Assembly (NCBI RefSeq): GCF_014333525.1
Contig: NZ_JACSCX010000006.1
Coordinates: forward strand, 186,001-250,000
Direction of reading: 5' to 3'
Length of the DNA stretch: 64,000 nucleotides
Origin: Hymenobacter puniceus
GTDB taxonomy: Bacteria; Bacteroidota; Bacteroidia; Cytophagales; Hymenobacteraceae
The notes under the pieces are model-generated. The model ran no database searches. It saw only the letters and a list, made by a program, of their open reading frames with translations, and was not told the origin of the DNA. The translations under genes and the position numbers were made by a program. Positions 1 through 64,000 of this stretch are shown here, piece by piece; the stretch's first letter is position 1; every line of letters starts with the position of its first letter.

Positions 1-2
1 GC

Positions 3-95
3 TACTACAACGGCGCCACCCAACGCGACACCATTCCCTACGACCAGAAGCTGAACCAGGTAGAGCTGGAAGACCTGAGCGAACAGGATATCTAG
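3..95 (+). CDS. C-terminal end of an unidentified protein (partial)
   Basis: An open frame enters from the left edge and ends at TAG 93-95. The visible 30 residues are polar and acidic and end in LEDLSEQDI. No motif is visible, so no function is assigned. A strong intrinsic terminator follows 35 bases later, which supports a real gene end here. Confidence 0.5.
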   Translation, partial: YYNGATQRDTIPYDQKLNQVELEDLSEQDI

Positions 96-130
96 CGCCC
101 GAAATGGCGGATTAAACTGATTTTTACAGA

Positions 131-161
131 ATGTGGCCGGGACAACCCGGCCACATTTTTT
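131..161 (+). terminator. Rho-independent terminator
   Basis: An 11-bp perfect stem (ATGTGGCCGGG pairing with CCCGGCCACAT), a 4-base loop and a run of T. It closes the partial upstream gene before uvrC. Confidence 0.85.
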
Positions 162-302
162 GTTGTGATTCGTGCGCTACTACTTGCGTTGCGTATCTCC
201 GCGCAAATCCGCTGCGTACCTCAGCAAAACAAAGCACGATTGAACTGATTCGGGTCTTGCAGCCATCTGCGAAGTTCACTCAATCTGCACCATCTGTGAT
301 TT

Positions 303-2126
303 ATGGCCGCCAAAGAACACCTGCAGGAACAAATCCGCCAGCTGCCGCACCGGCCGGGCGTGTACAAATATTTCGACGATGAGGGTATCATCTATGTGGG
401 CAAGGCCATTGACCTGCGCAAGCGGGTAAGCAGCTACTTCACCAAGCAGGACCACAACAAGAAAACCCAGCAGTTAGTCAAAAACATTAAGCGCATCGAA
501 TTCACCATCGTGGATTCTGAGTCCGATGCGTTTCTGCTGGAAAACAACCTCATCAAGCAGCACCAGCCCAAGTACAACATCCTGCTCAAGGACGGCAAGA
601 CCTACCCCTACCTGCTGCTCACCAACGAACGGTTTCCGCGTCTGATTCCGACCCGCAACAAGCGTCCCGGCGACGGCCGTTATTATGGCCCTTACGCCAA
701 CGTTACGGGCATGAACCTGCTGCTGGAACTGATTCGGGCGTTGTATCCACTGCGCACCTGCACCTACAATCTGTCGCCGGAAAACGTGGAGGCCGGTAAG
801 TTCAAGCCGTGCCTGGAGTTTCACCTCGGCAACTGCAAAGCGCCCTGCGTGGCCAAAGAAGACGAGGAAACTTATAACGGCTACATCCAGCAGATCCGCC
901 AGATCCTCAACGGCGACCTGCGCCTACCCAAGCAGTACTTCCGCGACAAAATGACCCAGGCGGCGCAGGAAATGCAGTACGAGCTGGCCCACCAGTTCAA
1001 GCTCAAGCTTGACAAGCTAGATGAGTTTCAAAGCAAAAGCACCATCGTTAATGCGTCGCTGTCCAACATCGACGTGTTCAGCATTGCGTCCACCGAGAAG
1101 CTGGCCTTTATCAACTACCTCAAGGTAATGAATGGCTCCATCATCCTCACGCAGTCCATTGAGGTGCAGAAAAAGCTCGATGAACCCGACGATGAGATTC
1201 TGGCGCCCATGATCATGCAGATTCGTGAGGAATTTGAGAGCCAGAGCAAGGAGGTGCTAACCAATGTGGCAATACCTGCGTTGCCACTGCCCGGCGTGGT
1301 TATCAGCCAGCCCCAGATCGGCGACAAGCGGAAGCTACTGGAGCTGAGCATCAAGAACGTGCTGTATCTGCGTAAGGAAAAGGAAAGCATGAACGACCGA
1401 AGCAAGGATGTCAACGAGGTGCGCATTATGGAAACCATCCGCAAGGATCTGCGCCTCACCGAGCTGCCCAAGCACATCGAATGCTTCGACAACTCCAACT
1501 TCCAGGGCGACAATCCGGTGGCCGCTATGGTGTGTTTCCGCAACGCCAAACCAAGCAAAAAGGACTACCGCCACTATCATATCAAAACCGTTATCGGCCC
1601 CAACGACTTCGACTCGATGTACGAAGTGGTGTCGCGCCGCTACCGCCGCCTTGTGGATGAGGGCGCCAGCCTGCCCCAGTTGGTTATCGTGGATGGCGGC
1701 AAGGGCCAGCTGAGCATGGCAGTGAAAGCCCTGAAAGACCTGAACCTGTGGGGGCAGATGGCCGTCATCGGTATTGCCAAGCGCCTAGAGGAAATCTACG
1801 TGCCCAACGATCCGCTGCCGCTTTACATCGATAAGAAAAGCGAGTCTTTGCGCCTGTTCCAGCGCATGCGCGACGAAGTACACCGCTTCGGCATCACCTT
1901 CCACCGCAGCCGCCGCGACGCTGCCACACTTAAAACCGAGCTAACCGACGTGAAAGGCCTCGGCCCCATTACCGCTGACAAGCTGCTGACCAAATTCAAG
2001 TCGGTCAAGAAAATCCGGGAGTTGACCGAAGCGCAGCTTATTGAAGAAGTTGGCAAGGCCAAAGCCCGAATCCTGCTTACTTACTTCAGCGAGCAGGAAA
2101 CAACCACTGCCCCCGCCCCCGAATAA
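303..2126 (+). CDS. uvrC: Excinuclease ABC subunit C
   Basis: UvrC makes the dual incisions flanking bulky DNA lesions after UvrA/UvrB damage recognition. At 607 residues it has the normal family length and all modules. The GIY-YIG nuclease domain is at about 14-95 (GVYKYF, then IIYVGKA). A UVR motif that contacts UvrB is at about 205-240. The RNase H-like UvrC domain starts near 390 (HIECFDNSNFQGDNPVAAMV; IVDGGKGQL), and a C-terminal helix-hairpin-helix region (LTDVKGLGPITADKLL) is near 550-600. The ATG at 303 gives the expected N-terminus just before the GIY-YIG domain. It stands alone on this strand and converges on the gld operon with a shared terminator. Confidence 0.97.
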   Translation: MAAKEHLQEQIRQLPHRPGVYKYFDDEGIIYVGKAIDLRKRVSSYFTKQDHNKKTQQLVKNIKRIEFTIVDSESDAFLLENNLIKQHQPKYNILLKDGKTYPYLLLTNERFPRLIPTRNKRPGDGRYYGPYANVTGMNLLLELIRALYPLRTCTYNLSPENVEAGKFKPCLEFHLGNCKAPCVAKEDEETYNGYIQQIRQILNGDLRLPKQYFRDKMTQAAQEMQYELAHQFKLKLDKLDEFQSKSTIVNASLSNIDVFSIASTEKLAFINYLKVMNGSIILTQSIEVQKKLDEPDDEILAPMIMQIREEFESQSKEVLTNVAIPALPLPGVVISQPQIGDKRKLLELSIKNVLYLRKEKESMNDRSKDVNEVRIMETIRKDLRLTELPKHIECFDNSNFQGDNPVAAMVCFRNAKPSKKDYRHYHIKTVIGPNDFDSMYEVVSRRYRRLVDEGASLPQLVIVDGGKGQLSMAVKALKDLNLWGQMAVIGIAKRLEEIYVPNDPLPLYIDKKSESLRLFQRMRDEVHRFGITFHRSRRDAATLKTELTDVKGLGPITADKLLTKFKSVKKIRELTEAQLIEEVGKAKARILLTYFSEQETTTAPAPE

Positions 2127-2150
2127 TTAGCCCGCCCCTAGCACACAAAG

Positions 2151-2184
2151 AAAAACCCCAACCAGTTAACTGGTTGGGGTTTTT
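2151..2184. terminator. Bidirectional intrinsic terminator between uvrC and gldN
   Basis: A perfect 34-base palindrome with AAAAACCCCAACCAG on one side and its complement on the other. A/T runs at both ends let it stop transcription from either convergent gene. Confidence 0.9.
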
Positions 2185-2216
2185 CGTAAGGCAGAATCAA
2201 CTACCGAATTCGCGCT

Positions 2217-3089
2217 TTAGAACGACCACAGGTTGTACTCGTACTCGATGAGGTCGGAAGCGGCTTGCTGCGAAGCGAGGATACCTTGCTGCTGACCACC
2301 GTAGATCTCATCCAGGCGTGCATCATTCGGGTTTGACACCTTCACGATGTAGGAGTTGAACAGCCAAAGCTCGAAAGCGTCAGCGAGGTTCTTGTGCTGG
2401 GCGTCGTTTTGCGAGTTAAACCAGATGGCTTTGTCCGGATTATTGCGGAACACCTTCACCAGGTCGCTGTACTTGAATGTGCCGATAGGCTTTTCGATAC
2501 CCGAAGCGTTAGAGCTCAGCGTGGATGGCACTAGCAGCGTGATGGTTTTGATATCGTGATACATCCGCGACCGTTTCTTGTCGAAGATCATATCCTCTTT
2601 CAATTCCATCTGATACAAATCCTTATAGCGGTAGGCATAGCTTGGAGCTACTGCCGGAGCTTTAGGAGCCGCTTTAGCGCCTTTCTTTTTCGGTGCGCCC
2701 CAGTCGTCGGCGGTATCATCCGTGAAGCCGGCGGCGCGTTCTTCGTCGCTCAGCCCCGCGTTTGATTCGGCATAGGACATGTTAGACGTCACTTCGTTAC
2801 CCGTGAAGGTAGTCGTTAGCGAATCGTTACGGTACGCAACCAATTCACCTCGTTTCACGGCCTCCAAAATCACGCGGCTGATTTCCTTGCCTTCCGAAAA
2901 CATGGGTTTGTTCTGCTTTTCACGCAGGTCAATTGCCCGTGTGATTGTCTTGCGGAACATGATATCCGAGTTCGGAATCGGACGATACGAGCCATTACTG
3001 CTCGCGGTAGTGGCTTGCTCCTGAGCCGAAGCAGCCCCCGAAAGGGTCAGGCCGGCAGCTAGGACAGCGAAAGAGAGAACCTTGTTCAT
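2217..3089 (-). CDS. gldN: Type IX secretion/gliding protein GldN (PorN)
   Basis: Periplasmic component of the type IX secretion system; in the family it forms a ring with the lipoprotein GldK under the outer membrane and is contacted by GldM. The 290-residue product starts with a clear Sec signal peptide (MNKVLSFAVLAAGLTLSGAASA). The GldN fold follows (YRPIPNSDIMFRKTITRAIDLREKQN; later GIEKPIGTFKYSDLVKVFR). A Lys/Ala/Pro-rich linker near residues 130-150 looks like a lineage-specific insert. It is the last gene of a four-gene gldKLMN unit on this strand, 45 bases after gldM, and ends at the shared terminator with uvrC. Confidence 0.95.
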   Translation of the reverse strand: MNKVLSFAVLAAGLTLSGAASAQEQATTASSNGSYRPIPNSDIMFRKTITRAIDLREKQNKPMFSEGKEISRVILEAVKRGELVAYRNDSLTTTFTGNEVTSNMSYAESNAGLSDEERAAGFTDDTADDWGAPKKKGAKAAPKAPAVAPSYAYRYKDLYQMELKEDMIFDKKRSRMYHDIKTITLLVPSTLSSNASGIEKPIGTFKYSDLVKVFRNNPDKAIWFNSQNDAQHKNLADAFELWLFNSYIVKVSNPNDARLDEIYGGQQQGILASQQAASDLIEYEYNLWSF

Positions 3090-3134
3090 AATGCGTGAAA
3101 GCGAATCGCCCCTTTTTAGTTCACCAACTACAGC

Positions 3135-4721
3135 TTACAGCAACGGCACGTTGAACTGCTTCGATACATTCACCTGCTCCGTGTTGCCCTGGAAGTTCAT
3201 ACGCTGAACTTCTTTTACTTCGATATACAGACGGTCACCTTCGCGGGCTTGGTCTACCACTCGGCTCAGATCAGCGTTCGGGCCACTTACCGGAATCATC
3301 GGCATGGCCGGACGCTTACCGCGTACCAGTGTCACCTCATAGCGCGACACGCGGAAACGGGCGTCGTCGGGCAGGAACGTGGCGAAGCCCGCGTCAGGAA
3401 CCGCTTTGAGGTTCATGTTGCGTACGGCCGTGATGGGCGTACCCTGCTTTTCGTTGGCCGGACGGCCGCCCACCCAGCACTGGATATCCGGCTTGGGAAT
3501 CGGACGCACCTGGAAGGTTTGCGAGCCGATAGGGTTACCACCGCTGCTAACGCTCAAGGTTACTTCTTTAGCGTTTGGCACCAGCGTTACTTCGCCTTTC
3601 GCCGAACCAGCAATAGTAGAAGCACCCGAAGCAGAGAAGCTTGGAGCATATTGGGCGCCCAAAGCGGGTACCTGCACGCTCAGTTTGTTGCCACAACGGA
3701 AGTACAGCGCCTGCACCGAAGCAGACTGAATCTGCATAACAGGTTTGGTAACGGTGTAAGGCACCGTCACTTTGAAGGTGGTGTCGCGGCCGTTCTGCTT
3801 GAAGCGGATGGTACCCGTCCACTGTGCTTTGGCATTGCCAGCAGCATCGAAAGAACCTGGACGAGCCGTGAATTCCACTTTGCCTTTGCCGGTGGAAGCA
3901 TCAACTGCCAGCGGCGAGCCATTCAGAGTCATGGTTGGGCGAAGGCCCGTTGCCGAAGCCGTCAGGAACAGTTCTGCCTTATACTTAGTACCGGCAGCTA
4001 CGGTGTTCGACTCTGCCGAAGCAAAAGCACCCACCTTATCGAAAACAATAATATTGCCACCGACTTCCTGTGAAAGCTTAGCCAGTGCATCCGACTCATA
4101 CTTCAACACTTCTGTTTCCTTCTGCGACAACGTCGCCAGTGCGGCTACCAGTGGGGTGTTTTCGAAGTTCAGCTCCGCAAAGTTCTTGGCGCGCTGCTCC
4201 GGATCTGTTACCATCGGGTCTTCCTTGGCGTCGAGTGCCAGTGGAGTTGCGTTGGGAATAATCTTCTGAATATAAGCTGAATATTCGTTCAGCTTGTTCT
4301 TCATCTCATATGCCGCACCGTTCTTGGAAGCACCGAGCATCGTGATGGCCACTTTGTCTTCGGCACTCATGTTCTTGTACTCGCTCTTGCCTTTGGTGTT
4401 TTCTGTGGCAGTCACGAGTTTATCACGCACACCACGCAAATAGTCAATCATTTGCTTGGTGCGGTTCCGTACGTCTTCGCTCTGCCGCAGGATTGCAACG
4501 TCCTTGGCTGCATTCCGGTTTTTCTCTACCTGAGCGGCAATGCCCTTAACGGTTCCGTCGTGGTCTTTGGATACCTTTTCATTGATGCCGAAGAGGCTAT
4601 CATCCAAAAACTTGAATTTCAGCAGAATTGCTGAGTTTACTTGAAGGGCCAGAAGTGCAGTCAGTACTAGGTACATCATGCCAATCATCTTCTGCCGTGG
4701 AGTTTCTTTACCTCCCGCCAT
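3135..4721 (-). CDS. gldM: Type IX secretion/gliding protein GldM (PorM)
   Basis: Inner-membrane protein that, with GldL, forms the proton-driven motor of type IX secretion and gliding and reaches across the periplasm to GldK/GldN. The 528-residue length is typical. A short cytoplasmic start (MAGGKETPRQKM) is followed by one transmembrane helix at about 13-35 (MIGMMYLVLTALLALQVNSA). A helical region and Ig-like periplasmic domains make up the rest (for example VPYTVTKPVMQIQSASVQAL). It lies between gldL (59 bases upstream) and gldN in the same operon. Confidence 0.95.
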   Translation of the reverse strand: MAGGKETPRQKMIGMMYLVLTALLALQVNSAILLKFKFLDDSLFGINEKVSKDHDGTVKGIAAQVEKNRNAAKDVAILRQSEDVRNRTKQMIDYLRGVRDKLVTATENTKGKSEYKNMSAEDKVAITMLGASKNGAAYEMKNKLNEYSAYIQKIIPNATPLALDAKEDPMVTDPEQRAKNFAELNFENTPLVAALATLSQKETEVLKYESDALAKLSQEVGGNIIVFDKVGAFASAESNTVAAGTKYKAELFLTASATGLRPTMTLNGSPLAVDASTGKGKVEFTARPGSFDAAGNAKAQWTGTIRFKQNGRDTTFKVTVPYTVTKPVMQIQSASVQALYFRCGNKLSVQVPALGAQYAPSFSASGASTIAGSAKGEVTLVPNAKEVTLSVSSGGNPIGSQTFQVRPIPKPDIQCWVGGRPANEKQGTPITAVRNMNLKAVPDAGFATFLPDDARFRVSRYEVTLVRGKRPAMPMIPVSGPNADLSRVVDQAREGDRLYIEVKEVQRMNFQGNTEQVNVSKQFNVPLL

Positions 4722-4780
4722 CGTATCTGCCTATCTATATGTAAGGGTGGGACCGAAATTTTCCTTGCGTGCTTTCAGCC

Positions 4781-5587
4781 TTAGCTGGTAGCGCGCATGG
4801 CATTCAGCATGTTGCCATACACCCGGTTCAGCGAATTCAGGTTGCCCGTCAGAGCCGATACCTCATCTTTGAACTTCTCGGTGTCTTTGCCGGCCTCCGT
4901 CATGTTCTGCATGGCCTGGCTTAGCGTGCCATAGAATTGGTTCATGGACTTGAGGTGCGTGTTGGCATCCTGCAGTTCCATTTCGTACACTGCGTTCAGA
5001 GCGCCCAGATTCTTGGTTACATTCTGTACTTGTACATGGTATTCCTTGGCGTCCTTGGTAGCATCGGCCATAGCACCCATTGCCTGAGCAGTGTTGGCAT
5101 AAGCCTCATTGATGCGCTCCAGCGACGTAGCAGCGCTACGTACTTTGGCGGTGTACTCGTCGGTGGCGCTGGTAGCATCACCGAGCGTGGAGAGTTGCTG
5201 CGTAGTGGTGCTCAGGCGGTTCAGGCCCTGGCCCAGCGAAGAAATAGCTTCAGGCGTTACGTTGGCATCCTTCAGCATGTCGTCCAGCTTGCGCGTGAGG
5301 CCTTTGCTGTTGTTTTCCTCTACAAAACGGTTGCTGTTGGTAGAAGGGTCGTAGCCTTCCGACAGCTCTGGATATACCAAAGACCAGTCGTGCTCTTTGG
5401 CTTGTGGCTGGAATGCGCTCAGAAAGAAAATAACGGCTTCGGTACCGAGGCCAACGATTAGCATAATGTCAGCTCCTTTCCAGTGCTGAATTTTGAACAG
5501 TGCTCCAATGATTACGACTGCGGCACCGATGCCGTAAATCTTGGGCATAAGCACATCATAGAGAAAACTACCGCCTTTAGCTGCCAT
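4781..5587 (-). CDS. gldL: Type IX secretion/gliding motor protein GldL (PorL)
   Basis: Inner-membrane stator-like subunit that uses proton flow to drive GldM. The 268-residue protein has two N-terminal membrane helices at about 15-33 (PKIYGIGAAVVIIGALFKI) and 39-58 (ADIMLIVGLGTEAVIFFLSA). Glu50 in the second helix matches the membrane glutamate known to be needed for energy conversion in GldL. The remainder is a cytoplasmic coiled-coil-rich domain, as in the family. It is the second gene of gldKLMN. Confidence 0.95.
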   Translation of the reverse strand: MAAKGGSFLYDVLMPKIYGIGAAVVIIGALFKIQHWKGADIMLIVGLGTEAVIFFLSAFQPQAKEHDWSLVYPELSEGYDPSTNSNRFVEENNSKGLTRKLDDMLKDANVTPEAISSLGQGLNRLSTTTQQLSTLGDATSATDEYTAKVRSAATSLERINEAYANTAQAMGAMADATKDAKEYHVQVQNVTKNLGALNAVYEMELQDANTHLKSMNQFYGTLSQAMQNMTEAGKDTEKFKDEVSALTGNLNSLNRVYGNMLNAMRATS

Positions 5588-5681
5588 GTGAATTGATTGT
5601 TGGAAAGAAGTGGTGACTTAGTGAAAACGCGAAAAACTCGGGGTAAATAAGGGAATTTGCTGCAGAAAGCAGGAGCGGTTT

Positions 5682-6701
5682 TTAGTTGATGCTGGCGTTG
5701 GTACCCATGCCAATTTGAATCATGGCTGTGCGGAAACCAATAAAGGAGCGCGAAGAATCCTGATACTCAAAGTTACGGGTGCCGGTCTCAAGGAAATAGG
5801 CAATGTCCTTCCACGAACCGCCACGCACTACTTTGCGGGGCTCATTGTCATCAGGATTGGTGGGGTTCATGTCCCATACCACCGGTACCGAAGCCTCCAT
5901 GTAGGCATCATCACACCACTCCGAAACGTTACCCGACATATCGTAGAGGCCGAAATCATTCGGGAAGAACGAGCCAACCGGCGAAGTGTACGCGTAGCCA
6001 TCCGAGGCATAGTCACCACGACCCGGCTTAAAGTTAGCCAGCATGCAGCCTTTGGAATTGCGCAAATATGGACCACCCCACGGGTAGGTAGCTAGGTCAC
6101 GGCCACCACGGGCGGCGTATTCCCACTCGGCTTCCGAAGGCAAGCGGAAGTTTGGCGTTGGTGCCAGACCAGCTTCTTCGTTAGCAGCGTTTTTATTTTT
6201 GGTGCGCCAGTTGCAGAAGTATTTAGCTGCAAACCAGTCTACGCCTACTACCGGGTAATCATCAAACGCCGGGTGGGTATAGTAGTATTCCATCAGTGGG
6301 TCGCCCATGTGATAGGTGAAGTCGCGCACCCATACCGTTGTATCTGGATACAATTCGGTCATCACATACTCTTCGCCCAGCACGTCAATTGAGTCCTGCC
6401 GGATGGCATTCATGAACTGGCGGTATTCATTGTTCGTGATTTCAGTTTCATCCATGTAAAAGCCGGCAATAGTTACCTGCTTGTTCATATTCACCATAGA
6501 TGCTGATATATCCTGGTCGGTCTGACCCATGTGGAATGTACCACCGGGACAGGGAACCATGCCGAAAGGAACTTCCTGAGGATTGAACTCGGGACGGTCC
6601 TCTGCTCCGACGAGGTCACCCTGTGGGCCCTTGCCAAAACCACAGCCTCCCAAAATCAGAGCCGAAATGGCAACGAGAGGCAATAAGAGAAACTTGTTCA
6701 T
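5682..6701 (-). CDS. gldK: Type IX secretion lipoprotein GldK (PorK), FGE-sulfatase fold
   Basis: Outer-membrane-anchored lipoprotein that forms the periplasmic ring with GldN. I start it at ATG 6701 (339 residues) because this puts a lipoprotein signal at the N-terminus (MNKFLLLPLVAISALILGGC). A longer frame from 6764 would bury that signal. The body is a formylglycine-generating-enzyme-like domain: FRLPSEAEWEYAARGG, DMSGNVSEWCDDAY, VVRGGSWKD and the terminal GFRTAM block. In GldK this fold is structural and no enzyme activity is implied. A consensus Bacteroidota promoter lies about 60 bases upstream, so it likely heads the gldKLMN transcript. Confidence 0.95.
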   Translation of the reverse strand: MNKFLLLPLVAISALILGGCGFGKGPQGDLVGAEDRPEFNPQEVPFGMVPCPGGTFHMGQTDQDISASMVNMNKQVTIAGFYMDETEITNNEYRQFMNAIRQDSIDVLGEEYVMTELYPDTTVWVRDFTYHMGDPLMEYYYTHPAFDDYPVVGVDWFAAKYFCNWRTKNKNAANEEAGLAPTPNFRLPSEAEWEYAARGGRDLATYPWGGPYLRNSKGCMLANFKPGRGDYASDGYAYTSPVGSFFPNDFGLYDMSGNVSEWCDDAYMEASVPVVWDMNPTNPDDNEPRKVVRGGSWKDIAYFLETGTRNFEYQDSSRSFIGFRTAMIQIGMGTNASIN

Positions 6702-6761
6702 GTTAGGAAGAAAATGACTGTTGAGCCGGCGATATCCGAAGATTACAATTTTGTGAGCTGG

Positions 6762-6792
6762 CAAATCTAGCGAAACTTACGTTCGTGCGCAA
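6762..6792 (-). promoter_or_regulatory. Bacteroidota-type promoter for gldKLMN
   Basis: On the minus strand, TTG, 20 bases, then TAGATTTGC. This matches the -33 TTG and -7 TAnnTTTG consensus used by the Bacteroidota sigma factor. It predicts a leader of about 50-55 bases before the gldK ATG. Confidence 0.6.
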
Positions 6793-6937
6793 GCCTATCG
6801 CTCAATGCCGGTCGTTTGTCTACGAACTGACGGTAGTGCCAGTTAAACGATGAAGGGCAATGAGTTAGTGCGTACTTCCTAGAAATCCTTTCTCCACATA
6901 CCCAGGGCACCAGAATGGTCCACTACAGTCAAAAAAT

Positions 6938-7927
6938 CTAGAAACTGTACCGTGGCGTACGAATAGCCGGACGGATAAGCATACCAGGTTTCGGCAGACG
7001 GTAGGACAGCATAATCTCATGCGAGCTTAGTGCACGAGCATCTTGATTAAATGCAACAAAGTCGAACGCATAGCCGATCCGCAGTGCGTTATCCTTGGCT
7101 ATTGCCAAGCCTGCCATACCAGTAAATGACTCTTGGTAGCGGTATCCAAGACCACCCCAGAATTTATCATTGAATGTCGCCCGGACATTTGCCTCGTATG
7201 AGTTATTCTTAAACGTAAACTTTCCGCTGTCACCAAACTTACCGGGCATCACCATCTTAACCAAGACAGAAGGTGTTACGACAACGGACGATGAAGCTTC
7301 AATATTGCCTCCAACCGTGAGGTACGAATGGTTTTCAGCAATGAACTGGGCCGTGTTGTCACCTGCTTCGCTCCTAAACCGGTAGTTGGAGCGCAACAAA
7401 TTGTTGGCACTCAAACCCGCGTAGAGTGTAGCAGACTCGTACCATAAGCCTGCGCCTACATCAAATTTGCTGTCGGAACCTTCTAGCGGGACACTTGGGT
7501 CATTTGGATCGATAAATCGATGTTTGCCACTGCTCAGATTATTGAACAGACCTTGAATGCCTAAACCCAGAGTACCCTCTCCCACCTTTATGTGTTTGGA
7601 GTAGGAGAGCTGAGCATTTACCATTTTCATTACGGCAAATTTATCATAGCTCACACTCAAGCCAACACCTCCGCCAATTGCTCGCACTGGTAGAGAAGCA
7701 GTTAGAAGACCCGTCTGTGGTGAGCCGCCATCATCGAAGGAGGCGTTATAGCCCAAGTACTGATAACGTCCGATTGTTGTTATTTCCCCTTGCCCTTTAA
7801 TGCCTGCGTAAGCAGGATTCAGGTACATGCCATTGAAACCGTAGTGCGTGAATTGGGGTTGCTGCTGGCCCAAGGCCGTACTTGCCGCAGTTGTCAGGAA
7901 TAGTAAAGAGAGTAGCGTTCCTTTCAT
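6938..7927 (-). CDS. PorP/SprF family type IX secretion outer-membrane protein
   Basis: PorP/SprF proteins are outer-membrane beta-barrels that link the type IX machinery or surface adhesins to the cell envelope. I choose ATG 7927 (329 residues), which gives a signal peptide (MKGTLLSLLFLTTAASTALG) followed by the family hallmark QPQFTHYGFNGMYLNPAYAG. The rest alternates short amphipathic strands typical of a barrel. It lies just upstream of gldK on the same strand but has its own promoter and a 236-base gap. The family has many paralogues, so whether this is the core PorP or an SprF adhesin partner is open. Confidence 0.88.
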   Translation of the reverse strand: MKGTLLSLLFLTTAASTALGQQQPQFTHYGFNGMYLNPAYAGIKGQGEITTIGRYQYLGYNASFDDGGSPQTGLLTASLPVRAIGGGVGLSVSYDKFAVMKMVNAQLSYSKHIKVGEGTLGLGIQGLFNNLSSGKHRFIDPNDPSVPLEGSDSKFDVGAGLWYESATLYAGLSANNLLRSNYRFRSEAGDNTAQFIAENHSYLTVGGNIEASSSVVVTPSVLVKMVMPGKFGDSGKFTFKNNSYEANVRATFNDKFWGGLGYRYQESFTGMAGLAIAKDNALRIGYAFDFVAFNQDARALSSHEIMLSYRLPKPGMLIRPAIRTPRYSF

Positions 7928-7983
7928 AGAAAGTCCTGATTTTGGGTTCGTTACGAAAAGGGTAAGGTAACGTAAGGTATTTC

Positions 7984-8013
7984 CAAATGTATGCAAAAAA
8001 CCCTGTGCAACAA
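7984..8013 (-). promoter_or_regulatory. Bacteroidota-type promoter for the PorP/SprF-like gene
   Basis: The minus strand reads TTG, exactly 19 bases, then TACATTTG, a full match to the -33/-7 consensus, about 57 bases before the chosen ATG. It supports the start at 7927: the longer frame starting at 7996 would begin inside the promoter. Confidence 0.7.
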
Positions 8014-8023
8014 ATCATGAGCA

Positions 8024-8073
8024 AAAAACAAAAGAGGAAGCAGAATTAACCGCTTCCTCTCTTGTTTTTTGCT
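8024..8073 (-). terminator. Terminator after hemD
   Basis: A hairpin with AGAGGAAGC pairing with GCTTCCTCT, flanked by A-rich and T-rich runs. It begins at the hemD stop codon, so it probably ends the DUF4271-hemD transcript. Confidence 0.75.
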
Positions 8074-8902
8074 AGGCGTTTTGCTTGCCGGACTTGTTTT
8101 TCTCCTTACCTACGTCCGGACTGTGATGATGACGAATGTAGGCTTCGATAGCCCCAGTCATAGATGGCGCATTGGGGTGGGGGGCTTCGATATCGAGGTC
8201 TAAACCAGCATCTATTACCGCTTTAGCAGTAGTAGGGCCGAAAGCCGCGATACGCGTGCCATTCTGCTGGAAATCAGGGAAGTTGATAAACAGCGAGCTG
8301 ATACCGGAAGGGCTGAAAAACGCAATACAGTCGTACTTAACGTCCGACAGGTCTGACAGGTCGCTGGCTACCGTGCGATAGATGACAGCTTCAGTGAACT
8401 TGAAGCCGTTGGCACGCATAAACTCCGGAATATCGTCTTTACGGATGTCCGAGCACGGATACAGAAATTTCTCTGTCTTATGCTTTTTAATAACCTCGAA
8501 AAGATCAGCAGCTGTACGCTGGCCTACGAATAGCTTGCGCTTGCGTAGCACGATATATTTCTGCAGATAGTTGGCCGTCTGTTCCGAAATGCAGAAATAC
8601 TTCATTTCTGCAGGCATCTCCAGCTTGGCTTCCTGGCAGATCCGGAAGAAGTGGTCAACAGCGTTGCGGCTAGTGAATATCACGGCCGTGTGCTCCAAGA
8701 TATTTACCTTTTCCTTACGAAAATCCTTGTATGATACCGGCTGAACATCAATAAATTCGCGAAAATCCACTTTGATACCGTACTTCTCAGCAATAGAGAA
8801 GTATGGCGATACATCATTAGTGGGCTTAGGCTGGGTTACAAGAATGCTACTGATTCGGTTAGCATGACGGCCCGTACCCGGTTTGTCTTTGCTCTCGGCC
8901 AT
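8072..8902 (-). CDS. hemD: Uroporphyrinogen-III synthase (HemD family)
   Basis: HemD closes and isomerises hydroxymethylbilane to uroporphyrinogen III, the branch point for haem and related tetrapyrroles. The 276-residue protein has the two-domain HemD pattern: an N-terminal ILVTQPKP strand, VIFTSRNAVDHFF, a central FLYPCSDIRKDDIP, then CIAFFSPSGISSLF and RIAAFGPTTAKAV. HemD sequences diverge strongly, but these blocks are diagnostic. A basic tail (GKEKNKSGKQNA) extends the C-terminus. It lies downstream of the DUF4271 gene; I recall this pairing next to type IX secretion genes in other Bacteroidota. Confidence 0.9.
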   Translation of the reverse strand: MAESKDKPGTGRHANRISSILVTQPKPTNDVSPYFSIAEKYGIKVDFREFIDVQPVSYKDFRKEKVNILEHTAVIFTSRNAVDHFFRICQEAKLEMPAEMKYFCISEQTANYLQKYIVLRKRKLFVGQRTAADLFEVIKKHKTEKFLYPCSDIRKDDIPEFMRANGFKFTEAVIYRTVASDLSDLSDVKYDCIAFFSPSGISSLFINFPDFQQNGTRIAAFGPTTAKAVIDAGLDLDIEAPHPNAPSMTGAIEAYIRHHHSPDVGKEKNKSGKQNA

Positions 8903-8972
8903 ATTGTAAAGAAAAGGGTAAGTCTAGGGCAATAAAGAGATGATGACAGCCGAAGTGGTAAACGCCAACGAC

Positions 8973-10175
8973 TTAGTAGGTGAAAACAATCAACTTAAGC
9001 AGAATGACCAGCGGAATCACTTCTGTGGCGCAAAGGTACGAAAACAAATGTAGATTCAGTAGGGAGGCTTTACGATGAATAGTGCGGGCCACGCGCACTA
9101 CAGTGCCTACCAACAGCAAGGAAACCACACCGTTGGACACCCACAATACGGCGGCCGGCAGCGTCTGATTCAGGCCCAGGTAGAGGAGCATTACTAGGGG
9201 CAGACACAGCCCTAAGAACAGTAGCGTACGAATAAACTCCCGGTACTGGACGGCTACCAGCTCGCCAACATCAAAGATGTACCCCATTAGTTCGAGAAAC
9301 AGGTACTTGCCCATCACAAAAGCGGCTATAATAGCCGTGTAGAGCAGTATTCGAGATATCAGGGCAGACTCGGGCACATCAAACAGCCGCTGCAGCATGG
9401 CAATGTTCTGCACATTGGTATGAATAGCAACCAGTAGCAGCGCAAAGGAGAGCGAGAAGACCACAACCAGCAAAATATTGAGCCAGGTCACGGTGGGCTT
9501 TACCAGAAATTCCTGTTGAGTTGCAGACTTACTCCACACATTATCGATCTGATAAATGCGTGCAAAGCCTGGTTGGTATGCAGCCCGAATGCTTCCGTAT
9601 AGAAGCCCAATCAGGAGCAGAAACAGTAGAAAGACATTTTCACCCGGATGACTACGAGCTAATGGCTGCGCCAAGAGCGGGGCCACCGGACTTTTGGTAG
9701 GCCCTGCCTGAGCGGTAGTGGCAGCAGTACGAACCTCTACGAAGGAACTCAGGTTGGGCACCATCTGTGGATGCCACACGCAGAGCAGGTGTGGCCCAGG
9801 TGCGGAACCAGGTGGCAACAGCCGCGCCAGGTCGATTGTGTAGGCCGCCGCCGCCGGTGCCGTGAATACCAAGCGGTTATCCAGGAAAAGGCTCTGGCCG
9901 CTACGGGCAGTAAAAGATATTATGAACGGACGCTGTGGCCGTAACGGCAGCCATTGATAATAGGCGTGCGCCGGGCTATGATAATCAGGCAAGTAGAGTA
10001 CCAGCCGATTGCGAGCTTCATCATGGATAAGCCAATCGGGGGAAAGTCCACTGCGCAGGGCAGGCGGAAGCGGCCGGTACTCTGCTGCTGCACCGCTACG
10101 GCCAGCAAGCAGGCACAGTAAGCACAGCAGGAGTTGCGGTGCTGATAGCCATACGCTGCGTCGCCAACGACTCAT
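8973..10175 (-). CDS. DUF4271 domain membrane protein
   Basis: A Bacteroidota-specific membrane protein family of unknown biochemical function. The 400-residue protein has a signal peptide (about 1-30), a periplasmic beta-rich region to about 170, and roughly seven membrane helices from about 180 to the end (NVFLLFLLLIGLLYGSI, LNILLVVVFSLSFALLLVAI, YTAIIAAFVMGKYLFLELM and others). It is 70 bases upstream of hemD and probably cotranscribed. Its place beside gldKLMN and porP suggests an envelope or secretion link, but that is inference from position only. Confidence 0.8.
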   Translation of the reverse strand: MSRWRRSVWLSAPQLLLCLLCLLAGRSGAAAEYRPLPPALRSGLSPDWLIHDEARNRLVLYLPDYHSPAHAYYQWLPLRPQRPFIISFTARSGQSLFLDNRLVFTAPAAAAYTIDLARLLPPGSAPGPHLLCVWHPQMVPNLSSFVEVRTAATTAQAGPTKSPVAPLLAQPLARSHPGENVFLLFLLLIGLLYGSIRAAYQPGFARIYQIDNVWSKSATQQEFLVKPTVTWLNILLVVVFSLSFALLLVAIHTNVQNIAMLQRLFDVPESALISRILLYTAIIAAFVMGKYLFLELMGYIFDVGELVAVQYREFIRTLLFLGLCLPLVMLLYLGLNQTLPAAVLWVSNGVVSLLLVGTVVRVARTIHRKASLLNLHLFSYLCATEVIPLVILLKLIVFTY

Positions 10176-10192
10176 AAATAAATCAGGCCGCT

Positions 10193-11260
10193 TCAGGAAG
10201 CTACTCGTTGCTCAGCGCTACGGCTGCGATATACTCCCAGAAATACACTCAACACAACAGAGAAACCAACCAGGCAGCCGATGAGAATCGTATTGCCGAG
10301 GTAGGCGAAGTTAATGACGAACAGAATTACAATTATGTTGAGAAGAGCCAGCAGCAGCACTGTGCTGATTTGCTGAAAGCCCATGGCCAGGATACGGTGG
10401 TGTACGTGATTTTTATCCGGCGAAAAAGGCGAGCGGCCAGCCATCATACGCACAATAAACACCCGCAGCGTATCGAATAGTGGTACAAACAGGATGCCGG
10501 CTGCCACTGAAGGAGCCGAAGAGTTAAAAGGCTGACCTACTTTCAGGCCCATTTCGATGAACTGGATTGTAAGTACCGAAACGATGAACCCGCACACCAG
10601 AGAACCAGTGTCGCCCATGAAGATACTGGCCCGGTGGAAGTTGTAGCGCAGAAACCCGATAATGCCACCCATCAGACATACGGATACGAAAACGTAGTTG
10701 CTGAAGCTGGGGCCGCCATAGCGCACAAAGTAGTAGCCTAGGGTACTAACGATGGTCAGAACAATAGTGCCAGCCAAGCCATCAAGGCCGTCGATGAGGT
10801 TGATGGCATTGGTGATGCCCACAATAGCCAGGAACGTGAAGGCATAGCTGATACCAACCGGCAACTCCTGAATGCCCAGAATTCCCTGGAAACTGGTCAG
10901 GCGGACATCGGCCATGATCATGACAATGCCAGTGGCCAGCAACTGTCCCACAAACTTTTTGGAAACGGAAATCGAGACTAGGTCGTCTTTCAGGCCTACG
11001 AAAAACAGCACGATGCAGCCCGCCAGCAACTGCTGAATACCATTGCCCAAATCAGCGAAAATGGTAAGGGCCGACATGAAGCCGGCAAACACAGCTACTC
11101 CACCCAGCCGCGGCGTCAATGATTCGTGCACAGTACGCACGTTGGGCGTATCGAGCATATTTTTCAGATGCGCGATGTAGATAATGGACGGTACGGCGAA
11201 CAGAGCCACCAGAAACGCCCAAAGAAAGGACAAGCTTAATTGTATTCCGAGGGGGGTCAT
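10193..11260 (-). CDS. WecA/TagO/MraY-family glycosyl-1-phosphate transferase
   Basis: Integral membrane enzyme that transfers a sugar-1-phosphate from a UDP-sugar to undecaprenyl phosphate, starting a surface polysaccharide. The 355-residue protein is highly hydrophobic with about ten or eleven helices. Family motifs are present: TVHESLTPRLGG, the Asp-Asp pair in FVGLKDDL, AINLIDGLDGLAG, FMGDTGSLVCGF and the His-rich PDKNHVHHRI loop. These fit the WecA/TagO branch rather than MraY. The exact sugar cannot be read from sequence. It is 17 bases upstream of the DUF4271 gene, and no other polysaccharide genes are adjacent. Confidence 0.9.
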   Translation of the reverse strand: MTPLGIQLSLSFLWAFLVALFAVPSIIYIAHLKNMLDTPNVRTVHESLTPRLGGVAVFAGFMSALTIFADLGNGIQQLLAGCIVLFFVGLKDDLVSISVSKKFVGQLLATGIVMIMADVRLTSFQGILGIQELPVGISYAFTFLAIVGITNAINLIDGLDGLAGTIVLTIVSTLGYYFVRYGGPSFSNYVFVSVCLMGGIIGFLRYNFHRASIFMGDTGSLVCGFIVSVLTIQFIEMGLKVGQPFNSSAPSVAAGILFVPLFDTLRVFIVRMMAGRSPFSPDKNHVHHRILAMGFQQISTVLLLALLNIIVILFVINFAYLGNTILIGCLVGFSVVLSVFLGVYRSRSAEQRVAS

Positions 11261-11317
11261 AAGCAGGCAGCTTGAAAAGGAGCGGTGAGGCCGAACACTG
11301 AAAACTGCGGAAAGTAT

Positions 11318-11734
11318 CTACACATGCAGAATACCGTCGCGGCCAAGCAACGCAATAGGAGTCAGGTTGGCGGGAACGATAGAATCAGGAACGAAAATGA
11401 ATTTCTTGTCGAACACTTGCGCGCCCTGGTAGTAGCTCACCCAGTACTGATTGTTGAGATGAAAAAGTGCCGGATCAATTGGCTCGATTGGCACTGCTGA
11501 GAGCGGGGCTACTTCAGCAAAGACATGACGAAGGGTGGAAGTCTTTACGGCTTCCCCGTCGGGCTGGATGCCGTAGCCGTGCGAGTTGACGATGACGTTC
11601 TGCAAGGCATAGTCGTTGTCGTTGACCAAGTACACCAGCCAGCCGGGCTTGCCTTCTTCTGTGGCAGCAGCCTCATCGGGCACTACTGCCACAGTTACAC
11701 CCTCTACCGGATCGAATTTGATATCTTCTTTCAT
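11318..11734 (-). CDS. Conserved hypothetical protein
   Basis: A 138-residue soluble, acidic protein with no signal peptide. It reads like one small beta-rich domain (VTVAVVPDEAAA, WLVYLVNDNDYALQNVIVNSHGYG, HLNNQYWVSYYQGAQVFDKKFIFVP). I do not recognise a characterised family. Its ATG overlaps the lipB stop in an ATGA arrangement, so it is translationally coupled to lipB. Coupling alone does not establish a role in lipoylation. Confidence 0.75.
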   Translation of the reverse strand: MKEDIKFDPVEGVTVAVVPDEAAATEEGKPGWLVYLVNDNDYALQNVIVNSHGYGIQPDGEAVKTSTLRHVFAEVAPLSAVPIEPIDPALFHLNNQYWVSYYQGAQVFDKKFIFVPDSIVPANLTPIALLGRDGILHV

Positions 11735-12549
11735 GCGGATACTTCAAATGTGGGTACCGACAGCACCGGACGTCCGGCGGCCAGCAGCCATTCGGCCTCA
11801 AACAAACGCGCCAGGTGTGGTAGCAAACGGGTTTCCACTTCGGCCAGCGGAACCTGCCGCCCTAACTCCTGGGCCATGGAAGTCACAGCTTTATCGGTGA
11901 TGCCACAGGGTACTATGTGGCCGAAATACGACAAGTCTGTGTTGACATTAAGAGCAAAGCCATGCATGGTGACCCAGCGGCTGCACTTCACGCCCATTGC
12001 ACATATTTTGCGCGGATTGGCGGCTCCTTCCTCGAAATCGAACCATACGCCGGTAAGGCCGGCAATGCGGCCTGCTTGTAACCCATAATCGGCCAGCGTC
12101 AGAATAACGGCTTCTTCCAACAGCCGGAGGTAACGGTGGATGTCGGTGAAGAAGTTGTCGAGGTCGAAGATGGGGTAGCCGACCAGTTGGCCGGGGCCGT
12201 GGTAAGTAATGTCGCCGCCGCGGTTGATACGATGGAACGTAGCGCCGTGGGTTGCCAGGCCAGCTTCGTCAAGCAACAAGTGCTCAGGCTTGCCACTTTT
12301 GCCCAGCGTGTACACTGGCGGATGCTCACACAGTAGCAGATAATTAGCTGTAGACTGCGGTGCATGGCCAGCCTCTGTGGCTTGCCGGTTATACGTTTTC
12401 ACGCTCAGCGTGTGCGCCAGCAACTGCTCTTGGTATGCCCAGGCTGCCTCATATCCGATCAGGCCCAACTGCTCTACCCGAATTAGCCGGCTAGCTAGAG
12501 CGGCCGAAACCGCATCGGCGGGCACCACATGAAGAGAATTTTCGGGCAT
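11731..12549 (-). CDS. lipB: Octanoyl-[acyl-carrier-protein]:protein octanoyltransferase LipB
   Basis: LipB moves octanoate from acyl carrier protein to lipoyl domains of 2-oxoacid dehydrogenases and the glycine cleavage H protein. The family signatures are visible: RGGDITYHGPGQLVGYPIFDL and KICAMGVKCSRWVTMHGFALNVN. The catalytic region is YFGHIVPCGI, with the nucleophilic Cys. ATG 12549 gives 272 residues and is preferred over an upstream GTG at 12561. A consensus promoter lies about 95 bases upstream. The downstream hypothetical overlaps its stop by four bases. Confidence 0.95.
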   Translation of the reverse strand: MPENSLHVVPADAVSAALASRLIRVEQLGLIGYEAAWAYQEQLLAHTLSVKTYNRQATEAGHAPQSTANYLLLCEHPPVYTLGKSGKPEHLLLDEAGLATHGATFHRINRGGDITYHGPGQLVGYPIFDLDNFFTDIHRYLRLLEEAVILTLADYGLQAGRIAGLTGVWFDFEEGAANPRKICAMGVKCSRWVTMHGFALNVNTDLSYFGHIVPCGITDKAVTSMAQELGRQVPLAEVETRLLPHLARLFEAEWLLAAGRPVLSVPTFEVSA

Positions 12550-12643
12550 AGCATTGGGCACTTGGCAACAAACAACCTACCCACTGGGCAGGCGGGAAGT
12601 TGAAATGAGTCCGGAACGGTAAAAACCCTTCCCGGAAAACACC

Positions 12644-12673
12644 CAAAGTTACTAGATTCGAAACCAAACTCAA
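12644..12673 (-). promoter_or_regulatory. Bacteroidota-type promoter for lipB
   Basis: The minus strand shows TTG, 19 bases, then TAACTTTG, an exact fit to the -33/-7 consensus. It lies in the divergent lipB/yraN gap and implies a leader of roughly 85-90 bases. Confidence 0.65.
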
Positions 12674-12715
12674 TTTGCCGACCGGCAACCGAAGTGTTGT
12701 ACTTATAACCCAACC

Positions 12716-13075
12716 ATGGCAACTGCCGCCCACGACCTAGGACATGCCGGCGAGCAAGCTGCCGCTGATTATCTGATGCAGCAAGGTTTGGAAGTGCTTT
12801 ACCGTGGCTACAGGCACGGGCGCGCCGAAGTAGACCTTGTGGCCCGGCACCACCCTCATCTGCTCGTGTTTGTGGAGGTGAAAGCCAGGTCCTCCAGCCA
12901 ATATGGCTACCCCGAAACCTTTGTATCGGAACGAAAAAAGCAACTATTTCGGCTGGCCGCCGAGCAACTGCAAGTAGTTCTGGACTGGACCGGCGACATT
13001 CGGTTTGATATTCTGGCCGTCACGCCTACAGCGGGTGGCTTCCGGATTGAACACTTCGAAGACGCCTTTTACTAA
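12716..13075 (+). CDS. YraN/UPF0102 family nuclease-fold protein
   Basis: A 119-residue protein with the restriction-endonuclease-like core of the UPF0102 family: GHAGEQAAADYLMQQGLEVLYRGYR, then AEVDLVARHH and LVFVEVKARSS. Together these form the E...D...ExK metal-binding motif. The family is found in most bacteria; a role in DNA recombination or repair is suspected but not well defined. It is transcribed divergently from lipB and ends 6 bases from the stop of the convergent lipoprotein gene. Confidence 0.92.
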   Translation: MATAAHDLGHAGEQAAADYLMQQGLEVLYRGYRHGRAEVDLVARHHPHLLVFVEVKARSSSQYGYPETFVSERKKQLFRLAAEQLQVVLDWTGDIRFDILAVTPTAGGFRIEHFEDAFY

Positions 13076-13081
13076 GGGATT

Positions 13082-14047
13082 CTACTTGCGGCTCCCTGGG
13101 CGGTCCGTCACCGCGTCGCGCTTGTCGAACTTGTCTTTCTCATACACCATCACCCCGTTGCGGTTGTACTCCTTCACGAGAATCGGCTCGGTTACTTCCG
13201 GGTCGAAGCCAGATTCGCCGTAGGTGTAGACGTAGTGCCGGCGGTCTTTAGTGTTGCGGAACCCCCAGTACTTGGTCCACTCCCCTACTTTCTTACCATT
13301 CTCAAACTGCCCTTCCCACTCGCGCTTGCCGTTTTCCGTGAACTTCACATAGTCACCTTCGAGCTTGCCGTTCACGTAGGGCACCACCTCTTTCAGGAGC
13401 TTGTTGCCGGCATCGTAATAGGTCACGTTGGCGTCGCGGGGGAAGCCCATTTCGTAGTGCTGCTTGTTTACCAGCACATTGTCTTTGGTAAGCTTTTCCC
13501 AGCGGAGGTGTTTGGTGCCCATAGCAAAGAAGCCGGTTTCCACCAGTTTGCCGCCCTGAAACTTCTTGTATGGGCCGTGCAGTACCTTATCGGTGGCCGG
13601 GTCTAGTTCGCTGTTAGCCTTGAAAATCTTCCGTTTGCGTGGGTTGAAGTAGTACACCGAAATGGCGTAGGAGCTGGGCTGCTGAAACGCCTTGAGATAG
13701 TAAAACACTTCCAGCACCTGGTTTTTGCCCTTCGGGCCCGACTTGGTAAAGCCCTTCTTGATTCGCTCCCCAAGGAAGATGTTCTTCTTTTTCTTTTTGC
13801 CTTGGCGCTGGGCTAGCTTTTCTTTGTCCTTATCAGCCTTTTGCTGCTCCTTGGTCAGGCCCAGCTTTTTGGCTTCAAGCGAAGGCGCATTAGTAGTGTC
13901 GCGGGAGGTAGTAAGCGTGTCGACCCCTGCCACTGTGCCACCAGCGTCAGGGCGGCTATTGAAGGATACAGTCTTCCTGGAACAAGCTTCCAACGTGCTA
14001 ATAGCAGTCAGCAGCAGTAGCAGAATATGTAGACGGAGAAAGCGCAT
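13082..14047 (-). CDS. Lipoprotein with MORN-like/YwqK-type repeats
   Basis: ATG 14047 gives 321 residues with a lipoprotein signal (MRFLRLHILLLLLTAISTLEAC). A longer frame from 14119 would hide it. A Lys-rich segment at about 75-110 (KEQQKADKDKEKLAQRQGKKKKKN) precedes the C-terminal half. There, short repeats such as YVNGKLEGDYVKFTENGKREWEGQFENGKKVGEWTKY resemble the MORN-like repeats of the YwqK family, often surface-exposed in Bacteroidota. The function is unknown. A TACGTTTG -7-like box lies at 14078-14085, but no good -33 element is visible. Confidence 0.78.
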   Translation of the reverse strand: MRFLRLHILLLLLTAISTLEACSRKTVSFNSRPDAGGTVAGVDTLTTSRDTTNAPSLEAKKLGLTKEQQKADKDKEKLAQRQGKKKKKNIFLGERIKKGFTKSGPKGKNQVLEVFYYLKAFQQPSSYAISVYYFNPRKRKIFKANSELDPATDKVLHGPYKKFQGGKLVETGFFAMGTKHLRWEKLTKDNVLVNKQHYEMGFPRDANVTYYDAGNKLLKEVVPYVNGKLEGDYVKFTENGKREWEGQFENGKKVGEWTKYWGFRNTKDRRHYVYTYGESGFDPEVTEPILVKEYNRNGVMVYEKDKFDKRDAVTDRPGSRK

Positions 14048-14173
14048 TGGCGTAAATACAGGCAGTTTTTGCAGCATCAAACGTAAAGATAAAGGGATTT
14101 GGTGCCCTAATTCTGCCACCTGCCAAATCGAGTTTGTACAGTAGAGGTTAGGTTTGCTCCTTGCAGTTAAACT

Positions 14174-14208
14174 AAAAACACCGGCTACCTATGGCGGCCG
14201 GTGTTTTT
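14174..14208 (-). terminator. Terminator after htpG
   Basis: AAAAACACCGGC pairs with GCCGGTGTTTTT around an 11-base loop. A/T runs on both sides allow function for htpG on the minus strand. Confidence 0.8.
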
Positions 14209-14240
14209 ATACTGTTTTAAACTACTGATACTTTTTAAAA

Positions 14241-16085
14241 CTACTCCGCTCCGAGCAATTCCGCGCTACGCTTCACAAACGCAGTCAGCGCTTCGCCTTT
14301 CAGCATATTCTGAGCGAGCAACGCCAGATCAAATGCCTGGCGAGCCAGTTTCTGGCCTGCTTCACTTTCTGCACGCAATACACGCTGCGCTACCGGGTGG
14401 TTGGCATTCACGCTTACGGTATAGCTGTCAGGCAGCGAGCCGAACATCTGCATACCTCCGCCACCACCAGCACGCTGCATGTCCTTCATGCGGCGCATAA
14501 ACTCAGGCACCGTAATAATTACCGGCGCATCCTGTGGCGACAACGCTTCCACCTGCACGTGCATCTGCTCGTTGCTGATGGCCGTCTTGAACAGGTCCTG
14601 CAGCTTGGTTTTGTCGTCGTCGCTGAGGACGCTTTCAGTGGTTTCCTCTTTCTCAATCAGCTTGCCGACGGTATCGGCGTCGACGCGCTTGAAGGTGGTT
14701 TTCTCCAGCTTCTGCTCCAGCTGCCCAATGAAGTGCGAATCGAGCGGGCCGTTGAGTTCCAGCACATCGTAGCCGCGCTCCGTGGCAACCTGCACGAAGC
14801 CGTGCTGCGCCTCGGCGTCGGTGGTGTAGAGTACTACCGTTTGCTCGTTCTTGTCTTTCTGGTTGGCCTGCACGAACTCCTGGTACTCGGGCAGCGTGAA
14901 CAGCTTGCCGGCCACGTTCTGCACCAGCGCAAAATCCTTGGCTTTGTCGTAGAACTTTTCGTCGGACAGCATGCCGTACTTCACGAACAGGCCGATATCC
15001 GACCACTTGGCCTCGTAGCCAGCACGGTCCTGCTTGAACAGGCTGCTTAGCTTGTCGGCGACCTTCTTGGTGATGTAGGTGTTGATTTTGCGCACTGCAG
15101 CATCGGCCTGCAGGAAGCTGCGCGACACGTTCAGCGGAATGTCGGGCGAGTCGATAACGCCGTGCAGCAGCATCAGAAACTCAGGCACAACGTCCTTCAC
15201 CTCATCGGTGATGAACACCTGGCGCGAGTACAGCTGGATTTTGTTGCGCTGAAACTGCAGCTCGTCCTTCACCTTCGGGAAGTACAGAATGCCAGTCAGG
15301 TTGAAGGGGTAATCGACGTTGAGGTGAATCCAGAACAGCGGCGGCTCGGAAAACGGATACAGCTCTTGGTAGAACTTCACGTAGTCCTCGTCGGTCAGCT
15401 CGGCCGGCTGCTTGGTCCAGATGGGGGCCGTCTGGTTGATTACTTCGCCCTCAAACTCAATTTCGATGGGCAGAAACTTGCAGTACTTGGTGAGGATGCC
15501 TTTCAGACGCGCTTCCTCCAGAAACTCGTCGGAATCCTCGGCTACGTGCAGTACCACGTCGGTGCCGCGCTCGGCCTTGGCGTGCTCGCCGGTAGGCTCT
15601 TCCAACGTAAACTCGGTGCTACCGTCGCACGTCCAATGGGCCGTCAGCGTATCCTCTTTATAGGATTTCGACCAGATTTCCACCTCTTTGGCCACCATGA
15701 AAGCCGAGTAGAAGCCTAAGCCAAACTGCCCGATGATCTGGTCTTTGGTGGCGGCATCCTTCTCCTTGTATTGCTCCACAAACTCGGTGGCGCCCGAAAA
15801 GGCAATCTGGTTGATATACTTTTTGATTTCCTCGGCCGTCATGCCCAGGCCACGGTCGGAAATCGTGATTTTGCGCGCTTCCTTATCGACGGTCACGCGC
15901 ACCTTCAGCTCGCCCAACTCGCCTTTGAACTCGCCCAGCTGCGCCAGGCTTTTCAGTTTCTGCGTGGCATCTACTGCATTGCTGACCAGTTCCCGCAGGA
16001 AAATCTCGTGGTCGGAGTACAGAAACTTCTTGATGATGGGAAAGATATTCTCGGTGTGAATCGAGATGCTGCCTTTCTCTTGCAT
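14241..16085 (-). CDS. htpG: Molecular chaperone HtpG (Hsp90)
   Basis: ATP-dependent dimeric Hsp90 chaperone in the cytosol. The 614-residue length is typical. The GHKL ATPase domain is clear: FLRELVSNAVDA carries the catalytic Glu and Mg-binding Asn; DRGLGMTAEEI and GQFGLGFYSAFMVA form the nucleotide pocket and lid. The middle domain includes PLFWIHLNVDYPFNLTGILYFP and DSPDIPLNVSRSFLQ. The C-terminal dimerisation domain follows and ends in LLGAE without an MEEVD tail, as in bacteria. It is monocistronic, with its own terminator. No CIRCE-type operator was seen upstream. Confidence 0.97.
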   Translation of the reverse strand: MQEKGSISIHTENIFPIIKKFLYSDHEIFLRELVSNAVDATQKLKSLAQLGEFKGELGELKVRVTVDKEARKITISDRGLGMTAEEIKKYINQIAFSGATEFVEQYKEKDAATKDQIIGQFGLGFYSAFMVAKEVEIWSKSYKEDTLTAHWTCDGSTEFTLEEPTGEHAKAERGTDVVLHVAEDSDEFLEEARLKGILTKYCKFLPIEIEFEGEVINQTAPIWTKQPAELTDEDYVKFYQELYPFSEPPLFWIHLNVDYPFNLTGILYFPKVKDELQFQRNKIQLYSRQVFITDEVKDVVPEFLMLLHGVIDSPDIPLNVSRSFLQADAAVRKINTYITKKVADKLSSLFKQDRAGYEAKWSDIGLFVKYGMLSDEKFYDKAKDFALVQNVAGKLFTLPEYQEFVQANQKDKNEQTVVLYTTDAEAQHGFVQVATERGYDVLELNGPLDSHFIGQLEQKLEKTTFKRVDADTVGKLIEKEETTESVLSDDDKTKLQDLFKTAISNEQMHVQVEALSPQDAPVIITVPEFMRRMKDMQRAGGGGGMQMFGSLPDSYTVSVNANHPVAQRVLRAESEAGQKLARQAFDLALLAQNMLKGEALTAFVKRSAELLGAE

Positions 16086-16798
16086 AGCGCGTGAAAAATG
16101 GAGGTGAACAAGTAAAAACCGGACGATCTGCCAGCTACCTGGGGCACTGGTGTCGTTGGCTGGTGCGGTTCAAATCCTATTCCACCCTGCCGGGCGCTGT
16201 CATCCTGGCAGCGTTCCTCGGCCTTTTCCTGCGCTTGGCGCGCCACAGTAGCAGGCCAGTCAGTTGCGTCTTTTCTTAAGCTACTAACCGACGACCAGCT
16301 GCTTGCCCGAACCAACCACTGAAATTAGCCACCGCTCCCTCTTGCGGCAGGCACTGGCAGCCAACTCAGGCTGCCGCCGCCCAACGCCGAACAGCAGCCG
16401 CCGGATTTTCGACCGGCATAGCCAAGGCATGTTCTATTTTAGCTTGCGCAGCCCGAAAAACAGTGGCCGGCCGACGATACCCTAGTCGGGCCGGGCGATA
16501 ATAGAAAGGGGCCATCTTCATACAAACAGCGCTTCTGAGGCCGCAGGAGTACGCAGCTTCAGGCCAGGGCGAAGCACGTTGGCAACGCGGATAATCAGGC
16601 GGGCAGTTAGCTTTTTCATAGGGTATTGAGTGAGAGGAAATCCTACCACAAAGGTCCTGCGGGTATGTTGCCTGCACGTTTTCACGCAGTTATGAATTCG
16701 TGAACTGGCTGCCTACTTCGATTACACTTTTTTTAGGCCGAGCAGGTGCAATTAAAATTTCCGTGTACATTTGCTTTTGTTCGACACATTGTTGCATA
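16086..16798. other. Long intergenic region between htpG and the metal locus
   Basis: About 700 bases without a convincing gene. It holds the presumed htpG control region, a possible 33-codon minus-strand reading frame (16518-16619) and, at its right end, the control region of the His-rich peptide gene. Longer open frames here lack plausible starts and family features. Confidence 0.6.
16518..16619 (-). CDS. Possible small peptide, 33 residues
   Basis: A short frame beginning with ATG encodes a basic amphipathic peptide (MKKLTARLIIRVANVLRPGL, then LRTPAASEALFV). Its MKK start and lysine/arginine spacing look peptide-like, but there is no clear ribosome site, no promoter match and no recognised homologue. 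It may be chance. I list it because it is the only plausible coding candidate in the gap. Confidence 0.2.
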   Translation of the reverse strand: MKKLTARLIIRVANVLRPGLKLRTPAASEALFV

Positions 16799-16804
16799 AT
16801 GCAA
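16766..16804 (+). promoter_or_regulatory. Candidate promoter and palindromic operator of the metal locus
   Basis: A TACATTTGC -7 box at 16766-16774 is followed by a perfect odd palindrome, TTGCAT-A-ATGCAA (16792-16804), which covers the ATG of the His-rich peptide gene. A palindrome just after the transcription start is a typical repressor site. A Fur-family (Zur-like) metal regulator is a plausible binder given the downstream genes, but this is inference. The -33 element is poor. Confidence 0.4.
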
Positions 16805-17140
16805 ACCTTTCGCTCCCGGCTGGCTATTCTGCTGCTGCTCTGCTTTACGCGGGTGCTGCTGCCGGAGGCGTGGGTGCTGAATCTGCACGCGCACGAACAC
16901 ACTTCCGAGGAGCCTACCCAGCTGCCGGGCGTGTTTAAGGGAAAGGCCCTGCTGAGTGCCAAGCACCAGCACTGCGCCGTCGACCACTTTTGTGATGTGC
17001 CGTTTCAGCCGGCCATGGCGATGCAGCTGCCCGAGGTTTTCCGGGCCTACCAGCGCAGCATTGCCGCGCCCATCGTATCGGTGTGGCGCGCGGCCCTCTG
17101 CCGCCCGGCCGACTTGCGCGGCCCGCCTTGCCTGAGCTAA
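16799..17140 (+). CDS. Small secreted His/Cys-rich protein upstream of a TonB receptor
   Basis: ATG 16799 gives 113 residues with a signal-like N-terminus (MQTFRSRLAILLLLCFTRVLL). Metal-ligand clusters are striking: LHAHEH, KHQHCAVDHFCD. It precedes two TonB receptors and a cation exporter, so periplasmic metal binding or sensing is a reasonable inference. I recall similar short HxHC proteins next to TonB receptors in other Bacteroidota but know no characterised member. A longer frame from 16700 is less likely because it would bury the signal peptide. Confidence 0.7.
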   Translation: MQTFRSRLAILLLLCFTRVLLPEAWVLNLHAHEHTSEEPTQLPGVFKGKALLSAKHQHCAVDHFCDVPFQPAMAMQLPEVFRAYQRSIAAPIVSVWRAALCRPADLRGPPCLS

Positions 17141-17288
17141 ACCCGTTTATGGCTGCCCTGGCGGCTTCGGCGTTGCCTGCCGAAGCGCCCTGCATCTGGG
17201 TTCATCCAGACCTTCTTCCCTGCCCGCCTACTCATGGCCTGGCTCGGCGGCGGCCGGTTTAGTTGCTCACGGCTTCTTCTGTTTTTCT

Positions 17289-19700
17289 ATGCTTTTCCGT
17301 GTTCCGGCTGCGCCGGGGGCGGCGTGGCGCTGGCTGTGGCTGCTGCTCCTGTGGGGCATGGCGCAGCCGGCCGTTGCGCAGCCCGGGTGCACCCTGACCG
17401 TCAGTGGGCGCGTGGCCGACCACGAGTCGCGGGCGGCGCTGCCCGGCGCTACCCTTGTGGTACTAGGCAGCCAGCAAGCCACTCAGACCGATGTGGACGG
17501 CCATTATCACCTGGAGCTGTGCCCGGGCGCCTACCGCGTGCAGGTCAGCTTTGTGGGCTATGCGCCTGAGGTGCTGGAGTTGCGCCTGATCGCGGCCTCA
17601 GTGGTGCGTGACGTGCCGCTGCACCCCGATGCCGTGCTGTTGCGCGGAGCGGTGGTGCGGGGCGAGCGGCTGGCCGCGCCCACCACCCAAACCACGGCCA
17701 CTCTTTCGGGCCAGGCGCTGCAGCAAACCCGCGGCCAGGCGCTGGGCGAGGCGTTGCAGCGCGTAAGCGGCGTAACAGCCATCCAGACCGGGCCGGGCAT
17801 CTTCAAGCCCATGATTCATGGGCTGCACTCCAACCGTGTGACGCTGCTCAACAACGGGGTGCGCCAGGAAGGCCAGCAGTGGGGCGTGGAGCATGGCCCG
17901 GAAATCGACCCGTTTATTGCCTCGCGGCTGACGGTGGTGAAAGGCGCGGCCAGCGTCCGCTATGGCTCCGATGCCATTGGCGGCGTGGTGCTGGTGGAGC
18001 CCAAACCGTTGCGCGACTCGGCGGGTGTGGGCGGCGAGCTGAACCTGGTGGGCATGAGCAACAACGGCCTGGGCGCCGCCTCAGGCACCGTGGAAGGCAA
18101 CTTCCGGCAGCTGCCGGCCCTGAGCTGGCGCGCCCAGGGCACGCTGCGTAAAGCCGGCACCATGCGGGCCCCGGGCTATTACCTGAAAAACTCGGGCTTC
18201 GAGGAAGGCAACTTCTCCGGGGCCGTGGGCTGGAAAAAAGACAGGTACGGTGTGGAGGCTTTCTACAGCCGGTTCAATAGCCGCATTGGCATTCTGCCGG
18301 CCGCCCACGCCGGCAACCAGGCCGACCTGCTGCTGGCTGTGGGCCGGGAGCAGCCGCTGGAAACTACTAGCTTCCGCTACGACATCGACCGCGCCTACCA
18401 GCAAGTGCGCCACGACGTGGCCAAGCTCAGCGGCTTTGTGCGCACCGGCAGCGCCGGGCGCCTGCAGCTCACGCTCAGCCACCAGACCGACTTCCGCGAC
18501 GAGTACGATAAGGCCCGCCCTCGCAACGACCAGCTGGCTGCCGCCGGCAAGCCGGAGCTGAGCTATACCAACCGCACCAGCATCGGCGAGCTGCTGTGGG
18601 AGCACCAACCCTGGCACCAGTTTACGGGCAGCGTGGGGCTTTCAGGCACGTACCAAGCCAACCGCTACGCCGCTGGCAGCCGGCAGTTCATCCCATTCTA
18701 TACCAACCTGACGGGCGGTGCCTTTCTGATTGAGAAGTGGCAGCAGAACCGCTGGCTGCTGGAAGCCGGCCTGCGCCTGGACCGCCGCGACCTGGCCGTG
18801 CGCCGCGCCGACCGGGACACCACGGGCGCCTTTTTCGTGGACCGCACCCGCTTTCAGTACACCACGCCCGCCGCCTCGCTGGGCGCCACTTATGATGCCT
18901 CGGCCCACCTCACGCTTAGTTTGAACGCCGGCCTCACGCGCCGCGCGCCGGCCGCCAACGAGCGGTTCAGCGACGGAGTACACAACGGCATGTATGAGCT
19001 GGGCAATGACTTGGTGCCCGGCAACGCCCCGCTCACACCCGAAACGGCCCTCAACATAGGCTTCACGGCGACGCTCCACCACAACCCGCGCTTCAACAGC
19101 GAGCTGACTGTGTACCAGAACCGCATTCGGGGCTTCATCTACCAAGTGCCGCTGCTACCGCTGGTCCAGACGATCCGGGGCGCGCACATCAGCTGGCAGT
19201 TTCTGCAGACCGATGCCACGTTCCGGGGCCTGGACCTGAGCAGCTCCTATCTGCTGACGCCGCAAGTGCTGCTGAACCTGAAAGGCTCGGTGGTGCGCAC
19301 CCGCGACACCCGCGCCAACGAGTGGCAGATTCTGATGCCCGCAGACCGTGCCGAAGCTTCGGTGCGCTACGCTTGGCCCGCGGGCAGTTCAACCAGCCGG
19401 CTCAGTGGCCGCTACGTGCAGCTGGGCGGTGTGGCTGTGGCGCGCCAGACCCGCGTGCCCCGCAACTACGAGGCCCGCGACCTGCTAGCTCCGCCCGCCG
19501 GCTATGGGCTGCTGAACCTGGAGCTGGGCGGCACTGTGCGCTGGGGCCGCCTGCCACTGGAGCTGAGTGTGGCGGGCTCCAACCTGCTCAACCAGCGCTA
19601 CCGCGACTACCTCAACCGCTACCGCTACTTCGCCGACGAAATGGGCCGCAACGTGACGCTGCGGGTGCGGGTTCCGCTCGAATTTGGCCCTCGGTCCTGA
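17289..19700 (+). CDS. TonB-dependent outer-membrane receptor, probable metal/metal-complex uptake
   Basis: An 803-residue receptor. It has a signal peptide (about 1-30, ending AQPAVAQ), a CarboxypepD_reg-like Ig domain at about 35-115 (VSGRVADHESRAALPGATLVV ending in VSFVGYAP), a plug domain, and a 22-strand-type barrel ending in a hydrophobic C-terminal strand. The plug carries FKPMIHGLHSNRVTLLNNG, then EGQQWGVEHGPEIDPF, and YGSDAIGGVVLVEP. The EGQQWG-EHG block is shared with the receptor at 20737. I associate it with zinc/metal-type receptors, supported by the CDF exporter and His-rich peptide nearby. The substrate is inferred. Confidence 0.88.
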   Translation: MLFRVPAAPGAAWRWLWLLLLWGMAQPAVAQPGCTLTVSGRVADHESRAALPGATLVVLGSQQATQTDVDGHYHLELCPGAYRVQVSFVGYAPEVLELRLIAASVVRDVPLHPDAVLLRGAVVRGERLAAPTTQTTATLSGQALQQTRGQALGEALQRVSGVTAIQTGPGIFKPMIHGLHSNRVTLLNNGVRQEGQQWGVEHGPEIDPFIASRLTVVKGAASVRYGSDAIGGVVLVEPKPLRDSAGVGGELNLVGMSNNGLGAASGTVEGNFRQLPALSWRAQGTLRKAGTMRAPGYYLKNSGFEEGNFSGAVGWKKDRYGVEAFYSRFNSRIGILPAAHAGNQADLLLAVGREQPLETTSFRYDIDRAYQQVRHDVAKLSGFVRTGSAGRLQLTLSHQTDFRDEYDKARPRNDQLAAAGKPELSYTNRTSIGELLWEHQPWHQFTGSVGLSGTYQANRYAAGSRQFIPFYTNLTGGAFLIEKWQQNRWLLEAGLRLDRRDLAVRRADRDTTGAFFVDRTRFQYTTPAASLGATYDASAHLTLSLNAGLTRRAPAANERFSDGVHNGMYELGNDLVPGNAPLTPETALNIGFTATLHHNPRFNSELTVYQNRIRGFIYQVPLLPLVQTIRGAHISWQFLQTDATFRGLDLSSSYLLTPQVLLNLKGSVVRTRDTRANEWQILMPADRAEASVRYAWPAGSSTSRLSGRYVQLGGVAVARQTRVPRNYEARDLLAPPAGYGLLNLELGGTVRWGRLPLELSVAGSNLLNQRYRDYLNRYRYFADEMGRNVTLRVRVPLEFGPRS

Positions 19701-19759
19701 GGCTGACTACAACGCTAAAACACTTTCCTCCTTTTCACCTCTTTCTCCTTTTTTTCACC

Positions 19760-20329
19760 ATGAAAAACCTCCTCATCACCAAGTCTATGCTGGCCCTGCT
19801 GATTGCGGCGCCCCTGTTCAGTGCCTGCAGCAACGACGATGACGACCCAACGCCCGACGAAGACAACGAGCAAATCACAACCCTGACCTACACGCTCACG
19901 CCGCAGGGCGGCGGCACGCCGGTTTCCATCACCTACCGCGACCTGGACGGCGACGGTGGCACGGCCGCTACCATCTCGCCGGCCACACTGGTGCTAACGC
20001 CGGGCACTACCTACACCGGCACGGTGGCTATGCTGGATGAAACCAAGACGCCCGCTGCAAACATTGCGGCTGAAGTGCTGGAGGAAAGCGACGAGCACCT
20101 GCTGGTTTTCGCGCCTACTGGGGTCAACCTCACCGTCACGGCCACCGACAAGGACCGCAACAACCTGCCTATTGGCCTGACCACCCAGGCGGTGGCAGGC
20201 GCGGCCAACGCTGCCGGCACCACCGGCTCGCTCAAAATCACGCTGCGCCACCAGCCCGGCACCAAAAATGGCACCGCCACCCCCGGCGACACCGACGTGG
20301 AAGTGACCTTCCCAACGGCCGTGCGGTAG
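19760..20329 (+). CDS. Small lipoprotein paired with the TonB receptor
   Basis: ATG 19760 gives 189 residues with a lipoprotein signal (MLALLIAAPLFSAC within the first 25 residues). An Asp-rich stretch (SNDDDDPTPDEDNEQ) follows, then beta-rich repeats (TLTYTLTPQGGGTPVSITYRD, later GSLKITLRHQPGTK and a terminal DTDVEVTFPTAVR). It starts 59 bases after the receptor stop, so it is probably cotranscribed and works as a surface or periplasmic partner. I recall similar short lipoproteins beside TonB receptors annotated as periplasmic-binding-fold proteins. The acidic stretch could bind cations, but this is speculative. Confidence 0.75.
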   Translation: MKNLLITKSMLALLIAAPLFSACSNDDDDPTPDEDNEQITTLTYTLTPQGGGTPVSITYRDLDGDGGTAATISPATLVLTPGTTYTGTVAMLDETKTPAANIAAEVLEESDEHLLVFAPTGVNLTVTATDKDRNNLPIGLTTQAVAGAANAAGTTGSLKITLRHQPGTKNGTATPGDTDVEVTFPTAVR

Positions 20330-20736
20330 GTTGGAGGTGACAGGTGACAGGTGACAGGTGACAGGTGACAAAGTAAGAACGTCATTCCGAGCGGAGCGAG
20401 GAATCTCGCCAGCGTAGTATCCCTAAAACCTTGTCATCTAAGAAAACTCGTTTGGCTCCCCCTCTCCACGGAAAAGGGGCCCGGGGAAGATGAGGCGCAC
20501 GCGAGCTGCTTCGGCTGCGGCTCTGCATGACGTTCCTTTTGGCTCATCACCACTCACCTCATCACCAAAAATATAGCGGAGCTGGCTGCAACCGGCTTCG
20601 CGCTCTTTCTCCCTGGTTTGGTTGTGGAGAATTGCGGGAAAGCTCCGGCCGGTGGTCGGGGCCTTCTTTTATTTAAGGCCAACGCATCCTGCGGGCTCAT
20701 TTGCCGTTCATTGGCCTGCGCTTACTCCTGCTTTCT
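20330..20736. other. Repeat-bearing intergenic region
   Basis: About 400 bases without a gene. It begins with a 7-bp tandem repeat (20336-20370). A degenerate arm of a palindromic repeat family (GTCATTCCGAGCGGAGCGAG, starting 20381) follows, then GC-rich sequence leading to the next TonB receptor. No consensus promoter was found. Confidence 0.6.
20336..20370. repeat. Tandem repeat, five copies of GGTGACA
   Basis: Five exact head-to-tail copies of the 7-mer GGTGACA, starting 7 bases after the lipoprotein stop codon. It is non-coding. Copy number may vary between strains through slippage. Confidence 0.9.
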
Positions 20737-23187
20737 ATGTATCGTTTTTTTCTCACTGCCAGCCTGCTGCTGAGTGTTGGCAGCGTGCTGGCGCAAACGC
20801 CGGCCTCCCGCCCGGCCCGCACCGCAACTCCCGCCGCGCCTGTGACGGGTCGTATCACGGATGCGGCTACCGGTGAGGCGCTGCCTGGTGCCACGCTGTA
20901 TTTTTCCGACCTCAAACGAGCCACCTCCACGGATGCCAGCGGCAACTTCCGGTTTGCCAACCTGCCCCGCGGGCGGTTTCTGCTACAGGTGCGCTTTGTG
21001 GGCTACACGCCGGTGGTACGCACCGTGGACACCGGCAGCGGTCAGCCCCTGGATGTAGCCCTCACGCCCGCCGAAACCGAAATCGGGCAGGTGATTGTGA
21101 CGGGGGTTTCGGCCAGCACCGAGATGCGCCGCTCGGCCATCCCGACCAGCGTGGTGGACCAGACGCGCCTGCGCCAGACCTCGGCCACCAACGCCGTGGA
21201 CGCCATTGCGCACACGCCTGGCCTCAACCAGATTACCACGGGCGCAGCCATCAGCAAGCCTATTATCCGGGGGTTGGGGGCCAACCGCGTCATCACGCTC
21301 AACAACGGCGCCAAGCAGGAAGGCCAGCAGTGGGGCGATGAGCACGGCATCGAAATCGACGAGTATAGCATCGACCGGGTGGAAATCATCAAGGGGCCCG
21401 GCTCACTGCTATATGGCTCCGACGGGCTGGCCGGCGTAATCAATTTTCTGGCGCCTGAGCCGGTGGAGGATGGCCGGATTCTGGGCTCGGTGGCGGCTAA
21501 CTACCAAACCAACAACCGCCAGCAGGGCTATTCGCTCTGGAACGCCGGCAACCTGAATGGCTTCAACTGGCAGGTTCGGGGCTCGGGCAAAGTGGCCGGC
21601 GCCTACCAGAACCGCTACGATGGCCGCGTGTACAATTCCGGTTTCCGTGAATTGAACGGCAGCGGCTACGTGGGCCTTAACAAAAGCTGGGGCTACTCCC
21701 ACCTCACTTTCAGCAGCTTCAACCAGATTCTGGGCCTGATTGAGGGCGAGCGGGATTCTACCTCGGGCCGATTTTTGAAACAGGTGAACGTGGGCGGCGA
21801 CGCCGTGGCTGGCGTGCTAACCGACGACGCCGACCTACGCACCTTCAGCCTGGCCGTGCCGCGTCAGCAGATCAATCATCTGCGCATCGGCACCGACAAC
21901 AACTTCATTCTGGGCCAGCACCGCCTTACATTGAACGTGGGCTGGCAGCAGAACCTACGCCGCGAGTTCGGCAACCCGCTCGACTACTACGAGAAGTCGT
22001 TGTTTTTCCAGCTGCGCACCGTGGACTATGCCCTGCGCTGGTTTCTGCCCGAAATGAATGGCTGGAACACCACCGTGGGCGTGAGCGGCATGCAGCAGGA
22101 AAACCAGAACAAAGGCGTGGAATTTCTGATTCCGGCTTACCGCCTGCTTGATGGTGGCCTGTTCGGTGTCATCAAAAAGAGCTTTGGCAAGCTGGATCTG
22201 AGCGGCGGCCTGCGCTACGACGTACGGCGCATCACGGCCGATGCCTTATTCCTTAACGACGACGAGCAGCCCGTGCCGGCCGGGCAGGGCGAAACCAAGT
22301 TTGCCGGTTTCCAGAGCACGTTTCGCAACGTGAGCGGCAGCGTGGGCGGCACCTACAATTTCAGCGACAAGTGGCTGCTGAAAGCCAACGTGGCCCGTGG
22401 CTTTCGGGCGCCCAATATTGCCGAGCTGGGCTCGAATGGCATTCATGAAGGCACCGTGCGCTACGAAATCGGGGAGCCGGACCTGCGCGCCGAAACCAGC
22501 CTGCAGGTGGATGGCGGCCTAAGCTTTGTATCCGACCACGTGAGTTTGTCGGCTGATGTGTTCCGCAACCAAATCAGCAACTACATTTTTCCGCGGGCTT
22601 TGAGCACGCCTACCGGCCAGGATTCGGTGTCGGCGGACGGTGACCGGGTATTTCGCTACGGGCAGGGCGACGCGCGGCTGGCGGGCGGTGAAATCAGCCT
22701 CGACCTGCACCCGCACCCGCTGGACTGGCTGCACTTCGAAAACAGCTTCTCGATGGTACGGGCTCTGCAGTTCGACCAGCCCGAGGGGCAGCGCAACCTG
22801 CCTTTTATCCCCGCCGACCGGCTGCAGTCGGAGCTGCGGGTGAATTTCAACAAGGTGGGCACGTCGCGCCTGCACAATTTGTATGCCCGTGGCACCGTGG
22901 AGCACAACTTCGCGCAGAACCGCATCTTCTCGGCTTTCGATACCGAAACCCGTACGCCCGGCTACACCCTGGTAAACCTGGGCTTGGGCTCCGATGTAAC
23001 CAGCAGGAAGGAGAAAACACTGTTTTCAGTGTACCTGGCTTTGAATAACGTGTTCGATGTGGCGTACCAGAACCACCTCAGCCGCCTGAAATACACGGCC
23101 CTCAACTACGCCACCGGCCGGCAGGGCGTGTTCAATATGGGCCGCAACCTGAGCGTAAAACTGATTGTGCCATTGTCGTTTAAGTAA
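20737..23187 (+). CDS. TonB-dependent outer-membrane receptor, probable metal/metal-complex uptake
   Basis: An 816-residue receptor starting at ATG 20737 (the open frame extends upstream to a TTG). Signal peptide MYRFFLTASLLLSVGSVLAQ; CarboxypepD_reg-like domain (VTGRITDAATGEALPGATLY to VRFVGYTP); plug with ISKPIIRGLGANRVITLNNG, EGQQWGDEHGIEID and YGSDGLAGVINF; barrel ending in NLSVKLIVPLSFK. The plug signature is nearly the same as that of the receptor at 17289, so the two are likely paralogues with related substrates. The CDF cation exporter follows, separated by a double-hairpin repeat. Confidence 0.88.
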   Translation: MYRFFLTASLLLSVGSVLAQTPASRPARTATPAAPVTGRITDAATGEALPGATLYFSDLKRATSTDASGNFRFANLPRGRFLLQVRFVGYTPVVRTVDTGSGQPLDVALTPAETEIGQVIVTGVSASTEMRRSAIPTSVVDQTRLRQTSATNAVDAIAHTPGLNQITTGAAISKPIIRGLGANRVITLNNGAKQEGQQWGDEHGIEIDEYSIDRVEIIKGPGSLLYGSDGLAGVINFLAPEPVEDGRILGSVAANYQTNNRQQGYSLWNAGNLNGFNWQVRGSGKVAGAYQNRYDGRVYNSGFRELNGSGYVGLNKSWGYSHLTFSSFNQILGLIEGERDSTSGRFLKQVNVGGDAVAGVLTDDADLRTFSLAVPRQQINHLRIGTDNNFILGQHRLTLNVGWQQNLRREFGNPLDYYEKSLFFQLRTVDYALRWFLPEMNGWNTTVGVSGMQQENQNKGVEFLIPAYRLLDGGLFGVIKKSFGKLDLSGGLRYDVRRITADALFLNDDEQPVPAGQGETKFAGFQSTFRNVSGSVGGTYNFSDKWLLKANVARGFRAPNIAELGSNGIHEGTVRYEIGEPDLRAETSLQVDGGLSFVSDHVSLSADVFRNQISNYIFPRALSTPTGQDSVSADGDRVFRYGQGDARLAGGEISLDLHPHPLDWLHFENSFSMVRALQFDQPEGQRNLPFIPADRLQSELRVNFNKVGTSRLHNLYARGTVEHNFAQNRIFSAFDTETRTPGYTLVNLGLGSDVTSRKEKTLFSVYLALNNVFDVAYQNHLSRLKYTALNYATGRQGVFNMGRNLSVKLIVPLSFK

Positions 23188-23200
23188 GTTAGCACGAGCA

Positions 23201-23285
23201 GTAGCGCGAACTTTGTAGTTCGCGCTACTGCGCCGTTGGAACTGTTCGAGTGGCGCGGGGACGCGAACTACAAAGTTCGCGCTAC
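23201..23285. repeat. Double-hairpin intergenic repeat (GTAGCGCGAA family)
   Basis: Perfect 24-bp inverted arms (GTAGCGCGAACTTTG... at 23201-23224 and its complement at 23262-23285) surround a GC-rich centre. Each arm is itself a hairpin: GTAGCGCGAACT, loop TTGT, AGTTCGCGCTAC. This is REP-like. Related GTAGCGCGAAG sequence occurs at 45378. It sits between the TonB receptor and the CDF gene and could act as a terminator or mRNA stabiliser. Confidence 0.85.
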
Positions 23286-23318
23286 CGTCTACGGTAAATC
23301 ACTGCGCAAAATCCTCCC

Positions 23319-24239
23319 ATGCCCCACGACCACGCTCACCACCACGGCCCGCCTGCCGACGGCAACTTCAGCCGTGCGTTTGGCTGGAGCATTGCTCTCA
23401 ATCTGCTGTTTGTGGCGGGTGAGGCAGCCGGCGGGCTTTGGGCCAATTCGTCGGCGCTGCTTTCCGATGCCGGCCACAACCTCTCCGACGTGCTGAGTCT
23501 GGCCCTGGCCTGGGGCGCGGCACTGCTGGCCCGGCGCCGAGCCACTGAGCAGTTCACTTACGGCTACAAAGGCGCTACCATTCAGGCCGCGCTGCTGAAC
23601 GCGGCGCTACTGTATCTGGCGCTGGGCTTCATTCTTTGGGACACCATCGACCATCTGCACCACCCGGCCTCGGTCAATGGGCCGGTGGTTATGGCGCTGG
23701 CCGGCTTGGGCGTGCTCATCAATGGCTTCACGGCCTGGCTGTTCCGGCGCGGGCAGAAAGGCGACGTGAACGTGCGCGGCGCTTACCTGCACATGCTGAC
23801 CGATATGCTGGTGTCGGTGGGCGTGGTGGTGGGCGGAGCGCTGGTGTATTTCACTGGCTGGCTCTGGCTCGACCCGGCCATCAGCTTCGTGATTCTGGCG
23901 GTGGTGGGCTTCGGCTCGTGGGGGCTACTGCGCGAAACCGTGCAGCTGGGCTTGCAGGCCGCTCCGGCCGGCATTGAGGTGGCAGCAGTGCGGCAGTTTC
24001 TGCTGGCCCGCCCCGGCGTCACGGCCCTCCACGACCTGCACATCTGGCCCCTCAGCACCCAGGACACGGCCCTGACCGTGCATCTGGTGCGCCCCGGCGG
24101 CCAGAACGGCAACCAGTTCCTGCGCGAGCTACAGCACGACTTGCTCCATGAGTTTAACATCCGCCACTGCACCGTGCAGCTGGAAGACGAATTCCCACTG
24201 ATGGGCGCCCACGGCTGCTGCGACGAACAGGTGGCGTAA
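23319..24239 (+). CDS. Cation diffusion facilitator (CzcD/ZitB-like) metal exporter
   Basis: Inner-membrane proton/metal antiporter of the CDF family that exports Zn, Co or Cd. The 306-residue protein begins with a His-rich tail (MPHDHAHHHG). Six membrane helices follow, with metal-site residues in helices II and V: SDAGHNLSD and HMLTDMLVS, the HxxxD pairs typical of Zn-type CDFs. The cytoplasmic domain has PGVTALHDLHIWPLS, the family dimer/metal site. Placement after two metal-type TonB receptors suggests the locus balances uptake and efflux of one metal. Confidence 0.93.
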   Translation: MPHDHAHHHGPPADGNFSRAFGWSIALNLLFVAGEAAGGLWANSSALLSDAGHNLSDVLSLALAWGAALLARRRATEQFTYGYKGATIQAALLNAALLYLALGFILWDTIDHLHHPASVNGPVVMALAGLGVLINGFTAWLFRRGQKGDVNVRGAYLHMLTDMLVSVGVVVGGALVYFTGWLWLDPAISFVILAVVGFGSWGLLRETVQLGLQAAPAGIEVAAVRQFLLARPGVTALHDLHIWPLSTQDTALTVHLVRPGGQNGNQFLRELQHDLLHEFNIRHCTVQLEDEFPLMGAHGCCDEQVA

Positions 24240-24244
24240 AGGAC

Positions 24245-24574
24245 ATGAAACGAGAATATACACGAACACTGACCGACGTAACCCTTCAACTGACAGGGGT
24301 TCTGGAAGGATACTGCCCGGTGCAGGCCGAGGGCACGGTTGCTGCCCGTCCCTTCTACTTCCACGCCCGCTGGCAAGAATGGAGCTTCTCTGTTTCCGAA
24401 ACACCAGACGTTGGCGCCGTGGACATGGCGGCCATGCTGCAAGCAGACGCCTTCGGGTTTCAGGTCACTGGTACAACGGCGGGAACCTACGATGCAGGCT
24501 GGATGGAGTTTGACGAAGCGGAAAGAATCATCAAACAGTGCAGCAGGCAGTATCTGGAGTTGAAGAGCAAGTAA
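24245..24574 (+). CDS. Hypothetical protein following the CDF exporter
   Basis: A 109-residue soluble protein starting 6 bases after the CDF stop, so almost certainly cotranscribed. It has a beta-rich first half (TRTLTDVTLQLTGVLEGYCPVQAEGTV, PFYFHARWQEWSFSVSETPDV) and a helical end (FDEAERIIKQCSRQYLELKSK). No signal peptide, membrane segment or recognised domain is present. Confidence 0.7.
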   Translation: MKREYTRTLTDVTLQLTGVLEGYCPVQAEGTVAARPFYFHARWQEWSFSVSETPDVGAVDMAAMLQADAFGFQVTGTTAGTYDAGWMEFDEAERIIKQCSRQYLELKSK

Positions 24575-24612
24575 ATCTTCGTAATCTGCGGGCCCCAAAT
24601 TCTCTTTCCCGC

Positions 24613-25866
24613 ATGAACACCGCTACCCCTGCTTCTCCTCCCAAAACCACCGGCCTGCTGAGCGCCATTGTCGTGGTGGCCGCATTGGGCTACTTCGTGG
24701 ATATCTACGACCTGATTCTGTTCAGTATTGTGCGCGTAGCCAGCCTCAACGAACTGGGCGTCACGGCCAAGGAGGCCGTCACCAACCAGGGCCTCTATCT
24801 CATCAATATGCAGATGGGCGGCATGCTACTGGGCGGCGTGCTGTGGGGCATTCTGGGTGATAAGAAAGGACGCCTTTCGGTATTGTTCGGCTCCATCCTG
24901 ATTTACTCGTTGGCCAATATTGCCAACGGCTTTGTGCAAACCATCGAGCAGTATGCCTGGTTGCGCCTGATTGCCGGCATAGGGCTGGCCGGGGAGCTAG
25001 GCGCGGGCATCACGCTGGTGTCAGAAACCCTGCCCAAGGAAAAGCGTGGCTACGGCACCATGATTGTGGCCACCGTGGGCGTATCGGGCGCGATGCTGGC
25101 CTACTGGGTAGCAGAAGGCTCTGGCTGGGGCTGGCGCAACGCTTACTTCGTAGGCGGCGGCCTGGGGCTGGCTTTGCTGGCACTGCGCGTGGGCGTCTAC
25201 GAGTCGGGCATGTTCGAGCAAACCAAACAAAGCAACGTGGAGCGCGGCAATTTCTTCGCTCTGTTCACCAACCGGGCGCGGCTGGCGCGCTACGCCAAGT
25301 GCCTGCTGATTGGGGTGCCGCTGTGGTTTGTAGTGGGCATCCTGATTACGCTGGCTCCCGAATTTGGGGCGGAGTTGAGTATCACAGGCCCTGTTACGGC
25401 CGGGCTGGGCGTGTTCTGGTGCTACTTTGGGCTGGTATTCGGCGACTTCGCCAGCGGCACACTCAGCCAGGTGCTGCGCAGCCGCAACCGGGCGCTGCAG
25501 CTGTTTCTGGGGTTCTGCGGCCTGATGGTGGCGCTGTACCTTTTTGCCATCCGGGGCGCCTCCCCCACGGTTTTCTACGTGGCCTGTTTTGTGCTGGGCA
25601 TTTCGGTGGGCTTCTGGGCCTTGTTCGTGACAGTGGCCGCCGAGCAGTTTGGCACCAACCTGCGCGCCACCGTGGCTACCACCGCGCCCAACTTCGCACG
25701 GGGCTCCGTGATTGTGCTGGTGCCACTGTTTCAGGCACTGCGGGGGCCGCTGGGGCTGTTGGGCAGCGCCGCTGTGCTGGGGTTGGTGTCGTTGCTGATT
25801 GCTTTCTGGGCCGTGAGCACCCTGCCGGAAAGCTTCGGCAAAGACCTCGACTACGTGGAAGAGTAG
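24613..25866 (+). CDS. MFS transporter
   Basis: A 417-residue major facilitator superfamily protein with about 12 membrane helices. The loop 2-3 signature is present (GDKKGRLSVLFGS), and the first helix reads AIVVVAALGYFVDIYDLILFSIV. The N-terminal half also has IAGIGLAGELGAGITLVSE, like the metabolite/H+ symporter branch (sugar-acid and aromatic-acid carriers). Substrate unknown. ATG 24613 places the first helix normally; an upstream extension to 24538 overlaps the previous gene and is unlikely. Confidence 0.9.
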   Translation: MNTATPASPPKTTGLLSAIVVVAALGYFVDIYDLILFSIVRVASLNELGVTAKEAVTNQGLYLINMQMGGMLLGGVLWGILGDKKGRLSVLFGSILIYSLANIANGFVQTIEQYAWLRLIAGIGLAGELGAGITLVSETLPKEKRGYGTMIVATVGVSGAMLAYWVAEGSGWGWRNAYFVGGGLGLALLALRVGVYESGMFEQTKQSNVERGNFFALFTNRARLARYAKCLLIGVPLWFVVGILITLAPEFGAELSITGPVTAGLGVFWCYFGLVFGDFASGTLSQVLRSRNRALQLFLGFCGLMVALYLFAIRGASPTVFYVACFVLGISVGFWALFVTVAAEQFGTNLRATVATTAPNFARGSVIVLVPLFQALRGPLGLLGSAAVLGLVSLLIAFWAVSTLPESFGKDLDYVEE

Positions 25867-25934
25867 TACGCCTCAACTTTGAGCTCTGGCACGCGTACAA
25901 GGCGCGGATTTCATTCCGACTTCTAACCCTTCCT

Positions 25935-26315
25935 ATGAAAAATATTTTTGCTGTATTAGCCGTTGCGGCCCTCGCCCTAACGGCTTCGCACGCGCAGGCC
26001 CAAACCACCGATTCCACTCAAATCCGCCTGCAAATGCAGCAGCAGCAGCGCGCCGCCGAGGCTAAAGCGGCACTGGATGCCCGCAAGCAGGAAAGCGCTG
26101 CCACGGCCGGTAGCGTCGATAACACCAAAGCCCAGGTCCGGGACCAGCAAAACGCTATGCGTGAGCAGAAGCGCCAGCTGAAAGAGCAGAAGCTGGAGCT
26201 CAAGCGCCAGCAGGCAGCTTCCAAAGAAGCCCGCCGCCAGGAAAGCGCCGCCAAAACCGCCATGCGCGACGAAAAGCGGAAGGCTCGTGAGGCCAAGAAA
26301 ACATCAGGAATGTAG
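25935..26315 (+). CDS. Secreted coiled-coil protein, Gln/Lys/Arg-rich
   Basis: ATG 25935 gives 126 residues: a signal peptide (MKNIFAVLAVAALALTASHAQAQ), then a nearly continuous charged helix (RLQMQQQQRAAEAKAALDAR, later MREQKRQLKEQKLELKRQQA). Composition suggests a periplasmic coiled coil. No family is recognised. It has its own terminator. Confidence 0.75.
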   Translation: MKNIFAVLAVAALALTASHAQAQTTDSTQIRLQMQQQQRAAEAKAALDARKQESAATAGSVDNTKAQVRDQQNAMREQKRQLKEQKLELKRQQAASKEARRQESAAKTAMRDEKRKAREAKKTSGM

Positions 26316-26340
26316 TAGTCCTGCTGCCGAACGACTACCC

Positions 26341-26370
26341 AAAAACTCCTGCCTCGGGCAGGAGTTTTTT
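26341..26370 (+). terminator. Rho-independent terminator
   Basis: AAAAACTCCTGCC pairs with GGCAGGAGTTTTT across a 3-base loop, followed by T. It terminates the coiled-coil protein gene. Confidence 0.88.
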
Positions 26371-26411
26371 CTTGTCTTTTGCTTGATTTTACTTTTCCCA
26401 CATTCGCTCTT

Positions 26412-26861
26412 ATGACCAATCAACCAACTAAAAACACGCCCAAATTCTATCCGCTGCACCACTTTGTGCTGGTACCAGCCGCACTCATCCTGGCCATTTA
26501 TGGCATCCGGCGCTACTTGGCCGTAGCAGGTGAGGACTCTGAAGTCTCGCGCCTGTGGTTTACGGCTATGGCCTTGGCCATTGTGGGCCTGGGCGCACTG
26601 GTGATGATGCGCCAGCACTACGCCCTGAAGCTGCAGGACCGCCTGATTCGGCTGGAAATGCGCCAGCGCTACTTTGAGGTGACGGGCCAGAGCCTACGCC
26701 CCCTGGAAAGCCAGCTGCAGCTCAGCCAGATTCTGGCTCTGCGCTTTGCCGGCGACGCCGAGTTGGCCGACCTTACACAGGCTGCTATTCGCGAAAAGCT
26801 CAGCTCCAAAGACATTCAGAGCCGCATTCAGCACTTTCAATTCGACTACCTGCGCGTATGA
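26412..26861 (+). CDS. DUF6526-like small membrane protein
   Basis: A 149-residue protein starting at ATG 26412. Two membrane helices are at about 18-36 (HFVLVPAALILAIYGI) and 48-66 (WFTAMALAIVGLGALVMM). A cytoplasmic helical tail begins with RQHYALKLQDRLIRLEMR, the segment I associate with the DUF6526 family. Function unknown. The family name is from memory and should be treated as probable. Confidence 0.75.
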   Translation: MTNQPTKNTPKFYPLHHFVLVPAALILAIYGIRRYLAVAGEDSEVSRLWFTAMALAIVGLGALVMMRQHYALKLQDRLIRLEMRQRYFEVTGQSLRPLESQLQLSQILALRFAGDAELADLTQAAIREKLSSKDIQSRIQHFQFDYLRV

Positions 26862-27004
26862 TATTGCCGGGCATGGGCACTTGAAAACCCAGGAGCCCGG
26901 ATTTTTTGACCGACTTTTGTGTTCCTCCTTTTGCACACTACCGCTGGCAGCCTTCGCCGCCTGATGAAGCATCTGGCAGAACACCCTCCAAGACCTTACT
27001 ACTT

Positions 27005-27307
27005 ATGATTCTTTACAACGTCACGACCAGCCTCGACCCGGAAATTGAAGAGCAGTGGGTGAACTACATGCAGCAAACCCATATGCCCGAGGTGATGGCC
27101 ACAGGCTTCTTCCTGAAAAGCCAGCTGTGCCGGCTGCTCAATGAAGAAGACAACGGCATTACGTACGCCTCGCAGTATTATTGCGTGAGCCTGGCGCAGT
27201 TGGAACAATACCAGCAAGTAGCTGCGCCGGCCCTTATTCAGGAAGTGGAAAAGCATTTTGGGGGCCGCTATGCCTCGTTCCGCACCATGCTGGAAGTGTT
27301 GGGCTAA
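27005..27307 (+). CDS. DUF4286 family protein
   Basis: A 100-residue ferredoxin-like small protein. MILYNVTTSLDPEIEEQWVNYM and HMPEVMATGFFLKSQLCRLL are characteristic of DUF4286, a conserved Bacteroidota family of unknown function. I start at ATG 27005 because the family begins with MILYNVT; the open frame continues upstream without homology. It converges on the acetyltransferase gene across a bidirectional terminator. Confidence 0.88.
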   Translation: MILYNVTTSLDPEIEEQWVNYMQQTHMPEVMATGFFLKSQLCRLLNEEDNGITYASQYYCVSLAQLEQYQQVAAPALIQEVEKHFGGRYASFRTMLEVLG

Positions 27308-27325
27308 AGGCCCCAACTAACACTG

Positions 27326-27363
27326 AAAACGGCTGTCATTCCAAGCGGAATGACAGCCGTTTT
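27326..27363. terminator. Bidirectional terminator between DUF4286 and acetyltransferase genes
   Basis: AAAACGGCTGTCATTCC pairs perfectly with GGAATGACAGCCGTTTT around loop AAGC. The stem contains CTGTCATTCC, resembling the ends of the larger palindromic repeats elsewhere in the window. Confidence 0.88.
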
Positions 27364-27366
27364 GCG

Positions 27367-27903
27367 TTATTGCCCTTGTTGCACTACCGCTTCTACTGCG
27401 GGGTCGCAGGTATAGGTTTGGAGCTGCTCGGCGGAGAGAGTACCGTTGTGCCATTCAGGGTCGAGGTGGGCACCTACTTTCCTGTAGAAGTTGATGGCGG
27501 GCTCATTCCACTCCAGCACCTGCCAGCGCAACCGGTGGGCGCCGGTGCGGCGGGCCTCGGCCACCACGGCATCGAACAGCTGGCGGCCCAGGCCGGTGCC
27601 GCGGGCAGCTTCCGTCACTACCAGGTCTTCCAGATACAGCATCCGGCCCTTCCAGGTGGAATACGCCGTGTAATACAGCGCAATGCCCACAATCGTCTCG
27701 TTGGGCTGCTCGGCTTCGGCTACAGCTACAGCTACAGCTACAGCTACAAAGAAGTGGAAAATGGGGTTTGGACCGAAACCGTCGCGCTGCATGTCGGCCA
27801 GCGTGTTCGTGACTTCGTGCGGTGCTTTCTCATAGTCGGCCAGCTCCTGAATCAAACCTAATACTTGCGGCAAATCGGCCTCGCGGCCCCGGCGGATAAT
27901 CAT
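27367..27903 (-). CDS. GNAT family N-acetyltransferase with an internal hexanucleotide-repeat insert
   Basis: Acetyl-CoA-dependent N-acetyltransferase fold, 178 residues from ATG 27903: MIIRRGREADLPQVLGLI at the N-terminus, YLEDLVVTEAARGTGLGRQL (the R-G-x-G-x-G acetyl-CoA loop), and NEPAINFYRKVGAH. It resembles diamine/thialysine-type GNATs. Between FHFF and EAEQPNETIVGIALYY there is a VAVAVAVAVA run encoded by a TACAGC tandem repeat on the plus strand. It lies at the end of a beta strand, so length changes by two residues per repeat unit and stays in frame. Substrate not predictable. Confidence 0.88.
   Translation of the reverse strand: MIIRRGREADLPQVLGLIQELADYEKAPHEVTNTLADMQRDGFGPNPIFHFFVAVAVAVAVAEAEQPNETIVGIALYYTAYSTWKGRMLYLEDLVVTEAARGTGLGRQLFDAVVAEARRTGAHRLRWQVLEWNEPAINFYRKVGAHLDPEWHNGTLSAEQLQTYTCDPAVEAVVQQGQ
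27715..27750. repeat. Hexanucleotide tandem repeat inside the acetyltransferase gene
   Basis: Four exact TACAGC units (27721-27744) with near-matching flanks (TTCGGC before, TACAAA after). It encodes alternating Val-Ala on the minus strand and is a potential slippage site. Confidence 0.9.
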
Positions 27904-27955
27904 AGTTGGTGAGTGATGAAAGTACGGGTGAGAGTGTGGCCCAAGGCTTGGTTTT

Positions 27956-28000
27956 TGAAAAGAAAAATGAGCAACAACCAAAGGCCATTGCTCATTTCTT
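27956..28000 (-). terminator. Terminator after the small lipoprotein gene
   Basis: On the minus strand, AAATGAGCAA and TTGCTCATTT form a stem followed by TTTTCTTTT. It lies 20-odd bases past the lipoprotein stop codon. Confidence 0.75.
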
Positions 28001-28021
28001 ACTCTTTATTGCTTTCTGAAG

Positions 28022-28243
28022 CTACATTACGGGCTGCATCTTCTTGATGTCCTCGGTGGCATTCAGGGCGTTGATTTCGCGGTTAGCGGGGTCCACTTTG
28101 CCGCCGGTCGTATCGGCCGGAGCTGGGTATTCAAGTGGCTTCACAACCACATTTTCGTCAGTTTTATAATCCGGATTGCTGCAGGAAGTAGCCGACAGCA
28201 TCAGCGAGCCGGCCAACAGACCGAAAAGGAGCGTTTTTTTCAT
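28022..28243 (-). CDS. Small lipoprotein, 73 residues
   Basis: A short protein with a clear lipoprotein signal (MKKTLLFGLLAGSLMLSATSC). A mature part of about 52 residues rich in Pro, Asp and Lys follows (NPDYKTDENVVVKPLEYPAPADTTGGKVDP). No known domain. It has its own terminator and lies between the acetyltransferase and the prolyl oligopeptidase on the same strand. Confidence 0.75.
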   Translation of the reverse strand: MKKTLLFGLLAGSLMLSATSCSNPDYKTDENVVVKPLEYPAPADTTGGKVDPANREINALNATEDIKKMQPVM

Positions 28244-28391
28244 ATAAAAAGCAGAAAGTCAGAAGCAATTACGTGCGTTGCGGCCGCGAAGATACGGGTT
28301 GATGTGCTGATTGTTGATGTGTTGATGATTGATTGATGCTTGATGGCAGCCAATCGTAGCAACCCAAGCCCCAGGCCCCATTACCTGAGCC

Positions 28392-30578
28392 CTACTTATA
28401 GGGGTTTACGCCCATGTTGTAGAAGGCAAACGACCAGACGTCAGCCCACTCCTGAATCTGGAGCTTGGTGCTTTTGCCGGCGCCATGGCCGGCATTCACG
28501 TCCACGCGAATCAGCTGGGGCTTGGGGCCGGTGTTAGCGGCCTGCAGCGCCGCCGCAAATTTAAAAGAGTGTGCGGGCACCACCCGGTCGTCGTGGTCGG
28601 CGGTGGTAATCAGGGTGGCGGGGTACGCCACCGGTTTCAGCGTGTGCAGCGGCGAGAACTTGTAGAGGTTCTGGAACTGCGCATAGTTGTCGCTGGTGCC
28701 GTACTCAGGAGCCCAGTTCCAGCCGATAGTGAACTTCTGGTAGCGCAACATGTCCATCACACCCACGGCCGGAAAAGCCACGCCGCACAGGTCGGGGCGC
28801 TGCGTCATGGTGGCGCCCACCAGCAGGCCACCATTGGAGCCGCCAGCCATAGCCAGCTTCTCGGTGCTGGTGTAGCCCTGCACTTTCAGGTATTCAGCGG
28901 CCGCAATGAAGTCGTCGAACACGTTTTGCTTGTTGGGCGTCATGCCGGCCTGGTGCCAGGCTTCGCCATACTCGCCGCCGCCGCGCAGGTTTGGAATAGC
29001 CAGAATGCCGCCGTTTTCCAGCCACAGCATGCGCGCTACCGAGAAGCTTGGCGTGAGCGAAATGTTGAAGCCGCCGTAGGCATACAGGTAAGTCGGGTTC
29101 TGTCCGTCGAGCTTCACGCCTTTTTTGTGGGTGATGAACATCGGAATCTTGGTGCCGTCCTTGCTGGCATAGAACACCTGCGTGGTGGTGTAGTCCTCGG
29201 GTTTCACGTCCACCGTTGGGGCCCGGAACACGGTGCTGGTGTTGGTGGCGAGGTCGTATTTGTAGATAGTGGTCGGGTACGTGAACGAAGTAAAGGCGTA
29301 ATACACCGACTTCGAGTCGCGCTTGCCACCAAAGCCGCTGGCCGTGCCGATGGCCGGCAGCGCCACATCGTGCTTGAACTCGCCCTTCTCCGTGTATACT
29401 TTAATATTACTGCTGGCATCTTTCAGGTACGAGGCCACCAGGTAGCCGCCCACATGGTCTACGCCTTCCAGCTTCTGCTCGGTCTGGGGCAATACCTCTT
29501 TCCAATTAGCTTCCTGCGGCTTTTTCGGGTCGATGAGCACTACCCGGTAGCGCGGAGCTTTGTAATTGGTTTGCACCAGCAGCTGCCCGCCCACATTGCC
29601 CACCACCGAGTTGTTGTGCTCGTAGCTGCTGATAATGGTCGTGAAGCTGTTGGCTTGCTTGGGGTCGGTGAGGTCGCGCACCAGCAGGCGGTTGCCATCG
29701 GCCTTGCCGTCGGTGAGGTAAAGCACCAGAAACCGCTCGTCCTCGGTGGTGCCCACGGTCCGGAAACCGAGGGCCATTTTGGGGTCTTCGTACACCAGCT
29801 TGTCGGCGCTCTGGGGCTTGCCGAGCTGGTGGTAGTACACCTTATGGAATTCGTTTTTGCCGGAAAGCTGGTTTTCGCCCTTCTTCGGCGCGTCGTAGCG
29901 GCTATAAAAGAAGCCATCCTTGTACCAGGCCGCGCCCGACACCTTCACCCAATTCAGCTCATCATCGAGCGGCTTGCGGGTTTTCAAATCCAGCACCTTC
30001 ATTTTCTGCCAGTCGGAGCCGCCGCCGCTGGTGGCGTAAGCCATGTAGCGGTGGTCGGCCGAGAAGAAGGTGCCAGCCAGCGCCGTGGTGCCGTCGGCCG
30101 AAAACTTGTTGGGGTCGAGCAGCAAATCCGGCTGGCCTTCCTGGCCATCCTGCTGGGTGTAGAGCACCGCCTGGTTTTGCAGGCCATCGTTTTTGCTGAA
30201 ATAGAGTTGGTTGCCTTCCTGCTGCGGAACCCCGAATTTCTCGTAGTTCCAGAGCTTGGTGAGCCGCTCCCGGATTTTGTCGCGGTACGGAATCTGCTCC
30301 AGGTAGCCGAAGGTAACCTTGTTTTCGGCCGTCACCCAGGCTTTGGTATCCGGCGAGTCGAGGTCTTCGAGCCAGCGGTAAGGGTCGGCTACAGAGGTGC
30401 CGAAATAGTCGTCTTTATGGTCGACTTTCTTGGTTACGGGGTATTGCACAGGAGCAACTGAAGTGGCAGCGCCGCCCGCTGCTGACGCAGAAGCCGACGA
30501 GCCGGAAACGCCCGGCCCAGATGTCCGGCACGAAGCCAGCGCCGCCAAGGCCAGAACAGGAATTGTAAGGTTTCGCAT
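28392..30578 (-). CDS. Prolyl oligopeptidase family serine peptidase (lipoprotein)
   Basis: Serine peptidase of family S9 that cleaves after proline in short peptides. ATG 30578 gives 728 residues with a lipoprotein signal (MRNLTIPVLALAALASC), so the enzyme is likely periplasmic. The N-terminal beta-propeller runs from about 60 to 470, starting YPVTKKVDHKDDYFGTSVADPYRWLED. The C-terminal alpha/beta hydrolase carries the triad: Ser near 581 in AGGSNGGLLV, Asp near 663 in TADHDDRVVP, His near 699 in NAGHGAGKS. It is probably monocistronic and divergent from the siderophore receptor. Confidence 0.95.
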   Translation of the reverse strand: MRNLTIPVLALAALASCRTSGPGVSGSSASASAAGGAATSVAPVQYPVTKKVDHKDDYFGTSVADPYRWLEDLDSPDTKAWVTAENKVTFGYLEQIPYRDKIRERLTKLWNYEKFGVPQQEGNQLYFSKNDGLQNQAVLYTQQDGQEGQPDLLLDPNKFSADGTTALAGTFFSADHRYMAYATSGGGSDWQKMKVLDLKTRKPLDDELNWVKVSGAAWYKDGFFYSRYDAPKKGENQLSGKNEFHKVYYHQLGKPQSADKLVYEDPKMALGFRTVGTTEDERFLVLYLTDGKADGNRLLVRDLTDPKQANSFTTIISSYEHNNSVVGNVGGQLLVQTNYKAPRYRVVLIDPKKPQEANWKEVLPQTEQKLEGVDHVGGYLVASYLKDASSNIKVYTEKGEFKHDVALPAIGTASGFGGKRDSKSVYYAFTSFTYPTTIYKYDLATNTSTVFRAPTVDVKPEDYTTTQVFYASKDGTKIPMFITHKKGVKLDGQNPTYLYAYGGFNISLTPSFSVARMLWLENGGILAIPNLRGGGEYGEAWHQAGMTPNKQNVFDDFIAAAEYLKVQGYTSTEKLAMAGGSNGGLLVGATMTQRPDLCGVAFPAVGVMDMLRYQKFTIGWNWAPEYGTSDNYAQFQNLYKFSPLHTLKPVAYPATLITTADHDDRVVPAHSFKFAAALQAANTGPKPQLIRVDVNAGHGAGKSTKLQIQEWADVWSFAFYNMGVNPYK

Positions 30579-30710
30579 GGATGGGACTGGTGTAGGGAGG
30601 TGCCGAAGATAGAACACGGATTTTGCAGATGCGGCCTTGCGCCCGGATTCTTTGTGTACGGGTTTGCATTTAGCAGCGCACAAACCCGCGTCAGTCAGCA
30701 GGTTTTTATT

Positions 30711-30752
30711 TTATTAAGAATTTGTCTAAATAAATTTTCTGCCGTTCCTTTG
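30711..30752 (+). promoter_or_regulatory. Fur-like operator overlapping the siderophore-receptor promoter
   Basis: Inverted half-sites TTATTAAGA (30711-30719) and TCTAAATAA (30725-30733) match in 8 of 9 positions and resemble the AT-rich Fur box form found in Bacteroidota. They overlap a TTTG -33 element; 20 bases later comes TTCCTTTGC (30745-30753) as a near-consensus -7 box. Iron-dependent repression of the receptor is the natural reading. No binding data are available. Confidence 0.5.
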
Positions 30753-30783
30753 CCAGTACTTATACTCGTTCTAAACAAGCACC

Positions 30784-33246
30784 ATGCATTCATTTCGTCT
30801 TCTGGGCTTAGCCACTACCCTGCTGGGGTATTCGCTTACCACTCAGGCTCAGCAAACTACTACCATCCGGGGCCGCGTCACCACTTCCGACGGCAGCCCT
30901 GCAGAGGCCGTGACAGTGGGCCTGAAAGGCAGCACTCAAGGCACTATCACCAACAGCCAGGGCGACTTTGTGTTGGACCGGGTGCGGCCGGGACAGTATA
31001 CGCTGGTGGTATCGGCGGTGGGCCTGAAGTCGGCGGAGAAGACGCTGGAGGTGGTGGCGGGCCAGAGTGCCAGCGTGGATTTTGCTTTGGCGGAGAATGC
31101 CCAGCAGCTGAAAGAGGTGGTTATCAGCGGCAACCGCACCAACAAGTTCAACCGTCCGAACAGTGTGGATGTAAACAAGATGCCCCTCAGCAACCTCGAA
31201 AACCCGCAGGTGTACGCTACCGTGGGCAAGGAGTTGCTGACCGAGCAGTTGGTGTTCAGCGTGGACGACGCCACGCGCAACGCGCCGGGCCTGCAGAAAA
31301 TGTGGGATGCCACCGGCCGCGGCGGCGACGGGGGCGCTTTCTACGCCGCGCGGGGCTTCGTGACCCAAAGCCAGCTGCGCAACGGCGTGGCCGGCAATGT
31401 AACCGGCGACATTGACGCGGTAAACCTAGAGAAGCTGGAAGTTATTAAAGGTCCTTCGGCCACGCTGTTCGGGTCGGCCCTAACTTCTTATGGCGGCCTG
31501 CTCAACCGCGTAACCAAAAAGCCGCTGGAAACTTTTGGGGGCGAAGTGAACGTGGCGGCCGGCTCCTATGGCTTCCACCGCGTGAGTGCCGACGTGAACC
31601 TGGTGGACCAGAACACGCCCGCCGACCAGCCTAAAACCCTGGGCATCCGCCTGAACACGGCCTACACCTACGAGGACAACTTCCAGAGCAAGGGCTACAC
31701 GGGCTTCAACAAGAACTTCGCGGTGGCCCCCAGCCTGCAGTGGCGCCCCTCCAACCGGCTGACGGTAAACCTAGACGCTGAAATCTATAAGGGCCGGGGC
31801 ACGGGCAAGCAGTTCATTTTCCTCTACTTCGCGCCGAATGTGCTGGGCTTTGACCGGGCCGACAAGTCGCCGTTTGACTACCGCCAGTCGTACCAGGGGC
31901 CGGGCCTGATTCAGGATTCGCGCAGCACCAACCTGTTTGGGCAGGTGCAGTACAAAATTGCTCCGGGCTTCACTACAACCACCTACCTGACCAGCAGCAA
32001 CAGCTACTCGGATGGCAACTCGGCCTACTTCTACCTGACGCCATCTACTCCGGGCTTCCGCCGCCGCCGCCCCGACCTGCCCGAAGCCGCCAACTATCTG
32101 GTGCGCGCCGACCAATCGACGGACAACAGCCAGCGGCAGCTGTGGGAAGCGCAGCAGCTGTTCAACGGTGACTTCCAGGTGGGCAATATGCGCAACCGCG
32201 TGGTGCTGGGCCTGGATTTTCTGCGCGTCAACTCCGACGTGAACTTTTTGGGTGGCAACTTCGACACGGTGGCACTGGCCTCGCCGCGGCCCGTGCTGGA
32301 TCAGTTTAACGGCACCAATATGAATGCCGTGTACGCCGCGGGTGGCGGGGGCCGCTACCTGGTCACCACCAAATCAAACACGTACAGCGCCTTCATTTCG
32401 GATGTGCTGAACCTGACAGAGCAGCTGAGCGTGCTGGCCGCTTTGCGCGTCGACCACGTCGATAACAAAGGGGGGCTGTTTTACTCCCCAGTGCAGGCCT
32501 ACAAGCAAACGACCTGGTCGCCAAAGTTTGGCGTGGTGTATCAGCCGGTGAAAGACCGGGTGAGCGTGTTTGCCAACTACCAGAACAGCTTCAACAACCT
32601 GGGCCTCTATCTGGCAGCCGACGGCAGCCGATCATTGGCCCGGCCCGAGCGCGCCAACCAGTGGGAAGGCGGGGTGAAGCTGGACGCCGCCGAGGGCCGC
32701 CTCAGCGCCACGGTGAGCTACTACGACATCCGGGTGCAGGACCGGCTGCGGCTACTGGGCTACGCGCCCACCACATTTGAGGCCATCAATGCCCAAGATG
32801 CCACCCAGCGCAGCAAAGGCCTGGAAGTCAATGTTGTGGCCAACCCGGTGCGCGGCCTGAACGTAATCGGGGGCTTTGCCTACAACGACTCGCAGTTTGA
32901 GGATTCGCCGGAAGAAGTGAACGGCCGCCGGCCTAACACTGCTTCCTCGCCCTACTTGGCCAACGCCTGGGTGAGCTACCGCCAGCCGGAAGGTGCGCTG
33001 AAGGGTCTGGGCGCTGGTTTTGGCGGCAACTATGTAAGCGACAACAAGGTGCAGAACGCCGTGAACAACGTGTTTACCCTGCCCAGCTACACGGTACTGA
33101 ACGCTTCGGTATTCTACGACCAGCCCAAGTACCGCATTGCGGCCAAAGTGGATAACCTGACGGACAAGCAGTACTGGACCGGCTACACCACCATGAACCC
33201 CCAGAAGCTGCGCAGCATCGTGGGTAGTGTAGCGTATAAGTTTTAG
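30784..33246 (+). CDS. TonB-dependent siderophore receptor
   Basis: Outer-membrane receptor that imports ferric siderophores using TonB energy. It has 820 residues: signal peptide (about 1-22), CarboxypepD_reg-like domain (TIRGRVTTSDGSPAEAVTV), plug and barrel. The plug has the ferrichrome/pyoverdine-type pattern NAPGLQKMWDATGRGGDGGAFYAARGF, VNLEKLEVIKGPSATLFGS and GGLLNRVTKKPLE. The barrel ends in KLRSIVGSVAYKF. A Fur-like operator lies upstream and a PepSY membrane protein downstream, both typical partners. The particular siderophore cannot be inferred. Confidence 0.93.
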   Translation: MHSFRLLGLATTLLGYSLTTQAQQTTTIRGRVTTSDGSPAEAVTVGLKGSTQGTITNSQGDFVLDRVRPGQYTLVVSAVGLKSAEKTLEVVAGQSASVDFALAENAQQLKEVVISGNRTNKFNRPNSVDVNKMPLSNLENPQVYATVGKELLTEQLVFSVDDATRNAPGLQKMWDATGRGGDGGAFYAARGFVTQSQLRNGVAGNVTGDIDAVNLEKLEVIKGPSATLFGSALTSYGGLLNRVTKKPLETFGGEVNVAAGSYGFHRVSADVNLVDQNTPADQPKTLGIRLNTAYTYEDNFQSKGYTGFNKNFAVAPSLQWRPSNRLTVNLDAEIYKGRGTGKQFIFLYFAPNVLGFDRADKSPFDYRQSYQGPGLIQDSRSTNLFGQVQYKIAPGFTTTTYLTSSNSYSDGNSAYFYLTPSTPGFRRRRPDLPEAANYLVRADQSTDNSQRQLWEAQQLFNGDFQVGNMRNRVVLGLDFLRVNSDVNFLGGNFDTVALASPRPVLDQFNGTNMNAVYAAGGGGRYLVTTKSNTYSAFISDVLNLTEQLSVLAALRVDHVDNKGGLFYSPVQAYKQTTWSPKFGVVYQPVKDRVSVFANYQNSFNNLGLYLAADGSRSLARPERANQWEGGVKLDAAEGRLSATVSYYDIRVQDRLRLLGYAPTTFEAINAQDATQRSKGLEVNVVANPVRGLNVIGGFAYNDSQFEDSPEEVNGRRPNTASSPYLANAWVSYRQPEGALKGLGAGFGGNYVSDNKVQNAVNNVFTLPSYTVLNASVFYDQPKYRIAAKVDNLTDKQYWTGYTTMNPQKLRSIVGSVAYKF

Positions 33247-33256
33247 TCTTTACCGG

Positions 33257-33355
33257 CTGTCATCCTGAGCTGGCGAAGGACCTGACCACGCTTGAACGGT
33301 TCTTGTAACAACTCGTTCCAGCGTGGTCAGGTCCTTCGCCAGCTCAGGATGACAG
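33257..33355. repeat. Large palindromic element, CTGTCATCCTGAGC family
   Basis: Perfect 35-bp inverted arms (33257-33291 and 33321-33355) with a 29-base loop. The outer ends are CTGTCATCCTGAGC and GCTCAGGATGACAG, with GAAGGACC inside. It lies between the receptor and the PepSY gene and can form a very stable hairpin. Related copies are at 37191 and 46963. Confidence 0.92.
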
Positions 33356-33381
33356 AGCCGTTTTTCCACCTTTCGCCTCCT

Positions 33382-34521
33382 ATGAGCACGTTTAAAAAAA
33401 CCGTTGGCAAACTGCACCTCTGGCTGGGGCTGGCCTCGGGGCTGGTGGTGTTTGTAGTGAGTTTGACCGGGGCCATCTTCGTGTTTCAGGATGACATCCG
33501 GGACCTGACGGAGCCGTGGCGGAAAGTGGAGGTACAACAGTCGGCTTACGTGTTGCCCTCGCAGCTGCAAACTGCCGCATTGGCCACGCACCCCGGCGTA
33601 AAGGCTGAGGACTGCTGGACTACTTATTTCGGGCCGGAGCGCTCAGCCACGGTGTTTTTCATTGACAAGGCCGGCGCGCAAATTCAGGTATACCTGAACC
33701 CTCACACCGGCCAGGTGCTGCACGAGCAGGATCTGCGCACGCACTTCTTCACCATCGTACAGGAAATTCATATGCACCTGCTGCTACCCGAGCCGGTAGC
33801 CAAGTGGGTGGTAGGGGGCGGCGTCAGCATTTTTGTGGTGATGATGCTCACGGGGCTAGTGCTGTGGTGGCCTAAGCGCAAACAGGAGCGCAAGCAGCGC
33901 TTCACCATCAAGTGGGGAGCCCGCTGGCGGCGCGTCAACTACGATTTGCACAACGTGCTGGGCTTCTACGCGGCCAGCATCGGGCTGGTGCTGGCGCTGT
34001 CGGGGCTGTTTATGCTGTATCCGTGGCTGCTGGAGCCGCTGGTGCTGGCGGTGGATGGCGGCCAGCCGGCACCCCAGGAAATCATGAAAACTAAGCTCGA
34101 CACGCTGCAATCCGCCACGGCCGCCACTCAGCCCCTCCCCGATATCGTGTACCGCCAGGCCCGTCGCCTCTCCCCCACTCACGAAATGGTGCTCATCGGC
34201 CCAACCGGCGCGGGCAAAGCCCCCGCCTTTTGCTGGACTTACAAGAAGGCCCTACACTACTACCACCGCGACGAATACGCTTTCCACCCCGTTTCGGGCC
34301 AGTTGCTGGAGTCCCGCTTCCACGCTACCAAAAGCGCCGGCACCAAACTCTCAGACATGAACTACGACCTGCACGTGGGTCAGATTCTGGGCTTCGGCGG
34401 CAAGCTCGTGGCCTTTCTGGTGAGTTTAATTTGCGCCAGCCTGCCTGTCACCGGCACCATTGTGTGGTGGGGGCGCCGCCACAAATCCAGGAAGAAGCAC
34501 CAGCGGCTGCAAGTAGCGTAG
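33382..34521 (+). CDS. PepSY-associated membrane protein (siderophore/ferric reductase type)
   Basis: A 379-residue inner-membrane protein of the PepSY-TM family. It has four membrane helices: near 12-34 (LWLGLASGLVVFVVSLTGAIFVF), 140-162 (VVGGGVSIFVVMMLTGLVLWW), 190-215 (LGFYAASIGLVLALSGLFML) and 345-368 (LVAFLVSLICASLPVTGTIVWW). Conserved HlwlG and HmHLLLP segments fit possible haem-ligand His positions. The protein follows a siderophore receptor, the usual context, and likely helps reduce or release iron. ATG 33382 is preferred to upstream in-frame starts that lie in the palindromic repeat. Confidence 0.9.
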   Translation: MSTFKKTVGKLHLWLGLASGLVVFVVSLTGAIFVFQDDIRDLTEPWRKVEVQQSAYVLPSQLQTAALATHPGVKAEDCWTTYFGPERSATVFFIDKAGAQIQVYLNPHTGQVLHEQDLRTHFFTIVQEIHMHLLLPEPVAKWVVGGGVSIFVVMMLTGLVLWWPKRKQERKQRFTIKWGARWRRVNYDLHNVLGFYAASIGLVLALSGLFMLYPWLLEPLVLAVDGGQPAPQEIMKTKLDTLQSATAATQPLPDIVYRQARRLSPTHEMVLIGPTGAGKAPAFCWTYKKALHYYHRDEYAFHPVSGQLLESRFHATKSAGTKLSDMNYDLHVGQILGFGGKLVAFLVSLICASLPVTGTIVWWGRRHKSRKKHQRLQVA

Positions 34522-34553
34522 CTGCGTTTTTTACAGATCTACCTAGGTACAGG

Positions 34554-34657
34554 AAAGGCCGTCATGCTGAGCTTGTCGAAGCATCTCTCCCGCTTCGTTG
34601 TAACGAGTGAGTTACTAACGGTAGAGATGCTTCGACAAGCTCAGCATGACGGCCTTT
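34554..34657. repeat. Palindromic element, GTCATGCTGAGC variant
   Basis: Perfect 35-bp inverted arms (34554-34588 and 34623-34657), loop of 34 bases. The ends are AAAGGCCGTCATGCTGAGC and complement, with TCGAAGCATCTCT inside. It lies between the convergent PepSY and MotB-like genes; the T run at its right end suggests it also terminates transcription. Confidence 0.92.
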
Positions 34658-34682
34658 TTAAGTAGTCGTCTCCTTTCACCTA

Positions 34683-35366
34683 CTACATCCGCCCCACCTT
34701 TGGAATTACCTGAATCAGGAAGCGTTTGTTGTCGCCTTCGCGGCGGCCGGTGTAGCGGCCGGTACCGTAGAAGCCGCTGCCGCCGATGATGAGCTCTAGG
34801 CTGCGGTCCTGGCTGAAGTTGAGGTTGTTCTGCTTCCAGAGGTTGAGCAGGTTGAGGGCCCGACGGTAGCTGAGCTGGTAGGTGGCCTGCTCCTCGCGCT
34901 GGTTGCGCGGGTCGCCCTGGGGGTAGCGAGCGGCCATACCTTCCACAATCACCAGGTAGCGCACGTTCTGGCCCTGGTTGGTGGCACTGAGGCTGCGCAG
35001 CCGCTCCCGCAGCAGCTGGCCGGCCTGCAGCAGCGCCGGCTTGTAGCTGTCCTGGATTTCGTCGCGGCCGGCTTTGAACTGCACGTTCAGCTTCAGCTCG
35101 TACCGCTCGTTCTGGGGGTCGTAGCGGAAGTAGCGCCCCTCCAGCCGCCGCAGCGACTCCCGGATGCGGGTAATCTGCTCCAGCTCGATGGCCTTGGCTT
35201 TCAGCTCGCCGTTGGCCTGCTTCAGCTCCCCTTCCCGGTCCTTAAATAGCTTGAAGCTATACACGAACAGCACCAGCATCACCACAAACAAGGACGTCAT
35301 CAGGTCCACGTAGCTGGGCCAGAAGAAGTCGTTGCTTTGGCGTTTGTTGGAGGTGGTGTTGTTCAT
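34683..35366 (-). CDS. MotB/OmpA-like membrane protein of the cytoskeletal cluster
   Basis: A 227-residue protein. One N-terminal membrane helix at about 19-41 (YVDLMTSLFVVMLVLFVYSF) has Asp21 at the position of the proton-binding Asp of MotB/ExbD/ZorB. Next come a short coiled coil (about 45-75) and an OmpA/MotB-like domain (LNVQFKAGRDEIQDSYKPAL, VRYLVIVEGMAARYP, YQLSYRRALNLLNLWKQ). I infer the peptidoglycan-facing half of an ion-driven two-subunit motor with the MotA-like protein encoded at 35704-37164. It is last in the minus-strand cluster and is separated from the MotA-like gene by an oppositely oriented gene. Confidence 0.88.
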   Translation of the reverse strand: MNNTTSNKRQSNDFFWPSYVDLMTSLFVVMLVLFVYSFKLFKDREGELKQANGELKAKAIELEQITRIRESLRRLEGRYFRYDPQNERYELKLNVQFKAGRDEIQDSYKPALLQAGQLLRERLRSLSATNQGQNVRYLVIVEGMAARYPQGDPRNQREEQATYQLSYRRALNLLNLWKQNNLNFSQDRSLELIIGGSGFYGTGRYTGRREGDNKRFLIQVIPKVGRM

Positions 35367-35379
35367 GAGGGAATGTATC

Positions 35380-35401
35380 TTGCCAACTGATTATTTGGCA
35401 A
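35380..35401. promoter_or_regulatory. Inverted repeat between divergent MotB-like and DUF2695-like genes
   Basis: TTGCCAA (35380-35386) and TTGGCAA (35395-35401) are perfect inverted half-sites 8 bases apart. They lie in the 34-base gap between two divergent starts and touch the ATG at 35401. It could be an operator for one or both genes. No regulator can be named. Confidence 0.35.
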
Positions 35402-35703
35402 TGAGCAGCAAAGACGAAAAGCAGAAGCGGAAAGCCTTATTAGCAGGTGTCAGGCAAAAGCAACAGCAGGAGCTACTTGCTTCTACGCCTGTTTCACTCG
35501 CGCATCTCAAAGAGCTATTCGATTATTTAGATGAGCAATTAGGCGAAGAAGAGTGCGATGATACACTCCGACTTACGCAGCTTTTCTTGAAGTCTCGCAA
35601 CTTGCCAGTTTCTGAAACCTCTACATGGCTGGCAACGCATGGTGGTCATTGCGACTGTGAAGTGTTGGCTAACGTGGAAGAGAAGTTCGAAAAGCTATTG
35701 TAG
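35401..35703 (+). CDS. DUF2695-like small protein inserted between MotB-like and MotA-like genes
   Basis: A 100-residue soluble protein from ATG 35401. A basic start (MSSKDEKQKRKALLAGVRQKQQQ) leads to an acidic helical core (LKELFDYLDEQLGEEECDDTLRLTQLFL). WLATHGGHCDCEVLANVEEKF follows, a pattern I associate with DUF2695, often found as a stray small gene. It is the only plus-strand gene inside the cytoskeletal cluster and looks AT-richer than its neighbours. Its TAG stop (35701-35703) directly abuts the stop of the MotA-like gene, giving TAGCTA. Confidence 0.75.
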   Translation: MSSKDEKQKRKALLAGVRQKQQQELLASTPVSLAHLKELFDYLDEQLGEEECDDTLRLTQLFLKSRNLPVSETSTWLATHGGHCDCEVLANVEEKFEKLL

Positions 35704-37164
35704 CTACTGCGGCTTCACGCCCCCAAACAGCTTATCCATAAACCGCTGGAAACGGTTCTTGGAGGTGGCTTTCACCAGCACGGTGTTCAGGTTGGACAGC
35801 TCCGCGAGCAGCTTGGCCTGAATCTGGGAATCGACTTCCACTTTGCGCAGCAGCTCGCGCTGGGTGGCCGTGACGTCACGGCTGAGGTCGGCTTGCTGCA
35901 CGTTGAGGTTCTGGAAAGGCTCCAGCTGTTTCAGCAGCTTCTCGAAGACGTTGTCGGCGTTGAGCTGCTCGAAATACTGCTGCCACTTCTCGTAGGCCAG
36001 CTGGGCCTGCCGCTCGTTGTAGGCCAGGCGCTTGTTCATCACGTCGGCGAGGCCCACGCCGGCCTGGTCGATGTGCTGCTCGGCGCGGTCCTTGAGGTTG
36101 CGCAGCTCCACCTGGTGCTTCTGGAAGAAATCCAGCATCAGCTGCACCGAGTTGTTGTTGCCGCCGATGTACTGGCCCAGGTCGTTGATGCCCTTCTCGA
36201 AGCCCCGCAGCCGGTCCAGGATGCTGTTCACGGCCTCGGCGGAGTGGTAGCCGCTCTGCAGCATCTCGTTGAGGCGCTGCTGGTAGCCGGTAAAGGCGCT
36301 GAACATTTCCGCCGACTCGCGCACCTTCTCAAACACCAGGATGTTGGCCGCCGCCATCTTGTCGTAGCCGATGGTATCGAGGCGCTCGAGGAAGTCGCTC
36401 TGCACCCGGATGTTCTGCGTCACCTTCTCCATGAGCGGGTTGAACAGCTCCACCTGGCCCACAAACTGCTGGTTGAAGGCATCGAGCACCGACTTTAGGT
36501 TGGTGAGCGAGCTGGCCATATCGGCGTGCAGCACCGGCAGCAGGCGGGCCTGCAGGAAGGTGTAGTACTGGTTCTGGAGCCGGTCGAGCTGGTGGCGGGC
36601 CTGACGCAGCACGCCGTTGCCGAGCAGCGTGAGCAGCAGCCCCACGAAGGAGCCGGTCATGGCAATGAGCACGCCGGTGAGGAAGGGCGTCAGCGCGTTT
36701 TCATCGGACACGCCGTTGCGGGCAATGCCCACGAGGCCCAGAATCACGCCCAGAAACGTGCCCAGCAGCCCCAGGTAGAGGGGCGTGGCCACCTCGGCCT
36801 GCACTGCATTATCCAGCACCTCGCTCTGCCGCTCCGAAATGTCCTTCAGAATCCCAAAATCGGCCGCTGCGCCCTTGTTGTGGCGCAGGTAATCGTTGGT
36901 ATCCAGCAGGATTTCCTGGAACTCAGGCGAGGCGTTGTCGGCCTTGATGAGGTTGGAGGCGAAGGACTCGGGCGGGGCGTCGGCGGCGTACTCGGGCAGG
37001 TCGCGGCCGTCGGGCAGCACAATGCGGTGCTCCACGCGCAGGCTTTCCTTGGGCGGATACAGCACGGCCAGTCGCCGGGCATTGGCCCGCGTCCGCAGAA
37101 ACGTGCGAATCTGCAGCCCCACCACCACGGTCACCACCAGAACTTCGAGAATGATTTCAAGCAT
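35704..37164 (-). CDS. MotA/TolQ/ExbB-like protein with long coiled-coil tail
   Basis: A 486-residue protein. It has an N-terminal helix (about 3-20), then two membrane helices at about 128-147 (TPLYLGLLGTFLGVILGLVG) and 160-186 (PFLTGVLIAMTGSFVGLLLTLL). This is the GLLGT...GxxxAxxG pattern of MotA/TolQ/ExbB proton-channel proteins. From about 190 to 465 it is mainly coiled coil. The overall plan, a motor channel plus a long cytoplasmic tail, is like ZorA of the Zorya defence system. No ZorC/ZorD/ZorE genes are present here, so it is not Zorya. Its partner is the MotB-like gene downstream. Confidence 0.88.
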   Translation of the reverse strand: MLEIILEVLVVTVVVGLQIRTFLRTRANARRLAVLYPPKESLRVEHRIVLPDGRDLPEYAADAPPESFASNLIKADNASPEFQEILLDTNDYLRHNKGAAADFGILKDISERQSEVLDNAVQAEVATPLYLGLLGTFLGVILGLVGIARNGVSDENALTPFLTGVLIAMTGSFVGLLLTLLGNGVLRQARHQLDRLQNQYYTFLQARLLPVLHADMASSLTNLKSVLDAFNQQFVGQVELFNPLMEKVTQNIRVQSDFLERLDTIGYDKMAAANILVFEKVRESAEMFSAFTGYQQRLNEMLQSGYHSAEAVNSILDRLRGFEKGINDLGQYIGGNNNSVQLMLDFFQKHQVELRNLKDRAEQHIDQAGVGLADVMNKRLAYNERQAQLAYEKWQQYFEQLNADNVFEKLLKQLEPFQNLNVQQADLSRDVTATQRELLRKVEVDSQIQAKLLAELSNLNTVLVKATSKNRFQRFMDKLFGGVKPQ

Positions 37165-37190
37165 AGAACTGTAAAGTACGGCATTCCCAC

Positions 37191-37294
37191 GCTGTCATCC
37201 TGACGAAGGAAGGACCTTATCACGTCAGAACAAGCCACTATTACGAGGTTCGTTCAAACGTAAAAAGGTCCTTCGCAAGCTCAGGATGACAGAC
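37191..37294. repeat. Palindromic element, CTGTCATCCTGAGC family (imperfect copy)
   Basis: The left end has GCTGTCATCCTGACGAAGG and the right end has GGTCCTTCGCAAGCTCAGG followed by ATGACAG. The left arm has lost a few bases compared with the 33257 copy, so the hairpin is interrupted. It lies between the Pro/Ala-rich membrane protein and the MotA-like gene. Confidence 0.85.
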
Positions 37295-37299
37295 GGTGT

Positions 37300-38751
37300 C
37301 TACTCAAACCGGATGGCGGCTTTCTGCTCGATCTGCCAGGCGCCGGCGGCTTTGCGCAGCACGCCTTCCTCCTCCGTCACGATGCGCGTGACCGGGCCGG
37401 CGGGCTGCTGGTATTTGCAGGCTTCACGCAGGGAATACTGCGCGCTCTGGATGGCGTAGGCGTGCACGGCAGGGTTCTGCGTCACGCTGAACGTGGCCAG
37501 CTCGGGCCACTGCGGGTCCAGGTGAATCTCGTAGATGCTGTCGTGCTGGGGCTCGTCGGAGAAGTCGTACTCATTGAACACGCCGTTTACGGGCACCTTC
37601 ACGTAGCGCGTGCGGGGCAGGTCGGCGGCGGATACGGCCGGGGCAGCGGCGGGCGCAGTTGGCAGCTGCACGGGCGGTATCAGGCTGTCGAACTCCTCGT
37701 GCGGGGCGGCGGGGCTGCTCACCGGGGCAGCCGGGGCAACCGTGGGCGGCACCGGAGCCGGCGCGGGCGCTGCAGCCGGTATGGGTGGTACTACCGGGGC
37801 TGGAGTAGGCGTTACGGGCTGTGGAACTGGAGCTGGAGCCGGGGCGGCGGGAGCGGCAGCAGCTACGTTGGCTTTCGGCGCGGCTTGGCGCTTCTGCAGC
37901 TCCTGCTCCACGCGCTGCTGAATCAATTGTTCCAGCTCGCGCAGCTGGGCCGGCGAGAACCGCTCGGCAGGCTTGCCGCTGCTGCCGGGCGTTGTTTGCA
38001 GAGCCAGAATTTCGTCGCGGCGTTTGTCGATGCGGGCGCTCAGCTCCTTCTGAAACTCTCCGAGGCTCTTGCGCATCAGCGCGTACAGCACCAAGCTCAA
38101 CAGCGCCAGAATCAGGGCCAGAGGGCCAAAAAACTTGTTAATCAGGCTTTCCCCGGCCCCGGATGCGGCGGCTGGTGTGGGGGTAGCCACGCCGGCCTCG
38201 TCCAGACCAGCGTCGCCGGGGGCTGCGGCCGTAGCCTCGTCGGTGGTGGCGGTGGTATCGACGGTTTCGGTTTCGGCGGCGGCTTCGGCCGCGGGCAGGT
38301 CACCGATGGGCGTGCCCTGGTCGAGGTAGTTTTTCAGGGCTGTTTCCAGCTTCGTTACGCCGGCCAGCCGGGCGGCATTGCCCTTGCGGGCGGGCGAGGT
38401 GCGCAGCCGGTTGATGATTTCGCGCACCAGCGTCTGCAGGCGGGAGTTATCGGAGCCCAGGCCGTTGTACATCACGCCCTTTACTTCCAGCGGCTGGTAC
38501 AGCGCCGAGTACACGCGCTGCTCGTCCGTTTTGATGCTACCGGCAAAGTCCTTGAGCGGGCCGCCGCACTTCAGCTGGCTTTTCAGCTCCGGGTGGCCCG
38601 TGTCTTCGTACACGAACTTAGCCGTGGCGCACCAGATCTGCACTTTGCGCTCCTCCAGCGTGGGCTGGCCGAGGGGCGTTTGGGCATGGCCGCCCGCCGC
38701 GAGCAGCAGCAGGCCGGTAAGCAAAGAAGCAACGCGGCGGGAAAAGGTCAT
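37300..38751 (-). CDS. Membrane-anchored Pro/Ala-rich coiled-coil protein of the cytoskeletal cluster
   Basis: A 483-residue protein: signal peptide (1-24, ending GGHAQ), periplasmic domain to about 145 with two Cys (IWCATAKF, LKCGGPLK), and an acidic Ala/Thr linker. A membrane helix follows at about 207-226 (FFGPLALILALLSLVLYALM), then a coiled coil at 228-300. A long Pro/Ala-rich stretch (about 305-375) joins it to a C-terminal globular domain (about 390-483, RYVKVPVNGVFNEYDFSDEP). It resembles a tether linking periplasm and cytoplasm. I know no named family. It lies directly upstream of the MotA-like gene. Confidence 0.75.
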   Translation of the reverse strand: MTFSRRVASLLTGLLLLAAGGHAQTPLGQPTLEERKVQIWCATAKFVYEDTGHPELKSQLKCGGPLKDFAGSIKTDEQRVYSALYQPLEVKGVMYNGLGSDNSRLQTLVREIINRLRTSPARKGNAARLAGVTKLETALKNYLDQGTPIGDLPAAEAAAETETVDTTATTDEATAAAPGDAGLDEAGVATPTPAAASGAGESLINKFFGPLALILALLSLVLYALMRKSLGEFQKELSARIDKRRDEILALQTTPGSSGKPAERFSPAQLRELEQLIQQRVEQELQKRQAAPKANVAAAAPAAPAPAPVPQPVTPTPAPVVPPIPAAAPAPAPVPPTVAPAAPVSSPAAPHEEFDSLIPPVQLPTAPAAAPAVSAADLPRTRYVKVPVNGVFNEYDFSDEPQHDSIYEIHLDPQWPELATFSVTQNPAVHAYAIQSAQYSLREACKYQQPAGPVTRIVTEEEGVLRKAAGAWQIEQKAAIRFE

Positions 38752-38782
38752 AGGGTGTTTGGGTAGAAAGGAACGGACCTGG

Positions 38783-38809
38783 TTCCCAGGGTTGAAACCC
38801 TGGGCTAGT
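38783..38809. repeat. Short palindromic repeat, CCCAGGGTTGAAACCCTGGG
   Basis: A 20-base palindrome (38785-38804) with CTAG at one flank. An inverted, slightly diverged copy lies at 39271-39297, and the pair brackets the DUF6678-like gene. Confidence 0.88.
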
Positions 38810-38839
38810 CAGCGGAAGGATAAGCGGGAGCAGCCGTTG

Positions 38840-39223
38840 TCAACTATTCGGTTTCAAGTAGCCATTTATTCTGAAGATTCCTTCTGCCTCGTCAAATGGA
38901 ATGGAGTGTTTGCACAAAGCCTGTCGAACCCACGAGCTAAAATCAGAAGTGGACTTATCTATCAACTGCCCTACATAGGTTCGGCGGGTCGAATCAATTT
39001 CTATCCACTCTATTATTCGTGCATCCCCGAGTTTGACCCATTCCCAGTCAAGGTGACAAAAGCTACTCCCAGCCACCGGATCATCCAAATACTTGATGCG
39101 TACCTCCGGATTGAACTCTGGATGAGAAGTCATTTCCTGCGCCAGTTCCTTCCATTTCGTCCGGTTCATGACGGATGAAAGCTGGTTCGCGAAAATGAAC
39201 TCCGTTAGCTTGTCATTTTGCAT
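38840..39223 (-). CDS. DUF6678-like small protein inserted in the cytoskeletal cluster
   Basis: A 127-residue soluble protein from ATG 39223 (a GTG four codons upstream is possible). Visible blocks are MNRTKWKELAQEM, FNPEVRIKYLDD, RIIEWIEIDSTRR and FDEAEGIFRINGYLKP, which fit the DUF6678 family as I remember it. Composition is AT-richer than the neighbours. It lies between two inverted copies of a short palindrome and interrupts the giant ATPase / membrane protein gene pair, so it is probably a later insertion rather than a core part. Confidence 0.7.
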   Translation of the reverse strand: MQNDKLTEFIFANQLSSVMNRTKWKELAQEMTSHPEFNPEVRIKYLDDPVAGSSFCHLDWEWVKLGDARIIEWIEIDSTRRTYVGQLIDKSTSDFSSWVRQALCKHSIPFDEAEGIFRINGYLKPNS

Positions 39224-39270
39224 AAGACCAGACACTTTACTGCTAATCTTTTCAGAAGCATAGCCGCTGC

Positions 39271-39297
39271 CTAGCCCAGGATTTCAACCCTGGGCCA
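39271..39297. repeat. Short palindromic repeat, inverted copy
   Basis: CCCAGGATTTCAACCCTGGG (39275-39294) preceded by CTAG. It is the inverse-oriented partner of the repeat at 38783, with small differences. Confidence 0.85.
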
Positions 39298-39311
39298 CCG
39301 CGCCAGTAGTG

Positions 39312-42300
39312 TTACGCCTGCAGTTCGCGGCTCAGGTTGTACAGCGCCTGTTTCAGCGGCAGGAAAAACAGGGTTTCCGGCAAGGTTTCGTCGGAGGAGA
39401 GCTGGCGCTGGAACTGGTGCAGACCCAGGCTCAGGCTGTCCTCGATTTCGCGGAGCAGGATGTCTTTTACGCGCTGACGGTCCACGTCCACGCCTACTTC
39501 GCGCAGGTAAGGGGCTACGTCGTCGCCTTCAAGCACGAGCGTCAAATACTGCCGCACGTTTTCCAGCACCGTGTTTTTCAGTTCGGCATCTACCTGGTTT
39601 AGTTTCAGGCGCTGCTGGTTGAGCTCGGTGCCTTCTACGGCGCCGCTGTACTTCACGGGCTTGATGTTGTCGTAGTCGGTGGTGGTTTTTTCCTCGAAGA
39701 GCACGCCGCCGTTAGTGGTGGCTTCCTTGGGGTTGTCGGCCAGGATGACGCGGAAGTTGTGCGGCGGCTCCACGCCCGTCACGGCCTGGAAGATGGCTTT
39801 CGTAATCTTCTCAATGGCCACCAAGGAACTACCGCCGGCCAGCAGACGCAGGTAGAGGCTGCCTTTGCCCGAGAAGCAGAGGTAGCGCGGCGTTTTCAGG
39901 CCGAGGTGCTTGGTGAGCTGGGCCGTGTGGTAAATGATGCTGGTGTAGTGCAGGTAAAACAGCACCCGCAGCTGCCGGCCCTTGCCGAGGCCCAGGGCCT
40001 GGGTGAAGCGCAGGGCATCATCGTACTTGAACAGCAGGCTGGTCACGTCGGCGGAGCCGAAATCGGTGTTGCTGAGGGCGGCGCGCAGGTAGCCTTTGTA
40101 CTCCTGATTTTGCTCGGAGTCAGGCAGGCTTTCCACGTGGCCCACGCCGAGGCGCAGCAGGCCATTCTGCTTGGGCGCACCCTGCACGCGGGCGTAGCCA
40201 TCACCCCACAGGTCGTCACCGGCGAAGCGGAACGAGGTGCTGTAGGCCGGTTTCTGGTCGGCGAAGAGCAGCAAGTCGGTGGTGCCGCCGCCGATGTCGA
40301 TGTTCACCACGTTTTCGTCGCGGTTGGGCACTACCTGGTTGGTGGCGGTGAGGTAGTAGTACGGGGCCACCGACTCGGTGAGGCAGATAGTAGCGCGGCG
40401 CGTCTTGAACACCTGCTGGAACGACTCGTCCCAGACCTGCTGGAACTGGTTGCGCAAAAACCCGTCGAAGCTCAGCGGCGCAAACCACACCACGCGGGTA
40501 TCTTCCAAAATGCCGCCGTGCAGAGCCGCCTTGTGGCGCAGCAGCAGCAGAATTTCCCGGAAAAACGCCTCGATGCGCGACACGCCCTGTGGGTCCAGCT
40601 CAGCCGACCATTTCAGGTTGGTCACGAACCGGTTCTGGGGCAGCTCGGCCGTGTTTTCGGTGTTGATGCTGAAGCCGATGTTGATGTTGCTGAGCACCTT
40701 GGCCGGCTCGTTGGCAAACGACGTGGTTTCGCAAACCGCCGTCCGAATCGGAAACTCATACACCGAGCCGCCTTCGCCCACGAACGAAGGCACAAACTCC
40801 CGGTTCTGCAGCGTGGCAATGTTGTCCCAGATCTGGCCGGCGCCCGTGCGGTAGCGCTGGGCGGCCGAAAGGCCCTGATCGGCGACTGGCGCGTGCAGCC
40901 ACTCCACCTGCACATCGGCCTCGCCGATGGTGAGCGGGCGCGGGTGCGCGGTGGGCGAATCGGCGTAGGCAATGTGGGTGTTGGTGGTGCCAAAGTCCAC
41001 GGCAAACGTGAAGCGGCGGGTGCCGCGGTCCAGCTCGCGCCAGCGCGGCACCAGCAGGCCCCGGGCCGGCTCCGCGCCGATGGTGGCAGGCGGGCAGGTC
41101 AACTCCGCAAGGTCGAAGTGGGTGCCAGTGACTTCATAGTAGGTGCTGCCGGCAGTAGCCATACTCTTCTGGGTGCGCTCATAACGGGTGGCGCGGCGGG
41201 CGGCCCCCTGCTCCGTAATTCGCTCCCCATTCACGAAGAACGTGAGGTCGTAGCGGCGGTTGAGCATGGTGGGCGCGTTGTCGGCATCCACCAGCATCAC
41301 TTTGTAGAGGTCATTGTACTCGGGCTGGTAGCGCACCTTATAGAACGGGAACACGCCCACGCCCACGGCGGCTTTCACAATGCGGCCCTTCTCCAGAATC
41401 TCGCGGCCCTGAGCGTCCTTGGGGTTCTGCGGATTGTGGTAGTAGCTGCGCTCAAACGTGATAAAGCGGCCCGCCTGCACCGGCACCCGCAGCTGTACGC
41501 GCACGTGGCTCAGGTCGATGGTGAAGGTGAGCAGCTCGGCCAGCTCGTTTTCGGTGAAATACTCGAAAAACGCCTGTTTCAGCGGCAGCAGGTACGGAAA
41601 CCGCGCCCGGCCCTGGCCATCGGCGCCGTACTGGAACGTGACTTTGCCAGTGTGGAAGCGCTGGGTGTTCAGCTCGTAGGGCAGCTCCACCAAGGAGTCT
41701 TCCAGCAGGTCGCCCACCGTGAGGTAGGGATACTTGAAGCCTTTGCCAGGCAGCACGCGGCTTTCCAGCGCCACTTCATCGTAGTAGGGCACCGGCGTGC
41801 GGTCGTCCCAGGGCTGGCCGTTGAGGTAGTTGGCGCCGGGCATCGTCAGGTTCGGGCGCAGCACCAGGGGGCGCGGCCGGCCCGTCGTCGATTCGCGGGT
41901 GGGCTGGATGAACAGGTCGGAGCTGGTCACGGCCGACTGATCGGCGCGGCCGGGCAGGGGCACGCCTTTCACGCTCACCAGGTTGCCCTGCACGTCGGCC
42001 AGGGCCGGGTAGCGGGCCGCAAACTGCTGGGCGCTCCGGTCGCCCTGCATCTGGAGCTGGTTGATTTTCGAGCGGTCGAGGCCGGCGTACACGCTGCCGG
42101 CAAACTCGCGGCGCTGCAGCTGCGGATAGGCCAGAAAGAGCTCGTACACGAACTCCCGGAACTGCGGGTCCCGATCTTCGAGCAGCACGGTCTGCTGGTC
42201 GAAGTAGTGGCCGCGGGCCTGGGGCCGCTCCAGGTCCAGGGGCTTCACGGCGGGGCCGGTGAACAGGATGGTCAGCGGCGAGGTGCCGCCCAGCAGGCGC

Positions 42301-42776
42301 GTGCCGCCCGCCAGCTCCGGCGACTCATAGTACACCAGGTACATGTCGGAGAAGTCGCGGAACCGCTCGTCCTGCATGTACAGCTGCAGGGTTTCGCCCA
42401 GCAGGCGCGTGCCCTCGTCCTGCCGCATCCGGCGGATTTCGGCCTCGGCATTCCAGCGGCGCAGCGTGATTTTGCGGCCGGCCTGGGTATAGAGGTGGTA
42501 GTTGTAGAGCAGCTCCAGCAAATCCCAGAAGTGCGTGGTCAGCTCGTGGTACACAGAGCCGGGGTTGCGCTGCCCCTCCCGGGCCAGAAAATCAAAAGCC
42601 GTTTCAAACAGGTGCATCCGCGCAAACGGCGTCGGGATGCTCACGGCCAGGTTGCGCGACTTGCCCCCTGCGGGGTCCGTCACGGTGTTGATTTCGGTGC
42701 TGGTGACGGGGGCGGTTTTCTGCCAGCCCTGCACCTGCTGGGAGCCGTTGTTGTGTAAGCGAAGGACTTTGGCCAT
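39312..42776 (-). CDS. Large protein with actin/Hsp70-type ATPase domain
   Basis: A 1154-residue cytosolic protein. From about residue 585 it carries an actin/Hsp70/sugar-kinase ATPase fold. Phosphate-1 is FAVDFGTTNTHIAYA (about 590-605), phosphate-2 is NVVNIDIGGGTTDLLLF (about 820-836), and the adenosine-site loop is RYLCFSGKGSLYLRLLAGG (about 965-983). The first 580 residues are a long region without a domain I recognise, with few hydrophobic segments. The C-terminal tail (about 1080-1154) is helical. It lies two genes upstream of the MotA-like gene and next to a tubulin-like gene. I infer a filament- or complex-forming or chaperone-like ATPase of the same machine. Confidence 0.85.
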   Translation of the reverse strand: MAKVLRLHNNGSQQVQGWQKTAPVTSTEINTVTDPAGGKSRNLAVSIPTPFARMHLFETAFDFLAREGQRNPGSVYHELTTHFWDLLELLYNYHLYTQAGRKITLRRWNAEAEIRRMRQDEGTRLLGETLQLYMQDERFRDFSDMYLVYYESPELAGGTRLLGGTSPLTILFTGPAVKPLDLERPQARGHYFDQQTVLLEDRDPQFREFVYELFLAYPQLQRREFAGSVYAGLDRSKINQLQMQGDRSAQQFAARYPALADVQGNLVSVKGVPLPGRADQSAVTSSDLFIQPTRESTTGRPRPLVLRPNLTMPGANYLNGQPWDDRTPVPYYDEVALESRVLPGKGFKYPYLTVGDLLEDSLVELPYELNTQRFHTGKVTFQYGADGQGRARFPYLLPLKQAFFEYFTENELAELLTFTIDLSHVRVQLRVPVQAGRFITFERSYYHNPQNPKDAQGREILEKGRIVKAAVGVGVFPFYKVRYQPEYNDLYKVMLVDADNAPTMLNRRYDLTFFVNGERITEQGAARRATRYERTQKSMATAGSTYYEVTGTHFDLAELTCPPATIGAEPARGLLVPRWRELDRGTRRFTFAVDFGTTNTHIAYADSPTAHPRPLTIGEADVQVEWLHAPVADQGLSAAQRYRTGAGQIWDNIATLQNREFVPSFVGEGGSVYEFPIRTAVCETTSFANEPAKVLSNINIGFSINTENTAELPQNRFVTNLKWSAELDPQGVSRIEAFFREILLLLRHKAALHGGILEDTRVVWFAPLSFDGFLRNQFQQVWDESFQQVFKTRRATICLTESVAPYYYLTATNQVVPNRDENVVNIDIGGGTTDLLLFADQKPAYSTSFRFAGDDLWGDGYARVQGAPKQNGLLRLGVGHVESLPDSEQNQEYKGYLRAALSNTDFGSADVTSLLFKYDDALRFTQALGLGKGRQLRVLFYLHYTSIIYHTAQLTKHLGLKTPRYLCFSGKGSLYLRLLAGGSSLVAIEKITKAIFQAVTGVEPPHNFRVILADNPKEATTNGGVLFEEKTTTDYDNIKPVKYSGAVEGTELNQQRLKLNQVDAELKNTVLENVRQYLTLVLEGDDVAPYLREVGVDVDRQRVKDILLREIEDSLSLGLHQFQRQLSSDETLPETLFFLPLKQALYNLSRELQA

Positions 42777-42781
42777 ATCGG

Positions 42782-43030
42782 GACCCCACCCCCCGGCCCC
42801 CTCCCCGGTGGGGAGGGGAGCCAGACGAAGGTTGCTCGGGGTGATTTTTTACTGCTAGAAACTACTACTAGAAAGCTAGTTCCCCTCCTTAGAAAGGAGG
42901 GGCTAGGGGTGGTTGACAATGGTTGAACGGTGCCGGCTGAATCGTTCTGGTAAACAACATCAGCACGCGCACAAACCACCCCAGCCGCGCCTTCGGCACG
43001 GCGTCCCCTCCTTTCCAAGGAGGGGAGTTT
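42782..43030. repeat. Repeat-filled intergenic region (CCCCTCCTT family)
   Basis: The gap between the giant ATPase and tubulin-like genes holds several palindromes: CCCCTCCTTAGAAAGGAGGGG at the left and CCCCTCCTTTCCAAGGAGGGG at the right. Flanking AGGGGTGGTT and AACCACCCC pair across the centre. CTCCCCGGTGGGGAG lies at the left edge. No open frame has a plausible start. It looks like one or more REP-like elements. Confidence 0.8.
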
Positions 43031-43035
43031 TCGTT

Positions 43036-44484
43036 TTACACCACCTTCACCTTCTCCTCAAACGCCTTATCCGTCACCTCATAGAACAGCTCCAGCAGCT
43101 TGCGGAAGTTGTCGGGTTCCTGGATGGACTTCTCGGTTTTGTTAAGGTTGTCGAGCAGGTAGTTGTGGCTGAGGCCCTTGTTGAAGAAGTCGTTCCACTT
43201 CTTTTCCACCGGCTTGCCCAGAATCATGGCGTTGAAATCGTCAGTCTGTAGGTCGAAGGGGCGGAAGGCGCGGCGGTTCTGGGCCAGCTCCTGCAGCCAC
43301 TGGTCGGCACCCAAGTCCTGGCCATGCAGGAAGGTATTCAGCTCCCGGAAGATGGGCTCGTTGCGCATGGCGTAGTCGAGCTTCAGGTTGTCGGCGTAGG
43401 GCGCTTTGTCGGTGGGCAGGTGCTGCTTGTGGTAGCGCGTGAAGTACAGGAACTGCGTGAGCTGCTTGGCTATGATTTCGCGCGACTCATCGGGCAGGTG
43501 GCTGAACTGGATTTCCGGCGCGTCGGTGCCCAGACCGTACTCGTGGAAGTGCGGACCGCCGGTGCGCAGCTCGGCGGGCGAGTAGCGCATGAAATCCACG
43601 ATGCTCAGGGCCGCCAGCAGCTCAATTACGTGGGCCTTGTTCTTCTGCTGGGTGCCACCAGGCTGGTTTTCGTAGGGCGTATCGGGCGTGTCAGCGAGGT
43701 AGTACAGCGCGTCGAGGCCCTGCAGGTTGTGCTCGTAGTAGCTGAGCGCCGCCTTGGTTTTCGTGAGGAAGTTATTGGAGTCGATGACAGCATTATCCTC
43801 GCTCTGGAGGGCGAAGTAGGGCATCACGGTCACGGCGCCGGTGGGCGCGTCGCGGAGGTAGCGGGCATTGCTTAGGCGGGTGTTCGAGTCCTTGAGGTTC
43901 TTGAGCATCAGCGGGAAGCCCGCCGCGCCCGTACCGCCGAAGATGCTCGACACAAAGAATACCCGGTCGCCATCCTGGAAGTTATCGGCGAAAAACCGCA
44001 TTTCCGGGCTTTCCACCAGCTTGTTCAGCACGATACTGCCCACGTTGGGCGAGCCGCGGAAGCCAATGGTGAGCGGGCTTTCCAGGTTGTCCTGGGTGAA
44101 CAGCAAGTCCACCAGTCCTTTCGAGTCCACGCTCAGACCGTCGTAGCTCAGGTACTGCCGGAAGCTCTGGTTGATGCCGCCGAAATCGAAGATGAAAGTG
44201 TCCTTCACCGAACCGTTCACGTCCTGCGAAATACCGCTCAGCGTGCTGATATCAGTCTTGAAGAAGCCTTCTTCGCGGGGACCGAGGCGCTTGTAGATCT
44301 GCTGGTAGCTCTGTAGCAGCTGCACCGTGCGGTTCATGTCGCCGTTGTGCGCGTCGGGGTCGATGATGATGGGCACCACCCGGTCGCAGTTGGGCAGGTC
44401 CACGCCCGCGGCCAGCAGCATCGTGAGCGAGCGAATCACGCGGGAACCCGTGCCGCCAATGCCGAATAAAAAGAGTTTAGCCAT
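43036..44484 (-). CDS. Tubulin-superfamily (Tubulin_2/FtsZl-like) GTPase-like protein
   Basis: A 482-residue cytosolic protein. The N-terminus has a glycine-rich nucleotide-binding start (MAKLFLFGIGGTGSRVIRSL). The central VFFVSSIFGGTGAAGFPLML (183-189 GGTGAAG) is the tubulin/FtsZ GTP-phosphate signature in variant form. Spacing and order fit the tubulin-like family described in comparative genomics as FtsZl-1 (Pfam Tubulin_2), which is reported with vWA and OmpA-family neighbours, as here. GTP binding and polymerisation are predicted, not shown. The classical cell-division FtsZ is a different protein. Confidence 0.85.
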   Translation of the reverse strand: MAKLFLFGIGGTGSRVIRSLTMLLAAGVDLPNCDRVVPIIIDPDAHNGDMNRTVQLLQSYQQIYKRLGPREEGFFKTDISTLSGISQDVNGSVKDTFIFDFGGINQSFRQYLSYDGLSVDSKGLVDLLFTQDNLESPLTIGFRGSPNVGSIVLNKLVESPEMRFFADNFQDGDRVFFVSSIFGGTGAAGFPLMLKNLKDSNTRLSNARYLRDAPTGAVTVMPYFALQSEDNAVIDSNNFLTKTKAALSYYEHNLQGLDALYYLADTPDTPYENQPGGTQQKNKAHVIELLAALSIVDFMRYSPAELRTGGPHFHEYGLGTDAPEIQFSHLPDESREIIAKQLTQFLYFTRYHKQHLPTDKAPYADNLKLDYAMRNEPIFRELNTFLHGQDLGADQWLQELAQNRRAFRPFDLQTDDFNAMILGKPVEKKWNDFFNKGLSHNYLLDNLNKTEKSIQEPDNFRKLLELFYEVTDKAFEEKVKVV

Positions 44485-44513
44485 GTATGTTCGTTTTTAA
44501 AGTCTGCAGTGCA

Positions 44514-44969
44514 TTAACCTTCTATTGATTCGTCATCCTCGAAGTTGTAAATAGCTCCGTTTAGAACCATGTATAGGTCTCCAAAATGACGCGCCTGGTG
44601 CACAAGTAAGGTCAGATGTTCAGGCTCAATAAATTGGGTCATCACATCGTCATCTGCTTTAATACAGCGCTTAACCTGGTCTTTCAACTCTTCGAAGCAA
44701 TAGTTCCCGATTAGATACCACTCGTTTTCTACAGGAATCCTACCCCAATAGAAGTAGGAAAGCAACTTTTGCCATCTACTGAAACTTCTCTTCAGCTTCA
44801 GCCTGGTTCTGTATTTTCTCCCGGAGGCATCAAAGTATAGTTCCGGTTTTTGTTGAGAGTCATAGTAGCCTGTTAAGCTGCAGTAACCCAAATCCTGCGG
44901 TTCCTCTACCAGATAGCAATAGGGTTTAGCTTCCTGCTGCAGACATAGTAGAGGAAAGGCTGGAGGCAT
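44514..44969 (-). CDS. Hypothetical protein inserted in the cytoskeletal cluster
   Basis: A 151-residue soluble protein rich in aromatic residues and Cys (YCYLVEEPQDLGYCSLTGYYD, FSRWQKLLSYFYWGRIPVENEWYLIGNYCF). Its acidic end reads LYMVLNGAIYNFEDDESIEG. No family recognised. It is visibly AT-richer than its neighbours and separates the tubulin-like gene from the small membrane protein gene, so it is probably an inserted single gene like the DUF2695- and DUF6678-like ones. An immunity-type role is a guess only. Confidence 0.65.
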   Translation of the reverse strand: MPPAFPLLCLQQEAKPYCYLVEEPQDLGYCSLTGYYDSQQKPELYFDASGRKYRTRLKLKRSFSRWQKLLSYFYWGRIPVENEWYLIGNYCFEELKDQVKRCIKADDDVMTQFIEPEHLTLLVHQARHFGDLYMVLNGAIYNFEDDESIEG

Positions 44970-44976
44970 ACTCGTT

Positions 44977-45369
44977 CTAGAAAGGCGTGGTGCTGGCGTT
45001 GGTGGAGCCTTTGCGCAGAATCACAGAGAACAGGAAAAACCAGAACATGCTCAGAATGGCGTTCCAGGTGGCCAGCCAGTAGATGTAGCTGTGGTCGGTG
45101 ACCTGCTGAGCGTTGGTCTGCCAGATGGTCACGAGGAAGGCAATCAGCGCATTCAAACCCAGGAAAATAGCCCAATGGCGGCCTTTGTTGAAGGTGGCCA
45201 CGCCCAGGGCGCGGTTGATGACGTAGTAGAACAGCACCACCAGCCCCAGCGAAATGCCCAGGTTGAGCAGACCAATGTTGGGGAAAATGACGTCGCGGTA
45301 AACGGGGGTGTCGGCGGGTGGTTGCGGGGCGCCGATGAGTTCGTAGATGGAGCGGAAGAGTGCTTTCAT
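44977..45369 (-). CDS. Small multi-pass membrane protein of the cytoskeletal cluster
   Basis: From ATG 45369 the product is 130 residues with three membrane helices: about 30-52 (NIGLLNLGISLGLVVLFYYVI), 66-83 (AIFLGLNALIAFLVTIW) and 97-118 (WLATWNAILSMFWFFLFSVIL). A short N-terminal cytoplasmic or periplasmic lead precedes them. A longer frame from 45441 runs back into hairpin repeats and is not used. No named family. It is located between the vWA lipoprotein and tubulin-like genes and may anchor the tubulin-like protein to the membrane. Confidence 0.75.
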   Translation of the reverse strand: MKALFRSIYELIGAPQPPADTPVYRDVIFPNIGLLNLGISLGLVVLFYYVINRALGVATFNKGRHWAIFLGLNALIAFLVTIWQTNAQQVTDHSYIYWLATWNAILSMFWFFLFSVILRKGSTNASTTPF

Positions 45370-45377
45370 GGAAAGGA

Positions 45378-45539
45378 GTAGCGCGAAGTCCTGCTTCGCG
45401 AGTGGTGAAACGATTATTCGGAAGCGAAATTGTAGCACCAAGCTTCTGCTTGGTGAATCGTTGTGGCCGTTGAACGACTATCGTGCCAAAGCAGGCCACG
45501 CGCGGGTCGTTTAACGGGTCACCAAGCTGGAGCTTGGTG
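45378..45539. repeat. Hairpin repeat cluster (GTAGCGCGAAG and CACCAAGCT families)
   Basis: Three hairpins in the gap before the vWA lipoprotein stop: GTAGCGCGAAG-TCCTG-CTTCGCGAG near 45378; CACCAAGC-TTCT-GCTTGGTG near 45437; and CACCAAGCT-GG-AGCTTGGTG at 45520-45539. The first resembles the double hairpin at 23201. Confidence 0.8.
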
Positions 45540-46922
45540 TTACTCGCCGGGCTGCACGGTCAGGGGCAGTTCGAACACCGGGCGCTTCTCCCCTGCCGTT
45601 TGCGGCTCCAGGCCATCGAGCAGACTACTGAGGGCGAAGGTTTTGGGCGCGGGTGTGGCGTCGTTGCGGGTGGTCCACTGGGCTACCCAGGCGGGGCGCT
45701 GGTCCTGCAGACGCAGCACCAGCGGGCGGGCCGCTTTGGGCGCTTTGGTGAGGCGGATTTTGGCGAAGTGCGTGAATTTATTTTCCAGACCGCTGCTGGC
45801 ACGGGTCTGCTCGGAAGCAGCCTGCACGTCGAGCAGCCTAGCGTCGGTGTCCACGCCTTTCAGGCTCAGGTTCTGCTTCAGATACGCCACGTCGCGGTAC
45901 TGGCCGGGCAAACCTTTCAAATCCAGACCTACCACAAATTCCACCGGCTGCTGAGCCGATGCTTCCGATACGGCCACTACGCGGTAGGCGTCGGCAGTGC
46001 GCTTGCTGGCGCCGGCGTCGCCGTAGTACCAGCTGCCCTTGTTTTGAAACTTGCTCAGCAGCGAGTATGCCGGCCGCGGATACGTGACGCCGAAGTGCGC
46101 CTGCTTAGCAGGCTGCTGTTCCAGCAGCGTGGCATCGAAGCGGCGCACGGCATCGGCGGGGCCCAGCACCCAGATGTAGTACGGAATTTCAGTATCGCAG
46201 CAGTTGGTTTTCTTGCCGGCCGCCTTCAGGGCCGGATAGTAAGTACCGCGGAAGTCCGACGTGTAGCCATACACCGACACGGCCAGATCCTGCTGCGCGC
46301 CGTTGCGCTGCAAGGCGTCGGTGATGTCGGTTTTGATGTAGGGAATGGCTCCGGCGTTTTTCGGCGAGTAGATGAAGTCGGAAATCAGCACGCTCACGGT
46401 GCCAGGCTGGTAGTAGCGCGTCATCAGCGTATCGAGCACGGCGGGCAGCTCGGTGCTTTTGGCCGGCTGCTGAATACCGCTGCGCACTGTCCCCGAAATG
46501 CCCTGGTACGTATCGGCGTAGGGCTTCTCCTTGATGCGGAAAAACGCCTTTTTCCGGGCGGCCGACGTCCGGTTGATTTCGGACAGCAGCTGCGCCACGT
46601 GCTGTTGAAACTTGGTATTCTCACCACTGGCGCCGGCGCGGGGCATAAAGCCCTCCATCGAGCCCGATACCTCCAGAAACACGTTCACGGCCTGCAGCGG
46701 CTGGGTAACGGCATCACTCACCACGTCTGACGCTTCCTCTGGAGCCTCAACTCCAGGCATTTCCGTCGGCCGCACGGCGTCGGGCATTTCGACCTTGGGT
46801 TTTTCGGTGGTGGCAGCCGTTTCCTCTCCCTTCATATCGGAGCGGGAGTAGCAGCCGGGCAGCAGCAGAAGTGTCAGGCCCAAGGCGGGCAGCAGGCGGG
46901 AAAGATAGGTCGGGTGTGGCAT
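45540..46922 (-). CDS. Von Willebrand A-like lipoprotein of the cytoskeletal cluster
   Basis: From ATG 46922 the product is 460 residues with a lipoprotein signal (MPHPTYLSRLLPALGLTLLLLPGC; Cys24). After an acidic Pro/Glu linker, a vWA-type domain starts near 79: VNVFLEVSGSMEGF has E84-x-S-x-S in place of the usual D-x-S-x-S metal-ion site. SVLISDFIYSP is in the middle and LAVSVYGYTSDFRGTYY later. The C-terminal part (about 300-460) is beta-rich. It is the promoter-proximal gene of the minus-strand cluster. Its predicted location is the outer or inner membrane facing the periplasm, where it could sense or clamp envelope partners. Confidence 0.8.
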   Translation of the reverse strand: MPHPTYLSRLLPALGLTLLLLPGCYSRSDMKGEETAATTEKPKVEMPDAVRPTEMPGVEAPEEASDVVSDAVTQPLQAVNVFLEVSGSMEGFMPRAGASGENTKFQQHVAQLLSEINRTSAARKKAFFRIKEKPYADTYQGISGTVRSGIQQPAKSTELPAVLDTLMTRYYQPGTVSVLISDFIYSPKNAGAIPYIKTDITDALQRNGAQQDLAVSVYGYTSDFRGTYYPALKAAGKKTNCCDTEIPYYIWVLGPADAVRRFDATLLEQQPAKQAHFGVTYPRPAYSLLSKFQNKGSWYYGDAGASKRTADAYRVVAVSEASAQQPVEFVVGLDLKGLPGQYRDVAYLKQNLSLKGVDTDARLLDVQAASEQTRASSGLENKFTHFAKIRLTKAPKAARPLVLRLQDQRPAWVAQWTTRNDATPAPKTFALSSLLDGLEPQTAGEKRPVFELPLTVQPGE

Positions 46923-46962
46923 CGGGCTAAAGTAACGACAATCTGCCCTCGGCGGATACATT

Positions 46963-47068
46963 CGTCTGTCATCCTGAGCAGAGTGAAGGATCCTGTCACG
47001 CCAGAACAAACCGTTCAACGATAATTCAAACATGACAGGATCCTTCGCTCCGCTCAGGATGACAGACG
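46963..47068. repeat. Palindromic element, CTGTCATCCTGAGC family
   Basis: Long inverted arms with ends CGTCTGTCATCCTGAGC (46963) and GCTCAGGATGACAGACG (47068), GAAGGATCCTGTCA inside, and a loop of about 34 bases. A few mismatches sit next to the CTGAGC block. It ends one base before the nucleotidyltransferase stop codon and may separate that gene from the vWA lipoprotein gene. Confidence 0.9.
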
Positions 47069-47069
47069 T

Positions 47070-48071
47070 TTAACTATAGTCTATTTCCGTGTTGTCGCCG
47101 ATGTTGAGGCTGTGGCGGGTGCCTTTGAACAGGGCATCGGAGCCCACGATACAGTCGTGCATCACGGCCGAGCGCAGCTCTGAATAAGAGCCGATGATGG
47201 ACTCGCTCAGGATGGTGTTCTTCACGATGGTCCGGTCGCCGATGGCCACGTTGGGGCCGATGATGGAGCCGGAAATCTGGCAGTCCTTGCCGATGCTGAC
47301 GGGCGGAATGATGATGGTATCAGGAAACTCCGGAAACTCCCGGCGCTTGAGAAACTCGGGGCGGTTGAGCAGGCGAGCGTTGGCTTCGAGCAGGCTTTCT
47401 TTACGGCCGCAGTCAAACCAGTTGTCCACGGGCACAGTGGTCATGGCCGCGCCATCCTGGATCATAAGCATGAGCGCATCGGTTAGCTGAAACTCGCCGT
47501 GGGTACGCTGATCTTGGTCGATGATGCGCTCTAAGGCCGAGGCCAGCCAATCGGGGTTGGCAATCTTGTAGAGCCCCACCAGCGCATAGTTCGACTTCGG
47601 AATGCGCGGCTTCTCCACCACTTTCGTCACGCGGCCACCGGCCCCGGTTTCCACCAGCCCAAACAACGAAGGCGTCTTTACTTCTTTCACGGCCAGCACA
47701 TTGCCATCCATCTGCATCATGGCTGGCAGGTCGATATCCACGATGGTGTCGCCGAGCAGAATCAGAATGCCATCCTGCTCGTAGCGGAACTGCTCACGGG
47801 CCAGCCACAGCGCATGGGCAATGCCTTCGCGCGGCTCCTGCACCACAAACGAAGCCCGCAGCTGCGGATACTGCCGTCGCACATAGCTTTCAATCTTTTC
47901 GCCGAGGTAGCCGATAATGAAGACAAATTCCTCGATACCAGCCACGCTTAGCCGGTCGATGATGTGACCCAGAATGGTGTTGCCGGCAACCGGAACCAGG
48001 GATTTGGGCTGCGTATGCGTGTGCGGGCGCAGGCGCGACCCAATGCCCGCGACGGGAATAATGGCTTTCAT
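47070..48071 (-). CDS. Sugar nucleotidyltransferase (glucose-1-phosphate thymidylyltransferase type)
   Basis: A 333-residue enzyme that activates a sugar-1-phosphate to an NDP-sugar. It opens with MKAIIPVAGIGSRLRPHTHTQPKSLVPVAG, the G-x-G-x-R-x(n)-PK nucleotidyltransferase signature. ILILLGDTIVDIDL supplies the metal-binding Asp, and there are VEKPRIPKSNYALVGLY and a C-terminal left-handed beta-helix of hexapeptide repeats (PVSIGKDCQISGSIIGPNVAIGDRTIVKNTIL). This layout fits GlmU/RmlA-like long forms. Product specificity (UDP- or dTDP-) is unknown. A palindromic repeat overlaps its end. Confidence 0.9.
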   Translation of the reverse strand: MKAIIPVAGIGSRLRPHTHTQPKSLVPVAGNTILGHIIDRLSVAGIEEFVFIIGYLGEKIESYVRRQYPQLRASFVVQEPREGIAHALWLAREQFRYEQDGILILLGDTIVDIDLPAMMQMDGNVLAVKEVKTPSLFGLVETGAGGRVTKVVEKPRIPKSNYALVGLYKIANPDWLASALERIIDQDQRTHGEFQLTDALMLMIQDGAAMTTVPVDNWFDCGRKESLLEANARLLNRPEFLKRREFPEFPDTIIIPPVSIGKDCQISGSIIGPNVAIGDRTIVKNTILSESIIGSYSELRSAVMHDCIVGSDALFKGTRHSLNIGDNTEIDYS

Positions 48072-48277
48072 GAATTACTGGCGTGGCGTAAGTCCGCAAA
48101 ATAGCGAATCGATGCGGGAGCAGCGCGCAACACAACCGCTGTGGCGCGAATTCGTACTTTGCCGGCAGAAGGCGCGTTGCTTTCGCCGGCCCGGCAGGGT
48201 TGCTGGAACCCGCTACCTACAGGACATCAGGTTCCTTTCGTTTGTTTTCTCTCCCTTCCATTTCTTACCAACTTCCA

Positions 48278-48856
48278 ATGAAACGCTTTCTTCTCTATTT
48301 TGCTGGTATCATCCTGCTGCTGTCCCAATCATCGTGCGGCTACAATGGCATGGTGGAGCGCGACCAGGCCGTGAAGGCCCAGATTGGTAACGTGCAAAGC
48401 GCCTACCAGCGCCGCTCCGACCTGATTCCGAACCTGGTAAACACCGTGAAGGGTGCCGCCAACTTCGAGAAAACCACCCTCACCGACGTAATTGAAGCCC
48501 GCGCCAAAGCAACCAGCGTGCAACTCAACGCCGACAACCTCACGCCCGAAAACCTGAAGCAGTTTCAGGAGGCGCAGTCACAGGTTAGCGCCGGTTTGGG
48601 CCGTTTGCTGGCCGTGTCGGAAAACTATCCGGAGCTGAAAGCCAACGCCAACTTCCAGGAGCTGCAGGCCCAGATCGAGGGCACGGAAAACCGTATTAAC
48701 GTGGAGCGCAACAAGCTTAATACGCTGACCAACGACTACAACGGGTTCATTAAAAGCTTCCCCAACAACATTTTTGCCGGTATGTTCAAATTCTCGGAGA
48801 AGCCCTATTTCGAAGCTGACGCCGCTTCGCAGAAGGCACCGACCGTTCAGTTCTAA
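48278..48856 (+). CDS. LemA family lipoprotein
   Basis: A 192-residue protein starting at ATG 48278. An N-terminal lipoprotein signal (MKRFLLYFAGIILLLSQSSC) is followed by the LemA core: RDQAVKAQIGNVQSAYQRRSDLIPNLVNTVKG, then FQELQAQIEGTENRINVERN and DYNGFIKSFPNNIFAGMF. LemA proteins are coiled-coil membrane-anchored proteins of unclear function. Here it heads a LemA-TPM-TPM unit, a combination that recurs in many bacteria. Confidence 0.95.
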   Translation: MKRFLLYFAGIILLLSQSSCGYNGMVERDQAVKAQIGNVQSAYQRRSDLIPNLVNTVKGAANFEKTTLTDVIEARAKATSVQLNADNLTPENLKQFQEAQSQVSAGLGRLLAVSENYPELKANANFQELQAQIEGTENRINVERNKLNTLTNDYNGFIKSFPNNIFAGMFKFSEKPYFEADAASQKAPTVQF

Positions 48857-48948
48857 TTCACTGGTTTTCAGTTGTCGGTTGTTGGTTGTCGGGCCTGCCT
48901 GCAGGTTCTTCTGGCTGACAACCGACAACTGCTTACTGCCAACTACCC

Positions 48949-49410
48949 ATGAACAACCCTCTCACCGCAGAGCAGGAAAAGGCCTTGGTAGAGGCTATCC
49001 GGCAGGCTGAAATCCTGACCTCAGGCGAAATCCGGGTGCACCTGGAAGACCACTGCCCTACGCCCGATCCGCTGGACCGGGCGGCGCAGGTATTTGCCGA
49101 CCTGAACATGCACAAAACGGCCCAGCGCAACGGTGTACTGTTTTATCTGGCCTGGCAGAGCCGGCAGTTTGCTGTCATCGGCGACGCCGGCATCAACGCA
49201 GCCGTGCCCGACGACTTCTGGGAAACTACCAAGGAAAACGTGCTGCAGCTGTTCCGGCAGGAAAAGTATGCTGGCGGCCTCGAAAACGGCATCCGCATGG
49301 TTGGCGAGCAGCTGCAGCGCTATTTCCCTTATAACGCCGCTACCGACCAAAACGAACTCGACGATTCCATTTCCTTTGGTGGTGGCACGCCCCAGCCTCC
49401 CCGCAAATGA
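48949..49410 (+). CDS. TPM domain protein
   Basis: A 153-residue protein with the TPM (TLP18.3/Psb32/MOLO-1) fold: LTAEQEKALVEAIRQAEILTSGEIRVHLED, VLFYLAWQSRQFAVIGDAGINAAVP, then LENGIRMVGEQLQRYFPY. No signal peptide is present, so it is probably cytosolic or membrane-associated. Its stop overlaps the next TPM gene by four bases (ATGA), so translation is coupled. The exact role of TPM proteins in bacteria is unknown; an envelope link is suggested by LemA. Confidence 0.9.
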   Translation: MNNPLTAEQEKALVEAIRQAEILTSGEIRVHLEDHCPTPDPLDRAAQVFADLNMHKTAQRNGVLFYLAWQSRQFAVIGDAGINAAVPDDFWETTKENVLQLFRQEKYAGGLENGIRMVGEQLQRYFPYNAATDQNELDDSISFGGGTPQPPRK

Positions 49411-50219
49411 CATACCCTGCTCTATTACGGTCGCCGCTCTGGCTGCGGCCGCTTCTGGTAGCGCTATTGCTAGCCTTCTGCTCAACTAGCTTCGCGCAGC
49501 TGCCACCGCGCCCCAACCCGCCACGCCTCGTCAATGACTTGGCGGGCATGATGCGGCCCGACGAGGTGCAGGCACTTGAGCAAAAGCTCGTTGCCTACAA
49601 TGACTCCACCTCGTCGCAGATTGCCGTCGTGACGGTGCCCACGCTAGGCGACGACGATATTGCCAACTTTGCGCAGCAGCTATATGAAAGCTGGGGCATC
49701 GGCCAAAAGAACAACAATAATGGTGTCCTGATTCTCATTGCCGAGCAGGAGCGCAAGGCCCGCATTCAGCCCGGCTATGGCTTAGAAGGTGCCATTCCGG
49801 ATGCGCTGGCCAAGCGGATTATCACCAATACCATCGTGCCGGCGTTTCGCGAAAAGCAGTATTATGCCGGTATCGACAGGGCAACTGATCAGCTGATTGC
49901 CCTAGCCAAAGGTGAATACAAAGCCGACCAAACGACTCGTACCCAGCCGCGCTCAAGAGATACCAGCGGCTCGGGCTGGATGTTCTGGCTGATTATCGGG
50001 GCCCTGGTACTGTTTATGCTGCTGCGAAACCGGGGTGGCGGCGGTGGCAGCGGCCGCAACCGGGGCTTCGGCGGCGGCATGATTCCGCCCATCATTTTCG
50101 GCGACTTTAGCGGCGGCCGCGGCACCTTCGGGGGCGGCGGTGGCTTCGGCGGGGGTGGCGGCTTCGGCGGTTTCGGTGGCGGCAGCAGCGGCGGCGGCGG
50201 CGCCTCCGGCGACTGGTAG
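49407..50219 (+). CDS. Secreted TPM domain protein with Gly-rich tail (YgcG type)
   Basis: A 270-residue protein. A signal peptide (about 1-30, ending STSFAQ) precedes a TPM domain at about 40-170: LVNDLAGMMRPDEVQALEQKLVAYND, QIAVVTVPTLGDDDIANFAQQLYESWGIGQKNNNNGVL. A membrane helix follows at about 190-208 (WMFWLIIGALVLFMLL), then a Gly-rich tail (about 209-270, GGGGGFGGGGGFGGFGGG). This is the YgcG layout. It overlaps the preceding TPM gene. Confidence 0.92.
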   Translation: MTYPALLRSPLWLRPLLVALLLAFCSTSFAQLPPRPNPPRLVNDLAGMMRPDEVQALEQKLVAYNDSTSSQIAVVTVPTLGDDDIANFAQQLYESWGIGQKNNNNGVLILIAEQERKARIQPGYGLEGAIPDALAKRIITNTIVPAFREKQYYAGIDRATDQLIALAKGEYKADQTTRTQPRSRDTSGSGWMFWLIIGALVLFMLLRNRGGGGGSGRNRGFGGGMIPPIIFGDFSGGRGTFGGGGGFGGGGGFGGFGGGSSGGGGASGDW

Positions 50220-50248
50220 CCGCACCACACAGTGTCTTGAAATTGCAA

Positions 50249-50280
50249 TAAAAAGGCCCGGATGTATTCGGGCCTTTTTT
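50249..50280. terminator. Bidirectional intrinsic terminator
   Basis: AAAAAGGCCCG pairs with CGGGCCTTTTTT around an 8-base loop, between the convergent TPM and exonuclease genes. Confidence 0.88.
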
Positions 50281-50281
50281 A

Positions 50282-50887
50282 TTACTCTGCCTCCCGTACT
50301 TGCTGGTACACAGGCAACTCATAGAACGGCCGCAGCAGCTGCACCACATCCAGCGCGTCGGCCAGAGCCTGGTGCGCCACCGTGGTATCCTCAAAACCTG
50401 CGCGGGCCTTGCAGATTTGCATGGTGGGCAGGCGGGTGTCTTTGCGCCAGTTGAGATAGAACGCGGCCGGGTCGAGCATGGCCGGCTCGGCCCGCACCAG
50501 GCGGCCGTAGCCGGGCAACTGGCGCAGAAAGCCCAGATCAAACGACGCAATGTTTTTGCCGGCCATCGTCACGGCCACGCAGTCTTTTTTATCAACTTTA
50601 AAGCCCTGGGCCAGCAGAAATTCCCGCAGTTGGGGTAGCAGCTCGTCGGGGGTGCACAGCTCGGGGTTAGGCTCTTTGCGGGCCAGTTCCTGTAGCAATC
50701 CGGCATTGAGGGCCAGTGCCCCAGCCGTACCCACCAGTTCCGGGTGCCGCACTACCCGCCGGAACGCCGGCAGCTCGTTTAGCGGCAGCAGGTGCCGGGT
50801 GTCTTCCACCACGGCGGCCAACTCCAGAATCTGGTGCCGCTCGGGGTTGCCGCCGGTGGTTTCAAGGTCGAGGGAGATGTAGCGCAT
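50282..50887 (-). CDS. DnaQ-like 3'-5' exonuclease
   Basis: A 201-residue DEDDh exonuclease domain protein. MRYISLDLETTGGNPERHQILELAAV holds the first D-x-E, MAGKNIASFDLGFLRQL the second Asp, and HQALADALDVVQLL the final His-x4-Asp. No other domain is present, so it is a stand-alone nuclease that trims DNA or RNA ends. Which nucleic acid it acts on cannot be told. Confidence 0.92.
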   Translation of the reverse strand: MRYISLDLETTGGNPERHQILELAAVVEDTRHLLPLNELPAFRRVVRHPELVGTAGALALNAGLLQELARKEPNPELCTPDELLPQLREFLLAQGFKVDKKDCVAVTMAGKNIASFDLGFLRQLPGYGRLVRAEPAMLDPAAFYLNWRKDTRLPTMQICKARAGFEDTTVAHQALADALDVVQLLRPFYELPVYQQVREAE

Positions 50888-51157
50888 AGGGGCTGCTTAC
50901 GGCATACCAGGCGGCTGGTTTGAGCCATATCGCCTGCCCCCGGAGATCTGCGCTGCCGTTGGCCAGACTGCAGCGCACGGGCCATATATAGTTAATTCAA
51001 TAAGAAGTACCCACTTACACGCTGCTCCTTTTCCTTACTTTATGCTTATCTGTCAATCTCAACTACCTATATTTACAAAGCACCACATGCCATTGCCTAC
51101 GCTATATTTCTAATAGGCACGGGTATTATATCGCAGATTATTCTTTTGCAGTTTCTT

Positions 51158-51898
51158 ATGCTTCGAACCATACTACTCGTTGCTTTGCTTGCGGCTGCTT
51201 GCCCATCCTTCTGTCAGCAGCGGCCTGATAGCACTGCCCTGACTTATAGTCCGGCAGCCTGGATCAGACAAGACTATTATAAGGATCAAATAAGCTTAAC
51301 TAAATTATATAACGGCGCTGAATATATTGATTACACCAAGCTTTATGCTGTCATCAAAGGGCACCAGTTTTTCTTATCAGACCAGAAGCTAAACGGCAGC
51401 ATCACGTACGACAATCATTTATTCAACGATGTAAAAATAGCTTACGACATTGCACGCAACCAAGTAGTTGTGCAACATGCCACTAATCCATTTACGCTAA
51501 AACTCATCAACAAGAACATACAGAATTTTACTATTGATGGGCATTATTTTCAACGCATCGAAGCCGATAGCAGCAATCAGACAGTAGTCAGAACAGGATT
51601 TTATGAATTGCTGTCAGACAAAAGCTTCAGAATTTTTGCCCAACGAAAGAAGGGCACTCTGGAGAGAATAGATCAACAGAAAGTAACCTTGGAATTTATG
51701 CCTGAAACCCGCTTATACCTGGAAAAATCCGGCATTTTCTACGATATCAACAGCAAGAAAAATTTTATTCTGGCGATAGGAAGCCAAGGGGATAATTTAA
51801 AAAAATACATCAAAAGCAATAAGCTTAAATTCGATATGAAGCGAAGAGAATCCAGTGTTATAAGTACCGTAAATTATTTCGAGCAGTTGTCTCAATAA
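51158..51898 (+). CDS. Hypothetical secreted protein, AT-rich gene
   Basis: A 246-residue protein from ATG 51158. A Sec signal peptide (MLRTILLVALLAAACPSFCQ) is followed by a beta-rich mature part with many Lys/Asn/Tyr/Ile residues (WIRQDYYKDQISLTKLYNGAEYIDYTKLY, NGSITYDNHLFNDVKIAYDI). No recognised domain. Codons are strongly AT-biased compared with the GC-rich genes on both sides, which suggests recent acquisition or relaxed constraint. It lies just upstream of the TonB operon in the same direction but probably is not part of it. Confidence 0.75.
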   Translation: MLRTILLVALLAAACPSFCQQRPDSTALTYSPAAWIRQDYYKDQISLTKLYNGAEYIDYTKLYAVIKGHQFFLSDQKLNGSITYDNHLFNDVKIAYDIARNQVVVQHATNPFTLKLINKNIQNFTIDGHYFQRIEADSSNQTVVRTGFYELLSDKSFRIFAQRKKGTLERIDQQKVTLEFMPETRLYLEKSGIFYDINSKKNFILAIGSQGDNLKKYIKSNKLKFDMKRRESSVISTVNYFEQLSQ

Positions 51899-51934
51899 GC
51901 AACGCTGTCATTTATCTACCCTGTTTTTTTTGTT

Positions 51935-54718
51935 ATGATGCATTTCTATCGACGGTTACTGCTAATACTGCTATGCCTATCCGGAGCGGGGCGCGGGGTG
52001 AGTGCCCAGCAACGGCCACCGGACCGGGTGAATGGCCGCTTCGATCATACGCTGTTCATCGACTTCGTGCGGCAGCTGGAAACCCAGGTGCCTACGCGCT
52101 TTTTCTTCGAAGAAGCCGCCGTCGATAGTGTTTTTGTAACGCTGGAGGCCCGCGACGAGCCCGTGGAAGCCGTGGTGGCGCGGGCCCTGCAAGGCACCGC
52201 CTTTTCGTGGGTGGCCGACGGGGAGCACCGCATATTTATCACCGCCGGCCCGCGCATCAGCACAGAGCTGCCGGTCGGCTTTTTCCGCCCCGGTACCAAC
52301 GGCGCGCCCACTGACTTTTCTTCTGATGAGCCGCTGCCGGCTACCACAGTAGTGGGCCGGGCACGCTACGTGCGCGAGGCCGAAGTACGGCTCTACGAAA
52401 TTGGCACTGGAGGCACTGGCAGCGGGCGGGCGACGCTGGCGGGGCATATCCGGGACCTGAAATCAGGGGAACCCACCATCGGGGCGACCATCTACGTTGG
52501 CGCAACCGGCGTGGGCACCAGCACCGACCAGTTCGGCTACTATTCGCTCACCTTGCCCACGGGCCGCCACGAGCTCAATATCCGGGGCATTGGCATCAAA
52601 AACACCCGGCGGCAGGTGCTGCTGCGTTCCAGCGGTAAGCTGGCAATTGAGGTGGAGGAGGACATCACCCCGCTGAAAGAAGTGGTGATTGAGGCCGAGA
52701 AAGACAAAAATGTGTCGGGGATGCAGATGGGCCTGGAAAAGCTCGACATCAAGACGATGCGGCAGGTGCCCACGGCGTTCGGCGAAACAGATATTCTGCG
52801 GGTGGTGCTTACGCTGCCCGGCGTGAAATCGGTGGGGGAAGGCAGCACCGGCCTGAACGTGCGCGGCGGCAGCACCGACCAGAACCTGATTCTGTTCAAC
52901 GGCACCACCATCTACAACCCGTCGCACTTGTTCGGCTTCTTCTCGGCCTTCAACCCCGATATTCTGCAGACAGTGGAGCTCTACAAGAGCGGTATTCCGG
53001 CCAAGTACGGCGGCCGCTTGTCGTCGGTGCTGGAAATCAAGACGCGTGAGGGCAACAAGAAAAAGCTGGCCGGCTCCGGCGGCATTGGGCCGCTCACCAG
53101 CCGCCTGACGCTGGAAGGCCCCATTGTGAAGGACAAGAGTGCCTTTATCGTCAGTGGCCGGGCCAGCTACTCCGACTGGCTGCTACGCCGGCTTGATAAC
53201 AGCAGCTTCCGGCAGAGTGCGGCGGCCTTCTTGGATGTTTCGGCGCACGTCAACCATCAGATCAACGAGAAAAACACGCTCTACGCCACCGGGTATCTGA
53301 GCTCCGACCGGTTCCGGCTGGCCAGCGACACCACCTATCAGTACCAGAACCGCACGGCCAGCCTGAAATGGCAGCACAACTTCAGCAACCAGCTCTACGG
53401 CGTGTTTACGGGCGCTTACAGCGGCTACGCGTACGATATAAGCAGCGAGAAAAACCCGGTTAATGCGTCGCGGCTGCAGTACGACATCAACCAGAACAGC
53501 CTACAGGCCGACTTCAGCTACTTCCCGAATGCCAAGCACACCATCGATTTCGGGGTCAACTCGCTGTTTTACACCATTTCGCCCGGCAGCCTGCTGCCAC
53601 GCGGCGAAAGCTCACTGATTGCCCGAAAGGTTCTGCCAAGGGAAAAGGCGCTCGAAAGCGCCCTGTACGTTTCCGATCGTATTGATCTGACGCAACGCTT
53701 GTCGCTCTCGCTGGGGCTGCGCTACTCGCTCTTCCAGGCGCTGGGGCCGCGCGACGTGTACGGCTACGACCCCGGCCTGCCGAAGTCAACCAGTACCATC
53801 GCCGACACCACCCGCTACGGCTCCGGCAAAGTACTGGCCACGTACCACGGCCCCGAATACCGGGTGTCGGCCCGCTACTCGCTTTCCGAGAATTCATCTG
53901 TGAAAGCCAGCTTCAACCGCACGCGCCAGTACATCCATCAGCTGTCGAATACGGCCTCGGTATCGCCGGCTGACATCTGGAAGCTGAGCGATTCGCACGT
54001 GCGGCCCCAGGTCGGCGACCAGGTGTCGGTGGGCTACTACCGCAACTTCAAAGCCAACACCATCGAAACGTCGGTGGAAACCTACTACAAGTCGTTGCGC
54101 GACTTTGTGGACTATAAGAGCGGGGCCACGCTGCTGCTCAACGACCACATCGAAACCGACATTGTGAATGCGCTGGGCAAGGCCTACGGGGTGGAGCTGA
54201 TGGTGAAAAAGCTCACCGGCAAGCTCAATGGCTGGGTGAGCTACACCTACTCCCGCTCGCTGGTGCAGGTGAATGCGGGCACCACGGCCGAGATGATCAA
54301 CGGCGGCCGCTATTACCCCAGCAACTTCGACAAGCCGCACGACGTGACGATGATCGGCAACTACCGGTTCAGCCGCCGCTTCAGCACCTCGCTTAATTTC
54401 ACCTACAGCACCGGCCGGCCCATTACGCTGCCCCTGGCCAAGTACTACATTGCCAACTCCCTGCGCGTGTACTACTCTGACCGCAACGCTTACCGCGTGC
54501 CCGACTACTACCGGGCCGACCTGGCCCTGAACATTGAGGGCAGCCACAAGGTGAAAAAGCTGGCCCACAGCTCCTGGACGGTTGGGGTGTACAACCTAAC
54601 CGGCCGCCAGAATCCGTATTCCATCTATTTCAAGGCCGAGGACGGCAAAATCAATGGCTACAAGCTGTCGATTTTCGGCCGCCCGATTCCGACCGTCACC
54701 TATAACATCCGATTCTAG
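51935..54718 (+). CDS. TonB-dependent receptor with N-terminal STN domain
   Basis: A 927-residue SusC/FecA-like outer-membrane receptor. It has a signal peptide (about 1-25), an STN (secretin/TonB N-terminal) domain at about 40-105, a CarboxypepD_reg-like domain near 165-240 (LAGHIRDLKSGEPTIGATIYV), a plug (TALGE-like PTAFGETDILRVVLTLPGVKSVGEGSTGLNVRGG) and a barrel ending in RPIPTVTYNIRF. The DUF4249 gene follows with no gap. This trio (TonB, DUF4249, MG2/plug protein) is common in Bacteroidota. The ligand is unknown. Confidence 0.92.
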   Translation: MMHFYRRLLLILLCLSGAGRGVSAQQRPPDRVNGRFDHTLFIDFVRQLETQVPTRFFFEEAAVDSVFVTLEARDEPVEAVVARALQGTAFSWVADGEHRIFITAGPRISTELPVGFFRPGTNGAPTDFSSDEPLPATTVVGRARYVREAEVRLYEIGTGGTGSGRATLAGHIRDLKSGEPTIGATIYVGATGVGTSTDQFGYYSLTLPTGRHELNIRGIGIKNTRRQVLLRSSGKLAIEVEEDITPLKEVVIEAEKDKNVSGMQMGLEKLDIKTMRQVPTAFGETDILRVVLTLPGVKSVGEGSTGLNVRGGSTDQNLILFNGTTIYNPSHLFGFFSAFNPDILQTVELYKSGIPAKYGGRLSSVLEIKTREGNKKKLAGSGGIGPLTSRLTLEGPIVKDKSAFIVSGRASYSDWLLRRLDNSSFRQSAAAFLDVSAHVNHQINEKNTLYATGYLSSDRFRLASDTTYQYQNRTASLKWQHNFSNQLYGVFTGAYSGYAYDISSEKNPVNASRLQYDINQNSLQADFSYFPNAKHTIDFGVNSLFYTISPGSLLPRGESSLIARKVLPREKALESALYVSDRIDLTQRLSLSLGLRYSLFQALGPRDVYGYDPGLPKSTSTIADTTRYGSGKVLATYHGPEYRVSARYSLSENSSVKASFNRTRQYIHQLSNTASVSPADIWKLSDSHVRPQVGDQVSVGYYRNFKANTIETSVETYYKSLRDFVDYKSGATLLLNDHIETDIVNALGKAYGVELMVKKLTGKLNGWVSYTYSRSLVQVNAGTTAEMINGGRYYPSNFDKPHDVTMIGNYRFSRRFSTSLNFTYSTGRPITLPLAKYYIANSLRVYYSDRNAYRVPDYYRADLALNIEGSHKVKKLAHSSWTVGVYNLTGRQNPYSIYFKAEDGKINGYKLSIFGRPIPTVTYNIRF

Positions 54719-55867
54719 ATGCGCGCTATTCTACCGCTGCTTGCCCGGTTATCGTTGTTGTGGAGCCTGCTGCTCGGCAGCTGCATCGAGCCCTATATAC
54801 CGGAAGATATTGGCTCTACCCGCAGCTTTCTGGTGGTCGACGGCTTCATCAACCTCAGCGGCCCGACCACCATCCGCCTGTCGCGCACCTACGACGTGAA
54901 AGCCGGAGGCCAGTCGCCGGCCGAACTGCGGGCGGCGCTGTATATTGAAGCCGAAAACGGCCAGCGGTACGCTTTGGCCGAAGGGGCGGGCGGCGTGTAT
55001 ACGGCCGCGCCGCTGCCGCTGGTAGCCGGCAGCCAGTACCGGCTGCATATCACTACTGCGGCCGGGCTCATGTACGCCTCGGAATTCGTGCAGGCCAAAG
55101 CCACCCCGCCCATCGACAGCGTGACGTGGCGCCCCAGCGCGAACGGCCTGACCGTGTACGTAAGTGCCCACGACGACACCCGCGCCACGCAGTACTACCG
55201 CTGGGAGTTTCAGGAAACCTGGGAAATCAAGCCGCTGCTGGTGCCCACCGAGGCCTACATCAACCGCTCGGTGCGCCCGATAGTGACGCCTTACCCAGAG
55301 CTCTGCTGGGCCAGCCAGCTGTCGACGCCTATCCAGCTCAGCAAAACCACGGCCCTCACCCAGGATGTGGTGGCCGACTACCCGCTTATTGCCATTAGTA
55401 CTACCAGCCAGCGCCTGCTGCGCAAATACAGCATTCTGGTGAAGCAGTACGCCCAGACGCCGCAGGAATACCAGTACTGGGAGCAGCTCCAGAAGAACAC
55501 CGAGAACATCGGGACCTTGTTCGACCCGTTGCCGTCGCAGCTAACCGGCAACGTGAAGTGCCTCAACGACGGCCAGGAGCTGGCCCTGGGGTACGTAGGC
55601 GCGCACGGCATCAGTGAAAAAAGAATCTTCATCGGCCGCGACCAGCTGCCGCGGGCCTGGCGCCCCCTGACCGGCTACGAGGACTGCATTCCGCCTGATA
55701 CCGTGGAGCTGCCTGCTATCCACAATGTCTTCGGGGGCAACAAGGTGGTGCCCGTGCGGGCTGTGTATACAATAGGCGGCGCGTTGCGGGGCTACACTTC
55801 CGCCACCAAAGACTGTGTGGACTGCCGGCTGCGGGGCACTTCCGTCCGGCCCAGCTTCTGGCAATAA
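54719..55867 (+). CDS. DUF4249 domain lipoprotein
   Basis: A 382-residue lipoprotein with signal MRAILPLLARLSLLWSLLLGSC. The DUF4249 fold starts SFLVVDGFINLSGPTTIRLSRTYD, has repeated Ig-like beta sheets, and carries Cys residues near the end (GYTSATKDCVDCRLRG). DUF4249 proteins usually pair with TonB receptors as surface partners. Here its ATG follows the receptor stop codon directly, with no intervening base, indicating one operon. Confidence 0.92.
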   Translation: MRAILPLLARLSLLWSLLLGSCIEPYIPEDIGSTRSFLVVDGFINLSGPTTIRLSRTYDVKAGGQSPAELRAALYIEAENGQRYALAEGAGGVYTAAPLPLVAGSQYRLHITTAAGLMYASEFVQAKATPPIDSVTWRPSANGLTVYVSAHDDTRATQYYRWEFQETWEIKPLLVPTEAYINRSVRPIVTPYPELCWASQLSTPIQLSKTTALTQDVVADYPLIAISTTSQRLLRKYSILVKQYAQTPQEYQYWEQLQKNTENIGTLFDPLPSQLTGNVKCLNDGQELALGYVGAHGISEKRIFIGRDQLPRAWRPLTGYEDCIPPDTVELPAIHNVFGGNKVVPVRAVYTIGGALRGYTSATKDCVDCRLRGTSVRPSFWQ

Positions 55868-55888
55868 GCAGTGCTGTACTAGGTTCTT

Positions 55889-58303
55889 ATGCTAATGGCT
55901 ATTCCTTTTTCTCGATTGCGCCGCAGTTGTCGGCTGCTGTTCCTGCTACTAGTGGGGTTGTTTGCAGAAGCCAGCGCCTACGGTCAGACAACTGACTTCA
56001 GCTCACTTGCCCGCCGGTTTTCCAGCTACCAGCAGAAGACCGTACCGGAAAAGCTGTTTCTGCACCTCGACCGGCCGCTATACCTGAGTGGTGAAACTAT
56101 GTGGTTTAAGGCCTATACCGTGGACGGCACCCACAACCGCCCGCTGGCCATGAGCAGCGTGGCCTACGTGGAAGTGTTGGACGCCCGCAATACGCCCGTG
56201 CTGCAAACCAAGATTGCGCTGGCCCAGGCGACCGGGCACGGCTCGTTTCTGCTGCCTGCCAGTATGCCGTCGGGCACCTACCAGGTGCGGGCCTACACCA
56301 GCTGGATGAAGAATTTTGGGGCGGAATCATTTTACCAGCAGGCCGTGACGGTAGTTAATACGTTCACGACGGCGGGCGCCCAAACGGCAAAAGACTCCGT
56401 AGCCTACGACGTGCAGTTTTATCCGGAGGGCGGCAATTTGGTAGCGGGCCTCCGCAGCAAGGTGGCTTTCAGGGCCGTGAATGCCGCGGGCCAGGGCGTG
56501 GCCGTTGAGGGCCGCGTGCTCAACCAGCAGAACAAGCCCGTGGCTACCTTCCAAACGCTGCGCCACGGCATGGGCAGCTTTATGCTGACGCCTGAAGCCG
56601 GCGCCACCTACAAGGCCATCGTGACGGTGCGCAACGGGCCAACCATCAGCCAGGATTTACCGCGGGCCTTTCCGCAGGGCGTGGTGATGCGCCTGGAGCG
56701 CGCAGCCTCCCAGCAGCTTACCGTTGCCGTGCAATCGACGCAGAAGCAGCCGGAAACCATTTTTCTGCTGGCACATGCCCGCCAGCAAGTGATAGTGGCG
56801 GCGCAGAGCCAGCTGCTTAATGGGCAGGCGACTTTCACCGTTGATGCGCGCCAGCTGCTGCCCGGCGTGTCGCACTTTACCGTGTTTGGGGCCAACCAGC
56901 AGCCGCTGTGCGAACGGCTGTTCTTCCAGCCGCCGCCGCCCCTGGCCATTACGGCGGCTGCCAATCAGCAGGCCTACCCTACCCGCGGCAATGTGCGCAT
57001 TGCCGTAGCCACTCCCGGCGCCACCGATGCCCGGGCTACCTTATCGATGGCGGTGTATCGGCTGGATTCTTTGAGTGCCAAGCCGGGGCCGGACATCCAC
57101 AGCTACCTGCAGCTCACCGCCGACCTGCGAGGCCGGGTGGAAAACCCAGACTACTACCTGCAATCTACGGCCCCGGACCTGCCGGAAGCTACCGACAACC
57201 TGATGCTCACGCAGGGTTGGAGCCGGTTCCGCTGGGAGCAGGCGCTGGCCGCTACCCCACCGGTTTTCACGTACCTGCCGGAGCTGCACGGCCCGGTTGT
57301 GGAGGGCCGGGTGCTGCACCCGGTCAGTGGCCAGCCCGTGGCAGGCATCACCACGTATCTGTCGTCGCCGAGCCTTATCGTCCGACTCAACAATGCCGTC
57401 AGCGACGCGAACGGCCGGGTACGGTTTGAGATGAACGATCTGTACGGGCCGCGTGACCTGATCATGCAAACCAACCCGGCCCAGGACAGCACCTGCCGCC
57501 TGGAAATTCTGCCGGCTTTTGCCAGCCAGTATACCCCCGCTTTCCCGATGGCAGCCGCGCCCGACCTGCAGCTGCAGCCCAGCTACGCCGCGCGCCACCT
57601 GCAGGCGCAGCTGCAAACCCGGTATTTCGGAAAGTACCGCAACCGATACACCCCACTCCAGCCCGACAGCGCCGCCTTCTACGGTTCGCCCGACGAAACC
57701 TACCTGCTGGATAAGTACACGCGCTTCAAGGTGATGGAAGAGGTGATGCGGGAGTACGTACCGGGCGTCATCGTCAGAATCCGGAAAGACGGTTTTCATT
57801 TCCTGGTCATGGACAAGGTAAACCAGACCATTTTGGATGAAAACCCGATGGTGCTGCTGGACGGGGTACCCGTGTTCAACATCAACAAAATCATGGCCAT
57901 GAACCCGCTCAGCATTCGCAAGCTGGATGTTATGGATGCGCGCTACTTCCACGGCTCCGCCATCTACGACGGGGTGGTGAGCTTCTCAACTTACAAGGGG
58001 GATCTGGAAGGCTTCAAACTCGACCCGCGGGTGCTGGTGCAGCAGTACGAAGGCTTGCAGGCACAGCGCGAGTTCTACGCCCCCCGCTACGAAACCGCCG
58101 ACGCCCGGCAAAGCCGCCTCCCCGACCTGCGCAACCTGCTGTACTGGAACCCGGCCATTAGCACCACCGGGCCCACCGCCAGCACTGTGGATTTCTATAC
58201 CGGCGACCAGCCGGGCCGCTACCTGGTGGTGGTGCAGGGTTTGGCCTCCACCGGGCAGGCGGGCAGCACCAGCTTCGTGCTGGAAGTGAAGGGTGCGCTG
58301 TAA
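55889..58303 (+). CDS. MG2-domain protein with TonB plug-like domain
   Basis: An 804-residue exported protein. After a signal peptide (about 1-32), an alpha-2-macroglobulin MG2-type domain starts near 50 (EKLFLHLDRPLYLSGETMWFKAYTVDG), with more Ig-like domains after it. Near 635-720 it has a TonB-plug-like domain (NPMVLLDGVPVFNINKIMAMNPLSIRKLDVMDARY). The last part is a beta-rich tail. It forms the third gene of the TonB/DUF4249 operon, 21 bases after DUF4249. A role in surface peptide or glycan handling is likely but not shown. Confidence 0.88.
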   Translation: MLMAIPFSRLRRSCRLLFLLLVGLFAEASAYGQTTDFSSLARRFSSYQQKTVPEKLFLHLDRPLYLSGETMWFKAYTVDGTHNRPLAMSSVAYVEVLDARNTPVLQTKIALAQATGHGSFLLPASMPSGTYQVRAYTSWMKNFGAESFYQQAVTVVNTFTTAGAQTAKDSVAYDVQFYPEGGNLVAGLRSKVAFRAVNAAGQGVAVEGRVLNQQNKPVATFQTLRHGMGSFMLTPEAGATYKAIVTVRNGPTISQDLPRAFPQGVVMRLERAASQQLTVAVQSTQKQPETIFLLAHARQQVIVAAQSQLLNGQATFTVDARQLLPGVSHFTVFGANQQPLCERLFFQPPPPLAITAAANQQAYPTRGNVRIAVATPGATDARATLSMAVYRLDSLSAKPGPDIHSYLQLTADLRGRVENPDYYLQSTAPDLPEATDNLMLTQGWSRFRWEQALAATPPVFTYLPELHGPVVEGRVLHPVSGQPVAGITTYLSSPSLIVRLNNAVSDANGRVRFEMNDLYGPRDLIMQTNPAQDSTCRLEILPAFASQYTPAFPMAAAPDLQLQPSYAARHLQAQLQTRYFGKYRNRYTPLQPDSAAFYGSPDETYLLDKYTRFKVMEEVMREYVPGVIVRIRKDGFHFLVMDKVNQTILDENPMVLLDGVPVFNINKIMAMNPLSIRKLDVMDARYFHGSAIYDGVVSFSTYKGDLEGFKLDPRVLVQQYEGLQAQREFYAPRYETADARQSRLPDLRNLLYWNPAISTTGPTASTVDFYTGDQPGRYLVVVQGLASTGQAGSTSFVLEVKGAL

Positions 58304-58320
58304 GGCGGCCGCCTTTTTCA
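58302..58320 (+). terminator. Possible terminator after the TonB operon
   Basis: A short GC palindrome (AAGGCGGCCGCCTT) is followed by TTTTT directly after the stop. The loop is very small, so strength is uncertain. Confidence 0.45.
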
Positions 58321-58462
58321 GCGCCTTTTTCGGCGAAAACTCCGGGTGGGTCATGCAAATTAAAGCGCGCCGGCCACCGCGCCGCCCGGAAGTTGCGTAA
58401 CCCGGAAGCCGGGCCGCGGGTTGTGCTGGTCCGGCCCCGCTGCCTTCCCTACCTTCGCCTCC

Positions 58463-61348
58463 ATGACTCCCAACGCCCCCGCTACCCAGCCCCACAAGCT
58501 TTTCCTGCTCGATGCCTTTGCCCTAATTTACCGCGCCCATTTTGCGTTTAGCAAGAACCCGCGCGTGAACTCCAAGGGCCTCAACACCGGAGCCATCCTG
58601 GGCTTCACCAACACACTGGTGGAAGTATTGCAGAAGGAAAAGCCCACCCACATCGGAGTGGCGTTCGACGCGGCCAAGAAGACATTCCGCCACGAGCAGT
58701 ACGCCGAGTACAAGGCCCAGCGCCAGGCCATGCCCGAGGACATTGGCCTGGCCATTCCCTATATCAAACAGATTATTAAGGCCTTCCACATTCCTATTCT
58801 GATGGTGGAAGGCTACGAGGCCGACGACGTGATTGGCACATTGGCCCGCCGTGCTGAGGCGCAGGGTTTTGGGGAGGTGTTTATGATGACGCCCGATAAG
58901 GACTACTGCCAGCTGGTCACGGACTGCATCAAAATCTACCGGCCCGCTTTCATGGGCAATGCGGCCGAAATCCTGGATATAGCCCATGTGCTGCAACGCT
59001 TCGAGATTGAGCGCCCGGAGCAGGTGATTGACATTCTGGGCCTGCAGGGCGACGCTTCCGACAACATTCCGGGCATTCCGGGCATCGGCGAGAAAACAGC
59101 CAAAACGCTGATCCAGAAATACGGCTCGGTGGAAAACCTGATTGCCAACGTGGACCAGCTCAAGGGCAAGCAGCAGGAAAACGTGCGCAACTTCGCCGAG
59201 CAGGGTTTGATGAGCAAGGAGCTGGCCACCATTCACCTGGATGTACCTATTGAGTTTGAGGCCGACAAGCTGGTGCTCGACAAACCAGACGAAGACCAAT
59301 TACGCCAGCTGTTCGACGAGCTGGAATTCCGGCAGCTGGCCGCCCGCGTACTAGGCGGCGGCAGCCCCGCCGGCGTGAGTGCAGCGCCCGCCGGGCGCGG
59401 GGCGCGCCGACCCAAGACAGTTGAAGGGCAAGGCAGCCTGTTCGGCTCATCGTCGGATGCGGTCGTGGCCATTGGGGCCGAGGAAGGTGAAACCGGCCGC
59501 TTTGGCGCCCCGGCCGGGCCACGCCGCACGCTGGCCGACGTGCCGCACCACTACCACCTGATGGACACGCCGGAGCTGCGCGCTTCTCTGCTATCGTTTC
59601 TGCTGCAGCAAACCGAGGTTAGCTTCGATACGGAAACCACCGGCTTGGATACCATGACGGCCCGGCTGGTGGGGCTGAGCTTCTGCTGGCTGCCTGGCGA
59701 AGCCTACTACGTGCCCGTTCCGCACGACGACCATGCCGCCGCCCAGGCCCTGATTGATGAGTTTCAGCCGTTTTTTGAGGCCGCGCACATCCTCAAGATC
59801 GGCCAGAATATCAAATACGACCTCACCATTCTCAAGCACTATCAGGTTGCCATCAACGGGCCGCTGTTTGACACTATGCTGGCCCACTATCTGCTGGAGC
59901 CTGATATGCGCCACGGCATGGACGTGCTGGCCGAAACCTACCTGCACTACACGCCCGTCAGCATCACTGAGCTTATCGGCCCGAAAGGCAAAAACCAGAA
60001 AACCATGGCCGACCTACCCCCGGCCGAGGTGTCAGACTACGCCTGCGAGGATGCCGATGTGACGCTGCAGCTCAAGCACGTGTTCGAGCCGATGCTTAGG
60101 GAAGTAGGCTTGCTGGACCTTCTCAATGAGGTGGAAAACCCGTTGGTGCCGGTGCTGGCCGACATCGAGTATGAGGGTGTGAAAATCGACTCCGGGGCCA
60201 TGGGCGAGTACTCGGCCGAGCTGCAGGGCTACATTGTGGACATTGAAAAGCAGATTTTCTCAGAGGCCGGTCAGGAGTTCAATATTGGCTCGCCGAAGCA
60301 GCTGGGCGAGGTGCTGTTCGATAAAATGGACATCGGCAAAGGCAAAATCAAGAAAACCAAAACCGGCCAGTACGCCACCGGCGAGGAAGTGCTTAGCCTA
60401 CTAGCTGCCGAAAACCCTATTGCCGCCCTCATTCTGGAGTACCGCCAGCTCAGCAAGCTGCGCAGCACCTACGTGGAGGCCCTACCCCAGCTGGTGTGCG
60501 AGCTGGACGGGCGCGTGCACACCAGCTTCAACCAGGCCGTGACGGCCACTGGCCGCCTCAGCAGCACCAACCCCAACCTGCAGAACATTCCTATCCGCAC
60601 CGAGAAAGGCCGCGAAATTCGCAAGGCCTTTGTGCCCCGCGACGCCAGCCACGTGCTGCTGGCCGCCGACTACTCACAGGTGGAGTTGCGCATCATGGCC
60701 GACTTTTCGGGGGATAAAACGATGATTGAAGCCTTCCGCCAGGGCCTCGACATTCACACCAGTACGGCCAGTAAGGTGTTTAAAGTGCCGCTGGATCAGG
60801 TAGACAGCGAAATGCGCCGCAAGGCCAAAACCGTCAATTTCGGCATCATCTACGGCATTTCGGCCTTTGGGCTGGCCCAACGCATCGGCATTTCACGTAA
60901 GGAGGCCACCGAAATCATCGACACCTATTTCGAAGAGTTTTCGTCGGTGAAGCAGTTCATGGATGAAAGCATCAACAAGGCCCGGGAGCTGGAATACGCC
61001 ACCACCCTGCTGGGCCGCCGCCGCTACCTGCGCGACATCAACTCCCGCAACGCCACGCTACGCGGCTACACCGAGCGCAACGCCATCAACGCCCCCATCC
61101 AGGGCACCGCGGCCGACATCATCAAAAAGGCCATGATCAACATCCACGAGTGGCTGCGCCAGGAAAAGCTTGGCACCAAGATGATCCTGCAGGTACACGA
61201 TGAACTGGTGTTCGATGCGGTGCAGGAGGAAGTAGCTTACATCACGCCTAAAATCAAGGAGCTGATGGCCACCGCTCTGCTGCTGCCCCATGGCGTGCCG
61301 CTGGAAGTGGAAGTTGGCACCGGCCAGAACTGGCTGCAGGCGCACTGA
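58463..61348 (+). CDS. polA: DNA polymerase I
   Basis: A 961-residue three-domain polymerase starting at ATG 58463. The 5'-3' nuclease spans about 10-300 (LFLLDAFALIYRAHFAF, VEGYEADDVIGTLA, GDASDNIPGIPGIGEKTAKTL). The 3'-5' proofreading exonuclease is at about 370-555 and retains catalytic motifs (SFDTETTGLD, LKIGQNIKYDLTIL, YACEDADVT). The polymerase domain is at about 580-961 with AADYSQVELRIMA, RRKAKTVNFGIIYGISAFGL and QVHDELVFDAV. It does Okazaki-fragment processing and repair synthesis. An upstream in-frame extension (58421) has no domain support. Confidence 0.97.
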   Translation: MTPNAPATQPHKLFLLDAFALIYRAHFAFSKNPRVNSKGLNTGAILGFTNTLVEVLQKEKPTHIGVAFDAAKKTFRHEQYAEYKAQRQAMPEDIGLAIPYIKQIIKAFHIPILMVEGYEADDVIGTLARRAEAQGFGEVFMMTPDKDYCQLVTDCIKIYRPAFMGNAAEILDIAHVLQRFEIERPEQVIDILGLQGDASDNIPGIPGIGEKTAKTLIQKYGSVENLIANVDQLKGKQQENVRNFAEQGLMSKELATIHLDVPIEFEADKLVLDKPDEDQLRQLFDELEFRQLAARVLGGGSPAGVSAAPAGRGARRPKTVEGQGSLFGSSSDAVVAIGAEEGETGRFGAPAGPRRTLADVPHHYHLMDTPELRASLLSFLLQQTEVSFDTETTGLDTMTARLVGLSFCWLPGEAYYVPVPHDDHAAAQALIDEFQPFFEAAHILKIGQNIKYDLTILKHYQVAINGPLFDTMLAHYLLEPDMRHGMDVLAETYLHYTPVSITELIGPKGKNQKTMADLPPAEVSDYACEDADVTLQLKHVFEPMLREVGLLDLLNEVENPLVPVLADIEYEGVKIDSGAMGEYSAELQGYIVDIEKQIFSEAGQEFNIGSPKQLGEVLFDKMDIGKGKIKKTKTGQYATGEEVLSLLAAENPIAALILEYRQLSKLRSTYVEALPQLVCELDGRVHTSFNQAVTATGRLSSTNPNLQNIPIRTEKGREIRKAFVPRDASHVLLAADYSQVELRIMADFSGDKTMIEAFRQGLDIHTSTASKVFKVPLDQVDSEMRRKAKTVNFGIIYGISAFGLAQRIGISRKEATEIIDTYFEEFSSVKQFMDESINKARELEYATTLLGRRRYLRDINSRNATLRGYTERNAINAPIQGTAADIIKKAMINIHEWLRQEKLGTKMILQVHDELVFDAVQEEVAYITPKIKELMATALLLPHGVPLEVEVGTGQNWLQAH

Positions 61349-61370
61349 TTGCCCGATCTTTTTCCACGTA

Positions 61371-61414
61371 AAAACGCCGCTCCTGTACCTCAATGGTGTA
61401 CAGGAGCGGCGTTT
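61371..61414. terminator. Bidirectional terminator between polA and a lipoprotein gene
   Basis: AAAACGCCGCTCCTGTAC pairs with GTACAGGAGCGGCGTTTT around a short loop, between convergent genes. Confidence 0.88.
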
Positions 61415-61427
61415 TCATATTGCAGAC

Positions 61428-61922
61428 TTACTGCTTGACAAATCGGTATGTATAAGTCATTACCGAATCCCGGATCTGAATATCGTTTGTTTTCAGCACC
61501 ATAGTTTCGGCGGTGAGCTCTACAATGTTTAGCGGACCAGCAACTGGGTTTGTGTAAGGGAATTGGACACTCCCTTGGTAGTCGATAGCCAGCTTGGTAT
61601 CACTGTTCAGCAACTGCCATGTTCCCCAGTCCGTCAGGGCTGGCTGGGGAGAAAAGCATAGAGTGCCATTTTTGTCCCATTGCAGCTTGTTGGTTGCCTC
61701 AAACCGGTACAGGTCATCGGCTTCACATGCCCGCCCGGTTATGAATTCCAGCTGTATGGAGTTATTGTTGGCGGCGGGGCGGGTGCTATACGTATAGTTG
61801 GTCATTCGCCAGCCACCTGTGGAAAGCCACGTTTCGCGTTGGCTAAGTACGGTTTCCTTTTTCGAACAGGCACTCAGGCCTATCAGCAAGGCAAGTAGGA
61901 TACTGGTTTTGGTGAGCAGCAT
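61428..61922 (-). CDS. Lipocalin-like lipoprotein, 164 residues
   Basis: A protein with a lipoprotein signal (MLLTKTSILLALLIGLSAC) and a compact beta-barrel-like mature region. LSTGGWRMTNYTYSTRP, RFEATNKLQWDKNGTLCF and DWGTWQLLNSDTKLAIDYQG have the pattern of small lipocalin-like domain proteins in Bacteroidota. Ligand unknown. It converges with polA across a shared terminator. Confidence 0.8.
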   Translation of the reverse strand: MLLTKTSILLALLIGLSACSKKETVLSQRETWLSTGGWRMTNYTYSTRPAANNNSIQLEFITGRACEADDLYRFEATNKLQWDKNGTLCFSPQPALTDWGTWQLLNSDTKLAIDYQGSVQFPYTNPVAGPLNIVELTAETMVLKTNDIQIRDSVMTYTYRFVKQ

Positions 61923-62175
61923 AAGAGTAAGAGAATAAGATGAAAGATGGACTGTTTATCCCATGACCGAGCAGAGCAGAAGAGCGTTGCTTCAAGCTTT
62001 ATTTTTGTGGCCTCCTGCGCTCGAAGTAGTATCGCACTGCTGGAAAGCCTGAGAAGTGCTCTGCCTGCAACCGTACAGGGCATCGGCAGCAAGCGTGTTG
62101 GGTCAGTACCGGGCATCTTCGCGTCGCCGGCACCGTAAACCCTGGCTACACGCTCACTCTAACCCGCAGCATAGC

Positions 62176-62595
62176 ATGTCGTCTTACCCTCATACTACCA
62201 CGCTGCAAAACGTAGCCCGCGGCCTGCTGGGCACCTTTATGGTGGCGGCCGGCACCGGCCACCTCACGTTTCAGCGCCGTGCGTTTCAGGGCCAGGTGCC
62301 CGATTTTGTGCCGTTCAGCAAAGACACTACCGTACTGGCTTCGGGGGTAGTCGAAATCGGGCTGGGGCTGGCACTATTGGCGTTGAAGGGCAGAAACCGG
62401 GTACGGATGGGTATTGGGCTGGCAGCCTTTTACGCGGCCGTTTTTCCCGGCAATATTCACCAGTACACTCATCGTATTTCCGCTTTTGGCCTCGATACCG
62501 ATGCCAAGCGGTTTGGGCGGCTGTTTTTCCAGCCCGTACTCATGGGCTGGGCGCTGTGGAGCACGGGCGCGCTGGCTGCATGGAAACGCAAGTAG
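62176..62595 (+). CDS. DoxX-like membrane protein
   Basis: A 139-residue protein with four membrane helices, starting at ATG 62176. Helix 1 is VARGLLGTFMVAAGTGHLTF, helix 2 includes VLASGVVEIGLGLALLAL, helix 3 is IGLAAFYAAVFPGNIHQYTH and helix 4 is LMGWALWSTGALAAW. The GTGHL and PGNIHQ motifs match DoxX-like small integral proteins. Function unknown; a link to thiol or redox control is suggested only by the neighbouring YpdA-type reductase 70 bases downstream. Confidence 0.85.
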   Translation: MSSYPHTTTLQNVARGLLGTFMVAAGTGHLTFQRRAFQGQVPDFVPFSKDTTVLASGVVEIGLGLALLALKGRNRVRMGIGLAAFYAAVFPGNIHQYTHRISAFGLDTDAKRFGRLFFQPVLMGWALWSTGALAAWKRK

Positions 62596-62665
62596 TACAG
62601 CCGCCGGCCTTGGTCTAATTAGGCCAGTTGTAAACTCCCGGCCCGCTGAGTTGGTATTACAGCAT

Positions 62666-63682
62666 ATGACAACCGACGTTTCTTTCGATGTAGTGGTGAT
62701 TGGGGCCGGGCCGGTGGGGCTGGCCTGCGGGCTGGAAGTGCAGCGGCGCGGCCTTTCGGTGTGCGTACTGGACAAGGGCGCGCTGGTAAATTCCATCATC
62801 GGCTACCCCACCAACATGGAGTTTTTCTCCACGCCTGAGTTGCTCGAAATTGGGGGCTACCCCATGACCACGCTGCACTACAAGCCCCTGCGCGAAGATG
62901 CCCTCGACTATTACCGCCGCGTAGCCCAGACCGAAAAGCTCACGCTGCGCCTCTACGAGCGGGTAACCGGCCTCGAAGGCGAGCAGGGCCACTTTGAGGT
63001 GGTCACTAGCAAAGGTTGCATTGGCACGCGCTTCGTGATAGTAGCCACCGGTTTCTACGACGTGCCCAACCTGCTGCGCGTGCCCGGCGAAGACCTGCCC
63101 CACGTCACGCACTACTACAAAGAGCCCTACGCCCACGCCGACCAAGACGTGGTAATTATTGGGGCCAAAAACTCCTCGGCCAAAGCCGCGTTGCAGCTGC
63201 TGCGCGCCGGGGCCCGTCCCACGCTGGTCGTACGTGGCCCCGAAATCAGCGAGTCAGTGAAGTACTGGATTCGGCCCGACCTGGTGAACCGCATCAAGGA
63301 GGGCCGTATTGGCTGCCACTTCAACAGCACTGTGGCCCGCATCACCGAAACCACCGTGGAGCTGAACACGCCCGACGGCCCGCACACCCTGCCCGCCCAG
63401 CACGTCTACGCCCTCACCGGCTACCACCCCGACTTCACGTTCTTGGCCACCCTAGGCATCACCTGCGAAGCCGACGCCGCCCAAACGCCCACCCACCACA
63501 CCGATACGCTGGAAACCAACCGCCCGGGCCTCTATCTGGCTGGCACCGTGTGCGGCGGCCTCAACACCAGCCGCTGGTTTATTGAAAACGGCCGCTACCA
63601 CGCCCAGCTCATTGCCGCCCGCCTAGCCGGTGAGGCTGCGCCTGCCCTGCCGGAAGTGCTGCAGCAGGTGCAGCTTTCCTAG
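62666..63682 (+). CDS. YpdA-type FAD/NAD(P) oxidoreductase (bacillithiol disulfide reductase family)
   Basis: A 338-residue thioredoxin-reductase-like flavoprotein. The FAD site is DVVVIGAGPVGLACGLEVQRRG, the second Rossmann motif is DVVIIGAKNSSAKAALQLLRAG, and the C-terminal FAD region is RPGLYLAGTVCGGLNTSRWFIENGR. YpdA proteins lack the CxxC pair of thioredoxin reductases, and none is seen here. YpdA reduces bacillithiol disulfide in Firmicutes; whether this organism makes bacillithiol is not seen in the window. ATG 62666 is chosen because the family starts just before the FAD motif. Confidence 0.9.
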   Translation: MTTDVSFDVVVIGAGPVGLACGLEVQRRGLSVCVLDKGALVNSIIGYPTNMEFFSTPELLEIGGYPMTTLHYKPLREDALDYYRRVAQTEKLTLRLYERVTGLEGEQGHFEVVTSKGCIGTRFVIVATGFYDVPNLLRVPGEDLPHVTHYYKEPYAHADQDVVIIGAKNSSAKAALQLLRAGARPTLVVRGPEISESVKYWIRPDLVNRIKEGRIGCHFNSTVARITETTVELNTPDGPHTLPAQHVYALTGYHPDFTFLATLGITCEADAAQTPTHHTDTLETNRPGLYLAGTVCGGLNTSRWFIENGRYHAQLIAARLAGEAAPALPEVLQQVQLS

Positions 63683-63705
63683 AGTGGAACCTAGATAATC
63701 CTACA

Positions 63706-63743
63706 AAAAGGCCCGCCTCCTGATTCAGGAAGCGGGCCTTTCT
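63706..63743. terminator. Intrinsic terminator between YpdA-like and hydrolase genes
   Basis: AAAGGCCCGCCTCCTGA pairs with TTCAGGAAGCGGGCCTTT (one mismatch), flanked by A and T runs. Confidence 0.85.
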
Positions 63744-63762
63744 CTTTGGGGTCTGTAGCTTA

Positions 63763-64000
63763 CTATGGCAGCAGCAGCGCGTTGTACTCCGTCGGATTCA
63801 CCGGCTGAATCGACGCACCGTAGGTGGCGTTAATCACCTTAATGAATTCGTTGGCAATTACGGCGTAGCCACGCGAGGTGGGGTGCACACCGTCCAGCGA
63901 GAACAGGTTACCACGGATAAAGCCAGCATTGTTAGCCGTGCCGTTGATGGCAATGCCGCCCAACGCTACCGTGCTGAAGAACGAGTTCATATCCACCAAA
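63763..64000 (-). CDS. C-terminal part of an SGNH/GDSL hydrolase (runs off the window)
   Basis: The last 79 residues or so of a protein whose start lies beyond the right edge. It contains LFSLDGVHPTSRGYAVIANEFIKVIN, the block-V motif with catalytic Asp and His (DGVHP) of SGNH/GDSL lipases and esterases. The end (SIQPVNPTEYNALLLP) is typical of Bacteroidota members. Substrate unknown. Confidence 0.85.
   Translation of the reverse strand, partial: LVDMNSFFSTVALGGIAINGTANNAGFIRGNLFSLDGVHPTSRGYAVIANEFIKVINATYGASIQPVNPTEYNALLLP

Follow-up and report, generated by a model that had tools for sequence, protein, structure and literature searches.

A seven-gene cassette of Hymenobacter puniceus pairs tubulin-like and actin/Hsp70-like proteins with MotA/MotB-like subunits in a putative envelope-spanning machine

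Operons that combine a divergent tubulin-superfamily GTPase, FtsZl1 (Tubulin_2), with vWA-type, OmpA-type and membrane proteins were predicted in 2010 by Makarova and Koonin (PMC2875224). They have stood as a prediction without an explanation since then, and no experiments on them were found in the literature searched. The main text of the 2010 paper contains no MotA, MotB or HSP70, and “actin” occurs there only in general remarks, within “actinobacteria” and in the references. The GAP1-N2 DO-GTPase systems (Kaur et al. 2020, PMC7159879) are described as membrane-associated neighborhoods with tubulin and vWA genes, or with HSP70 genes; HSP70 and tubulin appear as separate themes in that account, whose main text has no MotA, TolQ or ExbB. 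In the Zorya defence system, ZorA is MotA-like with a long cytoplasmic tail and ZorB carries a membrane Asp and an OmpA-like domain (8VVN, 8VVI; PMC11890865); as reported in the same paper, Zorya does not work without ion flux, without the tail of ZorA or without binding to peptidoglycan.

In the window, by which we mean the whole 64,000-nucleotide stretch of H. puniceus DNA analysed, the open reading frames include seven core genes at 34683–46922, all on the minus strand as the original prediction had it, in the order vWA-like lipoprotein, TM3, Tub, ATPase, PAR, MotA and MotB. The kernel of this cassette appears to fit the FtsZl1/vWA systems of 2010, a link already made in the original prediction and borne out by the relatives of Tub, which match the Tubulin_2/FtsZl1 profile. 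It differs from those systems in having a constant actin/Hsp70-type ATPase partner, and in that the OmpA-type role falls to a MotB accompanied by a MotA. The ten proteins encoded in the span gave no match to a P-loop GTPase or protein kinase, nor any to TRAFAC/DO-GTPase, GAP1 or FNIII in Pfam and NCBIfam, which may lack GAP1 models. The cassette shares with Zorya the tailed MotA and the MotB with its membrane Asp and OmpA-like domain, but its cytoplasmic partners are tubulin and actin/Hsp70 relatives.

Tub (482 aa; 43036..44484, minus strand) has a predicted tubulin-type GTPase fold of the Tubulin_2/FtsZl1 type. The window protein alone matches Pfam Tubulin at E 0.0034 and Tubulin_2 (PF13809) at E 0.022, both under the curated cut-offs (14.5 bits against 27 for Tubulin_2), and at E <= 0.1 each profile matches 25 of the 27 aligned relatives, with best values of 4.8e-6 and 3.2e-9, respectively. 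The predicted model (pLDDT 80, pTM 0.85) aligns to FtsZ and CetZ with a VIA-align Z of 16.3 over 220–223 residues (rmsd 4.4–4.7) and to tubulins with a Z of 16; in Foldseek the best E is 7.1e-4, with TM 0.2–0.3. The glycine-rich GGTG loops at 10–13 and 183–186 are invariant (27/27). Asp297, presumed to be T7-like on an inferred equivalence, is Asp in 24 of the 27 and His in the other 3; polymerisation and GTP hydrolysis are putative capacities of Tub. FtsZl1 proteins have an extended coiled coil as well as a helical C-terminal domain; the C-terminal region of the Tub model (~330–480) is mostly helical without a long coiled coil.

The ATPase (1154 aa; 39312..42776, minus strand) carries its predicted actin/Hsp70-type fold at ~587–1034, after a long N-terminal part. 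Its profile matches MreB (E 3.1e-6) and, over a separate stretch, Hsp70 (E 9.6e-5), and residues 587–1034 of the predicted model (pLDDT 81, pTM 0.66) align to Hsp70, MreB and MamK with Z of 12.5 to 11, the Hsp70-type nucleotide-binding domains at the top being tied with MreB and MamK. The residues of the phosphate loops, D594, G596, N599, D827, G829, G830 and D834, are invariant in all 29 members. SrfB of the SrfABC operons (PF07520) is likewise a large ATPase, in which a similar SF.xAGDxL stretch comes after the actin/Hsp70 phosphate-2 motif, but its alignment to the cassette ATPase covers only 66 columns. An assignment as SrfB was rejected, there being no full-length PF07520 match (4 of 19 members at E <= 1, best E 0.041). 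In the genome search for SrfB, the listed match in G000 lies on contig C9, outside the cassette.

MotA (486 aa; 35704..37164, minus strand) reads as a MotA/TolQ/ExbB-type channel core: three hydrophobic helices are followed by a cytoplasmic tail of ~300 residues, and T136 and T179 are each conserved in 27/28. It matches MotA_ExbB at E 2.1e-4 and 21.5 bits in the protein search (cut-off 22.9) and reaches 23.4 bits, above the cut-off, in the genome search. MotB (227 aa; 34683..35366, minus strand) has an OmpA-like periplasmic domain and a membrane Asp21 found in 28/28 relatives; Ser166, Arg169 and Arg215 are invariant. The ion-path residues of the pair are conserved. The window MotB matches the ZorB1 model at E 5.6e-13, all 28 members match a ZorB1 model, and the best match of the MotB profile among solved structures is ZorB (ZorB I, E 2e-12, positions 5–218 of 221), with MotB and OmpA-family chains matched as well. 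The cassette MotB nevertheless scores 25.9 bits against the ZorB equivalog, for which the cut-off is 400. The Asp with which OmpA domains classically bind peptidoglycan is not evident by eye in the Hymenobacter MotB and is evident in L139.

The lipoprotein (45540..46922, minus strand), which has 460 aa if read from its ATG at 46922, has the lipobox LLPGC; of its MIDAS-like residues in 25 aligned sequences, E84 is present in 22 and replaced by D84 in 3, and S86 and D182 are present in all 25. We call it vWA-like from the motif order ExSGSM...SD; no search confirmed the vWA fold, one giving a probability of 3.9. TM3 (44977..45441, minus strand) is a three-helix membrane protein whose 154 aa frame probably begins at 45369, because many of its relatives have 130–137 aa. 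PAR (37300..38751, minus strand), assigned from helix prediction and relatives, runs from a signal/periplasmic part through a single membrane helix (207–225) and a Pro/Ala-rich linker to a conserved C-terminal domain, with matches in L131, L133, L135 and in L153. Of the parts named in the original prediction, the tubulin and actin/Hsp70 folds (both recovered by structure prediction), the long-tailed MotA-like channel and the MotB/OmpA-like protein with its membrane Asp all agree with these results, while for the vWA lipoprotein the lipobox and motifs hold and the fold does not find support in the searches.

That the genes would co-occur in related genomes, as predicted, is clear from the best 80 matching loci, of which 75 have the complete set in the same order (74 by script and one checked by hand). 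Over 30 loci, the distances for the seven genes correlate with one another at 0.93–0.99, against only 0.38–0.56 with those for the neighboring NTP gene. The single-contig genome G040 retains all seven genes although they are spread over three sites far from one another. In four Hymenobacter genomes (L125–L128) a diverged cassette has replaced the other at the site as a block, next to a relic gene. In L134 the genes are tightly coupled, with gaps of 3, 6, 8, −11, −1 and 2 bases. It is as one unit that the seven genes are passed on, exchanged and retained. Values of dN/dS against four relatives are 0.01–0.38 for the core genes and 0.02–0.10 for Tub and the ATPase, which places these two under strong purifying selection; evolution is faster than this in PAR, TM3 and the vWA-like protein.

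Across the phylum the distribution is patchy: Tub occurs in 13 of 395 genomes. A long ATPase match is present in 12 of these 13 and in none of the other 382 (Fisher 5e-22), and cassette-type MotA in 7 of the 13 and none of the 382 (Fisher 6e-12), the genomes not being independent in either test; G445 has Tub and MotA without a long ATPase match. Since only Tub-linked members, some of them taken from this very genome sample, went into the models for the ATPase and MotA, diverged relatives in genomes lacking Tub could be missed. Within the genus the cassette is in 37/37 and 43/43 listed genomes (two overlapping samples), one copy each apart from split genes; Tub is split in three of them (G003, G005 and G476), by decay or assembly error. 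In the family, 26 of 120 genomes lack Tub. Elsewhere the genome encodes FtsZ and MreB of its own and has two further MotA/ExbB genes, and the cassette is not redundant with them.

Tub and the ATPase form a kernel that is shared by Bacteroidota and Cyanobacteria and reaches Prevotella and cyanobacterial plasmids. No MotA/MotB match was found near the Prevotella and cyanobacterial-plasmid loci, and MotA/MotB are therefore the exchangeable part; in several genomes the kernel stands without adjoining MotA/MotB and is followed instead by single-pass proteins that carry WG-repeat or SH3-like domains. The MotA/MotB pair and the giant ATPase had both been regarded as additions to the tubulin family. 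This description suits MotA/MotB, absent beside some kernels, but not the ATPase, which is Tub's kernel partner.

The bacterial divisome, FtsZ–FtsA–ZipA with Tol–Pal, brings together tubulin and actin relatives, a tether whose linker is Pro-rich, and a stator that runs on ions and is coupled to peptidoglycan. The cassette has predicted parts of the same types, with PAR resembling ZipA in layout (membrane helix, Pro-rich linker, small C-terminal domain), but lies apart from the ftsZ of the genome and the FtsA-like gene adjoining it. We tentatively propose, with a probability of roughly 0.4, that the cassette encodes one divisome-like, ion-powered, wall-tethered machine that spans the envelope. 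MotA and MotB would make up an inner-membrane stator driven by ions, like ZorAB, with the OmpA-like domain fastening it to peptidoglycan, and the rotating or tilting MotA tail would act on the GTPase and ATPase assembled together. PAR would hold this assembly at the membrane, and TM3 and the vWA-like lipoprotein might connect it to the periplasm. The layout would be that of a second divisome, a tubulin and an actin relative with a tether, powered as in Tol–Pal or ZorAB; in Hymenobacter and its family the likely role would be to sense wall or membrane damage and to bend, seal or reinforce the inner membrane there. Both “ion-driven” and “cytoskeletal”, as terms for the cassette, are inferences.

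What the cassette adds to the FtsZl1/vWA operons is a parts list, an actin/Hsp70 partner that is constant and is absent from the 2010 main text, a candidate energy source, and a genus in which every listed genome has it. If the proposal is right, bacteria drive a tubulin–actin assembly by ion flow through a wall-anchored motor outside division and motility, and Zorya-type stators also serve non-nuclease partners. A bolder version, which we hold doubtful, would make this a new class of bacterial machine: a rotary stator, ion-driven and anchored in peptidoglycan, would itself drive or gate an inner-membrane assembly that mixes the tubulin-type GTPase and the actin/Hsp70-type ATPase, so that a single cytoskeletal device spanning the envelope would draw on three energy sources. 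The kernel would then be an ancient module onto which varied wall-binding parts were fitted: MotA/MotB, the WG-repeat or SH3-like single-pass proteins, or OmpA with TerD.

The main rival is Zorya-like defence against phages or other invaders, in which MotA/MotB would sense the wall perturbation at phage DNA entry and the tail would recruit the GTPase/ATPase pair as effector, acting by membrane sealing, DNA trapping or cell killing. The ZorB matches described above speak for it, as do the dependence of Zorya on ion flux, tail and peptidoglycan (PMC11890865) and the fact that predicted conflict systems include genes for tubulin, HSP70 and vWA proteins (PMC7159879). Tub is patchy in the phylum, the cassette is swapped in place between species and the cyanobacterial kernels are on plasmids, so a conflict system fits better than housekeeping; the faster evolution of PAR, TM3 and the vWA-like protein points the same way, and the DUF6678 protein encoded in the span weakly matches the TIR-like ThsB1 model (E 0.0029). 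Yet the Zorya effector genes, already thought absent, did not appear: ZorC, D, E, F and G had no match among 20 window proteins compared with PADLOC (E <= 1 for the 10 in the span and E <= 0.001 for the 10 that flank it), and the only nuclease match, to a generic DEDDh exonuclease model (E 1.3e-11), belongs to the flanking gene at 50282–50887, outside the cassette. Single copies in every listed genus genome, the selection on Tub and the ATPase, and the lack of any match in 50,697 phage records also count against defence, which we consider rather unlikely.

Less probable again is a system of force-generating filaments in which Tub and the ATPase polymerise together at the membrane and are moved by MotA/MotB for surface motility, secretion or cell shape. 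Both predicted folds belong to superfamilies with filament-forming members, and FtsZ–FtsA is a precedent for a tubulin–actin pair, but Hsp70 relatives, which share this fold, are not known to act as filaments. We give still lower odds to chaperone-like quality control, with the Hsp70-type ATPase and the vWA-like protein handling unfolded envelope proteins and Tub as a switch that forms no polymer. The Hsp70-type structural matches would suit this role, and vWA MIDAS motifs can bind peptides (PMC7159879); however, those matches are limited to the nucleotide-binding domain, DnaJ/GrpE had no match among the ten span proteins, and the ion motor is left unexplained. That the seven are chance neighbors without a common function, as small unrelated genes in the gaps might suggest, is contradicted by the constant gene order, by the replacement of the set as a block and by its survival where the genes have been dispersed, and is very improbable.

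Small unrelated genes occupy gaps between the core genes of the cassette. Three within the span are missing from most relatives, are not core and are likely passengers: a 151 aa gene between TM3 and Tub (44514..44969, minus strand), found in a minority of relatives; a 131 aa DUF6678 gene (38840..39235, minus strand; E 1.5e-35), for which no relative is labelled in 80 mapped loci; and, between MotA and MotB, a 123 aa DUF2695 gene (35332..35703, plus strand; E 2.2e-18), which is also present in the mapped loci L052, L055, L065 and L069.

The seven core genes (window 34683–46922, on contig 13 of a 4.86 Mb genome) are transcribed from the minus strand in the order vWA-like lipoprotein, TM3 (the three-helix membrane protein), Tub (the tubulin-like GTPase), ATPase (the actin/Hsp70-type protein), PAR (the membrane-tethered Pro/Ala-rich protein), MotA and MotB. 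The same genome also encodes separate FtsZ and MreB proteins, as well as two further MotA/ExbB genes. Among the matches listed in the named collection, those closest to Tub are from Hymenobacter species and are 98–99% identical. By script, all seven genes are found in this order in 74 of 80 mapped loci from named genomes; these 80 are the best among 547 relatives confirmed and thus lean towards close relatives. L121 is complete too, by translation, while four others (L070, L108, L114, and L120) stop at contig ends, and in L102 the MotB reading frame is broken. The hosts of these best 80 include Hymenobacter, Solirubrum, Adhaeribacter, Pontibacter, Rufibacter, Botryobacter, Sabulibacter, Nafulsella, and Cesiribacter. 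In locus L134 the seven genes are nearly seamless, with gaps of 3, 6, 8, −11, −1, and 2 bases, PAR being assigned here by position only; position between ATPase and MotA also served for the initial choice of PAR queries in the diverged Hymenobacter group.

Both presumably cytoplasmic proteins have recognisable predicted folds. The window Tub alone gives a weak Pfam match, and its relatives match Tubulin_2 in 25 of 27 cases and Tubulin in 25 of 27 (E ≤ 0.1); in VIA-align, the predicted Tub structure superposes on FtsZ, CetZ, and tubulins, mainly over residues 1–348, with a Z of about 16. The ATPase profile matches MreB (E 3.1e-6) and, in a separate stretch, Hsp70 (E 9.6e-5), and Foldseek pairs its predicted model with MreB, DnaK, and ParM at a probability of 1.00 each. 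Residues 587–1034 of that model align with Hsp70, MreB, and MamK (Z 12.5 to 11), in a VIA-align list that covers mainly residues 586–1036 and barely represents the N-terminal 580 residues. The PHROGs search gave only a weak partition-protein match, for the ATPase. Identity of the ATPase with SrfB was rejected: only one match passed the PF07520 cut-off in the 296 genomes searched, 148 of the 296 have a match at E ≤ 0.1, most of the listed weak matches span about 20–26 columns around the phosphate-2 motif, and the comparison of the ATPase and SrfB profiles aligned 66 columns. In a SrfB locus from the same phylum (L141), the SrfB gene is preceded by a lipoprotein-like gene and followed by one for a P-loop protein (GESQVGKS); SrfB here is another large actin/Hsp70-type ATPase adjoining an NTPase.

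At the membrane, MotA has three hydrophobic helices followed by a tail of about 300 residues, and its alignment shows conservation at GLLGT and T179, which belong to the TolQ/ExbB core. Among the solved chains listed for its profile at E ≤ 1 there is no MotA or ZorA, only coiled coils and unrelated chains. The best match of the MotB profile is type I ZorB (8VVN; E 2e-12, 214 of 221 positions), followed by MotB and OmpA-family chains; 8VVN is a type I ZorAB structure, as given in PMC11890865. PAR has a single membrane helix and a Pro/Ala-rich linker; its C-terminal domain is found again in distant loci. The vWA-like protein has a lipobox and MIDAS-like motifs in the correct order, with glutamate replacing the first MIDAS aspartate in 22 of 25 sequences; profile comparison with Pfam, PDB sequences, and 12 BatA-type vWA proteins gave no support for a vWA fold.

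From this make-up, our best reading is that the cassette may encode a wall-tethered, ion-powered membrane-remodelling machine that would respond to envelope damage. Tub and the ATPase, both nucleotide-driven, would work in the cytoplasm; the membrane would hold a linker protein together with an ion motor, and outside it would sit a lipoprotein and a wall-binding domain. One of the two closest working analogies is the divisome, FtsZ-FtsA-ZipA with Tol-Pal. The other is ZorAB, which according to PMC11890865 requires ion flow and the tail as well as peptidoglycan binding. Membership of Zorya itself was rejected, as none of its effectors was found among 20 window proteins and scores were low; a Zorya-like way of working is retained. 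No description of the combination of tubulin, actin-like protein, MotA, and vWA was found among the titles and abstract openings listed from an open-access library. The main text of PMC2875224 names no MotA, MotB, or HSP70, PMC12505986 names no tubulin, and PMC9871819 leaves Tubulin_2 proteins aside.

Relatives of Tub and ATPase occur in Prevotella (L153) and on Gloeothece and Picosynechococcus plasmids (L154–L156), the Gloeothece pair being confirmed by profile comparison. These four stretches also hold vWA-matching proteins and membrane proteins, as well as PAR matches in all except L154, where merely similar-looking proteins follow; within the stretches themselves, neither MotA nor MotB has a match. 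In L131, L133, and L135, single-pass proteins bearing WG-repeat (above the cut-off) or SH3-like (below it) domains come after Tub and ATPase; neither the MotA nor the MotB profile has a match in the genomes concerned. Since the pair recurs without MotA/MotB and with other envelope proteins, the ATPase belongs with Tub to the kernel of the system, and MotA/MotB is one of several envelope modules. L139, from a distant genome, apparently has all seven genes in a different order with MotB first, where MotB, Tub, ATPase, and MotA are assigned by profile or Pfam and the vWA-like protein, TM3, and PAR by motif and layout only. On the Picosynechococcus plasmids (L155 and L156) the kernel has an alternate F1F0 ATP synthase operon in its vicinity. 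TerD-type neighbours of the kernel are seen at L137:7007–8898 (Pfam match) and L138:7877–8455 (by eye, with no Pfam match), L138 additionally having an OmpA protein nearby; a link between Tub-ATPase systems and Ter stress systems is possible.

Across the phylum, Tub is present in 13 of 395 genomes, a long ATPase match (>200 bits) in 12, and MotA in seven, all 12 and all seven with Tub. The 200-bit cut was chosen after the scores were seen, the next best after the cassette ATPases being <35 bits; 68 other genomes pass E 1e-6 at <35 bits, around the phosphate-2 motif. Fisher tests of association with Tub gave 5e-22 for ATPase and 6e-12 for MotA, with four of the genomes from one genus and both models built from Tub-linked members, some from the 395-genome sample itself. 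G445 has Tub and MotA with no long ATPase match, in a genome that is 13% contaminated. G037 has Tub on one contig and a weaker ATPase match (134 bits) on another. G040, a single contig of 9 Mb, keeps all seven genes despite their dispersal over three sites (vWA-TM3-Tub at 3.36 Mb, ATPase-PAR-MotA at 3.60 Mb, and MotB at 1.71 Mb).

Hymenobacter has two diverged cassette forms, about 77–99% and 44–54% identical to the window Tub (37% in the incomplete genome G036); each genus genome listed has one form. In L125–L128 the diverged form, inverted, occupies the site between the flanking genes NTP and S9 where many other Hymenobacter loci have the other form, of which an intact PAR gene is left between the vWA gene and S9 (e.g., L128:6265–7860). 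From this leftover gene, which may still be working or be a relic, we infer the direction of replacement. Distances of the seven proteins intercorrelate at 0.93–0.99 and correlate with those of NTP at only 0.38–0.56; this agreement within the set, and not with NTP, means that the seven genes move together as one block. The low NTP correlation is due to the swapped loci, without which it is 0.83–0.93, and it therefore shows block replacement, not general independence.

Such swapping in place between genomes, the patchy distribution in the phylum, and the carriage of the kernel on plasmids would suit a role in conflict with phages, which we consider rather unlikely. Tub has no match in phage records, nor in one viral-contig scan. 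Within the genus it was found in 37/37 and 43/43 genomes (two overlapping samples), and of the 26 of 120 family genomes from which it is absent, none of the 20 listed belongs to the genus. Against four relatives, dN/dS is 0.02–0.10 for Tub and ATPase, 0.03–0.18 for MotA, 0.01–0.31 for MotB, and 0.10–0.38 for PAR, TM3, and vWA. A native cell role is favoured by the presence of the cassette throughout the genus and by purifying selection. In three genus genomes (G003, G005, and G476) Tub is split into two frames, either by decay or by assembly error; the remainder of the cassette is still present in the G005 locus (L050).

Three small genes lie in gaps of the cassette: one of 151 amino acids (44514–44969), one for a DUF6678 protein (38840–39235), and one for a DUF2695 protein (35332–35703, plus strand). 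Few of the mapped relatives, or none, have them, and they are therefore likely passengers, not core. The first and third are at identical positions in some relatives, as if such gaps were tolerated landing sites. The DUF6678 protein weakly matches a defence model, TIR-like ThsB1 (E 0.0029). Outside the cassette, the product of a flanking gene (50282–50887) matches a generic DEDDh exonuclease model of the defence library (E 1.3e-11); many Hymenobacter loci have this gene close to NTP and LemA, and it seems to be an ordinary neighbour.
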